DNA of 64,000 nt from Weissella confusa (GTDB lineage: Bacteria > Bacillota > Bacilli > Lactobacillales > Lactobacillaceae), in NCBI GenBank assembly GCA_016466735.1, contig JAAOED010000011.1, positions 1-64,000 of the forward strand, read 5' to 3'. How positions within the stretch are numbered: position 1 is the stretch's first letter; each line of letters begins with the position of its first letter. The notes below the pieces were generated by a model. The model did no database searches and was not told the DNA's origin. It saw only the letters and a program-made list of their open reading frames with translations. Below, piece by piece: positions 1 through 64,000 of the stretch. Position numbers and translations under genes: made by a program.

Positions 1-11
1 CAATGAACTAT

Positions 12-53
12 AAGCAAAAGGCAGCTGATTTCAACAATGTGAAATCAGCTGCC
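12..53 (-). terminator. Rho-independent terminator after the 126-aa membrane protein
   Basis: A 13-bp perfect inverted repeat (20-32 with 41-53, 8-nt loop) is followed on the minus strand by a short T-rich run. It lies about 70 nt beyond the stop codon of the membrane-protein gene and probably ends the prmA-rsmE transcript. Confidence 0.75.
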
Positions 54-121
54 TAAGCAAGGTTCAAAATATTAAATTTTACCGGTCATCAGTACCATTT
101 GACTTTGAACCTAAAATCTAT

Positions 122-502
122 TTAAATTTCGCGGAAACCGCCATCAACTGGAATTTGATCCTCGATGTCGATTTCTTCTTCCTGTCCACGTGTAAAGGCG
201 AACAACTCAATAACAAAATAAAGGGCTGCCAAATAGTAGCCGTACATCGCTGAGTTCAAATGTAGCCAAACTGACACCAAGAACACCACTGGCCACACAA
301 ACATCAAGTACCAGAAAGCACCGCGCTTACGCAAGAAAGCTCCTGCAATGGCACTGAAAATCATGTTTGCCACAAACAATGAAAAAATAATTTTAACATT
401 CGCCGTTAACGGTGATTCGTTAATTGCAAACGGTACTAACAACCCCAAGATTGGCATCCAAATCCAGAACCGCCAATCCAACGCTTCTTTCAAACGCTTC
501 AT
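122..502 (-). CDS. Small multi-pass membrane protein of unknown function
   Basis: 126 residues with about four hydrophobic segments (roughly 11-29, 36-57, 62-82 and 86-104), short loops and an acidic C-terminal tail (EEEIDIEDQ). No enzyme motif is visible. The start is supported by a GGGG ribosome-binding site just upstream. It lies 48 nt after rsmE on the same strand and is followed by a terminator, so it is probably the last gene of the prmA-rsmE transcript. I do not recognise the family. Confidence 0.7.
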   Translation of the reverse strand: MKRLKEALDWRFWIWMPILGLLVPFAINESPLTANVKIIFSLFVANMIFSAIAGAFLRKRGAFWYLMFVWPVVFLVSVWLHLNSAMYGYYLAALYFVIELFAFTRGQEEEIDIEDQIPVDGGFREI

Positions 503-550
503 ATCAATTCCCCTTTTAACATCCCTGCAACGATGTTAACCTTAAAAATT

Positions 551-1297
551 CTAACGTGCTAACTCAAGTGCATAGCTCAATGCACTTAGCGCATAGAGCG
601 GTGCGGTCTCGGCACGCAAAATGCGCGGCCCAAGCCCTGCAGGCACAAAGCCAAACGTATTTGTTAGCAAGTCTAACTCACTTTCCTTTAACCCACCTTC
701 AGGTCCAACCAAAAAGGCAATTTTGTCGCCCACATTCAAGTGACTAAACTGGGCCACCAGTTGCGCTGTTTCGCCCTGCTTGGCACTCTCTTCCCAGGCA
801 ACAATCTTAACCATATCATCCGGCAAATCCAAATCGCGTAGTTTTTCAACATACGTCACATCTGGCACACGTAGTCGGTGTGATTGTTCAGCAGCACCTT
901 GGGCAATCTTTTGCAATCGCGCAAGCTTCTTATCAGCTTTCATCCCCCAATGGACCACTGACCAATCCGTCTCCACGATAATGACGTGGTGAACGCCTAA
1001 TTCGGTCGCTTTTTGAACAACCAATTCAGGTTTATCACCCTTAGCTAAGCCAAGAATGATTGTCGTCTCCACCGGCAATTCAACATCAGTTGCCACTTCT
1101 TCAACGACACGCATCGTTGTCATTTCATCAGCAACCTGAATCACTTCAGCCACCACCATGGTTTGTTGATCAGGATACACAAATTCTGCCTGTGTCCCTT
1201 CCTTGCCACGAAGGACGGTCATTAAATGATGTTGCACATCTTCTGGCAAAATAAATTCTTGACCGGCTGGCGCTTCAGTCAAAAAATAACGTTGCAT
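551..1297 (-). CDS. rsmE: 16S rRNA m3U1498 methyltransferase RsmE
   Basis: 248 residues, the normal length for RsmE, a SPOUT-class enzyme that methylates N3 of U1498 in the 16S rRNA of the 30S subunit using S-adenosylmethionine. The N-terminal part is the PUA-like RNA-binding domain. The trefoil-knot motifs are clear: GDKPELVVQKATELGV near residue 86, FLVGPEGGL near 195 and LGPRILRAETAPL near 222. The start codon shares one base with the stop of prmA (TAATG), so the two are translationally coupled. The prmA-rsmE pairing is widespread in Firmicutes. Confidence 0.95.
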   Translation of the reverse strand: MQRYFLTEAPAGQEFILPEDVQHHLMTVLRGKEGTQAEFVYPDQQTMVVAEVIQVADEMTTMRVVEEVATDVELPVETTIILGLAKGDKPELVVQKATELGVHHVIIVETDWSVVHWGMKADKKLARLQKIAQGAAEQSHRLRVPDVTYVEKLRDLDLPDDMVKIVAWEESAKQGETAQLVAQFSHLNVGDKIAFLVGPEGGLKESELDLLTNTFGFVPAGLGPRILRAETAPLYALSALSYALELAR

Positions 1298-2250
1298 TAT
1301 TCGTCCTCGCTTTTACGGTGAGCAATCAAACCATACCATTCACCAAGCTTCATCGTCTCGTCGAGCGCATAGCCATTCTCTTCCAACTTCGCAATAATCG
1401 TTTGCGCCTTGTCTTCGTAAATACCTGATAACAAGAACTTACCACCCGGACGCAAAACGCTATCAACTTGTGGAATCAATGGTACAAGCACTTCAGCCAA
1501 CATGTTAGCCACAACAATATCAAATTCTTGGGCCGGTACATCGCTTAGCAAGTCACTTGCCATCACTTGGATATCTGAGGCAACAGGATTCAAATCCAAA
1601 TTACCTTGAGCTGATCGCACAGCCACTTCATCAATATCCGTACCTAGCACCTTATCAGCCCCCAACAACTTTGCCGCAATACCAAGCACACCTGAACCAG
1701 TTCCAACGTCTAGCAAACGCTCACCGCCACGTACGACGATTTCAAGTGCTTGCATCATCAAACGTGTCGTTGGGTGAGTACCAGTTCCAAAGGCCATCCC
1801 AGGGTCCAAAACAATCACTTTTTCGCCTTCTTGGGCTGGTTGGTATTCTTCCCACTTAGGCACGACTGTCAAATGACGTGTCACACGAACTGGGTGGTAG
1901 TACTTTTGCCATTCAGTAGCCCAGTCTTCATCCTTAACTGCACTTGTTGTTACCTTACCTGGTGTTGCATCAAGTCCAAATGATGCCAATTGGTTCACAC
2001 GCATTTGCACATCGTTAATCACCTCAGGCAAATTAACATCTTCTGCAAAATAGCCAGCGACCGTCGCACCTGATTCGCGGTGCTCAACAACATCCCAATC
2101 GACCCATACAGTGGCATCAGCAGGTTCATAGCTGTTCACATCTGCCGCATCATCGATTTGGATACCTTCTGCCCCGGCTTCCATCAAAATATTGCTGACA
2201 GCTTCAACAGCCTCAGTTTGTGTCTCAACAATTATTTCTTGCCAACTCAT
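1297..2250 (-). CDS. prmA: Ribosomal protein L11 methyltransferase PrmA
   Basis: 317 residues. PrmA trimethylates ribosomal protein L11 with S-adenosylmethionine. It has an N-terminal L11-recognition domain (from MSWQEIIVET), then a class I methyltransferase fold with FGTGTHPTT, the SAM-binding loop LLDVGTGSGVLGIAA, the acidic residue in GTDIDE, and the NPPY-like DIVVANML. I place the start at the ATG at 2250 because a GAGG ribosome-binding site lies 8 nt upstream; a GTG two codons earlier would sit too close to it. It is first in an operon with rsmE. Confidence 0.93.
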   Translation of the reverse strand: MSWQEIIVETQTEAVEAVSNILMEAGAEGIQIDDAADVNSYEPADATVWVDWDVVEHRESGATVAGYFAEDVNLPEVINDVQMRVNQLASFGLDATPGKVTTSAVKDEDWATEWQKYYHPVRVTRHLTVVPKWEEYQPAQEGEKVIVLDPGMAFGTGTHPTTRLMMQALEIVVRGGERLLDVGTGSGVLGIAAKLLGADKVLGTDIDEVAVRSAQGNLDLNPVASDIQVMASDLLSDVPAQEFDIVVANMLAEVLVPLIPQVDSVLRPGGKFLLSGIYEDKAQTIIAKLEENGYALDETMKLGEWYGLIAHRKSEDE

Positions 2251-2350
2251 CAGCACTTCCTCATCACTTCGTTATAGTCTTAACAACAGAATAACATAAA
2301 GTTGCCTAAAAATGTTGTCTGCTTTAACCCGCTTCTTTGCTTATCGCGAC

Positions 2351-2383
2351 AACAAAAAAACGAGAGATACAATGTATCTCTCG
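2351..2383 (-). terminator. Terminator of pyk
   Basis: A 10-bp perfect inverted repeat (2361-2370 with 2374-2383, 3-nt loop) is followed on the minus strand by a run of seven T. It lies 24 nt past the pyk stop codon. Confidence 0.9.
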
Positions 2384-2406
2384 TTCTTAATTAACACAAC
2401 TAATAA

Positions 2407-3828
2407 TTAGTCGACCGTAACGATCGTCATCAAGTTAGTCGTACCTGAAGTCGTTACAGGAATACCTGCAGTAACGATGATAGTATCACCCTTTTCTGCC
2501 AAACCTGCAGCAACAACTTCCTTCTTTGCCAATTCGATCAAAGCATCAGTGTTGTCCACTGCTTCTGAGATCATTGGTTGAACACCCCAGTAAATCGTCA
2601 ATGAACGTTGTACACGCTCGTCGAACGTCAATGCCAAGATGTCAGCGTTAGGACGGTACTTTGAGATCATCTTTGCCGTGTAACCTGAAGTCGTTGCAGC
2701 AACGATAGCCTTAACATTCAAGTTTTCTGCAGCCGTAGCAACAGCAGCAGCAACTGATTCAGTAACGTCTGATGCGTCGAAGTTGTTTACGTGACGGCCG
2801 TTTGCTGCCAAAGCAGTTTCTGCCTTCTCGTCGATGCGTGCCATAGTAGCAACAGCAGCAACTGGGTAAGCACCGTTAGCTGACTCACCTGACAACATAG
2901 TTGCGTCAGTTCCGTCAAATACGGCGTTGGCAACGTCAGAAGCTTCGGCACGCGTTGGGCGTGGGTTCTCTTGCATTGAGTCCAACATGTCAGTAGCAGT
3001 AATAACTGGCTTACCGGCAGCGTTCATCATGCGGATCAAGTCCTTTTGTACCAAAGGAACGTTTTCTGCTGGAATTTCAACACCCATGTCTCCACGAGCA
3101 ATCATCAAACCATCAGAAACCTTCAAGATTTCGGCGAAGTTGTCGATACCTTCTTGTGATTCGATCTTAGGGAAGATCATAACATCTTCCTTACCAGCTT
3201 CTAGCAACAAAGCACGGATGTCTTCAACGTCTGAAGGCTTACGTACGAATGAAGCGGCGATGTATTGGATACCTTGTTCCAAACCGAAGCGGATGTCATC
3301 GGCATCCTTTTCAGTGATACCTGGCAAGTTGATTGAAACACCAGGTGCGTTAACACCCTTACGTGATCCCAACAAACCGTGGTTTTGAACTTCAGTAACC
3401 AATTCGCGGTTAGCTTCGTCCTTTTCAGTGATCAACATGTCGATCTTACCGTCGTCGAACAAAACGTGTCCGCCAACCTTAACGTCGTCGAACAAACCAG
3501 GGTAAGTTACGGCAACCTTTTCCTTAGTACCTTCAAGAGAAGCATCCATTGAGATGCGAACAACATCACCGATGTTGAACTCAATCTTACCTGGCTCTTG
3601 AACAGTCGTACGGATTTCGGCACCCTTAGTGTCCAACAAGAATCCTACAGTCTTACCTGAAATCTTCTCGGCTTCGCGCACAGCGTTCATACGACCCAAG
3701 TGCTCTTCGTGGTCTCCGTGTGAGAAGTTGAAACGTACAACGTTTGCACCTGACTCGATCAACTTAGTAATAGTCTCGACGTCAGAACTAGCTGGTCCAA
3801 GCGTTGAAACAATCTTGGTCTTCTTCAT
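2407..3828 (-). CDS. pyk: Pyruvate kinase
   Basis: 473 residues. The enzyme transfers phosphate from phosphoenolpyruvate to ADP as the last step of glycolysis or the phosphoketolase pathway. Visible motifs are KIVSTLGPAS at the N-terminus, RFNFSHG, the active-site signature IFPKIESQEGI, IARGDMGVE, ATDMLDSM and MLSGESANGAYP. The length matches the three-domain core; the extra C-terminal PEP-utiliser-like domain of many Bacillus and Lactobacillus enzymes is absent. In homofermentative lactobacilli pyk follows pfkA; here lysP is upstream and no phosphofructokinase is seen, which fits a heterofermentative metabolism. Confidence 0.97.
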   Translation of the reverse strand: MKKTKIVSTLGPASSDVETITKLIESGANVVRFNFSHGDHEEHLGRMNAVREAEKISGKTVGFLLDTKGAEIRTTVQEPGKIEFNIGDVVRISMDASLEGTKEKVAVTYPGLFDDVKVGGHVLFDDGKIDMLITEKDEANRELVTEVQNHGLLGSRKGVNAPGVSINLPGITEKDADDIRFGLEQGIQYIAASFVRKPSDVEDIRALLLEAGKEDVMIFPKIESQEGIDNFAEILKVSDGLMIARGDMGVEIPAENVPLVQKDLIRMMNAAGKPVITATDMLDSMQENPRPTRAEASDVANAVFDGTDATMLSGESANGAYPVAAVATMARIDEKAETALAANGRHVNNFDASDVTESVAAAVATAAENLNVKAIVAATTSGYTAKMISKYRPNADILALTFDERVQRSLTIYWGVQPMISEAVDNTDALIELAKKEVVAAGLAEKGDTIIVTAGIPVTTSGTTNLMTIVTVD

Positions 3829-3950
3829 GATCTGAAAAATCTCCTTCGTTTTGTGTTGATAGTGTATCTATCTAACTGATGTTAATTGTACTATTTTTCA
3901 CTTTTTTTGTACACAATTTTTGTTTCTTATCTGTTCCAATATTCAAACAA

Positions 3951-3981
3951 AAAACACACAAGCTTACAGCTTGTGTGTTTT
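3951..3981 (-). terminator. Terminator of lysP
   Basis: A 14-bp inverted repeat with a 3-nt loop starts 10 nt past the lysP stop and is followed by a T-run on the minus strand. Confidence 0.9.
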
Positions 3982-3990
3982 TTAACATTA

Positions 3991-5460
3991 TTATTGTCGT
4001 GCGTCCGTATCCAAATCAACTTCCGTCAACTTACGCAACTTTGTCTTGTGCTTAATCTTGTATCCAAGGTACAAACCAATAAACAATGGTAGTGACATGT
4101 ACGTTGTGATAATTCCTGACCAGTTCCAGTGTGAAATTGGTCCTTGGAATGATGCCAAGTCTTGTCCAACAACAACAACGATTGACAAAACCAATGCCAA
4201 AATTGGACCAACTGGGAACCACTTAGCATGGTAGCGGAGCTTCTTCACATCACGACCTTGCGCCACAAAGGCACGACGGAAACGATAGTGTGAAATTGCG
4301 ATACCAATCCAAGCGATGAAACCAGTCAAACCTGAAGCAGCCACCAAGTAGTAGTAGATGCCAGGTCCGAAAACAGACGTGACGAACGTCAACAAACCAA
4401 CGGCAACCGTAGCCAACAAAGCTGGCACTGGAATACCCGTGTTGATGTTAACACGTGCGAATACCTTTGGCGCCTTTCCTTCAACGGCCATGGCGTACAA
4501 CATACGCGTTGAAGCGTAAACACCAGAGTTAGCTGAAGAAATAACTGACGTCAAGATAACAGCGTTCATAATTGAAGCAGCAGCAGCCAAACCAGCTTGC
4601 TTAAAGACCAACGTAAATGGTGAGACCGCAATGTTTGTTTCACTTGAACGGAGCAAGTTTGGATCCTTGTAGTAAATCAATGCCCCAATAATGAAGATGG
4701 CAAGGATGTAGAACAAAAGGATACGCCAGAAGACTTGCTTGATAGCCGTTGGCACTGACGTTTCTGGTGTTTCTGACTCACCAGCCGTAATACCAACCAT
4801 CTCAGTTCCTTGGAATGAGAAACCAGCCACCATGAAGACGGCTAGCATACCACCAACGCCACCAACAAATCCGTGGTTACCGCCAGCTGACAAGTTACGT
4901 GGGACATCTGGGTGATAAGCCATGATACCGAAGATTGTTGCAACTCCGATGACCAAGAATGCGACTACCGCAACAACCTTAATCGTTGCCATCCAGAACT
5001 CAGTTTCAGCGTATGACTTAGCTGACATTAGGTTGATGACCGTAATCAAGAGCAACACTAGCGCTGACCAAATCCAACTTGGGACATTCGGTAACCAGTA
5101 ACCCATGACCACACCGACCGTTGCCGCTTCAACCGCAACCGTAATTGCCCAATTAAACCAATAATTCCAACCCATGGCAAAACCGAAAGCAGGATCAACG
5201 AAACGATCGGCGAACGTTGAGAATGAACCTGAAACTGGCATGTAAGTCGCCATTTCACCCAAACTGGTCATCAAGAAGTAAACCATCAAACCAATAACCG
5301 CATAAGCAGTAAGGGCTCCGAATGGTCCAGCTTGTGCAACCGTTGCACCTGAGGCAACGAACAAACCAGTCCCGATTGTCCCACCAAGGGCAATCATTGA
5401 CAGGTGACGCGTCTTCATCGTGCGCTTCAGCGTCCCTTGATTCTGTTGATTATCTGACAT
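3991..5460 (-). CDS. lysP: Lysine-specific amino acid permease (APC superfamily)
   Basis: 489 residues with about 12 membrane segments, an APC-family proton-coupled amino-acid importer. The N-terminus has the family signature KTRHLSMIALGGTIGTGLF followed by a glycine-rich first helix, then GEMATYMPVSGSFSTFADRF and GWNYWFNWA, characteristic of the LysP branch. The start at 5460 is fixed by GGAGG 7 nt upstream; an in-frame ATG 24 codons earlier would read through the leader terminator. The specificity call rests mainly on the lysine riboswitch directly upstream, which also predicts repression when lysine is abundant. Confidence 0.9.
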   Translation of the reverse strand: MSDNQQNQGTLKRTMKTRHLSMIALGGTIGTGLFVASGATVAQAGPFGALTAYAVIGLMVYFLMTSLGEMATYMPVSGSFSTFADRFVDPAFGFAMGWNYWFNWAITVAVEAATVGVVMGYWLPNVPSWIWSALVLLLITVINLMSAKSYAETEFWMATIKVVAVVAFLVIGVATIFGIMAYHPDVPRNLSAGGNHGFVGGVGGMLAVFMVAGFSFQGTEMVGITAGESETPETSVPTAIKQVFWRILLFYILAIFIIGALIYYKDPNLLRSSETNIAVSPFTLVFKQAGLAAAASIMNAVILTSVISSANSGVYASTRMLYAMAVEGKAPKVFARVNINTGIPVPALLATVAVGLLTFVTSVFGPGIYYYLVAASGLTGFIAWIGIAISHYRFRRAFVAQGRDVKKLRYHAKWFPVGPILALVLSIVVVVGQDLASFQGPISHWNWSGIITTYMSLPLFIGLYLGYKIKHKTKLRKLTEVDLDTDARQ

Positions 5461-5503
5461 AATTCCTCCTATATAGAGAGGCCTAATCGCACTCGTGAGA
5501 ACG

Positions 5504-5543
5504 AAAAAAGTCCCCAGTTCATACCATCGCATAAACTAGGGAC
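5504..5543 (-). terminator. Intrinsic terminator of the lysine riboswitch
   Basis: Arms 5510-5519 and 5534-5543 form a hairpin followed by six T on the minus strand, between the aptamer and the lysP ribosome-binding site. This is the expected expression platform: lysine binding should favour it. Confidence 0.85.
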
Positions 5544-5559
5544 CTCGTTTGAAATCATT

Positions 5560-5745
5560 AGTGTTGTCGATAGCGCTCCGCAGCCGACGAATTTTGCTGC
5601 GACAGTCCTTCCGTTGTTCACGTAAGGACCAACATGTTTCACCGCCGTGAAAACACATTTCGGCAACCGCCCCTTTAAATCAACCGCCTTGTCTGCCGAC
5701 TTGGTTGATCACTCATGTTGGTTGCAACCTCTATGTCATATTTAA
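5560..5745 (-). promoter_or_regulatory. Lysine riboswitch (L box) controlling lysP
   Basis: Read on the minus strand, the leader contains the conserved L-box segments in the right order: ATAGAGGTTGC at the 5' side, ATGAGT, AAGGGGCGGTTGCCGAA, TTGGTCC, GGACTGTC, and a closing GCGCTATCG whose CTAT pairs with the first ATAG. About 185 nt, normal for this class. It lies between a strong promoter and an intrinsic terminator ahead of lysP. Confidence 0.9.
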
Positions 5746-5757
5746 TTTATGAGACTA

Positions 5758-5786
5758 AGTATAAGCATGTTTTTAGACATCGTCAA
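5758..5786 (-). promoter_or_regulatory. Promoter of lysP
   Basis: A near-consensus sigma-A promoter on the minus strand: TTGACG (5786-5781), 17-nt spacer, TATACT (5763-5758). The predicted start near 5750 immediately precedes the riboswitch. Confidence 0.8.
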
Positions 5787-5928
5787 CCCAACTCGCAATC
5801 TAACCCTAAAAACTTCTTAAATACCGCTTAAGCGTAAAACTTAATCACACCCTTTTTAAAAACACTGATGATACGATAGATGAAAAGTTAGTTAACCACA
5901 TTGGTTGTTAAAGGAGTTGTCGATTATC

Positions 5929-6576
5929 ATGATTATTAAGCCCTCTAAAAGCCGGCTCATTATATTAATAATAAGTATATTGGCTTTCTTAATTCTAACC
6001 ATTAGCACTTTTCTTGGTGCTTCGCTGCTCACTTTAATCGATTCAGCTGAGCAGAACTTTTTAGATAGCATGGCGCCTGCGTCATTGTCGACACTAACTA
6101 AACCATTTGTTTTATTTAGTCACGGCTTATTGTTTGCCTTGGTCATCTTTTTACTTGCTTTTTTGCTTTGGGGATTTAAATTCAAAATCCCGGCCGCATG
6201 GATTGTGCTAACGACCATCAGCGGGTCATTGTTGATTAACATCTTCTCGTTAATCTTCCCCCATCGCCTAGCTGGCCAGGCAACACAATTTCCAGCCCAT
6301 ACTATCTTTTTCGTCACATTACTTTATTTCTTTCTCAGCAAGATTGTCGTGCCGGAGTTGAAATCATTTCCCCGTCAAATCGCTGGTCAAATTATTATTT
6401 TAACGGGGTGGATCCTCACCTTTATCGGCACGATTCTCTCAACTAACTACACATTTTCTGATGCTGTGGCTGGCTGGCTACTCGCGATTGCTTGGCTACA
6501 ACTCGCCGCACAGTTCTATGGTAATTACGCCCCGCGCGCGTACCGCATGAACGGATTCAGTAATTCATGGTTCTAA
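5929..6576 (+). CDS. PAP2-like membrane protein lacking catalytic residues
   Basis: 215 residues from the ATG at 5929 (AAAGGAG 12 nt upstream; weaker TTG starts lie just before). It has about six membrane helices in the arrangement of lipid phosphatases of the PAP2 family. The expected motifs are degenerate: the PSGH region reads FPAHT and the final motif, normally SR then H before PSD, reads GTILSTNYTFSD, so the Arg and the nucleophilic His positions are Thr and Tyr. It may be an inactive relative with a binding or transport role. The next gene starts 4 nt after its stop, so the two are co-transcribed. Confidence 0.6.
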   Translation: MIIKPSKSRLIILIISILAFLILTISTFLGASLLTLIDSAEQNFLDSMAPASLSTLTKPFVLFSHGLLFALVIFLLAFLLWGFKFKIPAAWIVLTTISGSLLINIFSLIFPHRLAGQATQFPAHTIFFVTLLYFFLSKIVVPELKSFPRQIAGQIIILTGWILTFIGTILSTNYTFSDAVAGWLLAIAWLQLAAQFYGNYAPRAYRMNGFSNSWF

Positions 6577-6579
6577 AAA

Positions 6580-7041
6580 ATGGCTAAAATCACCTTACGT
6601 TCCTGGCAATCGACAGACTTCGATGCCTATGAAAAATTAATCGCACAACCTGAAATTATGCAAGGAGCTGGGTTGCCTAATGCAGACACACAGCAACGTC
6701 GCATGATGTTTGAAACGGATTTATATCAGCCATTCCAGGCTGCCATCGTTTATAAATCCCAGATTATCGGTAGCATCATCGCCTACGCCCGAGTTTCTGA
6801 AACCGGTGACTTCATCCCTAATGAGTATGACCTGGCGTATTTCTTAGATAGCCGTTTTACAGGCCATGGCATTATGACTCAAGCCTTACACAGCTTTATC
6901 ACAGCATTGCCGACGCCAACAACATTGTTAGCCGAAACATTTGTTGATAATGTCGCGTCACAGCGCATCCTAGAGAAGCTTGGTTTCATTAAAACCGGTG
7001 CCTACAACAACATCATTGCATACAAAAAGCCGATCAGTTAG
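6580..7041 (+). CDS. GNAT-family N-acetyltransferase
   Basis: 153 residues of the RimJ/RimL-like acetyltransferase type (ITLRSWQSTDFDAYEKL at the N-terminus; the acetyl-CoA loop corresponds to DSRFTGHGIMTQAL near residue 88; the C-terminal signature is AETFVDNVASQRILEKLGF). The substrate cannot be predicted. It starts 4 nt after the PAP2-like gene with no obvious ribosome-binding site of its own, so translation is probably coupled. Confidence 0.85.
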   Translation: MAKITLRSWQSTDFDAYEKLIAQPEIMQGAGLPNADTQQRRMMFETDLYQPFQAAIVYKSQIIGSIIAYARVSETGDFIPNEYDLAYFLDSRFTGHGIMTQALHSFITALPTPTTLLAETFVDNVASQRILEKLGFIKTGAYNNIIAYKKPIS

Positions 7042-7054
7042 ATCGGCTTTTTGA
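7024..7054 (+). terminator. Bidirectional terminator between GNAT gene and fhs
   Basis: A 12-bp inverted repeat (7024-7035 with 7041-7052) overlaps the end of the GNAT gene, with T-runs on both strands. It can end both the plus-strand pair and the converging purine operon. Confidence 0.85.
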
Positions 7055-7064
7055 CTATGCAGTT

Positions 7065-8726
7065 TTAGAACAAGCCAGTAATTTGACCGTTTTCATCAAT
7101 ATCAATGTCATATGCTGCTGGGTGACTTGGCAATCCTGGCATCGTCAAAATTGAACCAGTCAAGGCAACCAAGAAGCCAGCTCCTAACTTAGGCACAAAC
7201 TCACGCACATGAATCTTAAAGTCCGCTGGTGCACCCAACTTCTTCGCATCATCACTCAATGAGTATTGCGTCTTCGCCATGATAACTGGCATCTTATCCC
7301 AACCACGCTTTGCAAACTCACGTAATTGCTTAGTAGCCTTATCTGACAATTCAACACCAGCACCGCCGTAAATTGTTTGCACAATCTTTTCGATTTTTGT
7401 AACAGCATCATCTTCAGGTGCATACAATGGCGTAAAGTGGCTTTCTTGCTCAGTTGCTGCGATAACTGCTTGCGCCAACTCTGGCGCACCAGCACCGCCT
7501 TGCGCCCAAACGTCAGCCATGTAGGCCTCAGCACCACGCTCACGAACGTAATTTTCAACCATCTCGATTTCTTCAGGTGTGTCACTCACAAAGCGGTTAA
7601 CGGCAACAACAACTGGCACGCCGTAACGTGACATGCTTTGCAAGTGTTGACCCAAGTTAGCCAAGCCGGCTGACAAAGCGTCCAAATTAGGTTCTGTCAA
7701 TTCCGTCTTAGGCAAACCACCGTGCATCTTCAACGCACGCACCGTCGCCACAATGACAATTGTGTCCGGTGTCTTGCCCAACAATGGCACCTTGAAGTCC
7801 AAGAACTTCTCACCACCCAAGTCAGCCCCGAAACCAGCTTCAGTGACAACGTAGTCCGCTAATTGCAAAGCTGTCTTAGTTGCGCGAATTGAGTTGGTTC
7901 CTTGCGCAATATTGGCAAATGGACCTCCGTGAATCAACGTTGGCGTGTGGGCAAGCGTTTGAACCAAGTTTGGCTTAATCGCATCCTTCAACAACGTCGT
8001 CAACGCGCCGGCAACGCCCAAGTCCTTAACTGTCACAGGCTCCTTGTCATACGTGTAACCGATAACGATGCGTTCAATACGCGCCTTCATATCCATCAAA
8101 TCATGTGACAACGTCAAAATAGCCATCAATTCAGAAGCAACCGTGATATCAAAACCATCTTCACGCGGCACTCCAGAAGTTGGGCCACCCAAACCAATTG
8201 TAATGTGGCGCAAAGCACGATCATTAACGTCCAAAGCGCGCTTCCAAAGCAAACGACGTGGGTCAATGTTCAAAGGATTTCCTTGGTAGATGCTGTTATC
8301 GATAACGGCGGCCAACGTGTTGTGGGCACTTGTCAAAGCATGGAAATCACCCGTAAAGTGCAAGTTTATGTCAGCCATTGGGACAACTTGGGCGTATCCA
8401 CCACCAGTAGCACCACCCTTCAAGCCCATAACTGGTCCAAGTGACGGTTCACGCAACGCAACCATCGTCTTCTTACCAGCCAAGCTTAGCGCATCAGCCA
8501 AGCCAACCGTCACCGTTGACTTACCCTCACCAGCTGGCGTTGGGTTAATTGACGTCACCAAAATCAACTTACCCAAATCATTTTGTCGGGCAGTTTCATC
8601 GATTTCAATCTTGGCTTTATCACGACCGTATGGTTCCCATTCAGCTGCCGTCAAGCCAGCCTTCTCTGCAATTTTTTCAATTGGCCAAACTTCAGCCGCT
8701 TGTGCAATTTCAATATCAGTTTGCAT
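7065..8726 (-). CDS. fhs: Formate--tetrahydrofolate ligase
   Basis: 553 residues. It makes 10-formyl-tetrahydrofolate from formate, THF and ATP, the one-carbon donor for PurN and PurH encoded in the same operon. The P-loop [18 protein letters not shown] is near residue 62, followed by [14 protein letters not shown] and the conserved [15 protein letters not shown] place the start at 8726 (MQTDIEIAQ), with AAGGTGG about 9 nt upstream; it overlaps the end of purD by 11 nt. Last gene of the purine operon, before a bidirectional terminator. Confidence 0.95.
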
Positions 8727-9993
8727 CCCCAGATACCACCTTATTTTCTTCTCGAACCGCCTGATAACCAATATCATGGCGATAAGCTAATGTTGTTTGT
8801 GTCGCATCAATTGCCTCGTACACCATCTCTTGCGCCTGTGACGCCGTCGCTGCATGACCGACAACCGTGGCGATACGACCACCATTACTTATTAGTTTAT
8901 CATCATTTCGCGTCACACCCGCATAAAATGTGTTGATGCCAGCCATTGAAAATGATGGTAGAAGGATGTGCTCGGTCGTTGGTGCAGGATAACTTGGATT
9001 CGCCAGCACGACGCCAACATAGACATCATCCTGTTGCCAAGTTACTTCTGGTTGTTCACCAGCCAATAATGCCAAAATAAGTTCATAAAAATCACTTTGT
9101 AGCTGTGGCAAAACAACCTGCGCCTCAGGATCACCGAAACGCACATTATATTCAACGACTTTAGGTCCCTCATCAGTCAACATCACCCCTGTGTATAACA
9201 CACCCGTGAACGGCATCTCACGTGCTGCCATCGTGTTCAATGTTGGTAAAACCAATGTTCGAATGGCTTCTTGCACAATCTCATCTGAAACCCAGCGAAC
9301 TGGCGAATAGGCACCCATACCACCAGTATTTAGACCTTGATCATTGTCAAAACGGCGCTTATGATCTTGCGCAATTGGGGCGTGAATGACTCCATTGGGG
9401 CCAACTAAACTAAATATTGAAAACTCCACCCCCGCCATATATGACTCAATGACCAACGCCGCATCCGCCTGACGTTCATACGCGAGTTGAATCATCGTTT
9501 CAGCATCTTCACGGTCACGACAAATCACCACGCCCTTGCCGGCTGCTAAACCATCTTGCTTAATGACAAGTGGCAAGTCAAAGTTTTTTAGCGCCTGCAA
9601 TGCGCTAGACTCATCGGTAACCATCACTGACGTAGCGGTTGGCACCCCTGCTTGCGCCATGACGTCCTTGGCAAATTGCTTTGAACCTTCTAACTGCGCA
9701 GCTTGTTGTGTGGGACCAAAAATCTTTAGCCCTGCTGTTTGAAAAACGTCGACCACACCAGCAATCAGTGGCGCTTCTGAACCAACAAACGTCAAATCAA
9801 CTGCTTCTTGCTCTGCTAGGTCCCGCAATCCAGCGACATCCAGCATGTCGTGATTGATTGTCCGAATACCTACTGACTGCATCCCCGCATTACCGGGCAC
9901 CACAATAACTTCTTCAACATCAGCACTCCGTAGAAATGTTTCTGCTAACGCATGCTCGCGGGCCCCAGACCCAATTACCATCACCTTCGCCAT
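8716..9993 (-). CDS. purD: Phosphoribosylamine--glycine ligase (GARS)
   Basis: 425 residues, ATP-grasp enzyme joining glycine to phosphoribosylamine (step 2 of purine synthesis). Motifs: [13 protein letters not shown] at the N-terminus, [11 protein letters not shown] in the ATP-grasp domain, GGMGAYSPV near residue 225 and [14 protein letters not shown] near 280. It lies 9 nt after purH and overlaps fhs by 11 nt. Confidence 0.96.
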
Positions 9994-10002
9994 GTTTCTC
10001 TC

Positions 10003-11529
10003 CTAGTGCTTAAAGTGGCGCGTGCCAGAAAATACCAATGCAATACCAAGCTCGTTGGCCTTATCAATTGACGCTTGATCCTTGATTGAGCCACCGGGTT
10101 CCACAATTGCCGTAATCCCATGTTCAGCTGCGTAGGTTACTGAGTCGTCCATTGGGAAGAAGGCGTCCGATGCCAAAACCGCATTTTCAAAGCCAGGCTT
10201 TTCACTTGCCTTCGTAATCGCCATCTTAACTGAATCGATACGATTTGGTTGGCCCGCCCCAACGCCAAGCGTTTGTCCCTTTTGGGCAACCACAATCGCG
10301 TTTGACTTCACATGCTTGACCGCCTTTTGGGCAAAAATCATCGCTTCAAGTTGGGCTGACGTGGGTTGCACATTACCAACCACTTCGAAATCAGCCAACG
10401 TTTCAGATACTAGGTCACGCTCTTGCATCACGACACCACCAAGGACAGCTGTCAATTCAACCGCTTGTGGGACATCCGTTGTGAACGGCACTGTCAACAA
10501 ACGCAAATTCTTCTTCTTAGCCAACACATCGTACGCTTCAGGCGTAAAGCTTGGCGCAATGATAATTTCCAAGAAAATTTGGTGCATCTTTTCAGCAGTT
10601 GCCAAATCAACTTCACGGTTCAGAGCGACGATGCCACCAAAAATAGAGATGTCATCAGCAGCAAACGCAGCATCCCAGGCTGTTTCAATCGTCGTTCCTT
10701 GTCCAATTCCAGCTGGATTCATGTGCTTAACCGTCACAACAGTTGGCTCATCAAACTCAGCAATAATACGCAAGGCCGCATCAGCATCACGAATATTGTT
10801 ATATGACAATTGCTTACCGTGCAAAATATCAGCAGACAGAACTGAGTACGCCGTTGGCAATGCATCGCGGTATGCAGCCGCTTGTTGGTGACTATTTTCA
10901 CCGTAACGCAACGGCTCAAATAGCTCGTAGGTTACCGTCTTTTGAGCTGGAAATTCTTCATCCGTCAAATAGTCAGCAATCAAGGCATCATATGCTGCCG
11001 TGTGACGGAAAACCTTAGCACCTAGTTGACGACGGAACGTATCATCAATCGTGTTGGTTTGCAGCTTTTCAAGCACAGCATCATAGTCAGTTGGATCAAC
11101 AACTGGCAATACAGCCGCATAATTTTTAGCCGCTGAACGCAACATTGATGGGCCACCAATATCAATATTTTCAATGGCATCCGCCAATGTCACACCTGGC
11201 TTTTGAATCGTTTCCTTGAACGGGTACAAATTCACCACAACCAAATCAATTGGCGTAATGTCATGTTCAGCCAGCGTTGCCATGTGAGCAGGATTGTCAC
11301 GCTTGGCTAACAACCCAGCATGGACACGTGGGTGTAATGTCTTCACACGTCCATCGAGCATTTCAGGGAATTGCGTTACTTCATCAATTGGCGTCACTGG
11401 CAAACCAGCCACCTGCAACGCTGCCAATGTGCCACCTGTTGAAACCAACTCGTAGCCCAATGCAACTAGTCCCTTGGCGAACTCCGCCAAACCGGCCTTA
11501 TCTGAAACGCTTAGTAGTGCTCGTGTCAT
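10003..11529 (-). CDS. purH: Bifunctional AICAR formyltransferase / IMP cyclohydrolase
   Basis: 508 residues catalysing the last two steps to IMP. The N-terminal MGS-like cyclohydrolase domain starts [18 protein letters not shown] and contains STGGTLAAL and the [13 protein letters not shown] signature. The C-terminal formyltransferase domain contains the catalytic [22 protein letters not shown] and the [10 protein letters not shown] segment. It consumes the 10-formyl-THF made by Fhs. It overlaps purN by 4 nt. Confidence 0.97.
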
Positions 11530-12116
11530 GCTTGAAATGCTCCTTCTTTAATTAACTTTGCAACAGTGTTTGGATACAACTGATGTTCCGCGTCGTGAAT
11601 ACGTTCAGTCAGTTCATCAATTGTTTCGTCTTCTGAAATAAGGACTGGCGTCTGCGCAATAATTTGCCCTGAGTCAACGCCAGTATCAACGTAATGAATT
11701 GTCACGCCAGTCACTTTAACCCCGGCGTGCCAAGCATCTTCAATCGCATTATTACCTGGAAAACTTGGCAATAACGCTGGGTGAATGTTTAAAATACGCT
11801 GTTCAAACGCTTGAACAATGTATGGCGTCAAAATTCTCATATAGCCAGCAAGCAAAATGCCAGTCACGCCATCTGCTTGTAATGTCTTCACAATTTCTTG
11901 CTCGGCCTCTTCTCGTGACGCAAAAGCTGGGTAGCGAATTTGCAATAGCGGCACATTGGCCGCCTCAGCGATAGCAATCGCCCCTGCTTTTTTGCGATCT
12001 ACAACGACTCGCACAATATCGCCACCGAGTGTGCCAGCTTTGGCAGCTTTTAACAACGCTGCCAAATTTGAGCCAGTACCTGACGCGAAGACAGCGAGCT
12101 TAGGCTTTTTCACCAT
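11526..12116 (-). CDS. purN: Phosphoribosylglycinamide formyltransferase (GART, folate-dependent)
   Basis: 196 residues, transferring a formyl group from 10-formyl-THF to GAR. The N-terminal [13 protein letters not shown], catalytic segment [14 protein letters not shown] and [17 protein letters not shown] are all present. Length is normal. It overlaps purM by 7 nt and purH by 4 nt, so it is tightly coupled within the operon. No formate-dependent PurT is seen in the window, so this step depends on Fhs-derived 10-formyl-THF. Confidence 0.96.
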
Positions 12117-13147
12117 GGTCGTGCTCCTTGCCAGATAATTGGTTGCGACTTGCGTGGGACCATTTCACCAATGATAAACGCTGGGTGATTAGCATCTTGC
12201 AACATGGTCATTGCTGCATCCACCTGGTCTGGTTTCACAATCAAAATCATGCCTAAACCAAGGTTGAACGTCTCCAACATGTCCGTTGCCGTCAACTCAC
12301 CACGCGTTTGAATTTCCGTGAAAATCGGCAGAATTGGCCATGACCCCCAACGCAAGCTAGCGGTAACGTGGTCGTTGTAGGCACGTGGCAAATTACCAAC
12401 GATACCACCACCCGTAATATGCGCTATGCTGACAACCAGCTTTTGTGCCAGTAAAGGTAGGACGGCCGGCGCGTATAGCACGGTTGGCTTCAGTAATGCG
12501 TCTTGTAAGCGGGTTGGTAAATTAAGAGAATCTGCTTCTTGATGAATTCCAAAGACTTCGCGAACCAACGTATAACCGTTAGAATGAATGCCACTTGATG
12601 GTAAGCCAATCAACACATCCCCGGCTGCCACATCGGTTGGATTCAGCATCTCATCACGCTCGACAACCCCAACACCAAATGCCGCCAAATCGTAGTGATT
12701 CGGCGCATACATTCCTGGCAACTCAGCTGATTCACCACCAATCAAAGCTGCCCCGACTGCTTGGGTTGCTTTGGCAATCCCCGTCACAATGGTCGCAACT
12801 TTCTCTGGTGTCATCTTAGCGATCGCCAGATAATCCAGCAGAAAAAGTGGCTTAGCCCCCTGCGCCAAGATATCGTTCATGACCATTGCCACTAAATCTT
12901 GCCCGATGGTATCGTGCTTATCAGCTGCAATTGCTAAGAGCAATTTCGTTCCAACACCATCTGTGCCCGAAATCAAAACCGGATCACGATACGACTTTCC
13001 TAAGGCAAACGCTGCTCCAAAGCCACCAATACCACCGAGGACTTGTGGCGTATACGTAGCTGACACTGCCTGGCCCATCAAATCGACGGCTTGTTCACCA
13101 GCGGCAACATCAACACCAGCATTCGCATATGCATTTTGATTTGTCAT
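12110..13147 (-). CDS. purM: Phosphoribosylformylglycinamidine cyclo-ligase (AIRS)
   Basis: 345 residues, ATP-dependent closure of the imidazole ring. Motifs: YANAGVDVAAGE at the N-terminus, SGTDGVGTKLLLA near 60, GGESAELPGMY near 137 and AHITGGGIVGNLPR in the C-terminal half. It starts 15 nt after purF and overlaps purN. Confidence 0.96.
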   Translation of the reverse strand: MTNQNAYANAGVDVAAGEQAVDLMGQAVSATYTPQVLGGIGGFGAAFALGKSYRDPVLISGTDGVGTKLLLAIAADKHDTIGQDLVAMVMNDILAQGAKPLFLLDYLAIAKMTPEKVATIVTGIAKATQAVGAALIGGESAELPGMYAPNHYDLAAFGVGVVERDEMLNPTDVAAGDVLIGLPSSGIHSNGYTLVREVFGIHQEADSLNLPTRLQDALLKPTVLYAPAVLPLLAQKLVVSIAHITGGGIVGNLPRAYNDHVTASLRWGSWPILPIFTEIQTRGELTATDMLETFNLGLGMILIVKPDQVDAAMTMLQDANHPAFIIGEMVPRKSQPIIWQGARPW

Positions 13148-13162
13148 AACTCCCCCAATGAA

Positions 13163-14698
13163 TTAACCAACTGTTTGTGCATCTTGTAATTGTTGTTTTT
13201 GCAAGGACGCCACTTGGTTTGGATGATATGTCGTCGTTGGCTCAGGTTGAAAATCAACCAATCCGGCGGCCTTCGCATCCGCCAAGGTTGTCTCATAGTC
13301 ATAAATTGGTGATGGATAGTGACCATCAAAATAGGCTGTCGTTAAGCCAGTACCATTTCCTTCATAAGGCAAATCAATCGCTTCAACTAAACCATCGACT
13401 GACAAAAAGGCCAATGAGTCAACGCCTAGCATCTCCTGCATTTCCGTCATCGAATAATTTGCAGCCAACAGTTCTTCCGTCGTCTGCATATCCACACCAT
13501 AGAATGATGGGTACTTGAAGGCCGGGGAAGCAATCCGAATGTGAACCTCGCTCGCCCCGGCTTCACGTAGCATCCGGACGATAAATTTAGACGTTGTTCC
13601 TCGGACAATTGAGTCATCTACCAACACTACACGCTTGCCCGCTACAACTGATGGTACGGCACTTAACTTCATTCGCACGGCACGTTCACGACGCTCCTGC
13701 GTTGGTTCGATAAACGTGCGGGCGATGTATTGATTCTTAACCAAACCCATCTCATTCGGCAAACCAGCCGCCTCCGCAAAGCCCATGGCAGCGGACAAAG
13801 AAGAATTTGGTACCCCAACAACCAAGTCAGCTTCGACTGGTTGTTCGGCAGCCAGCAACCGCCCCATACGCTTACGAGCTGCGTGCACATTCACGCCATA
13901 AATATCTGAATCTGGTCGCGCAAAATAAATGTATTCCATCGCATCAATATGCAAGTCAGTGTTGGTCGTGTAGTGATCAATTTTCAACCCGTGTTGATCA
14001 ATCGTAATTAGCTCGCCTGGTTGCACATCACGAATAAATGTTGCGCCAACCGCATTCAAAGCTGCCGTTTCACTCGTCACAATGTACTGTCCGTCTGGCA
14101 TTTGCCCAACCACAAACGGACGGAAACCGTGCGGATCAAGAGCTGCATACATCGCCGTTGGTGTCAGGAGCAAAAAGGCAAACCCACCACGAACCGTCCG
14201 CAACGCATCTTTCAACTTGTCATAGAAAGTTGGTGCTGATGAACGACGAATCAAATGCAACAAGACTTCTGTATCCGATGACGATTGGAAAATCGCCCCG
14301 TTTTGTTCCAATGAACGGCGTAACGACAAGGCGTTTGTAATGTTACCGTTGTGAGCCAGTGATAATTGCATATCTGAAAAGTTCACCATCAACGGTTGAA
14401 TATTTTCAATGCCAGCTGAGCCGGCTGTTGCATAGCGAACGTGACCAATAGCTGACTGGCCTTGCAAATGTTGCAAGCGACTTGGGTCACTGAATACATC
14501 GCTCAGCAAACCAAGGCCTCGTTCTTGCCATAAACGTCCTTGCTTGTTAGCAACAATACCGGCTCCTTCTTGACCACGGTGTTGCAAAGCATGCAACCCA
14601 TAGTATGTTAAATCCGCAGCTGATTGATGTCCCCAAACACCAAAAATGCCACATTCTTCATTCAGTGATCGATTCTCACTCACTGGTTGCGTTGCCAT
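13163..14698 (-). CDS. purF: Amidophosphoribosyltransferase, lacking iron-sulfur ligands
   Basis: 511 residues, the committed step: PRPP plus glutamine to phosphoribosylamine. A 15-residue propeptide precedes the Ntn nucleophile Cys16 ([10 protein letters not shown]); the PRPP-binding motif [14 protein letters not shown] is near residue 350. Cys16 is the only cysteine in the protein. The four [4Fe-4S] ligand cysteines of the Bacillus subtilis enzyme are replaced, for example HPCFYG by YPSFYG and the NCGQC segment by GNGTGL. The enzyme should therefore fold and turn over without a cluster. It overlaps purL by 19 nt. Confidence 0.96.
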
Positions 14699-16902
14699 GT
14701 GATGGCCTCCTCATAGTTCTCTTGCAATGTTCTTTTTGCGAGCTTTAATTCTTCTGTCGCAGTTTCAATTGACAGCACATCGTCGGTCGTAACGATACCT
14801 AACTTTGTAGCCGTCGCGCCCATCAATTCTTCAAATGCAATTGCCTTGTCTGCTGGTACTGAGACCACAAAGCGACCAGGCGTTTCGCTGAACAACCAAG
14901 CCGATGGCGCTTGCCACGTCGCAGTCACTCCAAACGGTGTCTTGAAGGCACTTTCTGCCAACGCAACCCCTAAGCCACCTTCGGCGATGTCGTGGGCACT
15001 TGCCACTTGACCATCAGCAATGGCCGTTAGTAGCTTAGTTTGGGTATCTTGAATGGCCGTCATATCAAATTGACGCAAGCGACCAGCAATCCCACCAGTT
15101 ACCAACTTTTGCAATTCTGATCCATTAAAGTCGGCTGCCGTTTCACCAAGAACATAAATAACGTCGCCTGCATTTTTAAAGCTAATCGTCGTAATTGCTT
15201 TCACATCTTCGTGCAGGCCAACCATCCCAATCATTGGTGTCGGGTAAATTGCCTGCCCGTCAGTTTCGTTATACAGCGACACATTTCCAGAGATAACCGG
15301 TGTGTTTAGTTGCTTGGCCATTTGATTAATACCAGCCACTGACTGGGCTAGCTCATAATAAATTTCCGGATCATCTGGATTACCAAAGTTCAGGCAATCT
15401 GTAATACCAATTGGTTGTGCCCCAGTCGCAACCACATTACCGGCTGCTTCGGCAACCGCCAACTGACCACCAACGAAGGGATCTAGGTAGGTGAAACGAC
15501 TGTTCACGTCAGTCGTCATTGCTAACGCTTTCTTCGTGCCACGCAAGCGGACAACCGCGGCATCCCCACCGGGTTTCACCACCGTATCTGCACGCACCAT
15601 GCTGTCAAAATGACGGAACAAGGATGCTTTAGATGCGATTGTAGGTTGTTGCAACAACTCATTAAGCATGGCTGCACCATCAACATCGCCAGGTACAAAA
15701 TCAGCGCTTGGTTCGTTTAAACGAGCTGGCGTTGCTTGTGGCATATCTTGTTTCGGTGCCGTTGTTAGAAAATCAACGGGCACATCAGCTGCCACGTCAC
15801 CATGCCAAAGCAATTCGTAACGGCCAGTATCTGTCACCGTCCCAATGGCAACCGCATCAAGGCCAGCCGCCTCAAAGACTGCTTGTACTTCAGCTTCATG
15901 GCCAGCCGCCACAACCAACAGCATACGTTCTTGTGATTCTGACAACATCAATTCATACGGTGTCATGCCGGCTTCACGCTGTGGTACGAGGTCCAGGTTC
16001 AACTGCATCCCCATGCCAGCCTTACCAGCCATCTCAGCTGAAGATGACACTAGTCCAGCGGCGCCCATGTCTTGCACGCCGACAATATCATCACCATGTT
16101 CACGAATCGCCTTTAACGTGGCATCCATAACTAGCTTTTCCATGAACGGATCACCAACTTGGACCGCTGAGCGATTTTGATCTTCATCTGAAGAAAATTC
16201 GGCTGACGCAAAAGTTGCCCCATGAATACCATCACGACCTGTTTTGGCACCGACGTACATGACTGTATTGCCGATTCCCTCAGCACGACCAACTTGCATG
16301 GCTGCTTGGTCAATCACACCAACGGCCATCACGTTAACTAGTGGATTACCTTGATAAACAGCATCAAACCCGATTTCACCGCCAACCGTTGGAATGCCAA
16401 TGGCATTTCCATAGCCAGCAATACCGTCAATTACACCGTCTAATAGATGCTTAGTCGTGGCATTATCGAGTTCACCGAAACGCAAACTATCCAAGACAGC
16501 AACCGGTTGCGCCCCCATCGAGAAAATATCACGTAAAATACCACCGACCCCAGTTGCAGCTCCTTCATAAGGTTCAACAGCTGATGGATGGTTATGAGAT
16601 TCTGCCTTGAAAACGACTGCTTGGCCATCCCCAATATCTAAAATTCCGGCACCTTCACCTGGGCCTTGCAAGACACGTTCATTGCGTGACCAGAAAGTAC
16701 GTAGAACTGGCTTAGACTTTTTGTATGACACGTGTTCTGACCACATGGCGGAAAACAAGCCAGCTTCTGTGTAATTTGGCAGTCGATCCAACTTGGCGAC
16801 AATCAAGTCGTACTCTGCCTCCGTTAGACCCCACGCAAGATAAATTTTTTCATCACGAACCATTTCTGCGGTTGGTTCATATGTGGTTGTTGCTGTTGTC
16901 AT
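14680..16902 (-). CDS. purL: FGAM synthase, large (ATP-binding) subunit
   Basis: 740 residues, the small-PurL type that works in complex with PurQ and PurS to convert FGAR to FGAM. Visible features: [12 protein letters not shown] near residue 50, the ATP/Mg segment [25 protein letters not shown] near 95-120, [12 protein letters not shown] near 640 and a paired second lobe beginning near 430 ([12 protein letters not shown]). It overlaps purQ by 4 nt. Confidence 0.97.
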
Positions 16903-17576
16903 TCGGTTACCAATGCCTCCGTCATAATTGGGGTTAACAAACTTTTGAAAAATGCCTGACCATCTGTGTTACCAAGCAATGCATCGACTGCTCGCTCTGG
17001 GTGTGGCATCATGCCGAATACATTACCATTTTGGTTTGAAATGCCCGCAATTTGATCCATCGAACCATTAACATTTGTTCGATACTTAAAGATGATTTGG
17101 TTATTGTCGCGTAACTCTTCTAATGTTGCTTCATCAGCAACATAACGACCTTCCCCGTGGGCAACTGGCAATGTCACCGTTTGCGTCTCATACGCCTTCG
17201 AAAAGCGTGAAGTTTGATTCACGATTTCGAGTGGCACTTCATCGCAAATGAAGCCGGGGTGTTCATTCATCATGAGTTGTCCTGGCAATAAGCCAGCTTC
17301 AGTCAAAATTTGGAAGCCATTGCAGATACCAACCACCAATTTGTGGTCATCAGCTGCTATTCGAACAGCGTCCATCACAGGTGCGAAGCGGGCAACTGCC
17401 CCAGTACGGAGATAGTCACCATATGAAAATCCGCCAGGAAGGAAGATGGCATCAAAACCTGCTAGTGACGTTGCTTTTTCATCGACAAACGCTACGTCCA
17501 CGCCAAAATCTTGCAAGGCATAATACATATCAAAATCACAATTTGAGCCTGGAAAACGAACCACCGCTGCTTTCAT
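16899..17576 (-). CDS. purQ: FGAM synthase, glutaminase subunit
   Basis: 225 residues, class I glutamine amidotransferase that feeds ammonia to PurL. The nucleophile elbow is [10 protein letters not shown] (Cys near residue 86), with the His-Glu pair in [10 protein letters not shown] near 195 and [10 protein letters not shown] between them. The N-terminus [11 protein letters not shown] is typical. It lies 2 nt after purS. Confidence 0.97.
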
Positions 17577-17578
17577 GT

Positions 17579-17836
17579 TTACGCCTCCACTGACTTAAGC
17601 AAGTCGATTCGATACGTTTCAGTGTTTGGGTTAATCAGAAGTGCTTCCGTATAAGCCACTGCTTCATCGTAAGCCGCTGCCTCATCATCGTTGTTCATTG
17701 TGACTTCAAAATACTTACCTTGCGTCACAGTTTCAACCGTTTCAAAATTCATGCGGTGCAAAGCTGATTTGATCACCTCACCTTGTGGATCAAGAATTGA
17801 GGGCTTGTATGTGACGTAAATCTTAGCTAAAAACAT
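17579..17836 (-). CDS. purS: FGAM synthase, PurS subunit
   Basis: 85 residues, the small structural subunit that bridges PurQ and PurL. The pattern [22 protein letters not shown] is characteristic. Spacing to purC is 3 nt and to purQ 2 nt. Confidence 0.95.
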
Positions 17837-17839
17837 GGG

Positions 17840-18562
17840 TTATTCTCCTTTTGTTTCATTCAAACGGTGCAATACAATTTCATATCCATCACGCAAGTCG
17901 CCTTCGCCACGTCGGAAAACATCCTTATCAAGCGAAGTACCCGTTGCATCGTCAATCAAGCGCATATTATCTGGTGACAATTCATCCCCCAAGACCAATG
18001 CGCCTTGGTCATCTAAGCCAAATTCAATTTTGAAATCGAGTAATGTAATCCCAATTGTTTTAAACTTCTCGGTCAGCAATTGATTGACACGCGCCGTAAT
18101 GTCAGAAATCTCTGCCAATTGTGCCGGTGTCGCTAGCTTTAACGCCACTGCTTGAGATGCATTTAGCGCCGGATCATCTAAGTCATCACGCTTGTAGTAA
18201 TACTCTTCAACCACCGGAACAAGTGGTGTCATCGGTTCAACATCAAAACGTGAAGCAAAGTGACCCGCCGCAAAGTTTCGAACCACAACCTCAATCGGCA
18301 CCATCGTCAGACGCGTGACCAAAATATCCGTCTCATCAACTGGTGACAGATAATGTGTCTTAATACCAGCTCGATTTAGCATCTCGAATAACAAGCCACT
18401 AATTTGTGTCGTCAAACGTCCCTTATCCGGAATATGTTCTTTTTGCTTACCGTTCAATGCTGTCGCTTGATCCAAACTATGCAACCAAAGGATTTGCGGG
18501 TTGCTAGTTGCATAAACAGCCTTTGCTTTACCTGTTGCTAACAACGCTTCTTGTGTAATCAT
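17840..18562 (-). CDS. purC: SAICAR synthase
   Basis: 240 residues, ATP-dependent ligation of aspartate to CAIR. It carries GKAKAVYATSNPQ at the N-terminus, the signature VRNFAAGHFASRF, and the C-terminal LDFKIEFGLDDQGALVLGDELSPDN. I start it at 18562 (MITQEALL): that ATG overlaps the purK stop as ATGA, and MIT matches the usual family N-terminus. An upstream in-frame ATG would add six residues. Confidence 0.94.
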   Translation of the reverse strand: MITQEALLATGKAKAVYATSNPQILWLHSLDQATALNGKQKEHIPDKGRLTTQISGLLFEMLNRAGIKTHYLSPVDETDILVTRLTMVPIEVVVRNFAAGHFASRFDVEPMTPLVPVVEEYYYKRDDLDDPALNASQAVALKLATPAQLAEISDITARVNQLLTEKFKTIGITLLDFKIEFGLDDQGALVLGDELSPDNMRLIDDATGTSLDKDVFRRGEGDLRDGYEIVLHRLNETKGE

Positions 18563-19680
18563 CCCTTTTGATGCCCCCATGCACGTAATGCCTTCATTTC
18601 TCGTAATCCCGTCACCGTGATATGCCCCATCTTGCGGCCCGGCTTAACGTCATCTTTCCCGTAATCATGTATATGCCAGTCAGGATGGTCGACTAATTCA
18701 CGGCGCGCGCGATTGATGTCATCCCCCAATAAGTTCAGCATCATCGCTGGTGCCCACTGCTTAATTTCTGGAATCGGCAGACCAAGTACGCTCCGCACAT
18801 GGCCTTCAAATTGCGACACATTAGTAGCTTCAATAGTGAAGTGACCTGAATTATGTGGCCGAGGTGCTAATTCATTTACATAAACTTGATCCCCAGCCAC
18901 AAACATTTCAATGCCAAGTACGCCAACAAGATTCAACGCGTTCGCTAACGTTTTGGCAATGTGGGCAATTTCATCCGCAATTTTGTCTGATAATGACGCT
19001 GGTGCAGCTGACACATGCAAAATGTGATTCTGATGTTCATTGACCGTCACAGGCCAAGTTCTAATATCACCCGAAATATCACGGGCAACCATCACACTTA
19101 GCTCGCGATCAAATGTCACCTGCTTTTCCAAAATCATCGGCGTGTTAACCGGCACATCCCAGTGTGCCAATAAGTTTGCCAAAGCTTCCTGATTTGGAAT
19201 GTCCCACTGACCATGACCGTCATAACCGCCTTCAACCGTTTTCAAAATCGCTGGCAACGATACTTTGTGGCAACTCGCATCCAAGGCAACGACATTATCG
19301 ACGGCCGCGAATGGTGCAACGGGCAATCCCAATTCCGCGATAAATGTTTTTTCACGCAAGCGGTTAGCTGTGATGTGCAGCAGTTGTGTCCCTTGTGGCA
19401 ACTGCTTAGCTGGCACTGCATTTGCCAACGCTTCTTGACTGACATTTTCAAATTCATACGTAATGACATCGGCAATGTCCGCCAAATTGCGTAGCGCAGA
19501 TTCATCATCGTAGTTCGCAACCAACTGCTGGTCTGCAATTTGGGCAGCTGGTGCGTTAATCTGCGGGTCCAGCACCACTACGCGATATCCCATTGGCTTA
19601 GCCGCTAAGGCCATCATTTGACCAAGCTGGCCACCACCCACAATTCCGAGCGTCGCTGGTGGCAAAATTGTTTTAGTCAT
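18559..19680 (-). CDS. purK: N5-carboxyaminoimidazole ribonucleotide synthase
   Basis: 373 residues, ATP-grasp enzyme that carboxylates AIR with bicarbonate to N5-CAIR. The N-terminus reads [22 protein letters not shown]-grasp segments include [18 protein letters not shown] and [17 protein letters not shown]. The start at 19680 has GAGG 10 nt upstream and overlaps the purE stop by 8 nt; a longer frame reaching into purE is not needed. It overlaps purC by 4 nt. Confidence 0.94.
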
Positions 19681-20161
19681 GTAACTGTGCCTCACTCTCG
19701 CGTGCTTTTTGGGATTGCTTCTCACGGAATGTTTCAAGTTCTGTCACCAACGTTTGATTTGTAATTGAAAGAATTTGAAGTGCATAGTAAGCGGCGTTTT
19801 TGGCGCCCGCTTCACCAATAGCAACCGTGCCAACCGGCACGCCTGCGGGCATTTGTACGATACTCAATAATGAATCAACACCATTTAACGTTTTCGTCTT
19901 CATTGGCACCCCAATAACAGGCAATGTGGTTTGTGCAGCGACCATCCCCGGTAAGTGAGCTGCGCCACCAGCACCGGCAATAATCACATCCACCCCAGCT
20001 TCGCGAGCATTAGCCGCGTACGTTGCCATCTCCGTCGGCATCCGATGAGCTGAAATGATATGTGTTTCGACTGTTACATCAAATTGTTCCAGAATTGCTA
20101 CTGCTTCTTTCATCGTTGGCCAATCTGATATCGATCCCATTATTACTGAAACACGATTCAT
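19673..20161 (-). CDS. purE: N5-CAIR mutase
   Basis: 162 residues, class I PurE that moves the carboxyl group of N5-CAIR to form CAIR. Motifs: [12 protein letters not shown] at the N-terminus, ISAHRMP near 38 and [15 protein letters not shown] near 63. It is the first gene of the operon purEKCSQLFMNHD-fhs; the ribosome-binding site is AGGGAGA. Confidence 0.96.
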
Positions 20162-20201
20162 TATGTTCTCCCTATTCTTTTTCGTTCGTATTTACAAGAT
20201 G

Positions 20202-20230
20202 ATTTAACCACCGTTTATTCTAAATGTACA
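20202..20230 (-). promoter_or_regulatory. Predicted promoter of the purine operon
   Basis: TGTACA (20230-20225), 17-nt spacer, TTAAAT (20207-20202) with a TGG just before the -10. The predicted start is near 20195. This places the central G of the PurBox at 20265-20277 at about -76, the position known for PurR-activated promoters in Lactococcus lactis. Confidence 0.5.
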
Positions 20231-20236
20231 GTTTTT

Positions 20237-20316
20237 ATTCACGAAGTAATACAAATGAAAAATAAATATTCGTGTTTAATCGTTTTCTTCACAAAATTAA
20301 ACAAACATTCCCGTTT
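20237..20316 (-). promoter_or_regulatory. PurBox cluster upstream of purE
   Basis: On the minus strand three PurBox-like sites precede purE: AAACGGGAATGTT (20316-20304), AAACACGAATATT (20277-20265) and an inverted ATTACTTCGTGAAT (20250-20237). A fourth, AAATACGAACGAA, lies at 20193-20181 in the leader. They resemble the PurR box AWWWCCGAACWWT; the two middle sites form an inverted pair separated by 14 nt. Confidence 0.65.
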
Positions 20317-20330
20317 AACCTGGGAATTTT

Positions 20331-20378
20331 TATAAAGCGGACTGAGAACGTCGGAGGTCAAAAAAACTCCGACGTGAC
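20331..20378. repeat. Short hairpin repeat, copy 1
   Basis: ATAAAGCGGACTGAGAACG is followed by an 8-bp stem (20349-20356 with 20367-20374) and GTGAC. The same arrangement recurs at 43639-43686. It lies between the purE promoter region and the ribB terminator. Confidence 0.6.
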
Positions 20379-20410
20379 AAAAAAGAGGTTCGGATGTGAA
20401 TCCAAACCTC
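20379..20410 (-). terminator. Terminator of ribB
   Basis: Arms 20385-20395 and 20400-20410 form a hairpin followed by six T on the minus strand, 13 nt past the ribB stop. Confidence 0.85.
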
Positions 20411-20422
20411 TCATCATTTAAA

Positions 20423-21052
20423 TTAGACAGCTGGCACCGTCATGTAAGCACTGATTTGTTCGATTGTAATAAAGGGGATATCCAATCGTTCAGACATCGC
20501 AAACAAATCATCACGACGAGCCATCGTACCGTCTTCCTTCAAAACTTCAATAATAACGGCAGCTGGTTCTGACCCAACCAAACGCGCCAGATCAACGGCG
20601 GCCTCTGTGTGCCCAATACGCGTTGCCAAACCACCTTCCTTGGCCGTCAAAGGTTGCGTGTGACCAGGTGCGTTAAAGTCAGCGCGGGTAGCCGTTGGGT
20701 TCGCAATTTGGCGAATCGTTGCAGCACGATCCATCGCTGATACACCCGTTGTCACACCAGTCGCTTCAAACGTACCATCAACCGTGTACGTGAACGGCGT
20801 TTGGTGTGGGTCAGTTGATTCCGCCACCATATCTTTGAATCCCAAACGCTCTGCAATTTCAGGCCCAACTGGCGTGCACATCAAGCCAGCGGCTTCACGC
20901 AACATCATGTGTACCGTTTCCGGCGTAATATCTTGTGCAAGCGCAACAAGATCCCCTTCATTTTCACGGCTCTCATCATCCGCCAAGATGATAACGCCCC
21001 CTTGGCGCAATACGGTCAATGCATCAGCAACTGTGTCAAACGTCGTCTTCAT
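20423..21052 (-). CDS. ribB: 3,4-dihydroxy-2-butanone 4-phosphate synthase (stand-alone RibB)
   Basis: 209 residues. It converts ribulose 5-phosphate to dihydroxybutanone phosphate and releases formate. The signature VIILADDESRENEGDLVALA is near residue 18, with GVSAMDRAATIRQIA near 100 and TRIGHTEAAVDLARLVG near 140. There is no GTP cyclohydrolase II domain and no ribA, ribH, ribE or ribD beside it, and no FMN riboswitch upstream. It is transcribed alone, directly upstream of the purine operon, with its own PurBox-like site, which suggests that formate may be the useful product here. Confidence 0.93.
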   Translation of the reverse strand: MKTTFDTVADALTVLRQGGVIILADDESRENEGDLVALAQDITPETVHMMLREAAGLMCTPVGPEIAERLGFKDMVAESTDPHQTPFTYTVDGTFEATGVTTGVSAMDRAATIRQIANPTATRADFNAPGHTQPLTAKEGGLATRIGHTEAAVDLARLVGSEPAAVIIEVLKEDGTMARRDDLFAMSERLDIPFITIEQISAYMTVPAV

Positions 21053-21102
21053 GATTAAAACTTCTCCTTTTAGCCATCCGAAGTGATTTGGTTACACAAC
21101 TA

Positions 21103-21130
21103 AGCTTACGGACAAACCGTTTTGTGACAA
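21103..21130 (-). promoter_or_regulatory. Predicted promoter of ribB
   Basis: TTGTCA (21130-21125), 16-nt spacer, TAAGCT (21108-21103); predicted start near 21096. The -35 is good and the -10 is weak, as expected for an activated promoter. Confidence 0.45.
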
Positions 21131-21160
21131 CCCACTTTTCGATAGTTAAAATTTCATTTG

Positions 21161-21177
21161 GCCGAACATTCGTTTTT
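21161..21177 (-). promoter_or_regulatory. PurBox-like site upstream of ribB
   Basis: AAAAACGAATGTT (21177-21165) on the minus strand matches the purE site AAACACGAATATT at 10 of 13 positions. The same bases read on the plus strand give GGCCGAACATT, close to the PurBox core. Its central G is at about -75 from the predicted ribB start, versus -76 at purE. Confidence 0.6.
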
Positions 21178-21272
21178 CAAACGTTAACTTCGCTCTCAAA
21201 CAGTTGTTGAATCGTTTCGAACACGGTTGGAAATATTTTGTTGATGTTGTTAATTAAATATTGTTCGTAATT

Positions 21273-21609
21273 TGTGTCGCCACTGGCGTGACGAAGCATG
21301 GTGGGTGGTTGGGCTGGTGGTGTTCCGTCCTGCAATATAAGCTGGTGGCGACGGGGTCCCGTTCTCACTAAGCCTCAGCGTGTTCCATCGCCTGTCGGCT
21401 CGAAATCCACTGCTGCTAAGTGATAACTGGTGCCCCTGTCCTCGCTTGGTCACCGGCTAATATCGCAGGAGCTCCACACCACCAGCCCAACCACCCACCA
21501 TGCCAGCAGCCGAGATATTCTATATTTGTTTAGTAGATCATCCACGGTTAACTCTGTAATGGAGAGTTAACCCAGGCATTTGCTTGTGCGCTAGCACAAC
21601 ACCAACGCA
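21273..21609 (-). repeat. Structured intergenic element, copy A (about 0.34 kb)
   Basis: A perfect 27-bp inverted repeat (21296-21322 with 21477-21503) encloses a conserved core, read on the minus strand: GTGGAGCTCCTGC, TATTAGCCGGTG, GTGGATTTCGAGCCGACAGG, CGCCACCAGC, GCAGGACGGAAC. A second perfect hairpin lies at 21545-21571. The right end carries TTGTGCGCTAGCACAA (6-bp stem). Copies B and C are at 35.0 and 47.6 kb. No coding frame of note. It fills the gap between the transporter operon and the ribB promoter. Confidence 0.8.
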
Positions 21610-21612
21610 CAT

Positions 21613-21642
21613 AAAAAAGACAACCCCATCACGAGGTTGTCT
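21613..21642 (-). terminator. Terminator of the amino-acid ABC operon
   Basis: Arms 21618-21625 and 21635-21642 with a T-run on the minus strand, 11 nt past the substrate-binding protein stop. Confidence 0.85.
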
Positions 21643-21652
21643 CCTAAATCAA

Positions 21653-22486
21653 TTAATCTGCGTTCTTCGTGCCAAAGTAGCGCTCAGAAATCTTGTCCAG
21701 TGTGCCGTCCTTCTTGAACTCATTAATCACACCGTTAACCTTTTCACGCAACGTTACATCACCCTTACGGAAACCGATACCATAAGCGTCTTGTCCGTAA
21801 CCAGTCTTGATGACCTTGAACTCGGCTGGATTTGACTCGTGCGCAACGTAATAACGGGCATAATCCGAATCAATCAATACCGCATTCACTCGGCCAACTT
21901 GCAAGTCGTTCAACGCCTTATCAAAAGTGTCATATTGCACGGGTGCTGACCCAAGGAAACTCTTCAACACCTTTGGCTTGTCGTTAAACAACGTTAGTCC
22001 AGCCGAACCAGTTTGCGCAGCTAGCGTCTTACCGGCCATATCCTTAATCGTGTTAATTTGATCACGCTTCATCGTGACCAACACTTGTGAATCGTTGTGA
22101 TACGGTACTGAGAAGGCAACCTTCTTAGCACGGGCTGGTGTAATCGTGTAACCATTCCAAATCATATCAATGTGACCCGTATCAAGTTCAGTTTCCTTCA
22201 TTGACCAGTCAATTGCTTGGAACTTAACCTTTAGTCCCAACTTCTTGAATGTTGCACGTGCCAAATCAACGTCGTACCCAACCAACTTACCTGACTTGTC
22301 ACGGAAGCCCATTGGCACATACGTATCGTCCAAACCAACGACAACAGTTTTGTCAGCCGTCATTTGGCGCCAAGTGTCTTGTGCGTGCGTCGTGCGATAC
22401 CAAACAAATCCAACCAGCAACGCTAACACTGCCAGCACAATTCCGTTACCGATAATCTGTCGGCGCCAGTTAATCTTCTTTTTCAT
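21653..22486 (-). CDS. Amino-acid ABC transporter, substrate-binding protein
   Basis: 277 residues, a family 3 solute-binding protein. An N-terminal hydrophobic segment (residues 12-28) has no lipobox cysteine, so it is probably membrane-anchored by an uncleaved helix. The mature part has VVVGLDDTYVPMGFRDKSG, YDVDLARATFKKLG, and TELDTGHIDMIWNGYTIT, typical of polar amino-acid binders. It is the last of three genes in one operon with permease and ATPase behind a T-box. Histidine is the best guess at substrate from the specifier codon. Confidence 0.88.
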   Translation of the reverse strand: MKKKINWRRQIIGNGIVLAVLALLVGFVWYRTTHAQDTWRQMTADKTVVVGLDDTYVPMGFRDKSGKLVGYDVDLARATFKKLGLKVKFQAIDWSMKETELDTGHIDMIWNGYTITPARAKKVAFSVPYHNDSQVLVTMKRDQINTIKDMAGKTLAAQTGSAGLTLFNDKPKVLKSFLGSAPVQYDTFDKALNDLQVGRVNAVLIDSDYARYYVAHESNPAEFKVIKTGYGQDAYGIGFRKGDVTLREKVNGVINEFKKDGTLDKISERYFGTKNAD

Positions 22487-22498
22487 TGCGACAGCCCC

Positions 22499-23137
22499 CT
22501 ATCGTTCAACATCCGTCCCAAAATCAAAGGTCTTATCAGCCACGGCCTCAGCAAATGGCAAATCGTGGGTAACAATCAATTGCGTCACACCTTGCGCTTG
22601 CAACTGCTTAATCACTGCAATAACACGTTCCGTTGATTCAGCATCCAAACCAGATGTTGGTTCATCATATGCCAAAATACCAGGCTTCATCGCCAATGCA
22701 CGTGCGATGGCAACACGTTGCTTTTGTCCACCAGACAGCTGGAATGGATATTGGTCTGCTTGGGCCGTCAATCCCAAATCCGCTAGCAAGCGGTCTGCAT
22801 TTTCGGCAGCCTCAGCCTTTGACTCATTGTGCACCATTTGTGGCGCCAACATCACATTTTCCTTCACGGTATATTGTGGAAACAAGTTGAAGTCTTGGAA
22901 AATAACCCCAACTTGAGCGCCGGTGCGTTCACCAGTTAAATCAAGCGACTCACCGTTCAGAATCAACTCACCTTGATCTGCGGGTAGTAAACCAGCAACG
23001 ATTCGCAAGAACGTTGTCTTACCAATACCTGAAGGACCAACAATACTCAAAACCTCACCGTCGTTAACTGTAAGATTCATGTTCTTAAAAATCGTGCGCG
23101 TGTCATATGACTTAGCTAAGTTTTTAATTTCTAGCAT
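22499..23137 (-). CDS. Amino-acid ABC transporter, ATP-binding protein
   Basis: 212 residues, GlnQ/HisP-type ATPase, slightly shorter than the usual 240. Walker A is GPSGIGKTTF near residue 34, the Q-loop follows VGVIFQDFNLFPQ, the signature is LSGGQKQRVAIARALA near 134, Walker B ILAYDEPTSGLD and the switch His in VTHDLP. It lies 12 nt from both neighbours in the operon. Confidence 0.93.
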   Translation of the reverse strand: MLEIKNLAKSYDTRTIFKNMNLTVNDGEVLSIVGPSGIGKTTFLRIVAGLLPADQGELILNGESLDLTGERTGAQVGVIFQDFNLFPQYTVKENVMLAPQMVHNESKAEAAENADRLLADLGLTAQADQYPFQLSGGQKQRVAIARALAMKPGILAYDEPTSGLDAESTERVIAVIKQLQAQGVTQLIVTHDLPFAEAVADKTFDFGTDVER

Positions 23138-23149
23138 TCTTCTTACTCC

Positions 23150-23836
23150 TTAACGATAGTAGTTCATATTCGTTTCAATGCGACGTAGCAACACGGTTGC
23201 GACTGCCGTCAAAATCAAATATAGCAAACCGACTAGTAGATATGGTGCCAACGTAACGTCACGTGAAGCCGCAATATTACCAGCACGCATCAAGTCGCCC
23301 AAACCGATAACGTAGACCAAAGACGTATCCTTAACCAGCGTCACCACTTCGTTTCCAACTGATGGCATTACAATCTTAACCACTTGTGGCAAAACAATCT
23401 TGCGCATTGTTTGCCAGCGGGTTAGACCAAGTACTTTTGCGCCATCATATTGTCCTTGCGGAATGCTTTGTAGCCCTCCGCGGAAAATCTCAGCGAAGTA
23501 CGCAGCATAGTTAATAATAAATGTGATGACCGCAGCTTCAAAGCGTGGGAATGTCACAATGTGAGCTAAACTCAATCCATAGTAGACAAACACAATTTGA
23601 AGCAACAATGGCGTGCCACGCATCACCCAGATATAACCATTCGTTACCCAGCGCAACAAGAAAATATCCGATTTCAATGCCAATGCCACCAAAATTCCCA
23701 ACGGCACTGATCCAATTAAAGTTAATGCGAAGACACCGATGGTCATCTTAAGTCCATCCAGCAAACTTGGCATAATTTGCATCATGTAATCCATACCTTG
23801 CACTCCATTTCCTGCAATAAAAAAGTCCTCAAGCAA
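23150..23836 (-). CDS. Amino-acid ABC transporter, permease
   Basis: 228 residues of the HisM/GlnP permease family with about five membrane helices. The EAA loop reads FAEIFRGGLQSIPQGQYDGAKVLGLTRWQTM, a diagnostic pattern, and GTPLLLQIVFVYYGL precedes it. First gene after the T-box terminator. The substrate is inferred only from the leader. Confidence 0.92.
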   Translation of the reverse strand: MLEDFFIAGNGVQGMDYMMQIMPSLLDGLKMTIGVFALTLIGSVPLGILVALALKSDIFLLRWVTNGYIWVMRGTPLLLQIVFVYYGLSLAHIVTFPRFEAAVITFIINYAAYFAEIFRGGLQSIPQGQYDGAKVLGLTRWQTMRKIVLPQVVKIVMPSVGNEVVTLVKDTSLVYVIGLGDLMRAGNIAASRDVTLAPYLLVGLLYLILTAVATVLLRRIETNMNYYR

Positions 23837-24085
23837 CCCAAAAATAGGTTACTTGAGGACGATAAAAATCGTGGTTCCACCTCAATTTTGTTAGTTGTTA
23901 CCAACCAACACTCTAGCCCCTGATTAAACCAGGCGCGCGCCTATAACGAGGCGATCCGGATACATTTTGTGATGTATCGATAATCATGGGTGTGGTTCAT
24001 CTAGGCCGATGGTTGCTTCCCAGCTTCTGCGCAACTCTCTTAGCACCGACGTTAGACTACTCGTCCAATCAAATCTTTATGGGAT
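23821..24085 (-). promoter_or_regulatory. T-box leader (histidine specifier likely)
   Basis: Read on the minus strand: Stem I with GAGTAGT, AGAGAG and the paired GTTGC/GCAAC distal stem, then TAGATGAACCACACC carrying the specifier loop, the T-box core AGGTGGAACCACG (near 23873) and a terminator (23824-23833 with 23851-23860, then T-run). By the usual GAAC-NNN register the specifier is CAC (His, 23994-23992); CCA (Pro) and ACC/ACA (Thr) are the alternatives by shifted register. The UGGA bulge would pair with U73, not the C73 usual for tRNA-His, so specificity is not settled. Confidence 0.85.
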
Positions 24086-24130
24086 TACTTTAAAGTAATT
24101 AGTGTCGTAAGTCAACAGTTTCAAACCAGA

Positions 24131-24754
24131 CTAACGAATCGAACGTGATCGTGACTTTGAATTTAATGATGGCATACGCCCATTCAAGTCACTATCGTCA
24201 ACATTATATGCTGAGATATCTGGCTGACGGGTTGCGTGGTACCAGTAGTTCAGCAACCCGTATACCAAAACCAACAACAATAGATTGACAATTAGCGTTG
24301 GGAACATGTGGAAAATAATAAAATCCGGAATGTTCAAGTTCGTTAAGTTGATGATACCGAATCCAGCGTAATCAAACACCAAATACATGCTCATCGACAC
24401 AAACCAGACGGCAACTGACGAAATAAATGATGTTGGTAGGTATCGTTGTAACTTGCTGGCTAGCCAAACCGTCAACGGGAAACCAATCATTGAAATACCA
24501 ATCAAACCCGAATAAAAAATATCAAACAGCAAGCCGCCTAGGAAGGCCGCAATATATAAACTGCGTTCCTTCATTTGCGTAACCGTTCCGGTCAGCACCG
24601 GCATCATCATGACAATCAATGATAAGTATGGACTGGCCGACATCGGCATTTTAAATAGCACTGGTGCAAAGTACAGCGCAATCCCCCCATCTAGCATGAT
24701 TGCGACATACACCAGGACAAAATGTAACCAAGAGGTGTGCACGTATTTCAACAT
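24131..24754 (-). CDS. mreD: Rod shape-determining protein MreD
   Basis: 207 residues with about five to six membrane helices, including SLIVMMMPVLTG and the conserved AAFLGGLLFDIFYSGLIGISMIGFP region typical of MreD, then a basic Ser/Arg-rich tail. MreD works with MreC and MreB in lateral wall elongation. It is separated from mreC by an oppositely oriented carbonic anhydrase gene and a bidirectional terminator, so it needs its own promoter. Confidence 0.85.
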   Translation of the reverse strand: MLKYVHTSWLHFVLVYVAIMLDGGIALYFAPVLFKMPMSASPYLSLIVMMMPVLTGTVTQMKERSLYIAAFLGGLLFDIFYSGLIGISMIGFPLTVWLASKLQRYLPTSFISSVAVWFVSMSMYLVFDYAGFGIINLTNLNIPDFIIFHMFPTLIVNLLLLVLVYGLLNYWYHATRQPDISAYNVDDSDLNGRMPSLNSKSRSRSIR

Positions 24755-24896
24755 TTATCTTCTCCATTAAGCACTACGATTGTTTGTAGCTTCTACTATA
24801 TTATCCCTACCGATTGTCGAACGTCAACAAAATGTCACATTTATTGCCCGTCTCTTAAAAACCCCCTAGCCATTTTTTCGGACTGCTGATAAACTA

Positions 24897-24935
24897 AAAG
24901 TGTTCTGAGGAGAGAGAGACACTTCAGAAGGGACT
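24897..24935 (+). promoter_or_regulatory. Leader with alternative short stems before the carbonic anhydrase gene
   Basis: AAGTGTTCTGA is followed after a GAGAG-rich stretch by ACACTTCAGAA. AAGTGT can pair with ACACTT or TTCTGA with TCAGAA, but not both as a simple hairpin. The second alternative covers AGAAGG, the likely ribosome-binding site. Confidence 0.35.
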
Positions 24936-24941
24936 AAATTC

Positions 24942-25574
24942 ATGCAAAAACTCAATTATGATGCGCAGGAGTCTTGGTCAATGACAGCTGGTTTAATGCA
25001 ATCGCCAATCGCCATTGTAAGCAAAACCGCTGATAGTATTGACTACCCTGCCTCATTAGAATTGTACTATGATCTTAACGCCAATTATGTCCGTGACACC
25101 GGACAAGGTTTAGAGGTCGGGCTGACAGGAACAGCGATAATCGCTAATCGTCCGTTCCGGTTGCAACAGTTTCACGTCCACGCGCCCAGCGAGCATACCC
25201 TCGACGGCCAGGCATATGATGGTGAAATTCATTTTGTGCACGAAGCTGCTGACGGGCGTTTGGCAGTTATCGGCGTCTTCTTACGCCTAGGTGCCCCATC
25301 AGAAACGTTTGCTAGTATTTTAAACCGCATTAATGATGAGTCGGTTTTCTCATGTGAAGTCACTGACCTATTACCAACTAACCGGTCATACTATCATTAC
25401 ATCGGATCCCTAACGACGCCGCCACTATCTGAAAATGTTGACTGGTATGTATTAGAACAACCAATGACAATTTCAGCGGCACAGTTAGCTGAATTCCATG
25501 TTCACTATGACCATAATAATCGTCATTTACAGCCTTTGAATGGGCGCCATGTCCTATATTATCAAGACAAATAG
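24942..25574 (+). CDS. Alpha-class carbonic anhydrase
   Basis: 210 residues; hydrates CO2 to bicarbonate. The zinc-binding histidines are in FHVHAPSEHTLDG (near 78-90) and EIHFVHE; the threonine/proline segment GSLTTPPLSENVDW near 150 is diagnostic. There is no signal peptide, so it is probably cytoplasmic, as in other lactic acid bacteria, supplying bicarbonate for PurK-type carboxylations and amino-acid synthesis. It sits alone on the plus strand inside the mre cluster. Confidence 0.93.
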   Translation: MQKLNYDAQESWSMTAGLMQSPIAIVSKTADSIDYPASLELYYDLNANYVRDTGQGLEVGLTGTAIIANRPFRLQQFHVHAPSEHTLDGQAYDGEIHFVHEAADGRLAVIGVFLRLGAPSETFASILNRINDESVFSCEVTDLLPTNRSYYHYIGSLTTPPLSENVDWYVLEQPMTISAAQLAEFHVHYDHNNRHLQPLNGRHVLYYQDK

Positions 25575-25619
25575 AAAGACGTCACACCCTGCGTTCTTGC
25601 AGAGTGTGACGTCTTTTTT
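25575..25619 (+). terminator. Bidirectional terminator, carbonic anhydrase / mreC
   Basis: A 13-bp inverted repeat (25575-25587 with 25604-25616) with T-runs on both strands lies between the converging genes. Confidence 0.9.
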
Positions 25620-25620
25620 G

Positions 25621-26472
25621 TTATTGTTGTGGAATAGCCACACTAACAACCGGAATATTATTAAAGTCAGTTGCTGGCTTAATGTAAATCTTCTTTGATA
25701 GACCGTAGTCATCTTGGCTGATCTTTTGTACCTTACCAACGTAAAGGCCGGCTGGCGTAACACCACCCAAACCACTAGTCGTTACAAGATCACCCTTTTC
25801 CAAAGCGACATCTGATGTAATTTGTCCCATCACAATCAAGTTCTTTTCTTGATTGAAGCTGGTAACGATACCGTCAACAACATCGCCGTTCTTGTTGGCC
25901 ACACGGATTGCAAAACGATCCGCGACTTGACTGTCATCAGACAGCAACTCAACCTTGGCGTTCGTTGTATTTACTTCAGAAACGCGACCAATCAAGCCAC
26001 CAGAACCCATCACAGACATCCCCTTCTTGATGCCTGCATTTGATCCTTTGTTAACAATCAATTGTGATTGCCAATTACTTGGTGAACGTGAAATAACAAC
26101 CGCATTAACAACCTTATAGTCGGTCAACGTGTTTTCAATTTGCAATTGATCCTTCAATGCACGATTTTCGGCTTGCAACGTTTGCAATTGCACCTTCGCT
26201 TGTGCTAAATCATCAACTTTTTCAGTTAATGCTTGATTTTCTTTGTATGTGTTTAGCAACCCTGAGACTGCCTCATATCCACCGCTAACTGCTTTAACTG
26301 GTGAACTGACAACACTTGATACCCAACCTGAAACGTCGGACACAACACGCGTTGGCAAAGAAGGTTCTTTTTGAGAGTTTTGTGCTCGCGAACTAATGAC
26401 AATCACACCGATTGTCACGATTGCAACGATAACCGCTACAACCAAACGTCGTGAAGTTAAGATATTCTTCAT
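25621..26472 (-). CDS. mreC: Rod shape-determining protein MreC
   Basis: 283 residues. One N-terminal membrane helix (about 10-27) is followed by a coiled coil (near 65-105: TEKVDDLAQAKVQLQTLQAENRALKDQ) and the paired beta domains with NWQSQLIVNKGSNAGIKKGM and VTTSGLGGVTPAGLYVG. The start at 26472 has AAAGG 11 nt upstream; the open frame extends 15 codons further. It follows mreB by 75 nt and scaffolds the elongasome outside the membrane. Confidence 0.93.
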   Translation of the reverse strand: MKNILTSRRLVVAVIVAIVTIGVIVISSRAQNSQKEPSLPTRVVSDVSGWVSSVVSSPVKAVSGGYEAVSGLLNTYKENQALTEKVDDLAQAKVQLQTLQAENRALKDQLQIENTLTDYKVVNAVVISRSPSNWQSQLIVNKGSNAGIKKGMSVMGSGGLIGRVSEVNTTNAKVELLSDDSQVADRFAIRVANKNGDVVDGIVTSFNQEKNLIVMGQITSDVALEKGDLVTTSGLGGVTPAGLYVGKVQKISQDDYGLSKKIYIKPATDFNNIPVVSVAIPQQ

Positions 26473-26547
26473 ATCAAACATGCCTTTCGTCAGTTTTGCT
26501 AACAAATAACGCCACACCGAATGGTGCGGCGTTATCGTTAAAATTGA

Positions 26548-27552
26548 TTAGTTGTTCTTCAAAACATCGATTGACTTCAATGCTTCACCAGTACCGATGA
26601 CAACTGCATCCAATGGCTCTGGTGCAACGAATACTGGCACCTTAGTTGCTTCAGCAATTACTTCATCAAGGTGCTGCAACATAGCACCACCACCAGTCAA
26701 AACGATACCGTGGTCGATAACGTCAGCTGCAATTTCTGGAGACGTCTCTTCCAACGTTTCCTTAATAGCAACGATGATTTCAGCAATGACATCCTTGATA
26801 GCTTCGGCAACATCAGTCGCTTCGATATCGATCGTCTTTGGCAAACCAGTTACCAAGTCACGACCGCGAGCCGTTGTACCTTCCATGTCCTTGGCAGCTT
26901 CAACATCAGCTGATCCAACTTCCATCTTCAAACGCTCTGCCGTTTGCTCACCAATCAATACTGAGTACTTTTGGCGGATATATGACATAATAGCTTCATC
27001 AAGCTTATCACCAGCCATACGGATTGAACGTGAGGATACAATACCACCCAATGAAATCGTGGCAACGTCAGTCGTTCCACCACCCATGTCTACAACCATT
27101 GATCCAGTTGGCTCCATAACTGGCAAACCAGCACCAACAGCAGCTGCGAATGGTTCTTCAATAACGTAAGCGTCACGCGCACCAGCGACACGTGCAGCAT
27201 CAATAACTGCACGACGCTCAACAGCCGTTACACCTGATGGTACACCAATCGTAACATATGGCTTTGAGCCACGACCACCCAAAGCCTTGCCTAGGTAGTA
27301 CTTCAACATAGCAACAGTTGTTTCGTAGTCAGCAATCACCCCATCACGCATTGGGCGGATAGCCTTGATTGAACCAGGCGTACGACCCAACATATCACGG
27401 GCGGCTGCACCAACGGCAACAACCTCGTTCGTCTTTGTGTTGCGCGCAACTACTGATGGCTCGCGCAATACAATTCCCTTACCTTCAATGTATACCAACG
27501 TGTTGGCAGTTCCTAGGTCGATTCCGACATTTCGAGTTCCAAATGAAAACAC
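26548..27552 (-). CDS. mreB: Rod shape-determining actin homologue MreB
   Basis: 334 residues. Actin-fold motifs: [14 protein letters not shown] (phosphate 1), [16 protein letters not shown] (phosphate 2) and [11 protein letters not shown] (adenosine). The start codon is GTG at 27552, giving [14 protein letters not shown]. It forms membrane-associated filaments that direct side-wall synthesis. The order radC-mreB-mreC is the classical one. Confidence 0.96.
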
Positions 27553-27641
27553 GGCTTTTATCCCTTTTCTTTACTAATTTTTATTATCATTCATCGTATG
27601 GCACTACATAAAAACGCCACATTAATTTCTTATTTAGTGTA

Positions 27642-28076
27642 TCACAACTTGTTAGCATCCGTCCATAAATCATACAGGCTTTCAAGGCTGATTTTTGGCA
27701 GTTCCCCTGTCGCTCTTAAGCTCATAAAACCGTCCAATCCAATAATCATAAAATCAAAAAAATGTAACTGCATCATCGTACTGCAATACGCAAGCTGGCG
27801 CATAAAAAGACGATCGGCCAATGAGGCTTTCAAATGTCCACTAGGATGATTGTGGACCAAAATAAAGCCATAAGCGTTCAATGCCACCAAACGCCTAAAA
27901 ATGTCACGTGGGTGAATCGACACGCCATCCAACGTTCCCTGCGCCACTTGTTGAATATCAAGTACGCGCATTTGTGTATTAACGGCAATTAACCAGCAGC
28001 TTTCCTGCGGTTGATTCCCATATTTTCTGGCCAAATATTGCCCTAATTCAGCAACTGACTTGATTGTTCGTAACAT
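27642..28076 (-). CDS. radC: Short RadC-family protein (MPN/JAB domain only)
   Basis: 144 residues. The metal-binding MPN+ motif is HNHPSGHLKASLADRLF near residue 72, preceded by RDIFRRLVALNAYGFILV. Full-length RadC has about 220 residues with an N-terminal helix-hairpin-helix domain; here that domain is missing and there is no room for it, since a plus-strand gene begins 107 nt upstream. Its position before mreB is the classical RadC locus. The ribosome-binding site GGAGGTG lies inside an 8-bp hairpin. Role in DNA repair is doubtful for the family. Confidence 0.85.
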   Translation of the reverse strand: MLRTIKSVAELGQYLARKYGNQPQESCWLIAVNTQMRVLDIQQVAQGTLDGVSIHPRDIFRRLVALNAYGFILVHNHPSGHLKASLADRLFMRQLAYCSTMMQLHFFDFMIIGLDGFMSLRATGELPKISLESLYDLWTDANKL

Positions 28077-28080
28077 ATCG

Positions 28081-28106
28081 TCGCACCTCCATTAATAAAG
28101 GAGGCA
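28081..28106 (-). promoter_or_regulatory. Hairpin masking the radC ribosome-binding site
   Basis: On the minus strand GTGCCTCC pairs with GGAGGTGC (8 bp including two G-U pairs) around a 9-nt loop. The 3' arm contains the whole Shine-Dalgarno sequence of radC. Confidence 0.45.
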
Positions 28107-28128
28107 CAAAGTCCGTTTTTTCCAAAAA

Positions 28129-28157
28129 TGTAATTTTTATCAGTCACAGCGTATAAT
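28129..28157 (+). promoter_or_regulatory. Promoter of the VOC-family gene
   Basis: TGTAAT, 17-nt spacer, perfect TATAAT at 28152-28157; start codon 26 nt downstream of the -10. Confidence 0.55.
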
Positions 28158-28182
28158 GAAAATAAAAAAGGAAGTTTTTTAA

Positions 28183-28527
28183 ATGCGCGTTCGTAAGTTT
28201 ACCCCCCTTCGTATTCCAAGTAAAAATGTTGCTCGTGCGGTTCGTTTTTACCGTGAAGTGTTTGATTTGCCAACTGAATTTGGTGAAAATGAGTCACGCC
28301 ACCTTTACTTCGACCAACAATCAATTGTGTTTGAAGAAGATCCAGATGCTGACCCAATTACGGTTCAAGTGACGGTTCGTGACCACAAGGAAACGGTTGA
28401 AAACCACTTCATCAATTACTACGTCACCCAAGCAAAGCCAGCAACTGAATCAGAAGATGGTCGTCACATCATTTTCCATCTCGATGATTTTGAGGGTAAC
28501 CACATCGAAGTAATCGCTAATAAGTAA
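28183..28527 (+). CDS. VOC-family (glyoxalase/dioxygenase fold) protein
   Basis: 114 residues, one vicinal-oxygen-chelate domain: LRIPSKNVARAVRFYREVFDLPTEF at the N-terminus and a metal-type IIFHLDDFEGNHIEVIANK at the end, with the C-terminal Glu ligand. Substrate unknown. A good ribosome-binding site (GGAAG) precedes it. It is transcribed divergently from radC and ends at a bidirectional terminator. Confidence 0.8.
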   Translation: MRVRKFTPLRIPSKNVARAVRFYREVFDLPTEFGENESRHLYFDQQSIVFEEDPDADPITVQVTVRDHKETVENHFINYYVTQAKPATESEDGRHIIFHLDDFEGNHIEVIANK

Positions 28528-28535
28528 ACAAAAGT

Positions 28536-28575
28536 AAAAGGAGAGTGAACAACCGTTCGCTCTCCTTTTCTTTTT
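28536..28575 (+). terminator. Bidirectional terminator, VOC gene / regulator gene
   Basis: A 15-bp inverted repeat (28536-28550 with 28555-28569) with one G-A mismatch and T-runs on both strands. Confidence 0.85.
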
Positions 28576-29410
28576 ACCTATTTTCAGCACGTTGATACCA
28601 AACCGTTACCAATTCTTCAGCTAAATCGGCCATATCAGCCATGCCAATAGCTGCAGCATTCGCAACTTGTTGCTTCACTGCATCCCATTCGTGGTTCTCC
28701 AATTGACTAATCACAGTCGCCCACCAAGCGAAGCTCATCGCACTCTTAGCTTGGTTTGCCATCCAATCAGCCACTTGTTTGAACGTTTCTAAATCAAATT
28801 CATCTGCCTTAAGTAGCTCAATTAAATAACGAGCCGTCGTTGCATTTAGGCGCTCCATCGTACCGTGAGGCCATTCTTTTTGCCAAATAACTGACAAATA
28901 GTTAAAAGCATCTTTTTGCTCAACTTCAGCGATTACCGGATACAATAGGGCCACGTCCATTTCGCGCCAAATCTTAACAGCTTCAAATGAATCAATCAAA
29001 ATTTGTTGGGCGATTTGCGCATGCTCATCAGGACTCAAACGCGCATGAAGCACATCAGCCAAGCTGGCCACACGCAAAAAGCCACGCGCCATAGTGTTAC
29101 GGAAGAGTTGATAGCTACGTCGACTAACTTCCTTAATCGTCTCAGGATCACGCTTTCGATTTGCATCCAGCAACTCATACATCAACCCTTCAACTGTGTC
29201 TTGTCCGTTAACCAATTCCGTATTAATTTCGGCACCCGTTAAAAGCAAATGACTCATCAACGAAATGAACCCTTCAGCAGGCAAATCGTTTTCTTCATTC
29301 AAATAACGGTAGTAACGGTTTCGGCTAATGCCGATGTTAGCTAACTCCCGGACAGGAATGTCATTTGCCTGTCGAATTTCATTTATTCGTTCACGATTAA
29401 TTAAGCTCAT
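28574..29410 (-). CDS. Rgg/MutR-like transcriptional regulator
   Basis: 278 residues. An N-terminal XRE-type helix-turn-helix (RINEIRQANDIPVRELANIGISRNRYYRYLNEE) is followed by an all-helical region that looks like the TPR-type peptide-sensing domain of Rgg/GadR/MutR proteins. I found no convincing short pheromone gene in the flanks. Target genes unknown; the neighbouring PTS gene is a candidate. It is monocistronic, between two terminators. Confidence 0.7.
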   Translation of the reverse strand: MSLINRERINEIRQANDIPVRELANIGISRNRYYRYLNEENDLPAEGFISLMSHLLLTGAEINTELVNGQDTVEGLMYELLDANRKRDPETIKEVSRRSYQLFRNTMARGFLRVASLADVLHARLSPDEHAQIAQQILIDSFEAVKIWREMDVALLYPVIAEVEQKDAFNYLSVIWQKEWPHGTMERLNATTARYLIELLKADEFDLETFKQVADWMANQAKSAMSFAWWATVISQLENHEWDAVKQQVANAAAIGMADMADLAEELVTVWYQRAENR

Positions 29411-29538
29411 TCGTTTTACCTTCTAAACAAATCTCTCTATATAATTATTTCTCTGCACAATCGTGCCCGTATGCTCATGTTTGAGTGTACCACCCACGGA
29501 ACATACGTTCAACAAAAAGTGCTTACTTTTATTTCAGT

Positions 29539-29567
29539 AAAAAAGCCCGAACAGTTCGTTCGAGCTT
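29539..29567 (-). terminator. Terminator of the PTS gene
   Basis: Stem 29543-29552 with 29558-29567 and a T-run on the minus strand, 17 nt past the stop. Confidence 0.85.
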
Positions 29568-29583
29568 CCTTGATTATATGTGA

Positions 29584-31605
29584 TTAAAAGATAACGCGTC
29601 CAACATAGTTGCCGCCGATACCATCAAAGATATCTTCGTCATCTACCTTAACTGCAGCGTTTTCAGCCAAGCCCATGAAGATAACCATCGTCGTGGCTAG
29701 CTTGCCAGCTGCCTTAACCGCTTCGATGTCCATTGTTGCAAGTAAGTCACCGTGCTTAACCTTATCGCCAACTGACACCTTCACATCAAATGGTTCTCCG
29801 TTCATCTCAACGGTGTTAATTCCCATGTGAACCAACACTTCCAAACCACTTTCTGTGCGCAACCCAATGGCGTGCTTTGTGGGTGCAACCATCGTCACTT
29901 CAGCATCCAATGGTGCGGTAATGTTGTTATCAGATGGTTCAATTGCGAAACCATCACCCATCATCTTTGACGCGAATGTTTCATCTTGAACGTGCTCAAG
30001 GTGAAGCAATGATCCATTAGCAACGGCAAAGAAGTTTTCTTCCTTACCAGCTGGTGCATCATCTACTGGCTTTGCTTCGTCAGCAGACAATGGCTTCTCC
30101 AACTTAGATGAAATTTCACCGTTGTAAATCTTCTCAACGTTATCGGCAACGAATTGCACATCCGGACCGATAACAATGTGAATTTGGTGATCATCCAAAA
30201 CGTTAACACCCATAACACCAGGTGTCTTCTTCAAGGCATCCACGTCAGCCAATGACGTATCTGTCATCTTGTAACGCAAACGCGTCGTGCAGTTGTAAAG
30301 GTACGTCAAGTTTTCCTTAGCAGAAGCATCCCCACCAAGTGCTGACCAAACCATACGTGCCGTACGGAGATACTTGTCTTCGCCACCAACCGTTGCAGCC
30401 TTACCCACTTGAACATTGTTAGCTGCATCGTCGTCATCCTTAGGATCACGACCAGGTGTCATCAAGTTGAACTTCTTAATCGCAAACGTAAAGATTGCAT
30501 AATACAAAACAGCAAACACGAGCCCTTGCACAAGCAACATGTAAGGCTTGTTAGCCAAAGGCATTGAGAAACTCAAAACGTAATCGACCAATCCACCTGA
30601 GAACGTAAATCCTGATGTCCAGTGGAAGAACGCAGCGATTGCCAATGACAATCCCATCAAAATAGCGTGGATAACGTACAAAGGCCATGCCACGAACATG
30701 AATGAGAATTCCAATGGTTCCGTTACACCGGTAAAGAAGGCAGCAATTCCAGCGGCCAACATCAATGAGCCAACACGCTTCTTTTGGGCTGGACGTGCTT
30801 GGCGATAAATCGCAAACGCACCAGCAGGCAACCCGAACATCATCACTGGGAAGAAGCCAGCTTGATACATACCAGTGATTCCCTTGGTACCAGTTGACGC
30901 CCAGTAATTTCCAATGTCATTAATACCAGCAATATTAAACCAGAAGACAGAGTTCAACGCGTGGTGCAATCCCGTTGGAATCAACATACGGTTGAAGAAT
31001 CCGTACAAACCAGCACCAACCCAGCCAAGACCTGAAATGAACTTAGCAAACGTTACCAAGCCTGTGTAAACCGGTGGCCACACAAACAATAGCACAACTG
31101 AGACGACCAACATCGCCACCGCAGAAATAATTGGCACTGAACGCTTACCACTAAAGAACGCCAGCGCCGTTGGCAAGCGAACTTCACTGAAGCGGTTGTA
31201 CAAAGCAGCCGCAACTAGTCCAGCCACGATTCCAAGCAAGACATTGTTATTTACCAACGCCTCAAATGCCGGATTAACATGGCCGACTTTGACATTTGTC
31301 AACGTGGCAATTTGTGCGGGCGCCAATAAGAATACTGGCAACTCGTATGCTACGACGGCAGCCAAGGCCACGGCCCCAGCTTCCTTCTTTTGCACCATAC
31401 CCAACGCAAGTCCGACAGCGAACAGCAACGCCAATTGTCCCAAGACACCGTTACCAGCAATTGCCAAAAAGTTTCCAATCGATTGGGCGACAGAACCATC
31501 AATGCGCATAATCCAGTTTCCGATACCAACCAACAAAGCAGCAGCCGGCAAAACTGAAACAGGCAACATCAATGAACGACCCATTCGTTGTAGATAGTCT
31601 TTCAT
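29584..31605 (-). CDS. nagE: PTS sugar transporter IICBA, N-acetylglucosamine/glucose type
   Basis: 673 residues in the order IIC-IIB-IIA. IIC (1-370) has about ten helices with RMLIPTGLHHALNSVFWF and GVTEPLEFSFMFVAWPLY, closer to NagE than PtsG. IIB carries the phosphocysteine in YLYNCTTRLRYKM near residue 437; IIA carries the phosphohistidine in VLVHMGINTVEMNG near 598. It imports and phosphorylates its sugar using HPr. Glucose specificity cannot be excluded. Possible GntR-type operator sites flank the promoter. Confidence 0.85.
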   Translation of the reverse strand: MKDYLQRMGRSLMLPVSVLPAAALLVGIGNWIMRIDGSVAQSIGNFLAIAGNGVLGQLALLFAVGLALGMVQKKEAGAVALAAVVAYELPVFLLAPAQIATLTNVKVGHVNPAFEALVNNNVLLGIVAGLVAAALYNRFSEVRLPTALAFFSGKRSVPIISAVAMLVVSVVLLFVWPPVYTGLVTFAKFISGLGWVGAGLYGFFNRMLIPTGLHHALNSVFWFNIAGINDIGNYWASTGTKGITGMYQAGFFPVMMFGLPAGAFAIYRQARPAQKKRVGSLMLAAGIAAFFTGVTEPLEFSFMFVAWPLYVIHAILMGLSLAIAAFFHWTSGFTFSGGLVDYVLSFSMPLANKPYMLLVQGLVFAVLYYAIFTFAIKKFNLMTPGRDPKDDDDAANNVQVGKAATVGGEDKYLRTARMVWSALGGDASAKENLTYLYNCTTRLRYKMTDTSLADVDALKKTPGVMGVNVLDDHQIHIVIGPDVQFVADNVEKIYNGEISSKLEKPLSADEAKPVDDAPAGKEENFFAVANGSLLHLEHVQDETFASKMMGDGFAIEPSDNNITAPLDAEVTMVAPTKHAIGLRTESGLEVLVHMGINTVEMNGEPFDVKVSVGDKVKHGDLLATMDIEAVKAAGKLATTMVIFMGLAENAAVKVDDEDIFDGIGGNYVGRVIF

Positions 31606-31640
31606 TTGTAAATCCCCTACTAATAATTCCTAAAGATATT

Positions 31641-31652
31641 TTGTATACCAAT
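31641..31652 (-). promoter_or_regulatory. Possible NagR/GntR-type half-operator downstream of the PTS promoter
   Basis: ATTGGTATACAA on the minus strand repeats the TTGGTATA core present in the upstream terminator arm at 31716-31723. Confidence 0.3.
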
Positions 31653-31659
31653 GCTATCT

Positions 31660-31687
31660 ATTTTACGCTCATACCCTGTTTTGACAA
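31660..31687 (-). promoter_or_regulatory. Promoter of the PTS gene
   Basis: TTGTCA (31687-31682), 16-nt spacer, TAAAAT (31665-31660). Confidence 0.6.
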
Positions 31688-31692
31688 TGCTA

Positions 31693-31731
31693 AAAAGGTC
31701 TATACCACACAACAGTTGGTATAGACCTTTT
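31693..31731 (-). terminator. Terminator of degV
   Basis: A 15-bp perfect inverted repeat (31693-31707 with 31717-31731) starting 2 nt past the degV stop, with T-rich tail. Each arm contains a near-palindromic GGTATAGACC, resembling NagR operator sequences, directly upstream of the PTS promoter. Confidence 0.85.
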
Positions 31732-31733
31732 AA

Positions 31734-32606
31734 TTAATTTTCTAATGTTTTATAGTCTTGGGCCCAGATGAGTCCCATTGCTTTTTCACCAGTGTGAACC
31801 CCGATGTAAGGTCCAATGATACTACGCTCAACAACAACATCCGGGAACTGTGCCGTCAAATCAGCTGCCCATTGATCAGCTAAATCAGGGTTGTTACCAT
31901 CTACAATCGTGGCACGAATCTTGTAATCCACACTGTCATGGACTTCCTTAAAGTCAGCCTCAATCTTCTTCCAGGCACGCTTCATCGCACGCTCCTTACC
32001 AATAGCAATAATCTTCGTATCTTCAAAGGTTAGCAATGGTTTGATGTTCAGCAACGATCCCAATGTTGCTTGACCACCAGAAATGCGACCAGTGCGTTGC
32101 AAGTGACGAATTTCATCCACAGCGAACAACACCTTCGTTGTCGCGCGTAGTTGTTCCAAACTCGCTAGAATTTCCGACACATTCTTATCAGCCTTCACCA
32201 TATCGGCCGCCAACTTAGCTTGGTTTCCCGCACCGCTAGCTGCAATTTGTGAATCCCACACGTGAACCTTAATGTTATCTACCGTTCCAGCCAATGATTC
32301 AAGTGACGAGAAGGCACCTGAAATACCTGATGACAATACGATAACAATGACATCCGTATAGCCCGCTTCTGCCAATTCATCAAACTTATCCATGAACGCA
32401 CCAATTTCTGGTTGAGACGTTGTCAAAGCCGGATCCGCCGTACGTTGAAATGTGTAAAAGTCCTCTTGAGATGCCCAACTCTCATTTTCATGAAAAACTT
32501 GCTCACCCATCATAATAGGGTCATTGATTTGATAGATGTTCAACGCTGCCAAATCAGCTGGCGCAATATAACTAGAACTATCAACTAAAACTGCAATCTT
32601 ACTCAT
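31734..32606 (-). CDS. DegV-family fatty-acid-binding protein
   Basis: 290 residues. The EDD fold motifs are AVLVDSSSYI at the N-terminus, TSQPEIGAFMDKF, VIVLSSGISGAFSSL near 90 and RTGRISGGQATLGSLLNIKP near 165. Family members bind fatty acids (FakB role, presenting them to a kinase FakA for phosphorylation). The start is the ATG at 32606 with GGAG 9 nt upstream. Confidence 0.9.
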   Translation of the reverse strand: MSKIAVLVDSSSYIAPADLAALNIYQINDPIMMGEQVFHENESWASQEDFYTFQRTADPALTTSQPEIGAFMDKFDELAEAGYTDVIVIVLSSGISGAFSSLESLAGTVDNIKVHVWDSQIAASGAGNQAKLAADMVKADKNVSEILASLEQLRATTKVLFAVDEIRHLQRTGRISGGQATLGSLLNIKPLLTFEDTKIIAIGKERAMKRAWKKIEADFKEVHDSVDYKIRATIVDGNNPDLADQWAADLTAQFPDVVVERSIIGPYIGVHTGEKAMGLIWAQDYKTLEN

Positions 32607-32658
32607 AATATCCAACTCCAAAATTGTATATGTCGTTTATCAATTTAACACGAAACGA

Positions 32659-33024
32659 TTAGAATAGCGACCCTATCCAAAAGCCAATCAGCAATACTGG
32701 TACACCACCCGCAAAGGCCAATACGGTTTTCAACAAAACACGGGTTCGTTCTGATTGATTAGGCAAACCATTAGCCAGTTCAACGATGGGTGTTGAGAAA
32801 GTCGAGTAGCCACCCATGATCCCAGTCGCCCAAAATGTATTCTGTAACAATGGTAAGTGCATGCCAAACAAAATACCGATTAAAAATGCGGCCGTCAAAT
32901 TAATCACCATCACCATCCAGGCGCTGGCGGTTCCAAATACCTTAGGCGCAATTTCTAAAAGTGAAAATCGCCCCATCGAGCCAATCACCGCGCCCAGACC
33001 AGCTAGTCCAATTTGTATCAACAT
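32659..33024 (-). CDS. crcB: FluC/CrcB fluoride channel subunit 1
   Basis: 121 residues, four membrane helices. Conserved Fluc motifs: GLAGLGAVIGSMGRF, NLTAAFLIGILFG and GIMGGYSTFSTPIVE. Two CrcB genes side by side usually encode a heterodimeric fluoride exporter. I start it at 33024, one nt after the stop of the second crcB; the longer frame would run into that gene. Confidence 0.9.
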   Translation of the reverse strand: MLIQIGLAGLGAVIGSMGRFSLLEIAPKVFGTASAWMVMVINLTAAFLIGILFGMHLPLLQNTFWATGIMGGYSTFSTPIVELANGLPNQSERTRVLLKTVLAFAGGVPVLLIGFWIGSLF

Positions 33025-33025
33025 A

Positions 33026-33400
33026 TTACGCCACCACCTTTTCAGCGAGCGCACGACCGGCATACACAACCAATACACCACCGACAATGCTTAAGACAAT
33101 ATAGACAAAACCAATTAGCCAGCCATGTTTAACCATATCTAAAATGGCCGTTGAATACGTTGTGTAGGCACCCAACACACCGACCATAATAAAATCAGCA
33201 ACTGGTTGGGCCAAGGTAATTTTCTTGGACCAAATCACCACCAGAAATGCGGATAAGAACGTCCCAGTTAAATTGATAACTAACGTTGATAATGGAAAAG
33301 TGGACACTTGAATAAGCAAAGCAATTAGCTCACGCAGTCCGCCACCAAAAAAGCCACCAACGCCCACAGCTAGTAAACGTTGCCAAAATAGCTTATCCAT
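33026..33400 (-). CDS. crcB: FluC/CrcB fluoride channel subunit 2
   Basis: 124 residues, four helices: GVGGFFGGGLRELIALL, INLTGTFLSAFLVV and GVLGAYTTYSTAILDMV. It overlaps the CLC gene upstream by 8 nt and lies one nt from the other subunit, so the three are co-translated. It probably pairs with the adjacent subunit as a dual-topology fluoride channel. Confidence 0.9.
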   Translation of the reverse strand: MDKLFWQRLLAVGVGGFFGGGLRELIALLIQVSTFPLSTLVINLTGTFLSAFLVVIWSKKITLAQPVADFIMVGVLGAYTTYSTAILDMVKHGWLIGFVYIVLSIVGGVLVVYAGRALAEKVVA

Positions 33401-34943
33401 GTTGTGCCTCCGTTTCTTTATTCAAGTCTTGCATAACCGTCCAAACTTGTTTGAATTGCGCCTCATCAGTCAGCAATGACAGTTCATCCCCAACTTGTAA
33501 AATGAAATCACCATTTGGCAAGTGTTCTTCACTACCACGACGAATACGTTGAATCAAAACACCACGTGGCAATTGTAGTTGACGCACTTCTGCATCTTCA
33601 AGTGCACTCCCCGGTGCAACGACAAACGTCATTCCTTCAAGGCGGCCACGCAAAGCAGACAGTTGATCTGGCAAACGCAAGCGAGCCAACAATGACTCAT
33701 AAATTGGTTCACCACCCATAAAGTCAACGACAAGATAGGCAATCAATGCCACAATTGCCATGGCAACTAGGTGAGTCATTGACCCAACCATTTCAGCAAT
33801 CAATACGATAGCTGTAAATGGGGCTTTTGAAATACTTGCAAAGTAACCCGCCATTCCGACAATCATCATGTTCATCACATTGACTGGTGCAAGCAAGCCA
33901 AAATGAACAAGTACCGTACCAAACAACGCCCCTGCCAAGGCACCCAACGTTAAGATTGGTAAGAAGATACCACCTGGCACACCTGAACCAAACGCAATTG
34001 TTGAGTAAACAAAGCGCAAGACGATTAATCCAACCAGGACGCTAATAGTTGGCACAAAGTTGGCATCGTGCAAAATCAAACTCGCACCACCACCAAGGGC
34101 TTGTGGTGCCCAGATACCAACTGGAATTAACAATAGGAAGACGACAATAAAATGATAGTGTCGTGGCAACCACTTCAACCAGCGGAACATGTTCGGTGCC
34201 CACAAAGTCGCACGTTGATAAGCATATCCGAACAAGCCCAATAAAATACCCAACACAGGCAACCAGGCATAGTCCATTAGTGGCAAGTCATGCAGCTTAG
34301 TCATACTTAGCACTGGCGTTAAACCGAACACATTAACTGAAACCATGTCCGCCACAACAGCACTCGTCAACGCACCCAGCCAAACCAGCGTCGAGAACGT
34401 CCGATATACCTCTTCAAGGACAAACAACGTACCGGCAACTGGTGCACCAAATGCAGCTGACAAGCCCGCGGCAGCCCCCATTGCAATCATCAGTTTGTTG
34501 TTACGTGAATCAAAGCCACGCTTCTCACCATATAACTGGGCAACCGCGGCACCCAGTTGAATAGATGGACCTTCGCGACCAAGCATCGCACCCGAACCAA
34601 TGGTTAATAGACCCGCGGTAAATTTACGCCACAACACAGAGAACGGATTAACTGTCATCTGTCCCGCCAACTGTCCTTCAACTTGTGGAATACCAGACCC
34701 GTTAACGTTAGGGTCACCTTTAATGATTTGGCCAACAATGAATGTAAATAGAATCATGGCAATTATTGTGCCGGCCAACCAGAAGCCCTTATCTGGTGAA
34801 ACAACAAGTTGATGATAAACATGGCGCCACTGATCTAGAATCAGCTCAACCAACCAACGAAATGTACTGACGACGACACCAACCAGAATGCCGACCACTA
34901 CGGCCCGACCAACTGTTAGCAAGCGTGTCCGATCAATTTTCAT
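33393..34943 (-). CDS. CLC-family anion channel/antiporter with C-terminal RCK_C (TrkA_C) domain
   Basis: 516 residues. CLC selectivity motifs: GSGIPQVEGQLAG near residue 107, GREGPSIQLGAAVAQ near 147 and GSGVPGGIFLP near 325. After the membrane domain (to about 430) comes a soluble RCK_C-like domain (VRQLQLPRGVLIQRIRRG...LQVGDELSLLTDE). Overlap with two fluoride channel genes suggests a joint role in fluoride or acid tolerance, but the motifs are those of ordinary chloride-type CLCs. Ribosome-binding site GGAGGTG. Confidence 0.88.
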   Translation of the reverse strand: MKIDRTRLLTVGRAVVVGILVGVVVSTFRWLVELILDQWRHVYHQLVVSPDKGFWLAGTIIAMILFTFIVGQIIKGDPNVNGSGIPQVEGQLAGQMTVNPFSVLWRKFTAGLLTIGSGAMLGREGPSIQLGAAVAQLYGEKRGFDSRNNKLMIAMGAAAGLSAAFGAPVAGTLFVLEEVYRTFSTLVWLGALTSAVVADMVSVNVFGLTPVLSMTKLHDLPLMDYAWLPVLGILLGLFGYAYQRATLWAPNMFRWLKWLPRHYHFIVVFLLLIPVGIWAPQALGGGASLILHDANFVPTISVLVGLIVLRFVYSTIAFGSGVPGGIFLPILTLGALAGALFGTVLVHFGLLAPVNVMNMMIVGMAGYFASISKAPFTAIVLIAEMVGSMTHLVAMAIVALIAYLVVDFMGGEPIYESLLARLRLPDQLSALRGRLEGMTFVVAPGSALEDAEVRQLQLPRGVLIQRIRRGSEEHLPNGDFILQVGDELSLLTDEAQFKQVWTVMQDLNKETEAQHG

Positions 34944-35020
34944 CTCACACCTCCGTAAAAAAACTCACCTTTTAATTTACCACTTTTGTCACTGCGGTGG
35001 GGTGAATATGTTTAGCGTGT

Positions 35021-35365
35021 AGTGTCGTCGCTTGCGCGCCGAGGCATGGTGGGTGGTTGGGCTGGCAGTTGCCCCTATCTATTGAACCGTGGATGTAAAT
35101 CCAAGATAGACAAGAACCACTTGGCTGCTATCGTTTTCGGGTTTCGTGGGGTGATGTGGAGCTCCTGCTGTATTAGCCGGTGTTCAAAGCGAAGGAAGGG
35201 AGACTAAAGATTTCTTAGTCAGGGTGGATTTCAAGCCGACAGGCGCCGAAACACGCCAGTACTTAGAAAGATTAGGCTCCCTTCGCCACCAGCTAATTCA
35301 GCAGGACGGAACAGCACCACACGGAACCCGAAAACGATTTGTGCGCTAGCACAACACTAACCCCA
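35021..35365 (+). repeat. Structured intergenic element, copy B (about 0.345 kb)
   Basis: Left end (35021-35064) and right end (TTGTGCGCTAGCACAA) match copy A, but the interior lies in the opposite orientation. The core (35154-35314) is homologous to copy A's minus strand: GTGGAGCTCCTGC, TATTAGCCGGTG, GTGGATTTCAAGCCGACAGG, ACACGCC, CGCCACCAGC, GCAGGACGGAAC. Its outer stem (35130-35153 with 35315-35338, 24 bp with one G-U and one mismatch) is different in sequence from that of copy A yet still pairs. Confidence 0.8.
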
Positions 35366-35367
35366 AA

Positions 35368-35396
35368 TAAAAAGAGGACAGCCCATGACCATCCTC
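35368..35396 (-). terminator. Terminator of the trpXYZ-type operon
   Basis: A modest stem (35374-35378 with 35392-35396, extendable) followed by TTTTTATTT on the minus strand, 12 nt past the ATPase stop. Confidence 0.55.
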
Positions 35397-35407
35397 CGAA
35401 TATCTGA

Positions 35408-36178
35408 TTAATAACGGTTAAAGTACCCCAACAAATCTGGGACCGTTAATTGTTGCTTCTCTTCACCTGACACATCCAATGAAATTTGCCCGGCTGACAT
35501 GATAATCAAACGATTACCGTATTGAATCGCATCTTCCAAATGGTGCGTAATCATCAAGGCCGTCAAATGATCCTCACGAATGCGTTGGTCAGTCACGGCC
35601 ATCAATTGCTCACTCGTCTTTGGGTCCAACGCCGCTGTGTGCTCATCGAGCAACAACAATTCCGGACGCAAACGCGTGGCCATTAAAAACGATAGCGCTT
35701 GACGTTGTCCACCTGACAAATCACCCGTGGCAACGTTTAGACGTGAATCCAAACCATTTCCCATCGTCGCAGCAACCTTGGCAAAGTCAGCCAACTTTTC
35801 CTTGGTCAAGCCGCGCCCCTTCAAACGACGTGACAACCCGCGACGTTCCGCAAACAACAAGTTCTCTGCCACCGTCATGCGAGGTGCCGTACCCAACTTA
35901 GGGTCTTGGAACACACGTGCCAAAAACTTCGTGCGCTGCGTTTCAGACAACCGCGTGACATCCTCATCACCTAGGTAAATGTGCCCGCCCGTCAATGCAA
36001 GTGAGCCAGCAATAACATTGAACAACGTAGATTTACCAGCACCGTTTGATCCCAGCACCGTAACAAAATCACCTTCGTTCAACGTCAATGAAACATCATT
36101 CAAAATTGTTTTTTCTTCAGGTGTGCCTTGGTTAACCACCACCGTGGCATTTTCTAATCGTAAACTTGTCTTAGTCAT
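35408..36178 (-). CDS. trpZ: ABC transporter ATP-binding protein, TrpZ-type
   Basis: 256 residues. Walker A VLGSNGAGKSTLFN near 42, Q-loop in ARVFQDPKLGTAP, signature GDLSGGQRQALSFLMA, Walker B LLLLDEHTAALDPK and switch His in MITHHLEDA. This is the ATPase of the PF04392-associated transporter class. It overlaps the permease by 8 nt (ATGACTAA). The Trp leader peptide upstream of the operon predicts tryptophan as substrate. Confidence 0.88.
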   Translation of the reverse strand: MTKTSLRLENATVVVNQGTPEEKTILNDVSLTLNEGDFVTVLGSNGAGKSTLFNVIAGSLALTGGHIYLGDEDVTRLSETQRTKFLARVFQDPKLGTAPRMTVAENLLFAERRGLSRRLKGRGLTKEKLADFAKVAATMGNGLDSRLNVATGDLSGGQRQALSFLMATRLRPELLLLDEHTAALDPKTSEQLMAVTDQRIREDHLTALMITHHLEDAIQYGNRLIIMSAGQISLDVSGEEKQQLTVPDLLGYFNRY

Positions 36179-37073
36179 GTGAGGCAACCCCCTTCTTCAA
36201 AACGCTATCTAGTTTCAACACCTTGCGAAGTTGTGGCAACGTCAAAGCAATACCAAGGACAACAGCGCTAAACAAGTTCAAATCGTTGGCGTTGAAGCCC
36301 AGGTAAAGCACGATAACCAACACGAAACGGTAAAGCACAGAACCAATGACAATCGTCACCAAACGGTCCGTCAAAGACATTTGATCCGTAAATACAACCT
36401 CACCAATGATAATTGACGCCAAGGCGACGACGATGATACCAATTCCCATGTTAACGTCCGCAAAGCCGTTGTTTTGCGCGACCAGTGCACCACCCAAGCC
36501 AATCAAACCGTTAGAAATCATCAACCCCATAATCGTCATGTTATCTGTGTTAACACCGAGTGAACGTGCCATCGCACGGTTATCACCGGTTACAATAAAT
36601 GCTTGACCAAGTTCTGTTTGCAAGAAAATGGCCGTCGCTGCCGTCACCACAATAATAATCACCAAACCAACAACCACTGTTGGGAAGTTCTTAGGCAAGA
36701 AATCAAGAAAGTCGGCAGAAAATAGCGTTCCCTTACCAAGCAAAGAGCGGTTGGCTTGTCCCATGATGCGTAGGTTGATTGAGTAAACCGCCGTCATTGT
36801 CAAAATTCCAGCCAACAAAATTGGCACCTTACCCTTGGTGTAAATTAAGCCAGTAACTAAACCAGCTAATGCACCAGCGCCAGCCGCAATTAAACTAGCC
36901 AGAGCCGGGTTCATACCATTTGAAATCAAGGTAACCGCCGTGGCGGCCCCTAGTGGAAAGGTCCCTTCAACCGTCATATCTGGAAAATCCAAGATACGGA
37001 AAGTTAAAAACAATCCAATTCCAAGGGTAGCCCACAAAAGTCCCTGTCCAATCGCTGAAACTAAAATATTCAT
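36171..37073 (-). CDS. trpY: ABC transporter permease, TrpY-type
   Basis: 300 residues with eight to nine membrane helices, of the branched-chain-like permease class (LFLTFRILDFPDMTVEGTFPLGAA near residue 21 and GDNRAMARSLGVNTDNMTIMGL near 182). It lies between the substrate-binding protein (10-nt gap) and the ATPase (8-nt overlap). Substrate inferred from the leader. Confidence 0.88.
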   Translation of the reverse strand: MNILVSAIGQGLLWATLGIGLFLTFRILDFPDMTVEGTFPLGAATAVTLISNGMNPALASLIAAGAGALAGLVTGLIYTKGKVPILLAGILTMTAVYSINLRIMGQANRSLLGKGTLFSADFLDFLPKNFPTVVVGLVIIIVVTAATAIFLQTELGQAFIVTGDNRAMARSLGVNTDNMTIMGLMISNGLIGLGGALVAQNNGFADVNMGIGIIVVALASIIIGEVVFTDQMSLTDRLVTIVIGSVLYRFVLVIVLYLGFNANDLNLFSAVVLGIALTLPQLRKVLKLDSVLKKGVASHD

Positions 37074-37083
37074 ACCGTTCTCC

Positions 37084-38070
37084 TTACTTCACGAACTTCG
37101 CGTTATCGTAGCCCTTGGGCATCGTCAAACCTAACTTCTCAAGTTGCGCCTTGTTTACCACCAACTCACCAGTCTTGGTAAAGTCAACTGGCAATGCCTT
37201 AGGGTTGGCACCCTTCAAGATTTTTGCAACCATCTTACCGGTCATCACCCCGATGTTTTTCTGGTTGATTGACTCAGCGGCCACACCACCGTCTTTAACC
37301 ATCGTATCGACCGTTGGGAACACGGGCACCTTAGCGGCATCCGTGTTCTTAATCAATGTTGTCATTGCCCCAGCAATCGTGTTATCCGTCGGCACAAAGA
37401 CCGCATCAACGTTATGATTTTCAACCATTTGTAGTGACGTTTGATTCAAATCGTTTGATGATGCGATTGAGTACGCCTTCACCTTTAGTCCCGCCTTCTC
37501 AGCCAGCGCAATCATCTTGCGGGCTTCAGTCGTGGCTGAATCATCTGATGATGTGTAGATAACGCCCAGCGTCTTCATGTCCGGCAAAAATGCTTTCATC
37601 ATCTTCAATTGGGCCTCAAGTGGCGCCTGATCAGAAACACCCGTGACATTGCCTCCTGGCTTCTCGTAGCTCTTGACCAACTTGGCACTCATTGGGTTCG
37701 TTGAAGCCGAAAACACAACCGGCTTATCATTAATTGTATTGGCCAATGCAACGGCTGCCGGTGTCGCAATTCCAACTGAGACAGCAGCACCTTCGTTCTC
37801 AAACTTTGTTGACATTGTCTTCAAGTTAGATTGATCACCTTGCGCATTTTGGAAATCAATTTTGACATCCTTGCCCACTGTGTAACCACTATCCGCCAAG
37901 CCTTCCTTGATACCCTTATTAATCGCATCCAATGCTGGGTGTGACATAAATTGCAAAACGCCCACTGTTGGGATCTTAGCTGCTTTATGTTCCGCGATTG
38001 ATTCTTGGACCCCTGCTGCAACAAGCACTGCAGCTAATAAGCCAACAGCAGTCAATACTTTCTTGTTCAT
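37084..38070 (-). CDS. trpX: ABC transporter substrate-binding protein, TrpX-type
   Basis: 328 residues, PF04392-type binding protein. An N-terminal signal/anchor (MNKKVLTAVGLLAAVLVAAGV) has no lipobox cysteine. Then IPTVGVLQFMSHPALDAINKGIKEGL, GIATPAAVALANTI and FVPTDNTIAGAMTTL, the family hallmarks. The start at 38070 has GGGGTGAAGG immediately upstream; the open frame extends 46 codons into the leader terminator, which is not credible. First gene of trpXYZ, behind a Trp leader. Confidence 0.9.
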   Translation of the reverse strand: MNKKVLTAVGLLAAVLVAAGVQESIAEHKAAKIPTVGVLQFMSHPALDAINKGIKEGLADSGYTVGKDVKIDFQNAQGDQSNLKTMSTKFENEGAAVSVGIATPAAVALANTINDKPVVFSASTNPMSAKLVKSYEKPGGNVTGVSDQAPLEAQLKMMKAFLPDMKTLGVIYTSSDDSATTEARKMIALAEKAGLKVKAYSIASSNDLNQTSLQMVENHNVDAVFVPTDNTIAGAMTTLIKNTDAAKVPVFPTVDTMVKDGGVAAESINQKNIGVMTGKMVAKILKGANPKALPVDFTKTGELVVNKAQLEKLGLTMPKGYDNAKFVK

Positions 38071-38103
38071 AACCTTCACCCCGTAAATAATTGCAAAATA
38101 AAA

Positions 38104-38138
38104 CCGCGAAAGAGTCACCTTGCGTGCCCCTTTCGCGG
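38104..38138 (-). terminator. Attenuator terminator of the trpXYZ leader
   Basis: Stem 38104-38112 with 38130-38138 (CCGCGAAAG type) followed by a T-rich tail on the minus strand, about 30 nt before the trpX start. Its 5' arm GCGAAAGG is complementary to CCTTTC of the preceding hairpin, so the two can compete. Confidence 0.8.
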
Positions 38139-38144
38139 TAAAAA

Positions 38145-38202
38145 GAAAGGCCTGCGCGGTAACCCGTGCAGACCTTTCGTTAACGGAAATCAGTCGGCAC
38201 AG
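38145..38202 (-). promoter_or_regulatory. Competing stems of the trpXYZ attenuator
   Basis: A strong hairpin (38145-38178; GAAAGG...CCTTTC with CTGC/GCAG inside) precedes the terminator. Upstream, CTGTGCC (38202-38196) can pair with GGCGCAG (38275-38269), which overlaps the second Trp codon and stop-proximal codons of the leader peptide. Confidence 0.6.
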
Positions 38203-38264
38203 ACTCAATACTTACGCTCCAAAAGAGCACGTACCGAATCTGCTTCAACCACAGTTCGGACGCG

Positions 38265-38309
38265 TTAGCTGCGCCACCAACCATTCAATTGTACTGTCGT
38301 CTTAAACAT
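38265..38309 (-). CDS. Tryptophan leader peptide MFKTTVQLNGWWRS
   Basis: A 14-codon reading frame with two adjacent Trp codons (38279-38274), starting 8 nt after a GGTGG ribosome-binding site and about 29 nt from the predicted transcription start. It is followed by mutually exclusive stems and an intrinsic terminator ahead of trpXYZ. This is the layout of ribosome-mediated attenuation: stalling at Trp codons when charged tRNA-Trp is scarce should disrupt the GGCGCAG/CTGTGCC stem and favour read-through. There is no T-box core in this leader. Confidence 0.8.
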   Translation of the reverse strand: MFKTTVQLNGWWRS

Positions 38310-38343
38310 AACTGTTTCCACCTAACGTTTCATCTTGAAAATT

Positions 38344-38372
38344 ATGATAACATTTTATTTTTTGTAATGCAA
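38344..38372 (-). promoter_or_regulatory. Promoter of the trp leader and trpXYZ
   Basis: TTGCAT (38372-38367), 17-nt spacer, TATCAT (38349-38344). It lies directly after the nrdF stop codon; predicted start near 38337. Confidence 0.75.
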
Positions 38373-38373
38373 C

Positions 38374-39336
38374 CTAATCCAAGCCGATGTTGTAGTCATC
38401 GTCTTCCATTACTTCGACTTGACCCAAACGGTAACCGTTTCCGACTTGTGAGAAGAAGTCGTGGTTAGACGTTGTCGTTGAAATACCATTCATCACAATT
38501 GGATTAACATCTTCTGCCCCATCAGGGAACAGTGGATCCTGACCTAGATTCATCAATGCCTTGTTTGCATTGTAACGCAAGAATGTAAGCACTGATTCTG
38601 TCCAACCGATTTCATCGTATAGATGCTTCGTGTAGTTTTCTTCGTTGTTGTACAAATCCAACAACAAGTCGTACATCCACATCTTCATTTCTTCTTGCTT
38701 GTCTTCAGGCAACTCATTGAAGCCTAATTGGAACTTGTAACCAATGTAAGTTCCGTGAACGGATTCATCACGCAAAATCAACTTAATGATTTCAGCAACG
38801 TTGTTCAACTTGTTGTGGCCTAGGTACCAAAGTGGCGTGTAGAACCCTGAGTAGAACAAGAACGTTTCCAAGAATACAGACGCTACCTTCTTTTGCAGGT
38901 CATCCCCAGTTTGATAAATTTGGTTAATGCGTTGTGCCTTGTATTGCAAGTATTCATTCGTATTTGTCCAATCGAAAATCTCTTCAATTTCCGCTGGGGT
39001 GTTCAACGTTTCAAAAATTGATGAGTATGACTTCGCGTGAACGGATTCCATAAACTCAATATTGTTCAGTACTGCTTCTTCGTGTTGCGTACGAACCGAC
39101 TTCTTCAATGACGCCATACCATCTTGTGATTGGAGCGTATCAAGCAGGGTCAAACCACCAAATACGTGCCCCACCAAGTAGTGTTCGTTTTCCGCCATCT
39201 TACGCCAGTCATCCAAGTCATTTGACAACGGAATACGCGTGTCTAGCCAAAATTGTTCAGTCAACTTTTCCCAAGTCGCCTTGTCGATTGCGTCCTCAAC
39301 GTTATTCCAGTTGATTGCAACATATCCTTCAGTCAT
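38374..39336 (-). CDS. nrdF: Class Ib ribonucleotide reductase beta subunit
   Basis: 320 residues, carrying the dimetal/tyrosyl radical cofactor (dimanganese in vivo for NrdF, assembled with NrdI). Ligand-bearing helices include EFMESVHAKSYSSIFETL near residue 100 and LILRDESVHGTYIGYKFQ near 190. I start it at 39336 (MTEGYVAINWNN), which matches the family N-terminus and has GGAG upstream; the open frame is 13 codons longer. It lies 117 nt downstream of nrdE, with a modest hairpin-forming gap between. Confidence 0.95.
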   Translation of the reverse strand: MTEGYVAINWNNVEDAIDKATWEKLTEQFWLDTRIPLSNDLDDWRKMAENEHYLVGHVFGGLTLLDTLQSQDGMASLKKSVRTQHEEAVLNNIEFMESVHAKSYSSIFETLNTPAEIEEIFDWTNTNEYLQYKAQRINQIYQTGDDLQKKVASVFLETFLFYSGFYTPLWYLGHNKLNNVAEIIKLILRDESVHGTYIGYKFQLGFNELPEDKQEEMKMWMYDLLLDLYNNEENYTKHLYDEIGWTESVLTFLRYNANKALMNLGQDPLFPDGAEDVNPIVMNGISTTTSNHDFFSQVGNGYRLGQVEVMEDDDYNIGLD

Positions 39337-39453
39337 TCGATGTTCTCCTTCAATCGAAAACGGCCAGGAAGTCATTCACTCACTGACCGTTTTCTGAACT
39401 ACTGGTGTTGATTATACCAGCTCTACCTTTTTAGTGTGCGCAATTCCAATTAA

Positions 39454-41625
39454 TCAGATTGAGCAGCTTTCACACTCGTTCACACCGAATTCTTCCATGT
39501 CATCAGTGTAAGTTCGAACGTAGTAAATTGACTTGATGCCCTTGTGATAGGCATACATACGCAAGATGTTTAAATCACGGGTCGTCATCTTATCAGTACG
39601 GCCATTCTTCCACTCATACAAGCCGGCTGGAATTGTTGAACGCATAAACAATGTTAAGGCCATTCCTTGGTCGATGTGTTGTTGTGCTGTGGCATAAACA
39701 TCAATCACCTTACGCATATCCAAGTTATACGCTGACTCGTAGTATGGCAATGTATCCGTACCCAAGTATGGTGCTGGGTAGTAAATCTTACCAATCTTCT
39801 TTTCTTGACGTTCCTCAATCTTGTTAATGATTGGGTGCAAAGATGCCGTTGAATCATTAACGTATGAAATTGATCCCGTTGGCGCAATCGCCATGCGATA
39901 AGCATTGTACAAGCCGTGCTTTTGGATTGATTCCTTCAGCATTGCCCAATCGTGCTTGGTTGGGAAGTGGTGCTTCTCAAAAATCGCCTTAACCTTATCA
40001 GTCTTTGGTGACCAATCAGCCATCAAGTACTTATTGAAGTATGATCCATCAGCATAAGCTGACTTCTCAAACTCGAAGAATGATTCACCACGTTCTTTAG
40101 CAATCTTATTTGACGCTAGCAACGTGTAGTAATTTAACATCAAGAAGTAGGCGTTGGTAAAGTCAATTGCCTCTTCATCCCCATAGTGCATGTGATTCTT
40201 AGCAAAGAATGCGTGCAACCCCATCGCACCCAATCCAACGGCATGCAATTCGCGGTTACCATTTTGAACTGAAGGGACAATGTCCAAGCTAGAGTTGTCA
40301 GAAACGAACGTCAACGCACGAACCATCGTGTCCACTGAACGCTCAAAATCAGTCGTTTCCATCATATTAACAATGTTCGTTGACCCCAAGTTACATGAAA
40401 CGTCCGATCCCATCTTGTAGTATTGTTGATCATTACCAATTTCAGAGGCTTTTTGCACTTGCAAAATCTCTGAACAAAGGTTTGATGACACAACCTTACC
40501 GTGAATTGGATTAGCCGCATTCACCGTATCAATGTTAATCACATATGGGTAACCTGATTCTTGTTGCATCTTTGAAATTTCATTTTCCAAATCGCGTGCA
40601 CGAATCTTCGTCTTCTTGATACGTGGATTACGAACCATGTTGTCATACTCAGCCGTGATATCAACGTAATTAAATGGCTCACCATATTCACGTTCAACAT
40701 CATAAGGTGAGAACAAGAACATATCAGCGTTCGAACGAATCAAGTCGTAGAACTTATCCGGCACCGTCACCCCAAGTGACAATGTCTTCACACGGACCTT
40801 TTCATCCGCATTCTCCTTCTTAGTTGCCAAGAAGCCCATGATATCAGGGTGGAACACTGACAAGTAGGCCACACCGGCACCGTTACGTTGTCCCATTTGG
40901 TTTGAGTATGAGAATGAATCTTCCAACAACTTCATTACCGGCACGACACCCGAAGCTGCATTGGCAATTCCCTTGATTGGTGCACCCGCCTCACGCAAGT
41001 TTGACAGGTTGATACCAACCCCGCCGCCAATCTTTGATAATTGCAAGGCTGAATTAATGACACGCCCAATTGCATTCATGTCATCAGTTGTTTGCAAAAT
41101 AAAACATGACACCAACTCACCACGTCGTGAACGACCCGCATTCAAAAACGATGGAGTGGCTGGTTGGTAGCGCTGGTGAATCATTTCATCGGCCAAGTTC
41201 ATTGCCAATTCTTCATTACCAGCGCCGTAGAACAAGGCATTCATCGCAACACGATCAATGTAGTTCTCTACATAATAATCTCCATCATTGGTCTTTACAG
41301 CATATTGCGCATAAAACTTGTACGCAGCCATGAAAGACTTAAATTGGAAATCTTGACTCTTTAGGTAGTCATACAAACGTTCAATTAACGCAAATGAATA
41401 ACTGTCCAGCATCTTTTGATCCACAAAATCATGTTCGATTAGGTAATCGAATCGATCACGAAGGGAATCAAATTGGAGTGTATTTGGTCGAACGTTTTCT
41501 GCCAAGAAAGCTTCCAAAGCCTCCTTGTCTTTTCCCAATTGGATACTGTTATCCTTAGGAATGTTCAGTTCATTATTTAAATCGAAATATGTGACCTTAT
41601 CTAGGTCCAAAGTAGCAAGTGACAT
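39454..41625 (-). CDS. nrdE: Class Ib ribonucleotide reductase alpha subunit
   Basis: 723 residues, the catalytic subunit reducing ribonucleoside diphosphates. Active-site features: ELVSCFILQTTDDMNAI (first redox Cys), NLCSEILQ with the thiyl cysteine near residue 382, and the C-terminal shuttle cysteines NECESCSI. The N-terminal ATP-cone of class Ia is absent, as expected. Electrons come from NrdH encoded upstream. Confidence 0.97.
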   Translation of the reverse strand: MSLATLDLDKVTYFDLNNELNIPKDNSIQLGKDKEALEAFLAENVRPNTLQFDSLRDRFDYLIEHDFVDQKMLDSYSFALIERLYDYLKSQDFQFKSFMAAYKFYAQYAVKTNDGDYYVENYIDRVAMNALFYGAGNEELAMNLADEMIHQRYQPATPSFLNAGRSRRGELVSCFILQTTDDMNAIGRVINSALQLSKIGGGVGINLSNLREAGAPIKGIANAASGVVPVMKLLEDSFSYSNQMGQRNGAGVAYLSVFHPDIMGFLATKKENADEKVRVKTLSLGVTVPDKFYDLIRSNADMFLFSPYDVEREYGEPFNYVDITAEYDNMVRNPRIKKTKIRARDLENEISKMQQESGYPYVINIDTVNAANPIHGKVVSSNLCSEILQVQKASEIGNDQQYYKMGSDVSCNLGSTNIVNMMETTDFERSVDTMVRALTFVSDNSSLDIVPSVQNGNRELHAVGLGAMGLHAFFAKNHMHYGDEEAIDFTNAYFLMLNYYTLLASNKIAKERGESFFEFEKSAYADGSYFNKYLMADWSPKTDKVKAIFEKHHFPTKHDWAMLKESIQKHGLYNAYRMAIAPTGSISYVNDSTASLHPIINKIEERQEKKIGKIYYPAPYLGTDTLPYYESAYNLDMRKVIDVYATAQQHIDQGMALTLFMRSTIPAGLYEWKNGRTDKMTTRDLNILRMYAYHKGIKSIYYVRTYTDDMEEFGVNECESCSI

Positions 41626-41717
41626 ATCATTTCCCCCGTGTTACCTAACGTAAAGCGGAACCCCCATGGCTGCACCGACGTTTAGGTAGTATTGCCAACG
41701 ACTAGCCGTTTGTGTCT

Positions 41718-41954
41718 TTACATTGCTTTGGCAAGTTGTGCCAACAAGTCAGGTCGGAACCCCTTGATTGGCTCAGCATCATTTGTGAACACAACTGGTA
41801 CCGCTTGGTAACCTTGGTCCTTCAAGAAAGTCAATGCAGCTTCATCTTCCTCAACGTTCTTTTCAACATAGCTGACACCGTATTGTGCCAACGTCTTCTT
41901 CGTCATCATGCATTGCACACAGTTGTTCTTCGTATATACAGTAACGTTTTGCAT
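41718..41954 (-). CDS. nrdH: Glutaredoxin-like electron donor NrdH
   Basis: 78 residues. Redox motif NCVQC near residue 10 (MQNVTVYTKNNCVQCMMTKK) and the conserved GFRPDLLAQL near the C-terminus. The start at 41954 has AAAGGTG upstream. First gene of nrdHEF, with a strong promoter; nrdI is divergent rather than in the operon. Confidence 0.95.
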   Translation of the reverse strand: MQNVTVYTKNNCVQCMMTKKTLAQYGVSYVEKNVEEDEAALTFLKDQGYQAVPVVFTNDAEPIKGFRPDLLAQLAKAM

Positions 41955-42013
41955 AGTATTCACCTTTATCTTTCGGTTTTATATTTTCTGACATTTGCTA
42001 ATATCTGTCTCTG

Positions 42014-42042
42014 AGTATAGTCAGGTACATAACAGAATGCAA
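42014..42042 (-). promoter_or_regulatory. Promoter of nrdHEF
   Basis: TTGCAT (42042-42037), 17-nt spacer, TATACT (42019-42014). I could not assign convincing NrdR boxes. Confidence 0.75.
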
Positions 42043-42056
42043 GGCGTAACTTTTGA

Positions 42057-42100
42057 AGAAAAAAAGGCTTGACAGCGCCATTTACCGCCACATCAGCCTT
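42057..42100 (-). terminator. Orphan minus-strand terminator upstream of nrdHEF
   Basis: AAGGCT (42095-42100, read on the minus strand) pairs with AGCCTT (42064-42070) around an inner GC-rich stem, with a T7 tail on the minus strand. No minus-strand gene lies upstream of it; the plus-strand nrdI begins at 42224. Confidence 0.55.
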
Positions 42101-42223
42101 CCCAATAGATTATTACAAAATCATTAAATATAACTTTCCGTTATGTACAAAAAGGGTGTGTTTTTTGTGATTGTGCTAGTGTATAGTGGAATAAATGGTA
42201 AAGAAACATATGAGGAAAACATC

Positions 42224-42673
42224 ATGAAAGTTCGTCTTTTGTATATATCAATTTCCGGAAATACGCGGTCATTCGTAAAAAACCTTGTGGCTTACGCTCA
42301 CGAACAAGGTGAACTTGAATTTGAACCAATAGAAATTTCGGATGCAAGTGTTGATACCGATGAGGTCGCACCCTATTTTGCTTTAGTCCCTACTTACCTT
42401 GATGGTGGCAACGGGATAGATAACGGCGTCCATGAAATTATGACCAACGCCCTGTATGACCAAATTGCTGCTGGCAGTAATGCGCAGCAACTATTAGGCA
42501 TCGTTGGATCCGGCAATAAGAATTTCAATGCCCAATACATTCTCACCGCGCGACGTTACGCCCAAGCGTTTGACGCACCTGTCATCGCTAACTACGAGCT
42601 ACGCGGGACATCACGCGATGTAGAACGTGTATACGGGGCCATGCATCAACGTCTAGTTGAGGCTGGGTACTAA
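42224..42673 (+). CDS. nrdI: Flavodoxin-like NrdI
   Basis: 149 residues. FMN-binding loop YISISGNTRSFV near residue 6, then GSGNKNFNAQYILTARRYAQAF near 96, diagnostic of NrdI, which supplies oxidant to assemble the Mn2-tyrosyl cofactor of NrdF. The start at 42224 has GAGG 9 nt upstream; the longer open frame from 42143 covers promoter sequence. It is transcribed divergently from nrdHEF. Confidence 0.93.
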   Translation: MKVRLLYISISGNTRSFVKNLVAYAHEQGELEFEPIEISDASVDTDEVAPYFALVPTYLDGGNGIDNGVHEIMTNALYDQIAAGSNAQQLLGIVGSGNKNFNAQYILTARRYAQAFDAPVIANYELRGTSRDVERVYGAMHQRLVEAGY

Positions 42674-42686
42674 GCAAGCGTATAAT
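42657..42686 (+). promoter_or_regulatory. Promoter inside the end of nrdI
   Basis: TTGAGG, 18-nt spacer, perfect TATAAT at 42681-42686, serving the next gene. Confidence 0.6.
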
Positions 42687-42722
42687 AGTTGTCATGCGAT
42701 TTAACCGTGAAAGGAGCGTCAA

Positions 42723-43373
42723 ATGGCAACTGCAAAAACAAAAAAAGTCGCGCTAACTCGTGAGCGACGACAAGAAACATGGCGTAACTTAACGACCGAA
42801 CAGCAGGCTGTCTTGAAACAGCACATTCGCTATCAACACACATCATTATTTGTTGACCAGAATCTGGTTGGCCATGGTAAAAATTGGGAATTTGTTGCCT
42901 ACAACTATAACGATAACTACGACAGTAATTCTGGACCTCAGTTATATTGTGACTGCGGTCGCCGATTGAAGCACCAATATGTGTTGCAAAACGAGGATGG
43001 CAAGCTCATTAAGCTTGGCATCACCCATTTTGCTGACCACATCGGTATTCCAGAAGCCGTGATGCGACAATTGCAGACCCAGATTCACCACTTGGACTTT
43101 GGCCTTGACGAGCTATTGCAACGTATTCGACGTCATGCTGGCCTCAATTCAGAAATGCGTGCCTGGTTTATTGATAACCACACCGCATATCCTGATTTCC
43201 CGATTGACGCGGTTGATTTTGTTTCCAACGAATTGCCATTGGAAAAAGATGTACAGGCTGAAATTGTCCGTCAGTATAAGAAAGCAACGTACGTGCCAAA
43301 AGAACGCCAACCACGACGTAAGAAGCCGAAGTTAAACAAAGCTGCTTGGCAAGAGTTATTCCGTGACATCTAA
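42723..43373 (+). CDS. Conserved-looking protein of unknown function
   Basis: 216 residues, cytoplasmic, basic at both ends (ATAKTKKVALTRERRQETW and KERQPRRKKPKLNKAAW). It has a paired-cysteine segment LYCDCGRRLKHQYVLQNE near residue 78, possibly half of a small metal-binding site, followed by KLIKLGITHFADHIGIPEAVM. The basic ends suggest nucleic-acid binding, but I do not recognise the family. Good ribosome-binding site (AAAGGAG) and promoter; the next small gene follows 19 nt later. Confidence 0.75.
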   Translation: MATAKTKKVALTRERRQETWRNLTTEQQAVLKQHIRYQHTSLFVDQNLVGHGKNWEFVAYNYNDNYDSNSGPQLYCDCGRRLKHQYVLQNEDGKLIKLGITHFADHIGIPEAVMRQLQTQIHHLDFGLDELLQRIRRHAGLNSEMRAWFIDNHTAYPDFPIDAVDFVSNELPLEKDVQAEIVRQYKKATYVPKERQPRRKKPKLNKAAWQELFRDI

Positions 43374-43392
43374 TCATAGAATGGAGCATATC

Positions 43393-43653
43393 ATGGAACG
43401 TTTACTTATTCTTGCAAATGATGATCAAGGTGAAGGTATTTTAATCGATGATGACCGTCACCTTGTCTCACAAATATTGGTGCCAAATCGTTTCGATTTT
43501 AGCCACCTGACAGACATCACACAGGTTGCAACACCTACTGATGTTTATTCAGCACAAATGCAGCTCCTCGCAAACGACAAGTACTGGATGTGGCCTGTTA
43601 AAGGTGCCAGACTGACATTTCCGGCAGCTGCCGATACACATAAAGCAGACTGA
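43393..43653 (+). CDS. Small hypothetical protein
   Basis: 86 residues, acidic (LILANDDQGEGILIDDDRHLV at the N-terminus), no membrane segment or signal. GGAG lies 8 nt before the ATG at 43393. Its last codons (HKAD and the TGA stop) fall inside a hairpin repeat also present at 20331, which may have moved the original C-terminus. Function unknown. Confidence 0.6.
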   Translation: MERLLILANDDQGEGILIDDDRHLVSQILVPNRFDFSHLTDITQVATPTDVYSAQMQLLANDKYWMWPVKGARLTFPAAADTHKAD

Positions 43654-43686
43654 GAATGTCGGAGGTTTTAACCTCCGACGTGACCA
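43639..43686. repeat. Short hairpin repeat, copy 2
   Basis: ATAAAGCAGACTGAGAATG then a 10-bp stem around TTTT and GTGAC, matching 20331-20378. The TGA inside it is the stop codon of the upstream small gene. Confidence 0.6.
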
Positions 43687-43707
43687 AGTCGCCCTTATCA
43701 GGTGCGT

Positions 43708-43765
43708 CTTTGGTCTTACGTCTGACTGAAGTCAGGCGTTTTAGACCAACAGCTGCTGTGACAAA
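43708..43765. other. Structured intergenic segment after the hairpin repeat
   Basis: TTGGTC...GACCAA encloses ACG.CTGAC/GTCAG.CGT, giving a long hairpin (about 43711-43750), followed by GCTGCTGTGACAAAGCAG. There is no T-run in position for a simple terminator. Purpose unknown. Confidence 0.4.
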
Positions 43766-43780
43766 GCAGAGTAAACAAAT

Positions 43781-43818
43781 AACCGCCACACTTCAAATTT
43801 GAAGTGTGGCGGTTTTGT
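43781..43818 (-). terminator. Terminator of the LysM-Apf gene
   Basis: An essentially perfect 18-bp palindrome (43781-43816) flanked by T-runs on either strand; probably bidirectional. Confidence 0.85.
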
Positions 43819-43852
43819 GTTATCGATGTATTTTCTTAATTAAGGCAGTATC

Positions 43853-44521
43853 TTACCACCAACCGTTAGCAGCACGGAAGGCAATTGCTGAATCAACTGA
43901 ACCGTAACGTGACGTTGCGTAGTTCAACATACCTGCAGTTTGGTCAGAAACGCTACCCGTTCCCCATGATTGGTTCGTTTGACCCAATCCCTTGTATTGA
44001 CCGTTTGATGCATCTGGGTTTCCACCTGATTCAGGCATAACGATAGCCGTCCACAAAGCGTCAGTACCACCAGCGGCGATAAATTGATCATAAGTTGAAC
44101 CTGAAGCGGCAGCAGTCGTTGTCGTAGTAGTTGCAACAGGTGCTGTGTATGATACTTCTTGTGCAACAGGTGCTTGTGATTGTGCTGAGTAATCAACAGT
44201 CGTTACAGGTGCCGTGTATGACACTTCTTGTGTAACAGGTGCTTGTGAGGCAACAACGGCAGCAACATCAGCTTGCGTTGCGTCATATGAAGCGTTTGAA
44301 GCAACACCGTCAATTTCAACTTGTTGACCAACGAAGATTACGTTAGCGTCAGCAATGTTGTTGTTAGCAACCAAAGTGTCAACAGTCGTGTTGTGGTTAG
44401 CTGCAATTTGTGACAACGTGTCACCTGATTGTACTGTGTACGTATCTGCAGATGCGTTATCGGCCATAGCGAACGTAGCCAAACCAGCAACAGTCAATGC
44501 AGTAATCATCTTCTTATTCAT
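43853..44521 (-). CDS. Secreted LysM protein with Apf-type C-terminal domain
   Basis: 222 residues. Signal peptide (MNKKMITALTVAGLATFAMADNASA), one LysM domain (27-70: YTVQSGDTLSQIAANHNTTVD), a Ser/Thr/Ala linker with a repeated QEVSYTAPV segment (about 95-140), and a C-terminal domain LWTAIVMPESGGNPDASNG...AFRAANGWW like aggregation-promoting factors and lysozyme-like resuscitation factors. It binds peptidoglycan and may cleave it. A WalR-type box upstream links it to cell-wall stress control. Confidence 0.88.
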   Translation of the reverse strand: MNKKMITALTVAGLATFAMADNASADTYTVQSGDTLSQIAANHNTTVDTLVANNNIADANVIFVGQQVEIDGVASNASYDATQADVAAVVASQAPVTQEVSYTAPVTTVDYSAQSQAPVAQEVSYTAPVATTTTTTAAASGSTYDQFIAAGGTDALWTAIVMPESGGNPDASNGQYKGLGQTNQSWGTGSVSDQTAGMLNYATSRYGSVDSAIAFRAANGWW

Positions 44522-44980
44522 GGGGAAAAACTCTCCTTCTAATTAACTCTATCTTTTCAATAAACCATCAGGTACACGCCATTAGGATCATCGCTAATGT
44601 GTGACACCTGTATCTCTTAACAACATGTATTAGTTTATCAATCAGAGCGACTATTTTGTTACAAAACAAAGTCATTACGTAACGTTAAGGTTGCCCAAAC
44701 CGACCTACAAAGTAACATCTATGTAACATTACTAAAAATAAGTGGTCAAACGTCGATTAGAATAGTCTTTTAAAAAACATTATTAACCAGTTAACAATCA
44801 CTGAATTCCGCCATTTTTCAAGCCTGATTACGTAAAATTAGGTTTAAATTTAGTTTATTCATCCCTTTTGTGTCACGATTGTTACAATATAAAAGTAACG
44901 ATTCGATTTTTCGTTAACTTTTGGCATGAAGTCGATTGTCGGAAAAGTCCTAAACAAAAGGATTCCTTAACATTTTCTGC
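44522..44980. other. Long AT-rich intergenic region upstream of the LysM-Apf gene
   Basis: About 460 bp without a credible gene. It contains the ribosome-binding site GAAGGAGAG for the LysM-Apf gene, a WalR box, and a second, poorer pair (TGTAAC-5-TGACAC) near 44874-44891. The promoter itself could not be assigned with confidence. Confidence 0.5.
44712..44728 (-). promoter_or_regulatory. WalR (YycF) binding site
   Basis: TGTTACATAGATGTTAC on the minus strand is an exact match to the WalR pattern TGTWAH-N5-TGTWAH, about 190 nt upstream of the LysM-Apf start codon. Confidence 0.7.
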
Positions 44981-44983
44981 ATA

Positions 44984-45020
44984 AAAAAGAGCATTCCGTA
45001 GATGCCGGAATGCTCTTTTT
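44984..45020 (-). terminator. Terminator of the DUF1831-like gene
   Basis: A 14-bp-plus stem (GAGCATTCCG/CGGAATGCTC) with A/T flanks giving a T-run on the minus strand, 13 nt past the stop. Confidence 0.85.
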
Positions 45021-45032
45021 CGCTTATCAAAC

Positions 45033-45374
45033 CTAGTCAACCGTCAAAATTTCACGATCAACTAGCTCATTCAAGTAGAAATGGTACAACTCAACCATTT
45101 CTTCGTTGTCTTTACGGGCAAAAATATTAACCGTTGCTGCCCCATTTGGGTTAACCGTCTTAATTTTCATCCCCGTCAAGTCCTTGTTCACAACGACCTT
45201 TAGCTTAATTGCGTTGGCAAGTCCCTTAGCAGGCTCGAGTGAACGTTGCATAACGAACGCACCGGCGTTGTTAGTCACAAAGCCAGTGTCACCCAATGCA
45301 TACTTCTTTAGTTGCGGATTAAAGTGGTAAGTTACTGAATCCCCAGGTACTTTTACTGTTGTTTCAAATGCCAT
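45033..45374 (-). CDS. Small cytoplasmic protein, DUF1831-like
   Basis: 113 residues (MAFETTVKVPGDSVTYHFNPQLKKYALGDTGF; C-terminal EEMVELYHFYLNELVDREIL). It resembles the lactobacillar DUF1831 family by length and by the N-terminal pattern, recalled rather than aligned. No catalytic motif, signal or membrane segment. GAGG ribosome-binding site. Function unknown. Confidence 0.7.
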   Translation of the reverse strand: MAFETTVKVPGDSVTYHFNPQLKKYALGDTGFVTNNAGAFVMQRSLEPAKGLANAIKLKVVVNKDLTGMKIKTVNPNGAATVNIFARKDNEEMVELYHFYLNELVDREILTVD

Positions 45375-45416
45375 TGTGACATCTCCTCTTAACTAGTTCT
45401 TATGTGAATAAGTTTA

Positions 45417-46251
45417 CTAGTCTTCGGGCAACTTTTCCACTACATCTTCATCGTCGGCTGGTTGACCGTCAGGATAGTGCCACTCGTGGTCATCTTTCTC
45501 ATGATGATGGTGGTCGTGACCATGATCATGGCCGTGATCGTGGCCGTGGTCATGGTTGTGTTCGTCCGCACCGTACATTAATGACGCTGGCCACTCAGGC
45601 TCGTCATCCACGTCCAACAAGTCGTTGGCATCCAACCAAAGCTTTGCAGCTTGCATTTCAGGTTGTGACATTGTGTGTGACGTCTTCGTCGCAAACGTAG
45701 ACAACAATGCCCCACCCTTACGCAAGTCTTCAGTCAACATATCAAAGTTTGTCTCAGAAATGATTGGGTCAAACTCACCGAACGTTGCAAACACACGTGA
45801 ATCCGTCAAATCTTGAATATCATCACCCAAGCGTTCAACTGACATCGCGTGGAACAACAATTGTCTTCCATGGCGTGTCTTCTCGAGCCATCATCGCGTG
45901 TGCCCCGACGTTCGCCCCATTTGAGAATCCCATCATAATCATGGCTTCTTCGTGCAATTCGTAGCGCTTAGATAGCTCATGAACTGCATCAACCAACCAA
46001 TCCGTTTCTGCGTGAAGTGATTCGAGATTGAACTCGCCTTCCTCGTAGCGCTCAAAGTAACGATTCATGCCGTTTTCACTAACACGACCACGAATAGAAA
46101 TCTTTGGGTTTTCAGGTGCCATAAATTCGGCAATTTCAAGCAAATCTGTTTCATCTCCACCAGTACCGTGTAGCAATAGCAATGGTGCTAGATCAGGATC
46201 ACCTGATACATAGGCGTGTCGAATGTTGTTCTTATACTTTTTCTTGGCCAT
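45417..46251 (-). pseudogene. mhqD: MhqD-like carboxylesterase, frameshifted, with His-rich tail
   Basis: Two overlapping frames make one alpha/beta hydrolase. The first (46251-45835) has LLLLHGTGGDETDLL (oxyanion loop), GRVSENGMNRYFER and the nucleophile elbow MMGFSNGANVGA. The second (from about 45860 to 45417) has VFATFGEFDPII (acid) and TKTSHTMSQPEM (His). The switch is at GTTGTTCCACGCG near 45855; removing one C restores one frame. The C-terminus adds a metal-binding-like tail with repeated HDHG and HHHH. Next to mhqO, as in the quinone-resistance system of Bacillus subtilis. Either a true lesion or a sequence error. Confidence 0.8.
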
Positions 46252-46333
46252 CGTCCTATTCTCCGTTCAAATTGTGTCTCCATTATACCTGTAAGCGCTA
46301 ACTTTTAACAAGCAATAGTGTCCAGATACAAAA

Positions 46334-46368
46334 GAAGCAGGTCATAAGCGCTGCTTACGTCCTGCTTC
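46334..46368 (-). terminator. Terminator of mhqO
   Basis: Nested stems GAAGCAGG/CCTGCTTC and TAAGC/GCTTA, then TTTTG on the minus strand, 12 nt past the stop. Confidence 0.8.
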
Positions 46369-46379
46369 AATCATATTAA

Positions 46380-47393
46380 TTAGTTTTCTGCATTATCAGA
46401 AACGTTCTTCTTGAACACTTCTGGTGATGGCAAATCATCTTCAGCTGAGTTAAACGGAATCAAACCAGCTTCAATTTCATCACGCATGTTCTCCAGGAAT
46501 GGTGGCAACTCCAAGTGGTGACCAGCCTCTTCGTACGTCTCGTCTTGCAAGAATCCTGGTCCGTTCGTAGCGATTTCGAACAAGATTCCTGGTGTTGGAC
46601 GGAAGTACTCTGACTTGAAGTAGAATCGATCCACGAAGCCTGAGTCTTGGAATCCCAATTGACGCAAACGGTTGATCCAGAAGTTCAAAGCCGTTTCATC
46701 ATCAACTGCCAAAGCGAAGTGGTGAGCGTTTCCGTAACCTTGCAAACCACGTGGCAACAAACGTACCAAACGCGTGTGAACTTGACCACCGAAACCAGCG
46801 TTGTCGAATTCGTACAAAACGTCATCGCCGTCGCGAGCAACTTCCTTAGCACCCAATACAGACGTCAAAACCATGTGCATTGCGTTCTCGTTGTTAATCG
46901 TCAACAATTGTGCACCCAAACCTAGGATAGCGTGCTCTGGCTCAACTGATGAGTATTGCCATGGCGTACCTTCAGCCCAAGTACCCGTGTTCTTCTCGTT
47001 TGACTCCAAGGCGTACAATTGTCCGTCGAAGTCTTCGAAGTCCAAGTACTTAACACCGAACTCTTCGTGAGTTTCAGCATCGTGCTTAACACCGTATTCG
47101 TCAAAACGCTTCATCCAGTAATCGAATGATGCATCTGATGGGATACGGAAAGCCGTACGCGTAATTTCGTCAGTACCGTGGATGGCCTTGTTGATACCTG
47201 GGAAGTCGAAGAACGTCAAAACCGTTCCAGCTGATCCCATGTCATCAGTAAAGTACAAGTGGTACGTACGTACGTCGTCTTGGTTAACAGTCTTCTTGAT
47301 CAAGTGAAGACCCATAACACCTGAGAAGAAATCAAAAATCTTTGGTGAATCTGACGTAATCGTCGTCAAGTGGTGAATTCCACGGATAGTCAT
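46380..47393 (-). CDS. mhqO: MhqO/MhqA-type ring-cleaving dioxygenase (VOC family)
   Basis: 337 residues with two VOC modules: GIHHLTTITSDSPKIFDFFSGVMGL at the N-terminus and GNAHHFALAVDDETALNFW near residue 217. Metal ligands are the His in IHHLT, HHFAL and the Glu in GILFEIATNGPGF. Homologues protect against quinones and catechols. A partner esterase (mhqD-like) follows downstream. Terminator between the two suggests separate expression. Confidence 0.88.
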   Translation of the reverse strand: MTIRGIHHLTTITSDSPKIFDFFSGVMGLHLIKKTVNQDDVRTYHLYFTDDMGSAGTVLTFFDFPGINKAIHGTDEITRTAFRIPSDASFDYWMKRFDEYGVKHDAETHEEFGVKYLDFEDFDGQLYALESNEKNTGTWAEGTPWQYSSVEPEHAILGLGAQLLTINNENAMHMVLTSVLGAKEVARDGDDVLYEFDNAGFGGQVHTRLVRLLPRGLQGYGNAHHFALAVDDETALNFWINRLRQLGFQDSGFVDRFYFKSEYFRPTPGILFEIATNGPGFLQDETYEEAGHHLELPPFLENMRDEIEAGLIPFNSAEDDLPSPEVFKKNVSDNAEN

Positions 47394-47572
47394 ATTCGGA
47401 TGCTCCTTCGTTTATGTGATTCTCTTATTGAATGTAATTAGAATACCAGAAGTAAATTTAAATGGGAAATAAAAAGGTGTACTTTTTGTAAGTTAATTTT
47501 ATCATTCCCCGCTGCTGACTATATTATAGTAGGAAACTTGCATTATTGCCTTGATTAACGTCTTATTTTAGG

Positions 47573-47664
47573 TTTGTGTCGCCACTGCCGTGACGAGGCA
47601 TGGTGGGTGGTTGGGCTGGCGGTGCTCCGTCCTGCAATATAAGCTGGTGGCGACGACGCTAACC
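47573..47664 (-). repeat. Structured intergenic element, truncated copy C (about 92 nt)
   Basis: Same left end as copies A and B (GTGTCGCCACTGCCGTGACG, then the GTGGGTGGTTGGGCTGG arm), the 3' part of the core (CTCCGTCCTGCAATATAAGC) and then CGCTAACC, like the right end of the others; the middle is missing. GTCGCCAC and GTGGCGAC at its ends can pair (8 bp). Confidence 0.75.
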
Positions 47665-47671
47665 ACAAAAC

Positions 47672-47706
47672 AAAAAGGCCATTACCCTTACTGGAATAAT
47701 AGCCTT
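47672..47706 (-). terminator. Terminator of mtnN
   Basis: AAGGCTATTA pairs with TAATGGCCTT on the minus strand, followed by a T5 run. Confidence 0.75.
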
Positions 47707-47711
47707 CATGG

Positions 47712-48404
47712 TTATTGCTTGTTAAAGAAGTCGATCAACACTTGTGCTGATTGCTTACCTGCTTCGATGATAAACTCATCGAACGTTGGGCCAGCTTCAC
47801 CGTTAGCATTGTCTGAAATCGCACGAACAACGGCAAATGGTACGTCGAAGTAGTGTGCTACTTGGGCAATTGAGGCACCTTCCATTTCAGCTGATTGGGC
47901 TTCTGGGAAGTGCGTCAAGATGTTTTGCTTTTGCTCATCACCTGAAATAAATGAATCGCTCGTCACAATCAAACCGCGAACCAAACGTGCATCTGTGACA
48001 TCCCCATAAGCTTCAGCCAAACCAGCTGAAAGCGTTGCGTCAGTTACAAAACGAGCTGGTTGTTGTGGTACTTGACCATAATCGTAACCAAAGGCACGTG
48101 CGTCTGCATCTGAGTATGCCAATTCGCTAGCAACAACAACGTCACCGATACGCAAATCCGCACCCAAAGCACCAGCAGAACCTGAGTTAATCACTGCATC
48201 AACTGCAAAGTTGGTAATCAACAAAGTCGTCGTCAAAGCTGACGCAACCTTACCAATGCCAGACTCCACAACAACGACATCAACGTTGCCAATCTTACCG
48301 TGGTGGAACAACTTACCAGCGATAGTTGATTGCTTCTCATCAGTCATCGCTGCCACTAGGGCTGCCTTTTCTTCGGACATTGCATTAATAATACCGTAAC
48401 GCAT
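47712..48404 (-). CDS. mtnN: 5'-methylthioadenosine/S-adenosylhomocysteine nucleosidase
   Basis: 230 residues. It hydrolyses MTA and SAH to adenine and the thio-ribose product. Motifs: RYGIINAMSEEKAALVAAM, INSGSAGALGADLRIGDVVVAS near 72, and AEMEGASIAQVAHYF with the active Glu near 172, plus AVVRAISDNANGEAG. Start at 48404. It ends a five-gene operon that begins at 49934. Confidence 0.95.
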   Translation of the reverse strand: MRYGIINAMSEEKAALVAAMTDEKQSTIAGKLFHHGKIGNVDVVVVESGIGKVASALTTTLLITNFAVDAVINSGSAGALGADLRIGDVVVASELAYSDADARAFGYDYGQVPQQPARFVTDATLSAGLAEAYGDVTDARLVRGLIVTSDSFISGDEQKQNILTHFPEAQSAEMEGASIAQVAHYFDVPFAVVRAISDNANGEAGPTFDEFIIEAGKQSAQVLIDFFNKQ

Positions 48405-48441
48405 ATCTCTCAAAATCTCACTTTCAACTTTTACTTCTATA

Positions 48442-48756
48442 TTATAGTAGGAACAAAACCAGGTATGTCACCACAATTAACACGACCAAAACTAACATCG
48501 CGATGTTTAAGCGACGCTTCAGCCGCGCTGTCTTACCCGCTTCCGTCAAACGACGAGTTACTGGATCTAATTCGTAGCGACCCTTACCGCTCAAACGGTG
48601 TTCTTCACGCGTAAGTGGTGTGTTGGTTGGCTCAGCCTCGCCACGCAATCGGCTTAGGCGTTCCTGCGTGTTCTCTGGGGTTTCAAATTCACCAGCAAAG
48701 CTATAATCTTCATCTGGGACATTCTCATCCGGTCGTTTACGCTTGAATCCAAACAT
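48442..48756 (-). CDS. Small tail-anchored hypothetical protein
   Basis: 104 residues: a charged soluble N-terminal part (FKRKRPDENVPDEDYSFAGEF) and a single C-terminal membrane helix (about 85-104, LNIAMLVLVVLIVVTYLVLFLL). Its ATG shares a base with the stop of the Nudix gene. Unknown function; it lies between nudF and mtnN. Confidence 0.7.
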   Translation of the reverse strand: MFGFKRKRPDENVPDEDYSFAGEFETPENTQERLSRLRGEAEPTNTPLTREEHRLSGKGRYELDPVTRRLTEAGKTARLKRRLNIAMLVLVVLIVVTYLVLFLL

Positions 48757-49328
48757 TATGCCTTACCTGCTAAACGAAGCGTCTTCCAGTAAAGGTACGC
48801 CATCGCTGTCTTACCATCGTCTAATTCACCAGCTTCAAACAATCGCGTTGCTTCATCAAAATCAACATAAAGCAAATCGATTTGCTCGTCATCATCTTGT
48901 GGCAATTCATCAGTCACTGGCTTTAAATCAGTTGCTAAATACAACGTCATGAATTCATCCGCAAAGCCAATTGATGTGTAGAAACCAGCAATCTTTTCAA
49001 TTTTACCAGCCGTCAAACGAGTCTCTTCATTTAGCTCGCGGTTAACTGTATCCAATGGATTATGATCACGACCATCCACCTTGCCAGCCGGCACTTCTGT
49101 TGTAACCTTTTGAACTGGTGCACGCCATTGACGCTCCAAAATCATCTTATCGTCATCTGTCAAAGCAAGCACTGCAATCGCACCACTGTGATGTACCACT
49201 TCGCGCTTAGACTCACGGCCATCAGGCAACGTAACCGTCTGATTAACTACTCGAATAATGTGACCATTATAAACTTCTTCTTCTGAAACGACTTCTTCAC
49301 GAAACTTTGCTTCAAATTCATCCGCCAT
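48756..49328 (-). CDS. nudF: ADP-ribose pyrophosphatase-type Nudix hydrolase
   Basis: 190 residues. The Nudix box is PAGKVDGRDHNPLDTVNREL followed by NEETRL, near residue 98; the first Glu position of the canonical box is not clear but the REL-EE core is intact. It is followed by the Pro-x-x region GFYTSIGFADEFMTLYLA typical of ADP-ribose hydrolases. Start at 49328, two nt after the csp stop. One-base overlap with the next gene. Confidence 0.88.
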   Translation of the reverse strand: MADEFEAKFREEVVSEEEVYNGHIIRVVNQTVTLPDGRESKREVVHHSGAIAVLALTDDDKMILERQWRAPVQKVTTEVPAGKVDGRDHNPLDTVNRELNEETRLTAGKIEKIAGFYTSIGFADEFMTLYLATDLKPVTDELPQDDDEQIDLLYVDFDEATRLFEAGELDDGKTAMAYLYWKTLRLAGKA

Positions 49329-49329
49329 G

Positions 49330-49551
49330 TTAGTTCTCCTCAGAGCTCCAAACTTCAACTGCTGCTGCTTGTGGGCCACGTACGCCTTGTACAACGACCA
49401 ACTTTACTGGTTCACCGACTTCTAAGTCGCGAACGTGCGGTGTTTCAATCGCTGAGAAGTGAACGAACACGTCGTCTTCACCCTTCAACTCAATAAAACC
49501 AAATCCCTTGTCAGCATTCCAAGTCTTAACGTATCCATCAATCTTTTCCAT
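49330..49551 (-). CDS. csp: Cold-shock-domain protein
   Basis: 73 residues. RNA-binding motifs KGFGFIEL (RNP1) and DVFVHFSAI (RNP2) are intact. The C-terminus (VEVWSSEEN) is longer than in CspA. Single-stranded nucleic acid binding, probably an RNA chaperone. It sits in the operon before nudF. Confidence 0.92.
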
Positions 49552-49565
49552 AATTATTTTTCTCT

Positions 49566-49934
49566 CTATTTCGTTAAAATGAACGCGAAGATGGTCAAGC
49601 CAATCAACGCTACAAAACTACCTAGTCCAACAATGCGCCACCACATCAACCAAAATGTCTTCATCACAAATGTTTGACGGACAAAGCCTTGGTACAGTGC
49701 CAAGCCGATGCCCCACAAAACAAACATAAACAAAATTGGTGGTAACAAAGATAGATGCCACACTTGGAAACTAATGACCTCAATAGCCCACCAAGCAACC
49801 AGAGTCGCCAAGTCAATCGGGCGCATCCACTTTGGCCAAGTCAAACGGCGAAACAAGCGGTGAAACAAAATCAAAGCAATCCATGTCGCAAATGCCAAGG
49901 CAACCGTTAATGGCCAGTCAAGCGTTGTAAGCAT
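49566..49934 (-). CDS. Small membrane protein, DUF3397-like
   Basis: 122 residues with about four membrane helices ([67 protein letters not shown]), similar in size and layout to DUF3397 proteins of lactobacilli (recalled, not aligned). Ribosome-binding site AAAGGGG. First gene of the csp-nudF-mtnN operon. Confidence 0.65.
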
Positions 49935-49994
49935 ATCGTTGTTTCCCCTTTTCGTTCTTCAATCATTATATTATACCGTGAATTTAAACGTCTG

Positions 49995-50023
49995 TGACAT
50001 TTGAACTAAAATCTTGGTACAAT
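49995..50023 (+). promoter_or_regulatory. Promoter of the DUF4044-type gene
   Basis: TGACAT (49995-50000), 17-nt spacer, TACAAT (50018-50023), extended by TGG. Confidence 0.7.
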
Positions 50024-50053
50024 AGATGTAATTAAGAAAAAGAGGATTACTTC

Positions 50054-50173
50054 ATGGCAAAGAAGAAGCAAAAATCTACTATGCAAAAAGTTATCCAAGG
50101 ATTTGTCATTTTGATGTTGATTTTGTCATTCCTTGGTGTCTTTATCACATTGTTCCAAGTCATGATGGGTTAA
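50054..50173 (+). CDS. 39-residue DUF4044-type membrane microprotein
   Basis: A 40-codon frame starting MAKKKQKSTMQKVIQ followed by one membrane helix and ending QVMMG. A lysine-rich N-terminus plus single helix is typical of DUF4044 microproteins of Lactobacillales. It has its own promoter, an AGAGG ribosome-binding site and a terminator, so it is a real gene although short. Function unknown. Confidence 0.8.
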   Translation: MAKKKQKSTMQKVIQGFVILMLILSFLGVFITLFQVMMG

Positions 50174-50193
50174 TTGCATATTGAGATGAGAGT

Positions 50194-50226
50194 CGGCTAG
50201 TACACATTCTGTACTGGCCGTTTTTC
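50194..50226 (+). terminator. Terminator of the DUF4044-type gene
   Basis: CGGCTAGTACA pairs with TGTACTGGCCG (one mismatch), followed by TTTTT on the plus strand. Confidence 0.85.
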
Positions 50227-50230
50227 AAAC

Positions 50231-50280
50231 AAAAAGGAGTGAACAAACTGTATCCCCTACAGTTTGTTCACTCCTTTTCT
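50231..50280 (-). terminator. Terminator of the giant surface-protein gene
   Basis: A 20-bp stem (50232-50252 with 50258-50279) with T-runs on both strands, 14 nt beyond the anchor-frame stop codon at 50294. Confidence 0.85.
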
Positions 50281-50293
50281 ATTAGATTATCCG

Positions 50294-50470
50294 CTAGTTT
50301 TCATCTTCATTCTTGCGGCGCTTAGTAGCCCCAAGCAAGAACATTGTTGAGAACAAGTAGATTCCCAGTGATACCATGTGCCAGTTCTGACGTTGGCCGT
50401 CAGCTGCTGTATCTGGTAATTGAACCGAACCTGGTCCAAATGCACTTGCTACAATCTGTGGCTGACTATT
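50294..50470 (-). CDS. Cell-wall anchor of the giant adhesin (LPDTA sorting signal), out of frame
   Basis: In the frame ending at 50294: SQPQIVASAFGPGSVQ, LPDTA, a helix MVSLGIYLFSTMFLLGAT and the basic tail KRRKNEDEN. This is a sortase signal, with Ala in place of the final Gly. The upstream frame runs out of phase at GTTGAAATAGTCAG; one extra A would restore continuity. Without it the protein would be released rather than anchored. Confidence 0.8.
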   Translation of the reverse strand, partial: NSQPQIVASAFGPGSVQLPDTAADGQRQNWHMVSLGIYLFSTMFLLGATKRRKNEDEN

Positions 50471-52974
50471 TCAACGAGTTGAATTGGCGCATCAGACGCG
50501 GGAACCGATGGCATAACATCGACAGGCTCAGGCGTTTTTCCGGGGGCCGGTACAGTCGTAACTGGATCTGGCAAGGTTGTACCTGGTTCAGTTTCACCTG
50601 GTGTGTTATCCGTTGGTTGCTCACCGCTTCCTTGGTTATTCGCATTAGTTACCGCATCTTGCAAAGCCTTGATAGCTGCTTCGATGTCCGCCGTCAAGGC
50701 CTTTGGATCATCGTTAGCTGCATTAGTCATCACATCTTGCAAGTGTTGCATCGCTGCTGCAACCGCTGGATCAGTGGCGACCGCTGAAGCCTTCGCATTG
50801 GTGATTGCTTGCTTTCCAGCGTCATTAGCTGTGTTACGAGCTGCGTTTGCCGCATCCAAGGCATCTTGCAACTTGGCAGTTGCCTCGCGGATTTCAGCCG
50901 CTGTACCAGTATTCACTGCATCACGTAGTGCTTGCATTGCTGTTGCCACACCTGATTCATTCGAAACAGGTGCCGTCTTACTAATTAGGTTATTAGCATC
51001 CGTTACTGCTGATTCACGGTCACTCGTTGCTGCCGTTACCGCATCTTGCAAAGCCTTCATGGCTGCTTCGATGTCCGCCGTCAATGCCTTTGGATCATCA
51101 TTAGCTGCATTAGTCATCACATCTTGCAAGTGTTGCATGGCCGCTGCGACCGATGGATCAGTGGCGACCGCTGAAGCGTTCGCATCAGTGATTGCTTGCT
51201 TGCCAGCGTCATTTGCTGTGTTACGAGATGTGTTTGCCGCATCCAAGGCATCCTGCAACTTGGCAGTTGCCTCTCGGATTTCAGCCGCTGTACCAGTCTT
51301 CACTGCATCACGTAGTGCTTGCAATGCGGTTGCCACACCTGGTTCATTCGAAACAGGTGCCGTCTTACTAATTAAGTTATTAGCATCCGTTACTGCTGAA
51401 TCACGATTATTCGTTGCTGCCGTTACCGCATCTTGCAAAGCCTTGATAGCTGCTTCGATGTCCGCCGTCAAGGCCTTTGGATCATCATTAGCTGCATCAT
51501 TCATCACATCTTGCAAGTGTTGCATGGCCGCTGCGACCGATGGATCAGTGGCGACCGCTGAAGCGTTCGCATCAGTGATTGCTTGCTTGCCAGCATCATT
51601 TGCTGTGTTACGAGCTGTGTTTGCCGCATCCAAGGCATCCTGCAACTTGGCAGTTGCCTCTCGGATTTCAGACGCTGTACCAGTCTTCACTGCATCACGT
51701 AGTGCTTGCAATGCTGTTGCCACACCTGATTCATTCGAAACAGGTGCCGTCTTACTAATTAGGTTATTAGCATCCGTTACTGCTGATTCACGGTCACTCG
51801 TTGCTGCCGTTACCGCATCTTGCAAAGCCTTCATAGCTGCTTCGATGTCCGCCGTCAATGCCTTTGGATCATCATTAGCTGCATTAGTCATCACATCCTG
51901 CAAGTGTTGCATGGCCGCTGCGACCGATGGATTATTGGCGACCGCTGAAGCGTTCGCATCAGTGATTGCTTGCTTCCCAGCATCATTAGCTGTGTTACGA
52001 GCTGTGTTTGCCGCATCCAAAGCATCCTGCAACTTGGCAGTTGCCTCTCGGATATCACTGCCAGTTGTTGTCCCATTCAATGCATCACGTAAGTTTTGCA
52101 AGGCCTCTGCAACACCTGGCTCATTCGAAACAGGTGCCGTCTTACTAATTAGGCTATTAGCATCGGTTGTCGCTGCGTCACGGTCAGACTTAGCAGCGTT
52201 CACCGCATCTTGTACAGCCTTCGTGGCTGACTCTATATCCGCCGTCAAGGCAGCTGGATCATCGTTTGCCGCATCCTCCATTACCTCTTGCAGGTGCTTC
52301 AATGCATCCTGCACAGCTGGGTCATTCACGACTTGCGAGTCGTTCGCGTCGGAGATAGCTTTATCGGCAGCGTCATTTGCAGTCGTACGGGCTGCGTTTG
52401 CCTTATCCAAGGCATCTTGCAACTTAGCTTCGGCCTCTCGAATCTCGTCACCAGTTGTTGCACCATTCAATGCATCCTGCAAGTTTTGCAAGGCCTCTGC
52501 CACGTTTGACTCGTTTGAAACAGGTGCGGTCTTCGCAATTAAGTCGTTGGCGTCCTGCACTGCTTCATCACGATCAGACTCAGCTGCACTGACGGCATCC
52601 TGTAATGCCTTTGTGGCTGACTCAATGTCCGCCGTCAAGGCATCTGGATCATCATTAGCCGCATTATTCATCACGTCTTGTAAGTGTTTTAGCGCATCTT
52701 GTACGGCCGAATCACCCGCGACCTTTGACTGCTTGGCTTGGTCAATCGCTGTTTCAGCTGCGTTATTAGCTGTTGTACGCTTCTGACCGTCTGCTTGTAG
52801 TGCGTCCTGTAAGTCCTTAGTAGCCGCTTCAAGTTCGGCGGTTGTTGGATCATTTGAAACATCATCATCCTGGAGAGCATCCAACAAATCATTAAGCTTA
52901 TCTGCTGCTTGACTAACTGCCGATTCATTTGATAAATGGCGCTGTTTGTTGAAGTAATGTTTCGGCTGCATCAA
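50449..52974 (-). CDS. Giant adhesin, C-terminal helical-repeat segment
   Basis: About 825 residues in frame. Five Ala/Asp-rich helical modules of about 129 residues (TAPVSNE..GV, then AKLQDALDAAN, DAGKQAITDANASAV, MQHLQDVM, DDPKALTADIEAA). The last four copies are nearly identical at DNA level. Ends in a Pro/Thr/Glu-rich spacer (GTTLPDPVTTVPAPGKTPEP) and then falls out of frame before the anchor. The fold is likely an extended three-helix-bundle stalk, as in FIVAR/DUF1542 surface proteins. The first ten codons of this frame are spurious. Confidence 0.8.
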   Translation of the reverse strand: MMQPKHYFNKQRHLSNESAVSQAADKLNDLLDALQDDDVSNDPTTAELEAATKDLQDALQADGQKRTTANNAAETAIDQAKQSKVAGDSAVQDALKHLQDVMNNAANDDPDALTADIESATKALQDAVSAAESDRDEAVQDANDLIAKTAPVSNESNVAEALQNLQDALNGATTGDEIREAEAKLQDALDKANAARTTANDAADKAISDANDSQVVNDPAVQDALKHLQEVMEDAANDDPAALTADIESATKAVQDAVNAAKSDRDAATTDANSLISKTAPVSNEPGVAEALQNLRDALNGTTTGSDIREATAKLQDALDAANTARNTANDAGKQAITDANASAVANNPSVAAAMQHLQDVMTNAANDDPKALTADIEAAMKALQDAVTAATSDRESAVTDANNLISKTAPVSNESGVATALQALRDAVKTGTASEIREATAKLQDALDAANTARNTANDAGKQAITDANASAVATDPSVAAAMQHLQDVMNDAANDDPKALTADIEAAIKALQDAVTAATNNRDSAVTDANNLISKTAPVSNEPGVATALQALRDAVKTGTAAEIREATAKLQDALDAANTSRNTANDAGKQAITDANASAVATDPSVAAAMQHLQDVMTNAANDDPKALTADIEAAMKALQDAVTAATSDRESAVTDANNLISKTAPVSNESGVATAMQALRDAVNTGTAAEIREATAKLQDALDAANAARNTANDAGKQAITNAKASAVATDPAVAAAMQHLQDVMTNAANDDPKALTADIEAAIKALQDAVTNANNQGSGEQPTDNTPGETEPGTTLPDPVTTVPAPGKTPEPVDVMPSVPASDAPIQLVEIVSHRL
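50640..52140 (-). repeat. 387-bp tandem DNA repeat in the adhesin stalk
   Basis: The marker TGCCGTCTTA recurs at 50971, 51358, 51745 and 52135, giving periods of 387, 387 and 390 bp (129-130 codons). Units differ by few substitutions, so they are recent in-frame duplications prone to copy-number change and mis-assembly. Confidence 0.85.
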
Positions 52975-55900
52975 CCGCTGTTTGACGACTTGTATTAGCT
53001 GCAGTAATGGCAGTCTTCAGGTCATCGGTTGCTCGTTGAATATCGACCGTCAAATCATTCTCGTTATTAGCAGCCGCCTCATTCATGACATCACGCAAAC
53101 GGTCAATTGCGGCTTGAACACTAGGTTCATTAGCAACATCATCATTTTGTACACCGTCAATTGTTGTTTCAGCCGTATCATTGGCGTCATCACGCAAGCT
53201 CTTAGCTGTTTCAGTTGCTGTAATCAGCGTCTTTGTTGCCTCCTCAATATCCTTAGCCGTTGACGTAGGATCATTGAGCAAACTCTGTAGTTTGTCTTGT
53301 GCTTCCTTCACTGCTGATTCGTTTGATACCGGCGCCGTTTGTGAGATAGCATTGTCTGCTGCCTCTCGAGCGGTTGCTTGATTAACTTTCGCTGTATCGT
53401 TAGCGGCGTTTAAGGCATCAATTGCGGCTTGAATATCCTTAGTCAGCGCGTTTGATGTATCCATTGCTGCTTCGTCAATAACATTTTGTAAGTCAGTCAA
53501 TGCCTTTTGCACCAGTGGTTCATTAGATGTTGCTCCCGCATTAGTTGTTTCAATCAACTGATTACCAGTCGTTGTTGCACTATCACGCTTTTCATTATCA
53601 GCTGCTAATGCTTCCTGCAAAGTCTGGGTAGCGTCCTCAATATCGTTTGCTGTTGCTAATGTATTAGCTAATACAGACTCTAATGCGTTACGGGCTTGAG
53701 CCGTTGCTACCTCGTTTGAAACTGGCGCCGTCTTACCAATCAAGTCTTGCGCCGCATCACGAGCTGCTTGTTGCTTGGCGTCAGCACCCGACATCGCATC
53801 TTCCAACGCCTTTTGGGCAGCTTTAATATCTTCTGTCAACGCATCAGGTGAATCAGCATTTGCATTCTTGATAACATCTTGCAAATTCTTAATGGCTGCT
53901 TGGATAGCAGGTTCAGCTGACTGATCTGATCCTAAAGCGTTAGTAATCGCATTTTGTGCATCCGTCTTAGCTGCATCACGAGCTTCCAAAGTATCTTCAG
54001 TGGCATTCAGTAACTGTTGTGTGGCTTGCTTAATTGCCTCTGCCGTTGATGCCGGATTATTCAACACCTCGTTTAACTCGTCCAATGCTGTTTGTACAGC
54101 TGGCTCATTGGTTACAGGCGCTGTTTGTTGCTTGGCATCGTCAGCCGCGTTACGGGCTTCTTCTTGGGTCTTAGCGGCTGCTGTCACCGCTGTCTGCAAT
54201 TCCGCTATCTTTTGTTGGATATCGGCGGTCAAGGCATCTGCAGAGTCATTCGCTGCTTCTTCCTGAACTTCTTGCAGCGCGCGAATTGCATCCTGAACAG
54301 TTTGTTCCGCACCTTGATTTGAGTTCTGCGCCTTCGAAATTGCTGTATCCGCCTTCTGATTAGCTGCATCACGATCTGACTTGGCCGTGTTTGTTGCATC
54401 AGCAAGAGCTTGCGTTGCATTATCAATTTCTGCAACCGTGGAACTTGGATCGTTCAAGACCTTATTTAGATTATCTAACGCGTTCTGTACGGTCGCCTCA
54501 TTAGTGACAGCTGGTGTATTATCCATCGCCTCCTCTGCACGAGAACGTGCATCAGATTGGTTTTGTAATGCAATCTGCTCAGCATTCTTTAAGGCTTGGA
54601 TATCATCCAAGATAGTCTGTGTCAGTGCTGCAGATGAATCGTTAGCTGCAAGCGCTTGATCATCCTTTAGCTTTTGCAAGGCGATAATCACCTCAGGTTC
54701 CCCTGCTTGATTAGAAGCCTGAGCATCTCTGATGGCTGTATTAGCTTGCGTATTGGCATCACTGCGATTTGCCTTATCAGCTGCAATTGCATTAAGGAGT
54801 TGTTGTGTTGCTTCCTTAATCGCTGTGACTGTAGCCGTAGGATCATTCAAAACAGTGTTCAAGTCTGAAATCGCTGCTGACGTAGCCGCTTCGTTTGAAA
54901 CTGGTGCCGTGTCACCCAACGCAGTTTCAGCTGCTTGACGCGCGTCTTCTTGTGAAGTTGCTGCAGCATTAACCACATCTTGCAATGCCTTTGTTGCATC
55001 AATAATATCCTGCGTCAACGCATCTGCAGAATCACCGGCCGCTTGATCAATCAAATCTTGCAACTTTTGTGCAGCTGCTTGAACTTCTGGTTCATCAGCC
55101 TGGTTTGATGCACCAGCTGCATTAATCGCAGATACTGCATTGCTGTTTGCCGCATTACGTTGTGTATTTGCCTCGTCCACAGCTTCTTGGAGCAACTTAG
55201 TAGCCGCTGTAATTTGATCAGCTGTTGCCTTCGGATTATCTAATACTGTTTGCAAATTCTGTACGGCATCACTTACCTCAGTTTCATTAGAAACCGGTGC
55301 TGTTTGACCAAGTACGGTATTTGCCTCAGTTCTAGCTGTTGTCTGTGCAGTTCCAGCTGCATTGACAGCATCCTGCAGTTCCTTGGTAGCGTTAGCAATA
55401 TCTTGGGTTAGCGCGTTGGCGTCACCATTAGTGGCCTTGTCCAGCAAGTCTTCTAGCTTCTTTTGCGCATCTTGCACGGCGTTATCCGCTGCTTGATTAG
55501 AAGTAGATGCTTCCTCAAGCTCTTGTTGAGCCAAGTCGTTTGCATCCTCACGATCAAGCTTTGCATCAGCAACCGCCTTCTCATAGGCATTTGTTGCATC
55601 AACAATTTGCTTTGGTGTGCTATTCGGATCATTTAGAACCTCTTCCAACGCAGATTTTGCATCCTGAACACTTGGTTCATTTGTAACCGGTGTTGTACTT
55701 GCGTCCAGTGCTGCCTGTGCGGCATTCTTGACAGCATCAACAACATCTTGAGTTGCTTGCTTAATCTGATCCGTTGTTGCGCCATCTGCAGCAGCCTGAG
55801 TTTGCAAGTCTTCCAACTTTTGAACAGCATCCTTCACCGCTTGACTGCTAGTATCCGCTACTTGGTCTTGCACGTCATTTGCATCGGTATTAGCTGCATC

Positions 55901-58900
55901 TCGCTCTGCCTTGGCTGTTTCAACGGCGTCTTCCAATTCCTGGGTTGCTTGCTTAATTTCCTCAGTTGTTGCAGTACTGTCCGCCAACAACTTATCTAAC
56001 TTTTGTTGGGCCTCTGTCACACCAGGCTCTTGTGAAACTGGTGCAGTATCTACTGAAGAAGCCTCAGCCCGAGCTACTGCATTATCCAATGCACTTGTCG
56101 CATCTTCAATTGCCTGGGTTGTCCCCGTATCATTTGCAGCTCCATCCAATGCAGTTTGCAACGCTTGCTGGGCCTTGGCAACTTCTGGATTAGCGGACTC
56201 AGCACTAGCATTAGCTGCATCTTGAGCTGCCTTAGCTGCAGCTTCTGCATTCGCTCGATCTTGTTTAGCCTCGTTAATTGCATCTTCAAGATTCTTTTGG
56301 GCAGTCGCAACATCATCCGCAGCAGCCTTTGGATCGCTCGCTAGCTTATCAAGCGCTGCTTGTGCATCAGCTACCGTTGTTTCTTTTGATACTGGTGCTG
56401 TTTCAATCAACGTAAGTGTGACCTGCCAAGGCGTCTGATTTCCTGATGCATCCATCGCCGTCACTGTTACTGTTGCAGTTCCACCACCACTAGCCTTTAA
56501 TTGGCTAAGCACCGTCTCATAATCAGACGAAATCGTAATACCGTCACCCGGTACATTTTGTTGATTATCCGTTACAGTATCACTTTCAGTCTTCGTATTA
56601 GCAACATAATTAATCGCCTTCAGGAAATCAGCCTCAGTGGCAGGAGCACCACTTGTTGAAGCTGTCATGGTATTTTTAACCTTGTCGCTTGCTACAACTG
56701 GATCTGTCACATCGGTATAGATATATTTGACAACTTGCGTCGTAGTCGAATCGTTATCATATGTCAACGCAGTATTTCGACTGTTTGACGTTAACGTATA
56801 TCCTGGTACTTCTGGTGCAATCTGTGTGTAATCAACCTTATTGTTGGTTTGACCAGTCAAAACATATTGTTTGTTGCCTTGGCTATCGGTTAACGGACGA
56901 CCAACTTCGTCGTACAAATCAACCCGCACTTGTTGTTCAACTGGCACATAGGTGATAATTGCCGCTTGACTGGCCCCGTCATTATCAGCTACCGCGTCGA
57001 ACGTGATGGTATACGTTGCCGAAGAACCATCTGTTGCGATTTGCCAATCCATCCTCATCCCGTTAACTTGTGGCACAGTAGCAATCTTATATCCCTTTGG
57101 CGCGGTAATCGTGCCAGTCGTGATTTGATCTGTACCATTCGTCAATGTTTGGTTCGCTTGTGGGAACGCAGGAGTGTTCTCAGCACCGTCGGCGTATTGT
57201 TGTGTAATTGTGGCTGTTTGTTGGTCAGCCTTGTATGTGACAACAAATTGTTGCATTTCAGCATCAGTGTCTGATGACCCATTATTCGTTTCATCGAAGT
57301 TAGGGTTCGCAGCTAATGCGTCAGCCATTGTGTTATATACAACACCATCTGGGCCCGTAACTGTGTACGTGTACCCATCCTTCTGCAATTCCGCATCCGT
57401 GTAACCAGCTGGTGTACCAATCTGTCCACCGGTGAGCCCATCAGTTGACTTGGTATCCGGTGAAACCGACGTGGCACCATCAGGCACATTAATTTGGAAT
57501 TGTACGGTCTGCTTAGAAGCCGTTAGTTTAATTGTTGCGTTCTGAGGTTCAGGGTCCGTTCCCCCGTTTTCATCCGCATAGTGTGTGTAGTTATTATCAA
57601 ACTTTCCGGTCAACGTCACCTTTGTGCCGTCAGTTGAGATAGCATCAGTAATCAGACCCTTGCTATCCGTCGTAACACCATCATCAGCCACATAATATCC
57701 TGATGGAGCGGTGTACTCGTATGAATAGTCCTTATCAGTACGACCGTTTTGGGTGTTAACAGTTGTGTTCGTCCCATCTGGCATAGTCTGACTAACCGTT
57801 GCTCTTTGATTACCAGGGGCAAAAATGACCACCAAATTTTGTGGTTCGCTATCTGTCGCCACATTTCCATTAGGTGTGTCATCCCAAATCAAGGTGTACT
57901 CGGCTTCTGTGGCGGCATCATTGTATGTCACATTATATTGATCACCATTGATAGCTGCAATGTAGTAACCTGATGGCGCCTTAATCGTGCCTGAGTGTGG
58001 TTGACCAGTTTTACCACTTAATGATTCATCTGCTGGTGCATCACTTGGCACGCTAACCGCATTTGAATATGAGTACGTAATGTTTCCTTGTTGCGTTGCC
58101 GGTTGCAACGTAACTTCAAAGTTTTGTGGATTACTATCAGAAGCTGCTGAGTTATTTGTGTCGTCGTACGTAAACGATACCCAAAGCTCTTTACCATCGG
58201 ATGAAACGCTTGTTGTTGCACCTGAATATGATGGTTGCTGAGCGTCAAAGTAGTAACCTGAATCAGCGGTGAACTTTGTAGACTCCAACGTTGCACTTGT
58301 CTCACCAACAAAGGCGACTGATGACATTGGTGCACCTGAGAACGTTACATTAGCTGATTGATAATCAGCGGTGTAGTTAACATCAAATGCTTGTGCAGAG
58401 CTATCAGATTGGTTTAAGCCATTCACAGTGTTGTCGTAGTTTCCAACTGCTGCGACAGCTGCTGACAATGTTGCATATTCAATACGATTACCATCATCGT
58501 CTGTCACCGTTACTGTATAGCCGTAACCAGACACTGCCAAGCTAGATTCCAAGTCGCCAAAATTAATTGCCCCACTTGTTACACCGCTAGCGCTCGTTGC
58601 GTAGGCTGATTGTGCCCCAGCAGAGCCAATATTAACCACTGCCTCTTGATATGAGGCTTGAGGAACAATAATGAAAGTTGTAATTCCTTTCTTATCATCG
58701 TCGTATACAGGATTATCATCATACGCAGCCTGTAACGTTGCGTATGGACCAGACGTACTTCCATTTGGATGCTCAACTATAACCGTATAGGTATAACCTT
58801 TGGTCATTTCCAATTTTTGCAAATTTGTATCGTTCAAATCCGAACCATCAGATAGTGTAAATGAAATTTTTTCATTCGTATTACCCGTTGATTCTGAAAG

Positions 58901-61900
58901 TACTTCTCCAGCATGCTCGTCACCAGTTGTTTCACTAATTATCACACGAGCCGTTTGAATTTCTGGTAAATAATTGACAATATATTGCTGTGCCGAGGCA
59001 TCGGATGCTCCGGCATTGGCCGTATTATCATACAATCCAGTTGAACCAGCGAGTGCTGAAGACAACGTTGTAAATGTTGTACCATCCGGTGTAGAAATCG
59101 TATAACGATAACCTGAACGAGCCAAGTCACCATCAGTTGTAGCAAATGATACCCGTCCACTAGTAACACCAGCTGACGAAGCAAAAGTTGATCCAGCTGT
59201 AACGTTAGACGGCAAGTTCGAAGCCGAACCAGCAATCAATGCAGCTGATTGATACTGCGCGACATATGAAACCGTGAACGTCTGAATATCGGCATCAGAA
59301 TTCCCAATATTGTTAGTACTGTCGTAAACATTATTAGCCACCGATGCTGCTGACAATGTAGCATACTCAGAACCATCTGGCCCGGTAACAACGTATGAAT
59401 ATCCTTGTTCATACAAATCACCGTCACTTAGTGGCAAAGCCATCGAACCATTTGTCACTCCGGATGTCGTTGGCCCTTGATAACCAGCATAAATTGGTGA
59501 GTTGACATCCCCAACAATTGTGGCTTGTTGCTTCAACGCTACGTAGCTGATGATAAACGATTGCATATCCGCATCGCTAGTGCCGTCATTACTTGTATTA
59601 TCAAACGTCGTATGGTCAGCCTGTGCTGCTGACAGTGTTGCATATGGTTCACTTCGATCGCCGTTAGTTTCATAGTAAACAACGTATGAGTACCCTGGCT
59701 TCTTAACCAAGCTATCTGTACCACGGAACGGGATTTCTTCCGCTGTTTTTCCAAGAACAGAATCAATAACACTGCCACTGTCAATTGGTGAATCCGAATC
59801 CACCGCCAAAACGGCAATCTGTGAGTCGGCTGTATAGCTCACCATAAATGATTGCACACTACCATCGATCGATCCCGTATTGGTTGTGTTGTCAAACAAA
59901 CTATTTGCAGCGACCGCTGATGATAACGTGCTGTACGTTGAACCATCAGGTCCTGTTACCGTGTAGTGGTAACCCGGACTATATAGGCTATTTTCTGTAT
60001 TCGCGGCAAAAGAGATGCTACTACTGGTTACACCAGCTGCACTACCCATAGTCTGCCCAGCATTAATTGGCGAATTGGTTGCAACTTGCACAACAGCTGA
60101 TTGACTATCAGCTGTGTAAACGACGTAAAATCCTTGGATTCTTCTATCAGTAACGGCTGAACCATTATCAGTGTTGTCAAAGGAACTTTCAGCGGCAACC
60201 GCAGAACTTAATGTTGCATATTGTCGTGAACCATAACGACCCCACACAGTGTAATGATAACCAGACAAGGCCAAATCACCATCTGAAATACTGAACCCCA
60301 AACTGCCTGAAGTAACGCCGCTTGCGCTAGCAGCCACAGATTGAGACGTATATGGCCCTGTTGAGTCCAAGATTACCTGTGCCTCTTGGTAAGCCGCCTT
60401 ATATGAAACCATGAAGCTCTGTACAGCCGTATCACTTGTACCCGAATTATTTGTATTATCATATACGCCGTTATTAGCCAGAGCTGAGGCCAAATTGCTG
60501 TATACCGTACCATCCGGTCCAGTGACCGTGTACGTATATCCTAATTGACCTAGAGCTTGGTCGTCCGTTGCAAAACTAATGGCACCTGACGTTGAACCAC
60601 TCGCAGAGCCAGCAAGGCTACCGGCTGAAATTGGTGACGTTGAAGTCACTGCAATTACAGCTGATTGGGTGTTGGCTGAGTATGTGATTGTAAACATATC
60701 CGGAGCAGCATCAGAAACACCTGATGTTGTGTTGTTTGCATTGTACTTGTTGTGAGCCGATACCGCTGCAGAAAGTGTTGCATAGCTAGTTGTATCACTG
60801 CCATAAGTTACGGTGTACGTGTATCCAGATACAGCCAATTGTGAATCAGCCGTCGTAAAAGATCCGCTTGGTAAGAAGTTAATGGTATTACCAGTTGTCC
60901 CATTTGCTGACATAACAGACTGTGAGTTTGCACTAATAGGTGAGTCAGCTGATACATTAATCACTGCAGCCTGGCTCATTGGGATGTAATTCACGACAAA
61001 ACGTTGGGCTTCCGCATCGGTCGAAGCCGTGTTATTGGTTGAGTCATACTTACCACCAGCGGCTGACATTGCTTCTGCCAGCGTTGAATAATAAGTTGTG
61101 TGTGACGCATCTGGGCCATACCCAACTTGGTAGGTATACCCAGAGACGACCAAATTAGAATCCGTTGTTGAAAAAGTCATCGAACCGTCAGTTACACCCG
61201 TGATACTCTCAATCATCGATCCTGTGTTGATCGGTGAATTTTGCTGTACACGAATGTAGGCTGATTGGTAGTTCGCCTTGTATGACACGCGGAAGTTTTG
61301 CGCTGAAGAGTCCGATGACCCCGAACCGTTTTCCGTGTTGTCATACAAACTATTAGCTGCCGTTGCAGCTGAAAGTGTCGCATAACTTGAGCCATTAGGT
61401 GCATACACAACGTACGTGTATCCACTAACGGCCAATTGTGAGTCCGTCTTAGCAAATGAAATTGACCCACTCGTCACACCAGCAGCTGAATCAACAGCTG
61501 AATTCGCTTTAATTGGTGATGAACTATCAACGACGACATTTGCTGCCTGGTATTGTGCTTTGTACGTATAAGTAATGGTTGAGACCAAGTCATCGTCAAA
61601 CTTACCATCGGTGTCACCTGATGAACTTACTAACGTGTAACCTTGAATAACCTTTGAACCATCTGGAATATTCGATCCAACCGGGCCAGTTACAGAAGTA
61701 GCAGGACTGATTGTCTTGCCACTTTGATCCACAAAGTTATACGTAACCGTAGCCGTTCTTGGTGAGTAAACCACCCTAAACTGTTGCTGGTAGGCATCCG
61801 TACGAGCATTCGTCGCATTTTGGGTATTGACATACTTTTGAGCAACCACAGCTGAAGCTAAGGTAGTATAAGTTCCCAACAGTGATGCCGCCGAACCCAT

Positions 61901-62869
61901 TTGATCGTAAACCTGAACAACATACGTGTAACCACTCTTTGCAAGTTGTGAGTCCTTGTTAGAGAAAGAAATTGTACTACTTGCTGGTCCATTCGCAATT
62001 TCGCTGATTGCCGAATAGTTTAATAGTGAATTTCCTGAAGTATCAACCGCACTTGTAATCAAGTTCGCGTACTGATTGGTCTTATAGGTCACAATAAACG
62101 CTTGTGAAGCGGTATCTGTTGTGCCAGTATATGCCGTACTGTCATATCGTGGGTGAGCAGCCAATGCTGATGACAAAGTTGTGTATGTCACCGAGTCAGG
62201 TTTGTCCGATCCAGCATAGGTAACGGTATAAGTGTATCCTGCTCGGACCAGCCCCCCGTCGTTAGTTGCAAACGAAATACTGGTGTTGGTTGCCCCACTT
62301 GTTGATGCAAATGTTGTACCAGCACTTAGTGGACCATTCGGATCATACTTAATAACCGCTGATTGCGTTTGCCCGACATAACTCACCGTGAACACCTGAG
62401 CTGAAGAGTCAGTAGCCCCAGAATTATTAGTTGCATCATAAATTGAATTTGCTGCAACTGCTGAAGACAACGTGCTGTAAGTTGAACCATTTGGCCCCTT
62501 AACAACATACGTGTATCCTGCAGTTGAAAGTGATGCGTCAGTGTATGGTATCGTCAAAGCGGCACTGGTTGTTCCGACTGAAGAAGCCAAAGTTGAACCC
62601 GCCTTGATTGGTGACAACCCATCAACCACCAAACTTGTAGTTTGCGTTGCCGGACGGTAGTTCACTGTAAAGGTTTGGTAGCTACCGTCTGTACTGCCAC
62701 TATTGTTAGTATTATCAAATCGCTCAATAGCTTGAGCCGAGGCTAGCGTTGAATACACAGTTACCCCATCCGGTCCTTGAACCGTTCCATAGTTCAGGCT
62801 TGTTCGTATTAACAATGGCTTCTTGTTGTACGGTTCCTTTATATTTAATGGTGATAACGTTATTACCAT
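52925..62869 (-). CDS. Giant adhesin, central segment (beta modules, Ig-like module, helical stalk)
   Basis: About 3,290 residues in frame. From about 62.75 to 56.7 kb run about 20 modules of 90-105 residues with the pattern SPI.AG...SG.TSGSISF...D..L..SGYTY.V.GPDG..Y.TLSSA, D.T.N.G..D..AQ.F.V.Y; two look like MucBP-type modules (near module 4 and the last). Then an Ig-like module (to about 56.4 kb) and ten helical TAPVSNE modules. It ends TAPFIK and a stop where the next frame continues LSNESAV; removing one T of TTT restores the frame. The first 30 or so codons of this frame are spurious. Confidence 0.85.
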   Translation of the reverse strand: MVITLSPLNIKEPYNKKPLLIRTSLNYGTVQGPDGVTVYSTLASAQAIERFDNTNNSGSTDGSYQTFTVNYRPATQTTSLVVDGLSPIKAGSTLASSVGTTSAALTIPYTDASLSTAGYTYVVKGPNGSTYSTLSSAVAANSIYDATNNSGATDSSAQVFTVSYVGQTQSAVIKYDPNGPLSAGTTFASTSGATNTSISFATNDGGLVRAGYTYTVTYAGSDKPDSVTYTTLSSALAAHPRYDSTAYTGTTDTASQAFIVTYKTNQYANLITSAVDTSGNSLLNYSAISEIANGPASSTISFSNKDSQLAKSGYTYVVQVYDQMGSAASLLGTYTTLASAVVAQKYVNTQNATNARTDAYQQQFRVVYSPRTATVTYNFVDQSGKTISPATSVTGPVGSNIPDGSKVIQGYTLVSSSGDTDGKFDDDLVSTITYTYKAQYQAANVVVDSSSPIKANSAVDSAAGVTSGSISFAKTDSQLAVSGYTYVVYAPNGSSYATLSAATAANSLYDNTENGSGSSDSSAQNFRVSYKANYQSAYIRVQQNSPINTGSMIESITGVTDGSMTFSTTDSNLVVSGYTYQVGYGPDASHTTYYSTLAEAMSAAGGKYDSTNNTASTDAEAQRFVVNYIPMSQAAVINVSADSPISANSQSVMSANGTTGNTINFLPSGSFTTADSQLAVSGYTYTVTYGSDTTSYATLSAAVSAHNKYNANNTTSGVSDAAPDMFTITYSANTQSAVIAVTSTSPISAGSLAGSASGSTSGAISFATDDQALGQLGYTYTVTGPDGTVYSNLASALANNGVYDNTNNSGTSDTAVQSFMVSYKAAYQEAQVILDSTGPYTSQSVAASASGVTSGSLGFSISDGDLALSGYHYTVWGRYGSRQYATLSSAVAAESSFDNTDNGSAVTDRRIQGFYVVYTADSQSAVVQVATNSPINAGQTMGSAAGVTSSSISFAANTENSLYSPGYHYTVTGPDGSTYSTLSSAVAANSLFDNTTNTGSIDGSVQSFMVSYTADSQIAVLAVDSDSPIDSGSVIDSVLGKTAEEIPFRGTDSLVKKPGYSYVVYYETNGDRSEPYATLSAAQADHTTFDNTSNDGTSDADMQSFIISYVALKQQATIVGDVNSPIYAGYQGPTTSGVTNGSMALPLSDGDLYEQGYSYVVTGPDGSEYATLSAASVANNVYDSTNNIGNSDADIQTFTVSYVAQYQSAALIAGSASNLPSNVTAGSTFASSAGVTSGRVSFATTDGDLARSGYRYTISTPDGTTFTTLSSALAGSTGLYDNTANAGASDASAQQYIVNYLPEIQTARVIISETTGDEHAGEVLSESTGNTNEKISFTLSDGSDLNDTNLQKLEMTKGYTYTVIVEHPNGSTSGPYATLQAAYDDNPVYDDDKKGITTFIIVPQASYQEAVVNIGSAGAQSAYATSASGVTSGAINFGDLESSLAVSGYGYTVTVTDDDGNRIEYATLSAAVAAVGNYDNTVNGLNQSDSSAQAFDVNYTADYQSANVTFSGAPMSSVAFVGETSATLESTKFTADSGYYFDAQQPSYSGATTSVSSDGKELWVSFTYDDTNNSAASDSNPQNFEVTLQPATQQGNITYSYSNAVSVPSDAPADESLSGKTGQPHSGTIKAPSGYYIAAINGDQYNVTYNDAATEAEYTLIWDDTPNGNVATDSEPQNLVVIFAPGNQRATVSQTMPDGTNTTVNTQNGRTDKDYSYEYTAPSGYYVADDGVTTDSKGLITDAISTDGTKVTLTGKFDNNYTHYADENGGTDPEPQNATIKLTASKQTVQFQINVPDGATSVSPDTKSTDGLTGGQIGTPAGYTDAELQKDGYTYTVTGPDGVVYNTMADALAANPNFDETNNGSSDTDAEMQQFVVTYKADQQTATITQQYADGAENTPAFPQANQTLTNGTDQITTGTITAPKGYKIATVPQVNGMRMDWQIATDGSSATYTITFDAVADNDGASQAAIITYVPVEQQVRVDLYDEVGRPLTDSQGNKQYVLTGQTNNKVDYTQIAPEVPGYTLTSNSRNTALTYDNDSTTTQVVKYIYTDVTDPVVASDKVKNTMTASTSGAPATEADFLKAINYVANTKTESDTVTDNQQNVPGDGITISSDYETVLSQLKASGGGTATVTVTAMDASGNQTPWQVTLTLIETAPVSKETTVADAQAALDKLASDPKAAADDVATAQKNLEDAINEAKQDRANAEAAAKAAQDAANASAESANPEVAKAQQALQTALDGAANDTGTTQAIEDATSALDNAVARAEASSVDTAPVSQEPGVTEAQQKLDKLLADSTATTEEIKQATQELEDAVETAKAERDAANTDANDVQDQVADTSSQAVKDAVQKLEDLQTQAAADGATTDQIKQATQDVVDAVKNAAQAALDASTTPVTNEPSVQDAKSALEEVLNDPNSTPKQIVDATNAYEKAVADAKLDREDANDLAQQELEEASTSNQAADNAVQDAQKKLEDLLDKATNGDANALTQDIANATKELQDAVNAAGTAQTTARTEANTVLGQTAPVSNETEVSDAVQNLQTVLDNPKATADQITAATKLLQEAVDEANTQRNAANSNAVSAINAAGASNQADEPEVQAAAQKLQDLIDQAAGDSADALTQDIIDATKALQDVVNAAATSQEDARQAAETALGDTAPVSNEAATSAAISDLNTVLNDPTATVTAIKEATQQLLNAIAADKANRSDANTQANTAIRDAQASNQAGEPEVIIALQKLKDDQALAANDSSAALTQTILDDIQALKNAEQIALQNQSDARSRAEEAMDNTPAVTNEATVQNALDNLNKVLNDPSSTVAEIDNATQALADATNTAKSDRDAANQKADTAISKAQNSNQGAEQTVQDAIRALQEVQEEAANDSADALTADIQQKIAELQTAVTAAAKTQEEARNAADDAKQQTAPVTNEPAVQTALDELNEVLNNPASTAEAIKQATQQLLNATEDTLEARDAAKTDAQNAITNALGSDQSAEPAIQAAIKNLQDVIKNANADSPDALTEDIKAAQKALEDAMSGADAKQQAARDAAQDLIGKTAPVSNEVATAQARNALESVLANTLATANDIEDATQTLQEALAADNEKRDSATTTGNQLIETTNAGATSNEPLVQKALTDLQNVIDEAAMDTSNALTKDIQAAIDALNAANDTAKVNQATAREAADNAISQTAPVSNESAVKEAQDKLQSLLNDPTSTAKDIEEATKTLITATETAKSLRDDANDTAETTIDGVQNDDVANEPSVQAAIDRLRDVMNEAAANNENDLTVDIQRATDDLKTAITAANTSRQTAVDAAETLLQQTAPFIK

Positions 62870-64000
62870 CTGTTTGCGACACAGTCACATCATTGGCACT
62901 ACCTGCCGTATAGCCACGAATCGTGGGTGCGGCAAAAGCTATATCATCTGTACCCGCTTTGGCTCCTGAAGACAAACCACTGATTCCAATGATATCCCCA
63001 ACCGCAGCCACAAACGTCGTTGGGTCTTTGATTGCGTTCCCGTTGGCATCAACATACTTAACAGTTGTAGTACCAGTGTTAAACGTACCAGACAAGTTAT
63101 TAATTGAGGCAAAATTATCGTTGGCCTTTTGTCCGTTGGCAGCGTTAACACCAACTGAGAAGGACTTAGGCGGGTTCAGTGTGATACCAGCGTTGTTGGT
63201 ATTAATTGTCCAAGAGTGACCATTTGTATCTTTTAGAGACGCTGAAATGTACGGACCACCACCTGGTCCACCAGTTGGATTCCAAGTTAGTTGGTACTTA
63301 ATTGTTGTTGTCCATGACGTCAGATTTTGTCCTTTGGTATACATTGCATCGGGCACCGAATTCAATGCACCTGAACTATTTGTGGTACGCAAGGCACCAA
63401 ACGGGCCGGCCGCTGGATCACCAGAATTTTGATAGAAGTCCAACCCAAAGGCCAAGGCATTACCAAACCCTTGAATTCCGAGTCCACCGCCACCATTAGC
63501 CATGTTGTAGTCCGTCGCCATCTTACCTGGATCTGTCGGTGTCAAAACAAGTCCGACCCAGTCAGACCAATTACCATTAGAAGGCAAAGTACCGTCTGAT
63601 CCACCCAAATTAGGATGGAAATACCCATCAATCGTAAATTTCATGCTCGCATCAAATTGACGATTAACATAGTAGTAACCAATAGTATTTTGACCGTTCG
63701 CAGTCAGCTTGGCATAAGTTTGAGTCGCCGGATCCTTGTAGGAGCTACTTTCTGCTGACCAAACTGTACCATTATAAGTTCCCTTACCTGCATATTCAGT
63801 GTGTGTATTCGTCGTAGTAGTATTCCATTGAACATAACGACTCGAACCTGTAGCTGTGTCGGCATCGGTCACTGTATCAATGGTCGCCGAAGAGTTTGTT
63901 TGGGCTGCAAAAACACTCCCCAATCGATCGCCAAATAAGTCAAAAACTTTATTAGTATCATTAGCCGTTATCAGCGATACCACGGTTAGACCAGCAACCA
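62724..64000 (-). CDS. Giant adhesin, N-terminal lectin-like segment (partial at window edge)
   Basis: Open to the window edge. It begins inside a signal peptide (VAGLTVVSLITANDTNKVF), as in KxYKxGKxW-type proteins. Residues about 40-290 look like an L-type lectin domain: SMKFTIDGYFHPNLGGSDG, GLGIQGFGNALAFGLDFYQNSGDPA, and ISASLKDTNGHSWTINTNNAGI. Then a MucBP-like start (TTTVKYVDANGNAIKDPTTF). The true frame leaves this one near 62.80 kb after VQQEAIVNTNKPE. Expected role: glycan binding at the cell surface. Confidence 0.8.
   Translation of the reverse strand, partial: VAGLTVVSLITANDTNKVFDLFGDRLGSVFAAQTNSSATIDTVTDADTATGSSRYVQWNTTTTNTHTEYAGKGTYNGTVWSAESSSYKDPATQTYAKLTANGQNTIGYYYVNRQFDASMKFTIDGYFHPNLGGSDGTLPSNGNWSDWVGLVLTPTDPGKMATDYNMANGGGGLGIQGFGNALAFGLDFYQNSGDPAAGPFGALRTTNSSGALNSVPDAMYTKGQNLTSWTTTIKYQLTWNPTGGPGGGPYISASLKDTNGHSWTINTNNAGITLNPPKSFSVGVNAANGQKANDNFASINNLSGTFNTGTTTVKYVDANGNAIKDPTTFVAAVGDIIGISGLSSGAKAGTDDIAFAAPTIRGYTAGSANDVTVSQTDGNNVITIKYKGTVQQEAIVNTNKPELWNGSRTGWGNCVFNASLGSSY

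Follow-up and report, generated by a model that had tools for sequence, protein, structure and literature searches.

As read from its sequence, the RNA that precedes the tryptophan transporter operon trpXYZ of Weissella confusa has the anatomy of a leader-peptide attenuator, with a short open reading frame that has its own start codon and Shine-Dalgarno sequence, Trp codons placed before trpX, and helices that exclude one another. We put the probability that this is a ribosome-mediated transcription attenuator, reporting charged tRNA-Trp to the operon, at about 0.87. The reading is supported by the conservation of the leader, by the covariation of its helices and by the exchange of leader codons among related RNAs. 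Charged tRNA-Trp would be the signal, and we infer ribosome stalling, an order of folding, a default state and read-through.

The locus lies on the minus strand of the window, by which we mean the whole stretch of 64,000 nucleotides that was analyzed. The gene nrdF (38374–39336) is followed on the same strand by the leader region and three transporter genes. The gene next to the leader (37084–38070, with its ATG at 38070) encodes a tryptophan ABC transporter substrate-binding protein (NCBIfam NF041285, Pfam PF04392). In a profile search it scores 437 bits against the TrpX equivalog model NF041285, where the curated cut-off is 390, so that the name trpX given to it in an earlier, sequence-only reading of this DNA was the right one; the TrpX proteins of two W. 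confusa records are 97–98% identical to that encoded here. The permease in the trpY position (36171–37073) belongs to Pfam PF02653, with no NCBIfam model above its cut-off, and the ATPase in the trpZ position (35408–36178) to Pfam PF00005. A predicted promoter occupies 38344–38372, comprising a −35 element TTGCAT (38372–38367), a 17-nt spacer and an extended −10 element TGTTATCAT (38352–38344), and the transcript is expected to start near 38337. The TGNTA of the extended −10 is kept in 24 of 26 aligned Weissella rows as counted by eye, and the promoter as a whole is a 9/12 match to the consensus, which is equally frequent in shuffled sequence (1 site in a simple scan vs 1.1 by chance). The leader peptide has the Shine-Dalgarno sequence AGGTGG (38318–38323), assigned from the sequence and the upstream letters of relatives, and its frame, MFKTTVQLNGWWRS, runs over 14 codons from ATG at 38309 to TAA at 38267–38265 (38265–38309). 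Promoter, ribosome-binding site and frame can all be read directly on the minus strand, placed as they were in the sequence-only reading. The two adjacent Trp codons, the proposed stall site, fall at 38274–38279. A simple scan for terminators reported none on the minus strand; the leader RNA has a folding energy of −103.1 kcal/mol, compared with −71.1 (sd 4.4) for shuffles, giving z = −7.3.

We number the pairing segments of the leader in their order of transcription. Segment 1, GGCGCAG (38269–38275), comprises parts of the second Trp codon and of the Arg and Ser codons, and swap tests described below assign it to segment 4. Segment 2, CGCGTCCGAACTG (38252–38264), begins directly after the stop codon and is assigned to segment 3 by covariation and swap test. 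Segment 3, GCAGATTCGGTACGTG (38228–38243), can pair with either 2 or 4 (covariation), while segment 4, GTATTGAGTCTGTGCC (38196–38211), can pair with 3, 1 or 5 (covariation for 3:4, swap test for 4:5). Segment 5, GAAAGGTCTGCACGG (38164–38178), is the 5′ arm of terminator 1 and the candidate antiterminator partner of segment 4; segment 6, CCGCGCAGGCCTTTC with its T5 run (38140–38159), is the 3′ arm, as seen in the sequence and in the covariation of 5:6. The hairpin of terminator 1 spans 38178–38145 and is followed by the T5. A second terminator-like hairpin (38139–38103; 38095–38139 with its tail) is seen in the sequence, formed by segments 7 and 8 as ACCGCGAAAG...CTTTCGCGGT and followed by TTTTATTTT. 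The sequence-only reading had proposed a stem of GGCGCAG with CTGTGCC, and these segments (38275–38269 and 38202–38196) are indeed complementary; we refine the stem to a long-range helix, 1:4. It had also proposed a hairpin and a terminator whose arms exchange partners. Exchange between exclusive helices stands, and these covary, but the parts are more numerous than it had counted, and include the second terminator.

The leader is well conserved within the genus. TrpX is matched in all 28 Weissella genomes, and in 26 of these a leader ending WWR-x-stop precedes trpX, its last four residues being W-W-R-[SRFI]. The sequence-only reading had staked itself on conservation of the Trp codons in relatives, and the adjacent pair is present in 26/26 aligned Weissella leaders. 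One Weissella locus, L027 (genome G020), contains no WWR-x-stop frame within 700 bases upstream of trpX, despite having a hairpin that resembles terminator 1 directly before the gene; genome G008, whose TrpX match is broken into five fragments, was left out of the assessment. Two Weissella genomes have a second TrpX-like copy (L050 and L051) whose own leader, read by eye, ends AWQSRH[TL]RS.

The helices were examined on an alignment of 23 distinct Weissella sequences (A1), with 500 shuffles for comparison; the two Trp codons form its invariant columns 1–6. In helix 2:3, 90.8% of cells are paired, falling to no more than 53% when the helix is slid. Compensatory changes occur at five of its eight pairs (shuffle mean 3.0, with 6/500 shuffles reaching five) and in 20 cells, compared with 5.9 in shuffles, none of the 500 being as high. 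Helices 3:4 and 5:6 taken together are paired in 95.5% of cells, with 18 of 27 pairs compensatory (9/13 in 3:4 and 9/14 in 5:6), where the shuffle mean is 10.1 and 0/500 are as high. Since 2:3 and 3:4 share bases, two exclusive structures are kept, and the compensatory stem changes that the sequence-only reading proposed to look for are found in both. Helices 1:4 and 4:5 are weakly supported by A1 alone. Helix 1:4 is paired in 82.6% of cells vs 81.3% in shuffles (11/500 as high), with 2/8 pairs compensatory (69/500 as high), and several WRF/WRI species lack some of its pairs; helix 4:5 is paired in 84.1% vs 81.2%, with 2/6 compensatory (167/500 as high), and its register, read by eye, shifts in some species.

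How far does this leader extend beyond Weissella? An Rfam search matches the locus to RF04312, the trpB motif, with 21.8 bits and E = 0.98 where the gathering cut-off is 59, and we therefore file it as a distant relative of that family and not, by score, as a member; six other weak Rfam matches at the locus are to unrelated families. The trpB motif (SRC-39-1) entered the literature in 2024 as a strong riboswitch candidate; its authors count over 900 examples among Firmicutes and Fusobacteria, mostly before an uncharacterized ABC transporter (PMC11109978). The RNA half of the leader is thus less novel than the sequence-only reading had supposed, segments 3 to 6 being distantly related to a published motif. 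In the open-access papers searched 'trpb motif' occurs in one, trpX occurs together with Weissella in none, and none joins 'trp leader peptide' with Firmicutes, tryptophan and attenuation. The similarity is one of architecture: segments 3 to 6 of RF04312 are likewise a hairpin, an antiterminator in the right shoulder of that hairpin, and a terminator, and the motif precedes genes for amino-acid transporters and trpB, as our element precedes a transporter. Its 107-position model differs in stopping short of the leader frame and of segments 1 and 2.

Because the leader frame lies outside the Rfam model, its presence at RF04312 loci is independent evidence. Matches at E ≤ 0.001 occur in 159 of 295 Lactobacillales genomes, 52 of them above the cut-off, and we read 70 of these, 30 matches and 40 more picked lower down the list, to E = 8e-6. 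An ATG with a Shine-Dalgarno sequence and a frame that has Trp among its last nine residues and ends near the motif is found at 68 of the 70, with 0.60 expected from shuffles. Two Trp codons within four positions are present in 53/70, vs 0.03 expected, and a single Trp codon in 16/70; the commonest ending is WQNWRR. The pattern W-Q-x-W-x-R-stop occurs in 50/295 genomes and in 3/295 in the reversed control, not all of these being leaders; its occurrence in the window's own genome is elsewhere than the trpX leader. In the opposite direction, a model built from Weissella alone (R1) detects 36 of the 70 RF04312 loci at E ≤ 0.01. Of 49 matches counted, 42 place the first Trp codon of the model no more than 3 nt away from a Trp codon of the leader. 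The sole strong R1 match in the window's own genome is the trpX leader of the window. A further R1 match at 31692–31836 of the window was rejected as a false positive, since what aligns there is the terminator downstream of a gene, unrelated to the leader; part of the R1 score is therefore plain terminator. From these reciprocal matches a hairpin-terminator architecture appears to be common to the Weissella element and RF04312. The arrangement is also seen in other Lactobacillaceae. Among 40 trpX loci from 15 genera, chosen among the matches listed, 34 (or 37 under a less strict rule) have a leader with ATG and Shine-Dalgarno sequence in which Trp stands close to the end, ending mostly WQSR, WQSQ or WWRR, and six have an RF04312 match at E ≤ 0.01.

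These three groups of loci allow an alignment-free swap test, in which the pairing of a segment with its own partner is compared with its pairing to partners from other species. The distinct loci number 18 from Weissella, 53 of RF04312 and 35 from other Lactobacillaceae, or 17, 53 and 23, respectively, for 4:5, 6:7 and 1:7. The p values that follow are given in this order, and should be read as removing relatedness only in part and as coming from loci chosen by score and genus, not randomly: for 2:3, p = 3.8e-6 (18/18 Weissella loci), 4.5e-6 and 4e-9; for 1:4, p = 0.029 (12/18 better), 6.9e-4 and 2.4e-4; for 3:4, p = 1.6e-4, 4.5e-5 and a marginal 0.055; and for 4:5, p = 4.2e-4 (16/17), 1.7e-4 and 5.3e-5. 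Two negative controls give no signal, 1:2 with p = 0.51, 0.10 and 0.26, and 1:7 with p = 0.72 and 0.83 at the RF04312 and other loci. The comparative evidence thus points to mutually exclusive helices that end in either a terminator or an antiterminator, of which 2:3, 3:4 and 5:6 covary, and 4:5 more weakly. Helix 1:2 had been a candidate for the default-off structure, and was rejected in favor of 1:4 since it does not covary in any swap test, including that on family f143 described below. For 1:4 as the basis of the default OFF state the case in Weissella itself is modest.

A mechanism can be proposed from these pairings. When Trp-tRNA is scarce the ribosome would wait at the Trp codons and cover segment 1. 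Segment 2 would then be free to form 2:3, so releasing segment 4, and the resulting 4:5 helix would block terminator 1 and let trpXYZ be transcribed. With ample Trp, the ribosome would reach the stop codon and cover segment 2, so that 3:4 and 5:6 form and transcription terminates. With no ribosome on the leader 1:4 would pair, and transcription would also end. At loci with a second terminator, segment 6, once freed, could pair with segment 7 and so disarm both terminators together, and by exchange of its leader codons the same scaffold could serve other amino acids.

We folded 132 loci with a ribosome mask that hides the RNA up to 13 nt from the A-site codon, counted from its first base. While segment 4 is still to be transcribed, 125 loci fold into 2:3 if the ribosome stands at the last Trp codon, and 35 do so if it has moved on to the stop codon, and thus segment 2 lies just where the two ribosome positions differ. 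In the absence of a ribosome 2:3 forms in 117/132, so that a default OFF state requires 1:4. Once segment 4 has been made, 2:3 survives in the minimum-energy fold of 0/26 Weissella, 17/69 RF04312 and 21/37 other loci when the ribosome stands at the last Trp codon, and for the window RNA equilibrium folding favors 3:4 and both terminators at every ribosome position. As equilibrium favors termination and loses 2:3, the switch would have to be kinetic, set by the order and speed of folding. This is the accepted basis of read-through in trp-type attenuators. The fit to the assumed footprint is approximate, since in many loci segment 2 starts at its very edge: the 5′ base of segment 2 lies at least 13 nt from the last Trp codon in 5/26 Weissella, 28/69 RF04312 and 34/37 other loci, and at least 11 nt from it in 25/26, 31/69 and 35/37. 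An initial measure of this geometry placed segment 2 mostly inside the Trp-stalled footprint; it was unreliable because the duplex ends were loose, and was replaced.

The scaffold is also found with other leader codons. Of 398 genomes sampled across the phylum, two have an RF04312 match at E ≤ 1e-4, and one of these (G1002) led us to a Bacillota family, f143, in which 17/88 genomes contain 29 matches of 38.6–57.6 bits, all under the Rfam cut-off. A leader frame with a Shine-Dalgarno sequence is present at 28 of the 29, and the repeated codon is not Trp, being instead Phe (QFFFNSQFR, NNFFFSFFR), Tyr (AYYLSYYR), Leu (LLLLANLR) or His (IHHHH). In 22/29 matches, vs 0.38 in shuffles, at least three copies of one of these residues lie near the end of the leader. 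Behind the four His leaders lie three hisS genes (above the cut-off) and one HisZ-like gene (below it), and the proteins downstream of the other 24 leaders have N-termini unlike these. Six of those 24 were searched. Sodium symporters were identified three times, after Leu, Tyr and Phe leaders, and two Phe leaders precede permeases that share the Pfam family of the trpXYZ permease. The sixth locus, L205, is a poor fit to the codon logic, having a mixed Tyr/Phe leader before a branched-chain carrier. The pairings of f143 resemble those above. In the swap test 27/27 loci pair best with their own partner in 2:3 (p = 7.5e-9), and the leader codons with segment 4 plus the nucleotides that follow it in 18/27 (p = 0.018, 12-nt window). 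With a 24-nt window 1:4 gives 22/28 (p = 3.6e-5), a value that is not independent as the window was widened after viewing the sequences. Examples are AATAGCCAATTTAGA with TCTATGTTGGCTAT in the Phe type and CATCATCATCA with TGGTGATGATG in the His type, and in these two types codons and partner segment appear to have changed together; among the Leu leaders the own 1:4 pairing is better in only 2/5.

Exchangeable leader codons argue against one ligand, and hence against the classification of RF04312 as a strong riboswitch candidate (PMC11109978). On that interpretation the region of the 3:4 hairpin binds a metabolite, and the upstream frame is incidental or only an aid to folding. The conservation of the hairpins is in its favor. 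Yet a leader frame lies directly upstream of 68 of the 70 RF04312 matches where 0.6 would be expected, and the helices that involve the leader covary. Related RNAs carry leader codons for five different amino acids, the Phe, Tyr, Leu and His versions, with His before hisS and a HisZ-like gene, being more than one ligand can explain. In the available text of the paper the authors themselves allow that a classic attenuator remains possible, and 'leader peptide' is absent from it (PMC11109978). We judge a metabolite-binding riboswitch to be very improbable. An arrest peptide of the TnaC kind, which we consider improbable, would be read by a ribosome in a different manner, with free Trp stalling it at the leader stop codon so that it covers segment 2; termination would follow, and the response would have the same sign. 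Single-Trp leaders exist, and the residues before Trp recur: [LIVFSM]N, often LN, is found no more than four residues ahead of the first Trp in 21/21 Weissella, 38/67 RF04312 and 19/36 other distinct leaders, a motif for which the helices do not account. In TnaC itself about 12 residues separate the critical Trp from the end of the stalled peptide. By comparison only two to four residues follow the last Trp in 117 of 132 leaders, the codons after Trp are explained by the 1:4 pairing, and Phe, Leu, Tyr and His versions exist.

A T-box would read the same tRNA directly, and is the known control of trpXYZ in S. suis according to the available text of PMC9382623. The window's own genome contains 20 T-box matches, and within terminator 1 the sequence GGGTTACCGCG recalls that of a T-box, with TGG as a possible specifier, which raised the question of a degenerate element. 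We rejected this. No T-box (RF00230) is matched at 38020–38420 up to E = 10, nor on the trpX strand over about 700 bases at the 40 Lactobacillaceae loci at E ≤ 0.01, and the letters ACCGCG of terminator 1 are not kept in the Weissella alignment. The probability of a degenerate T-box is therefore close to nil. At one locus, L170 (genome G112), a T-box lies on the strand opposite trpX, beside the leader-peptide region, presumably serving a divergent gene. Elsewhere in the window a minus-strand T-box match of 88 bits, just below the cut-off of 93, is found at 23852–24081, and thus T-boxes are used elsewhere in this genome. It sits upstream of an apparent ABC transporter operon, judged from translations to comprise a permease (23150–23836), an ATPase (22499–23137) and a binding protein (21653–22486).

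We return to the ribosome-mediated attenuator and its second terminator. Two or more terminator-like hairpins are present in 13/26 Weissella, 54/69 RF04312 and 21/37 other loci, where in some of the RF04312 loci one of the hairpins counted is that of 3:4. The swap test for 6:7 covers the RF04312 and other loci, the Weissella loci being too few, and favors the own partner in 40/42 (p = 2.3e-9) and 16/18 (p = 5.3e-5), respectively. Compared with shuffled partners, 6:7 falls below z = −1.5 in 38/54 RF04312, 5/13 Weissella and 8/20 other loci. In the window a 6:7 pairing CCTTTC:GAAAGG is possible, but the W. confusa locus L024 is no better than shuffles (z = −0.4), and we therefore suggest coupled terminators for the wider family and not for the window's locus. 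In several RF04312 loci (L094, L098 and L118, for example) the 5′ arm of the second terminator starts GGCAA or GACAA, resembling Trp-Gln codons; the 1:7 pairing that this would imply found no support in the swap test.

Leader-peptide attenuators control the trp and his operons of Proteobacteria, as in trpL and hisL of E. coli. The Weissella leader resembles these in its short frame with codons for the regulated amino acid, its exclusive helices, its intrinsic terminator, and the decision by ribosome position. It differs in that the default OFF state seems to be set by the long-range helix 1:4, between codons of the Trp region and segment 4, in the second terminator found in many relatives, with covariation between its 5′ arm and the 3′ arm of terminator 1, and in that an importer is controlled. 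The sequence-only reading took leader peptides of the E. coli type to be characteristic of Proteobacteria and some Actinobacteria and was aware of no described case in this group. Firmicutes do offer precedents in His leader peptides before hisS/hisZ and his operons (PMC2965389, PMC9413887) and in a Leu leader peptide in S. aureus (PMC5794164), as described in the available text of these papers, with which the present case shares leader-peptide attenuation in Firmicutes while differing in its Trp codons. The same available texts (PMC2965389, PMC9413887, PMC5794164) make no mention of a scaffold in common with the trpB motif. The T-box before trpXYZ in S. suis serves the same transporter and should follow the same logic, with expression turned on by uncharged tRNA-Trp (available text of PMC9382623); there the RNA reads the tRNA, whereas here the ribosome would do so, and no T-box is found at the locus. 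A precedent of the same kind as our reading of the trpB motif is the ilvB-II motif of Corynebacterium, which was found in a search for noncoding RNA and has been assigned to a conserved upstream frame (PMC10272879, in the part available).

Taken with f143, these comparisons make it quite probable that RF04312 and its relatives are one homologous Bacillota attenuator scaffold, often with two serial terminators, in which the leader codons (Trp, Phe, Tyr, Leu or His) set the specificity and change together with segment 4, the leader of Weissella trpXYZ being a divergent Trp version. If true, the scaffold would be the ribosome-read counterpart of the T-box, built as a fixed chain of exchangeable helices, and would give a published riboswitch candidate a mechanism that can be put to the test. 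The data further suggest that in Weissella and other Lactobacillaceae a translating ribosome does the tryptophan sensing for trpXYZ that in S. suis falls to a T-box. The substrate class of the transporters behind RF04312-type leaders also gains support. Since the amino acid can be read from the leader codons, the scaffold might serve, as T-box specifiers do, to predict substrates of amino-acid transporters from sequence.

Two further elements of the window may be recorded. A near-palindromic repeat of 286 nt at 35080–35365 is predicted to fold strongly (z = −8.5) and matches no Rfam family at gathering level. Counting the repeat itself and its reverse arm, there are 24 matches in its own genome; three other copies are nearly full length at 84–86% identity, and a partial copy lies on the minus strand at 21315–21483. 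A lysine riboswitch is found on the minus strand at 5563–5741, with a score of 95 bits.
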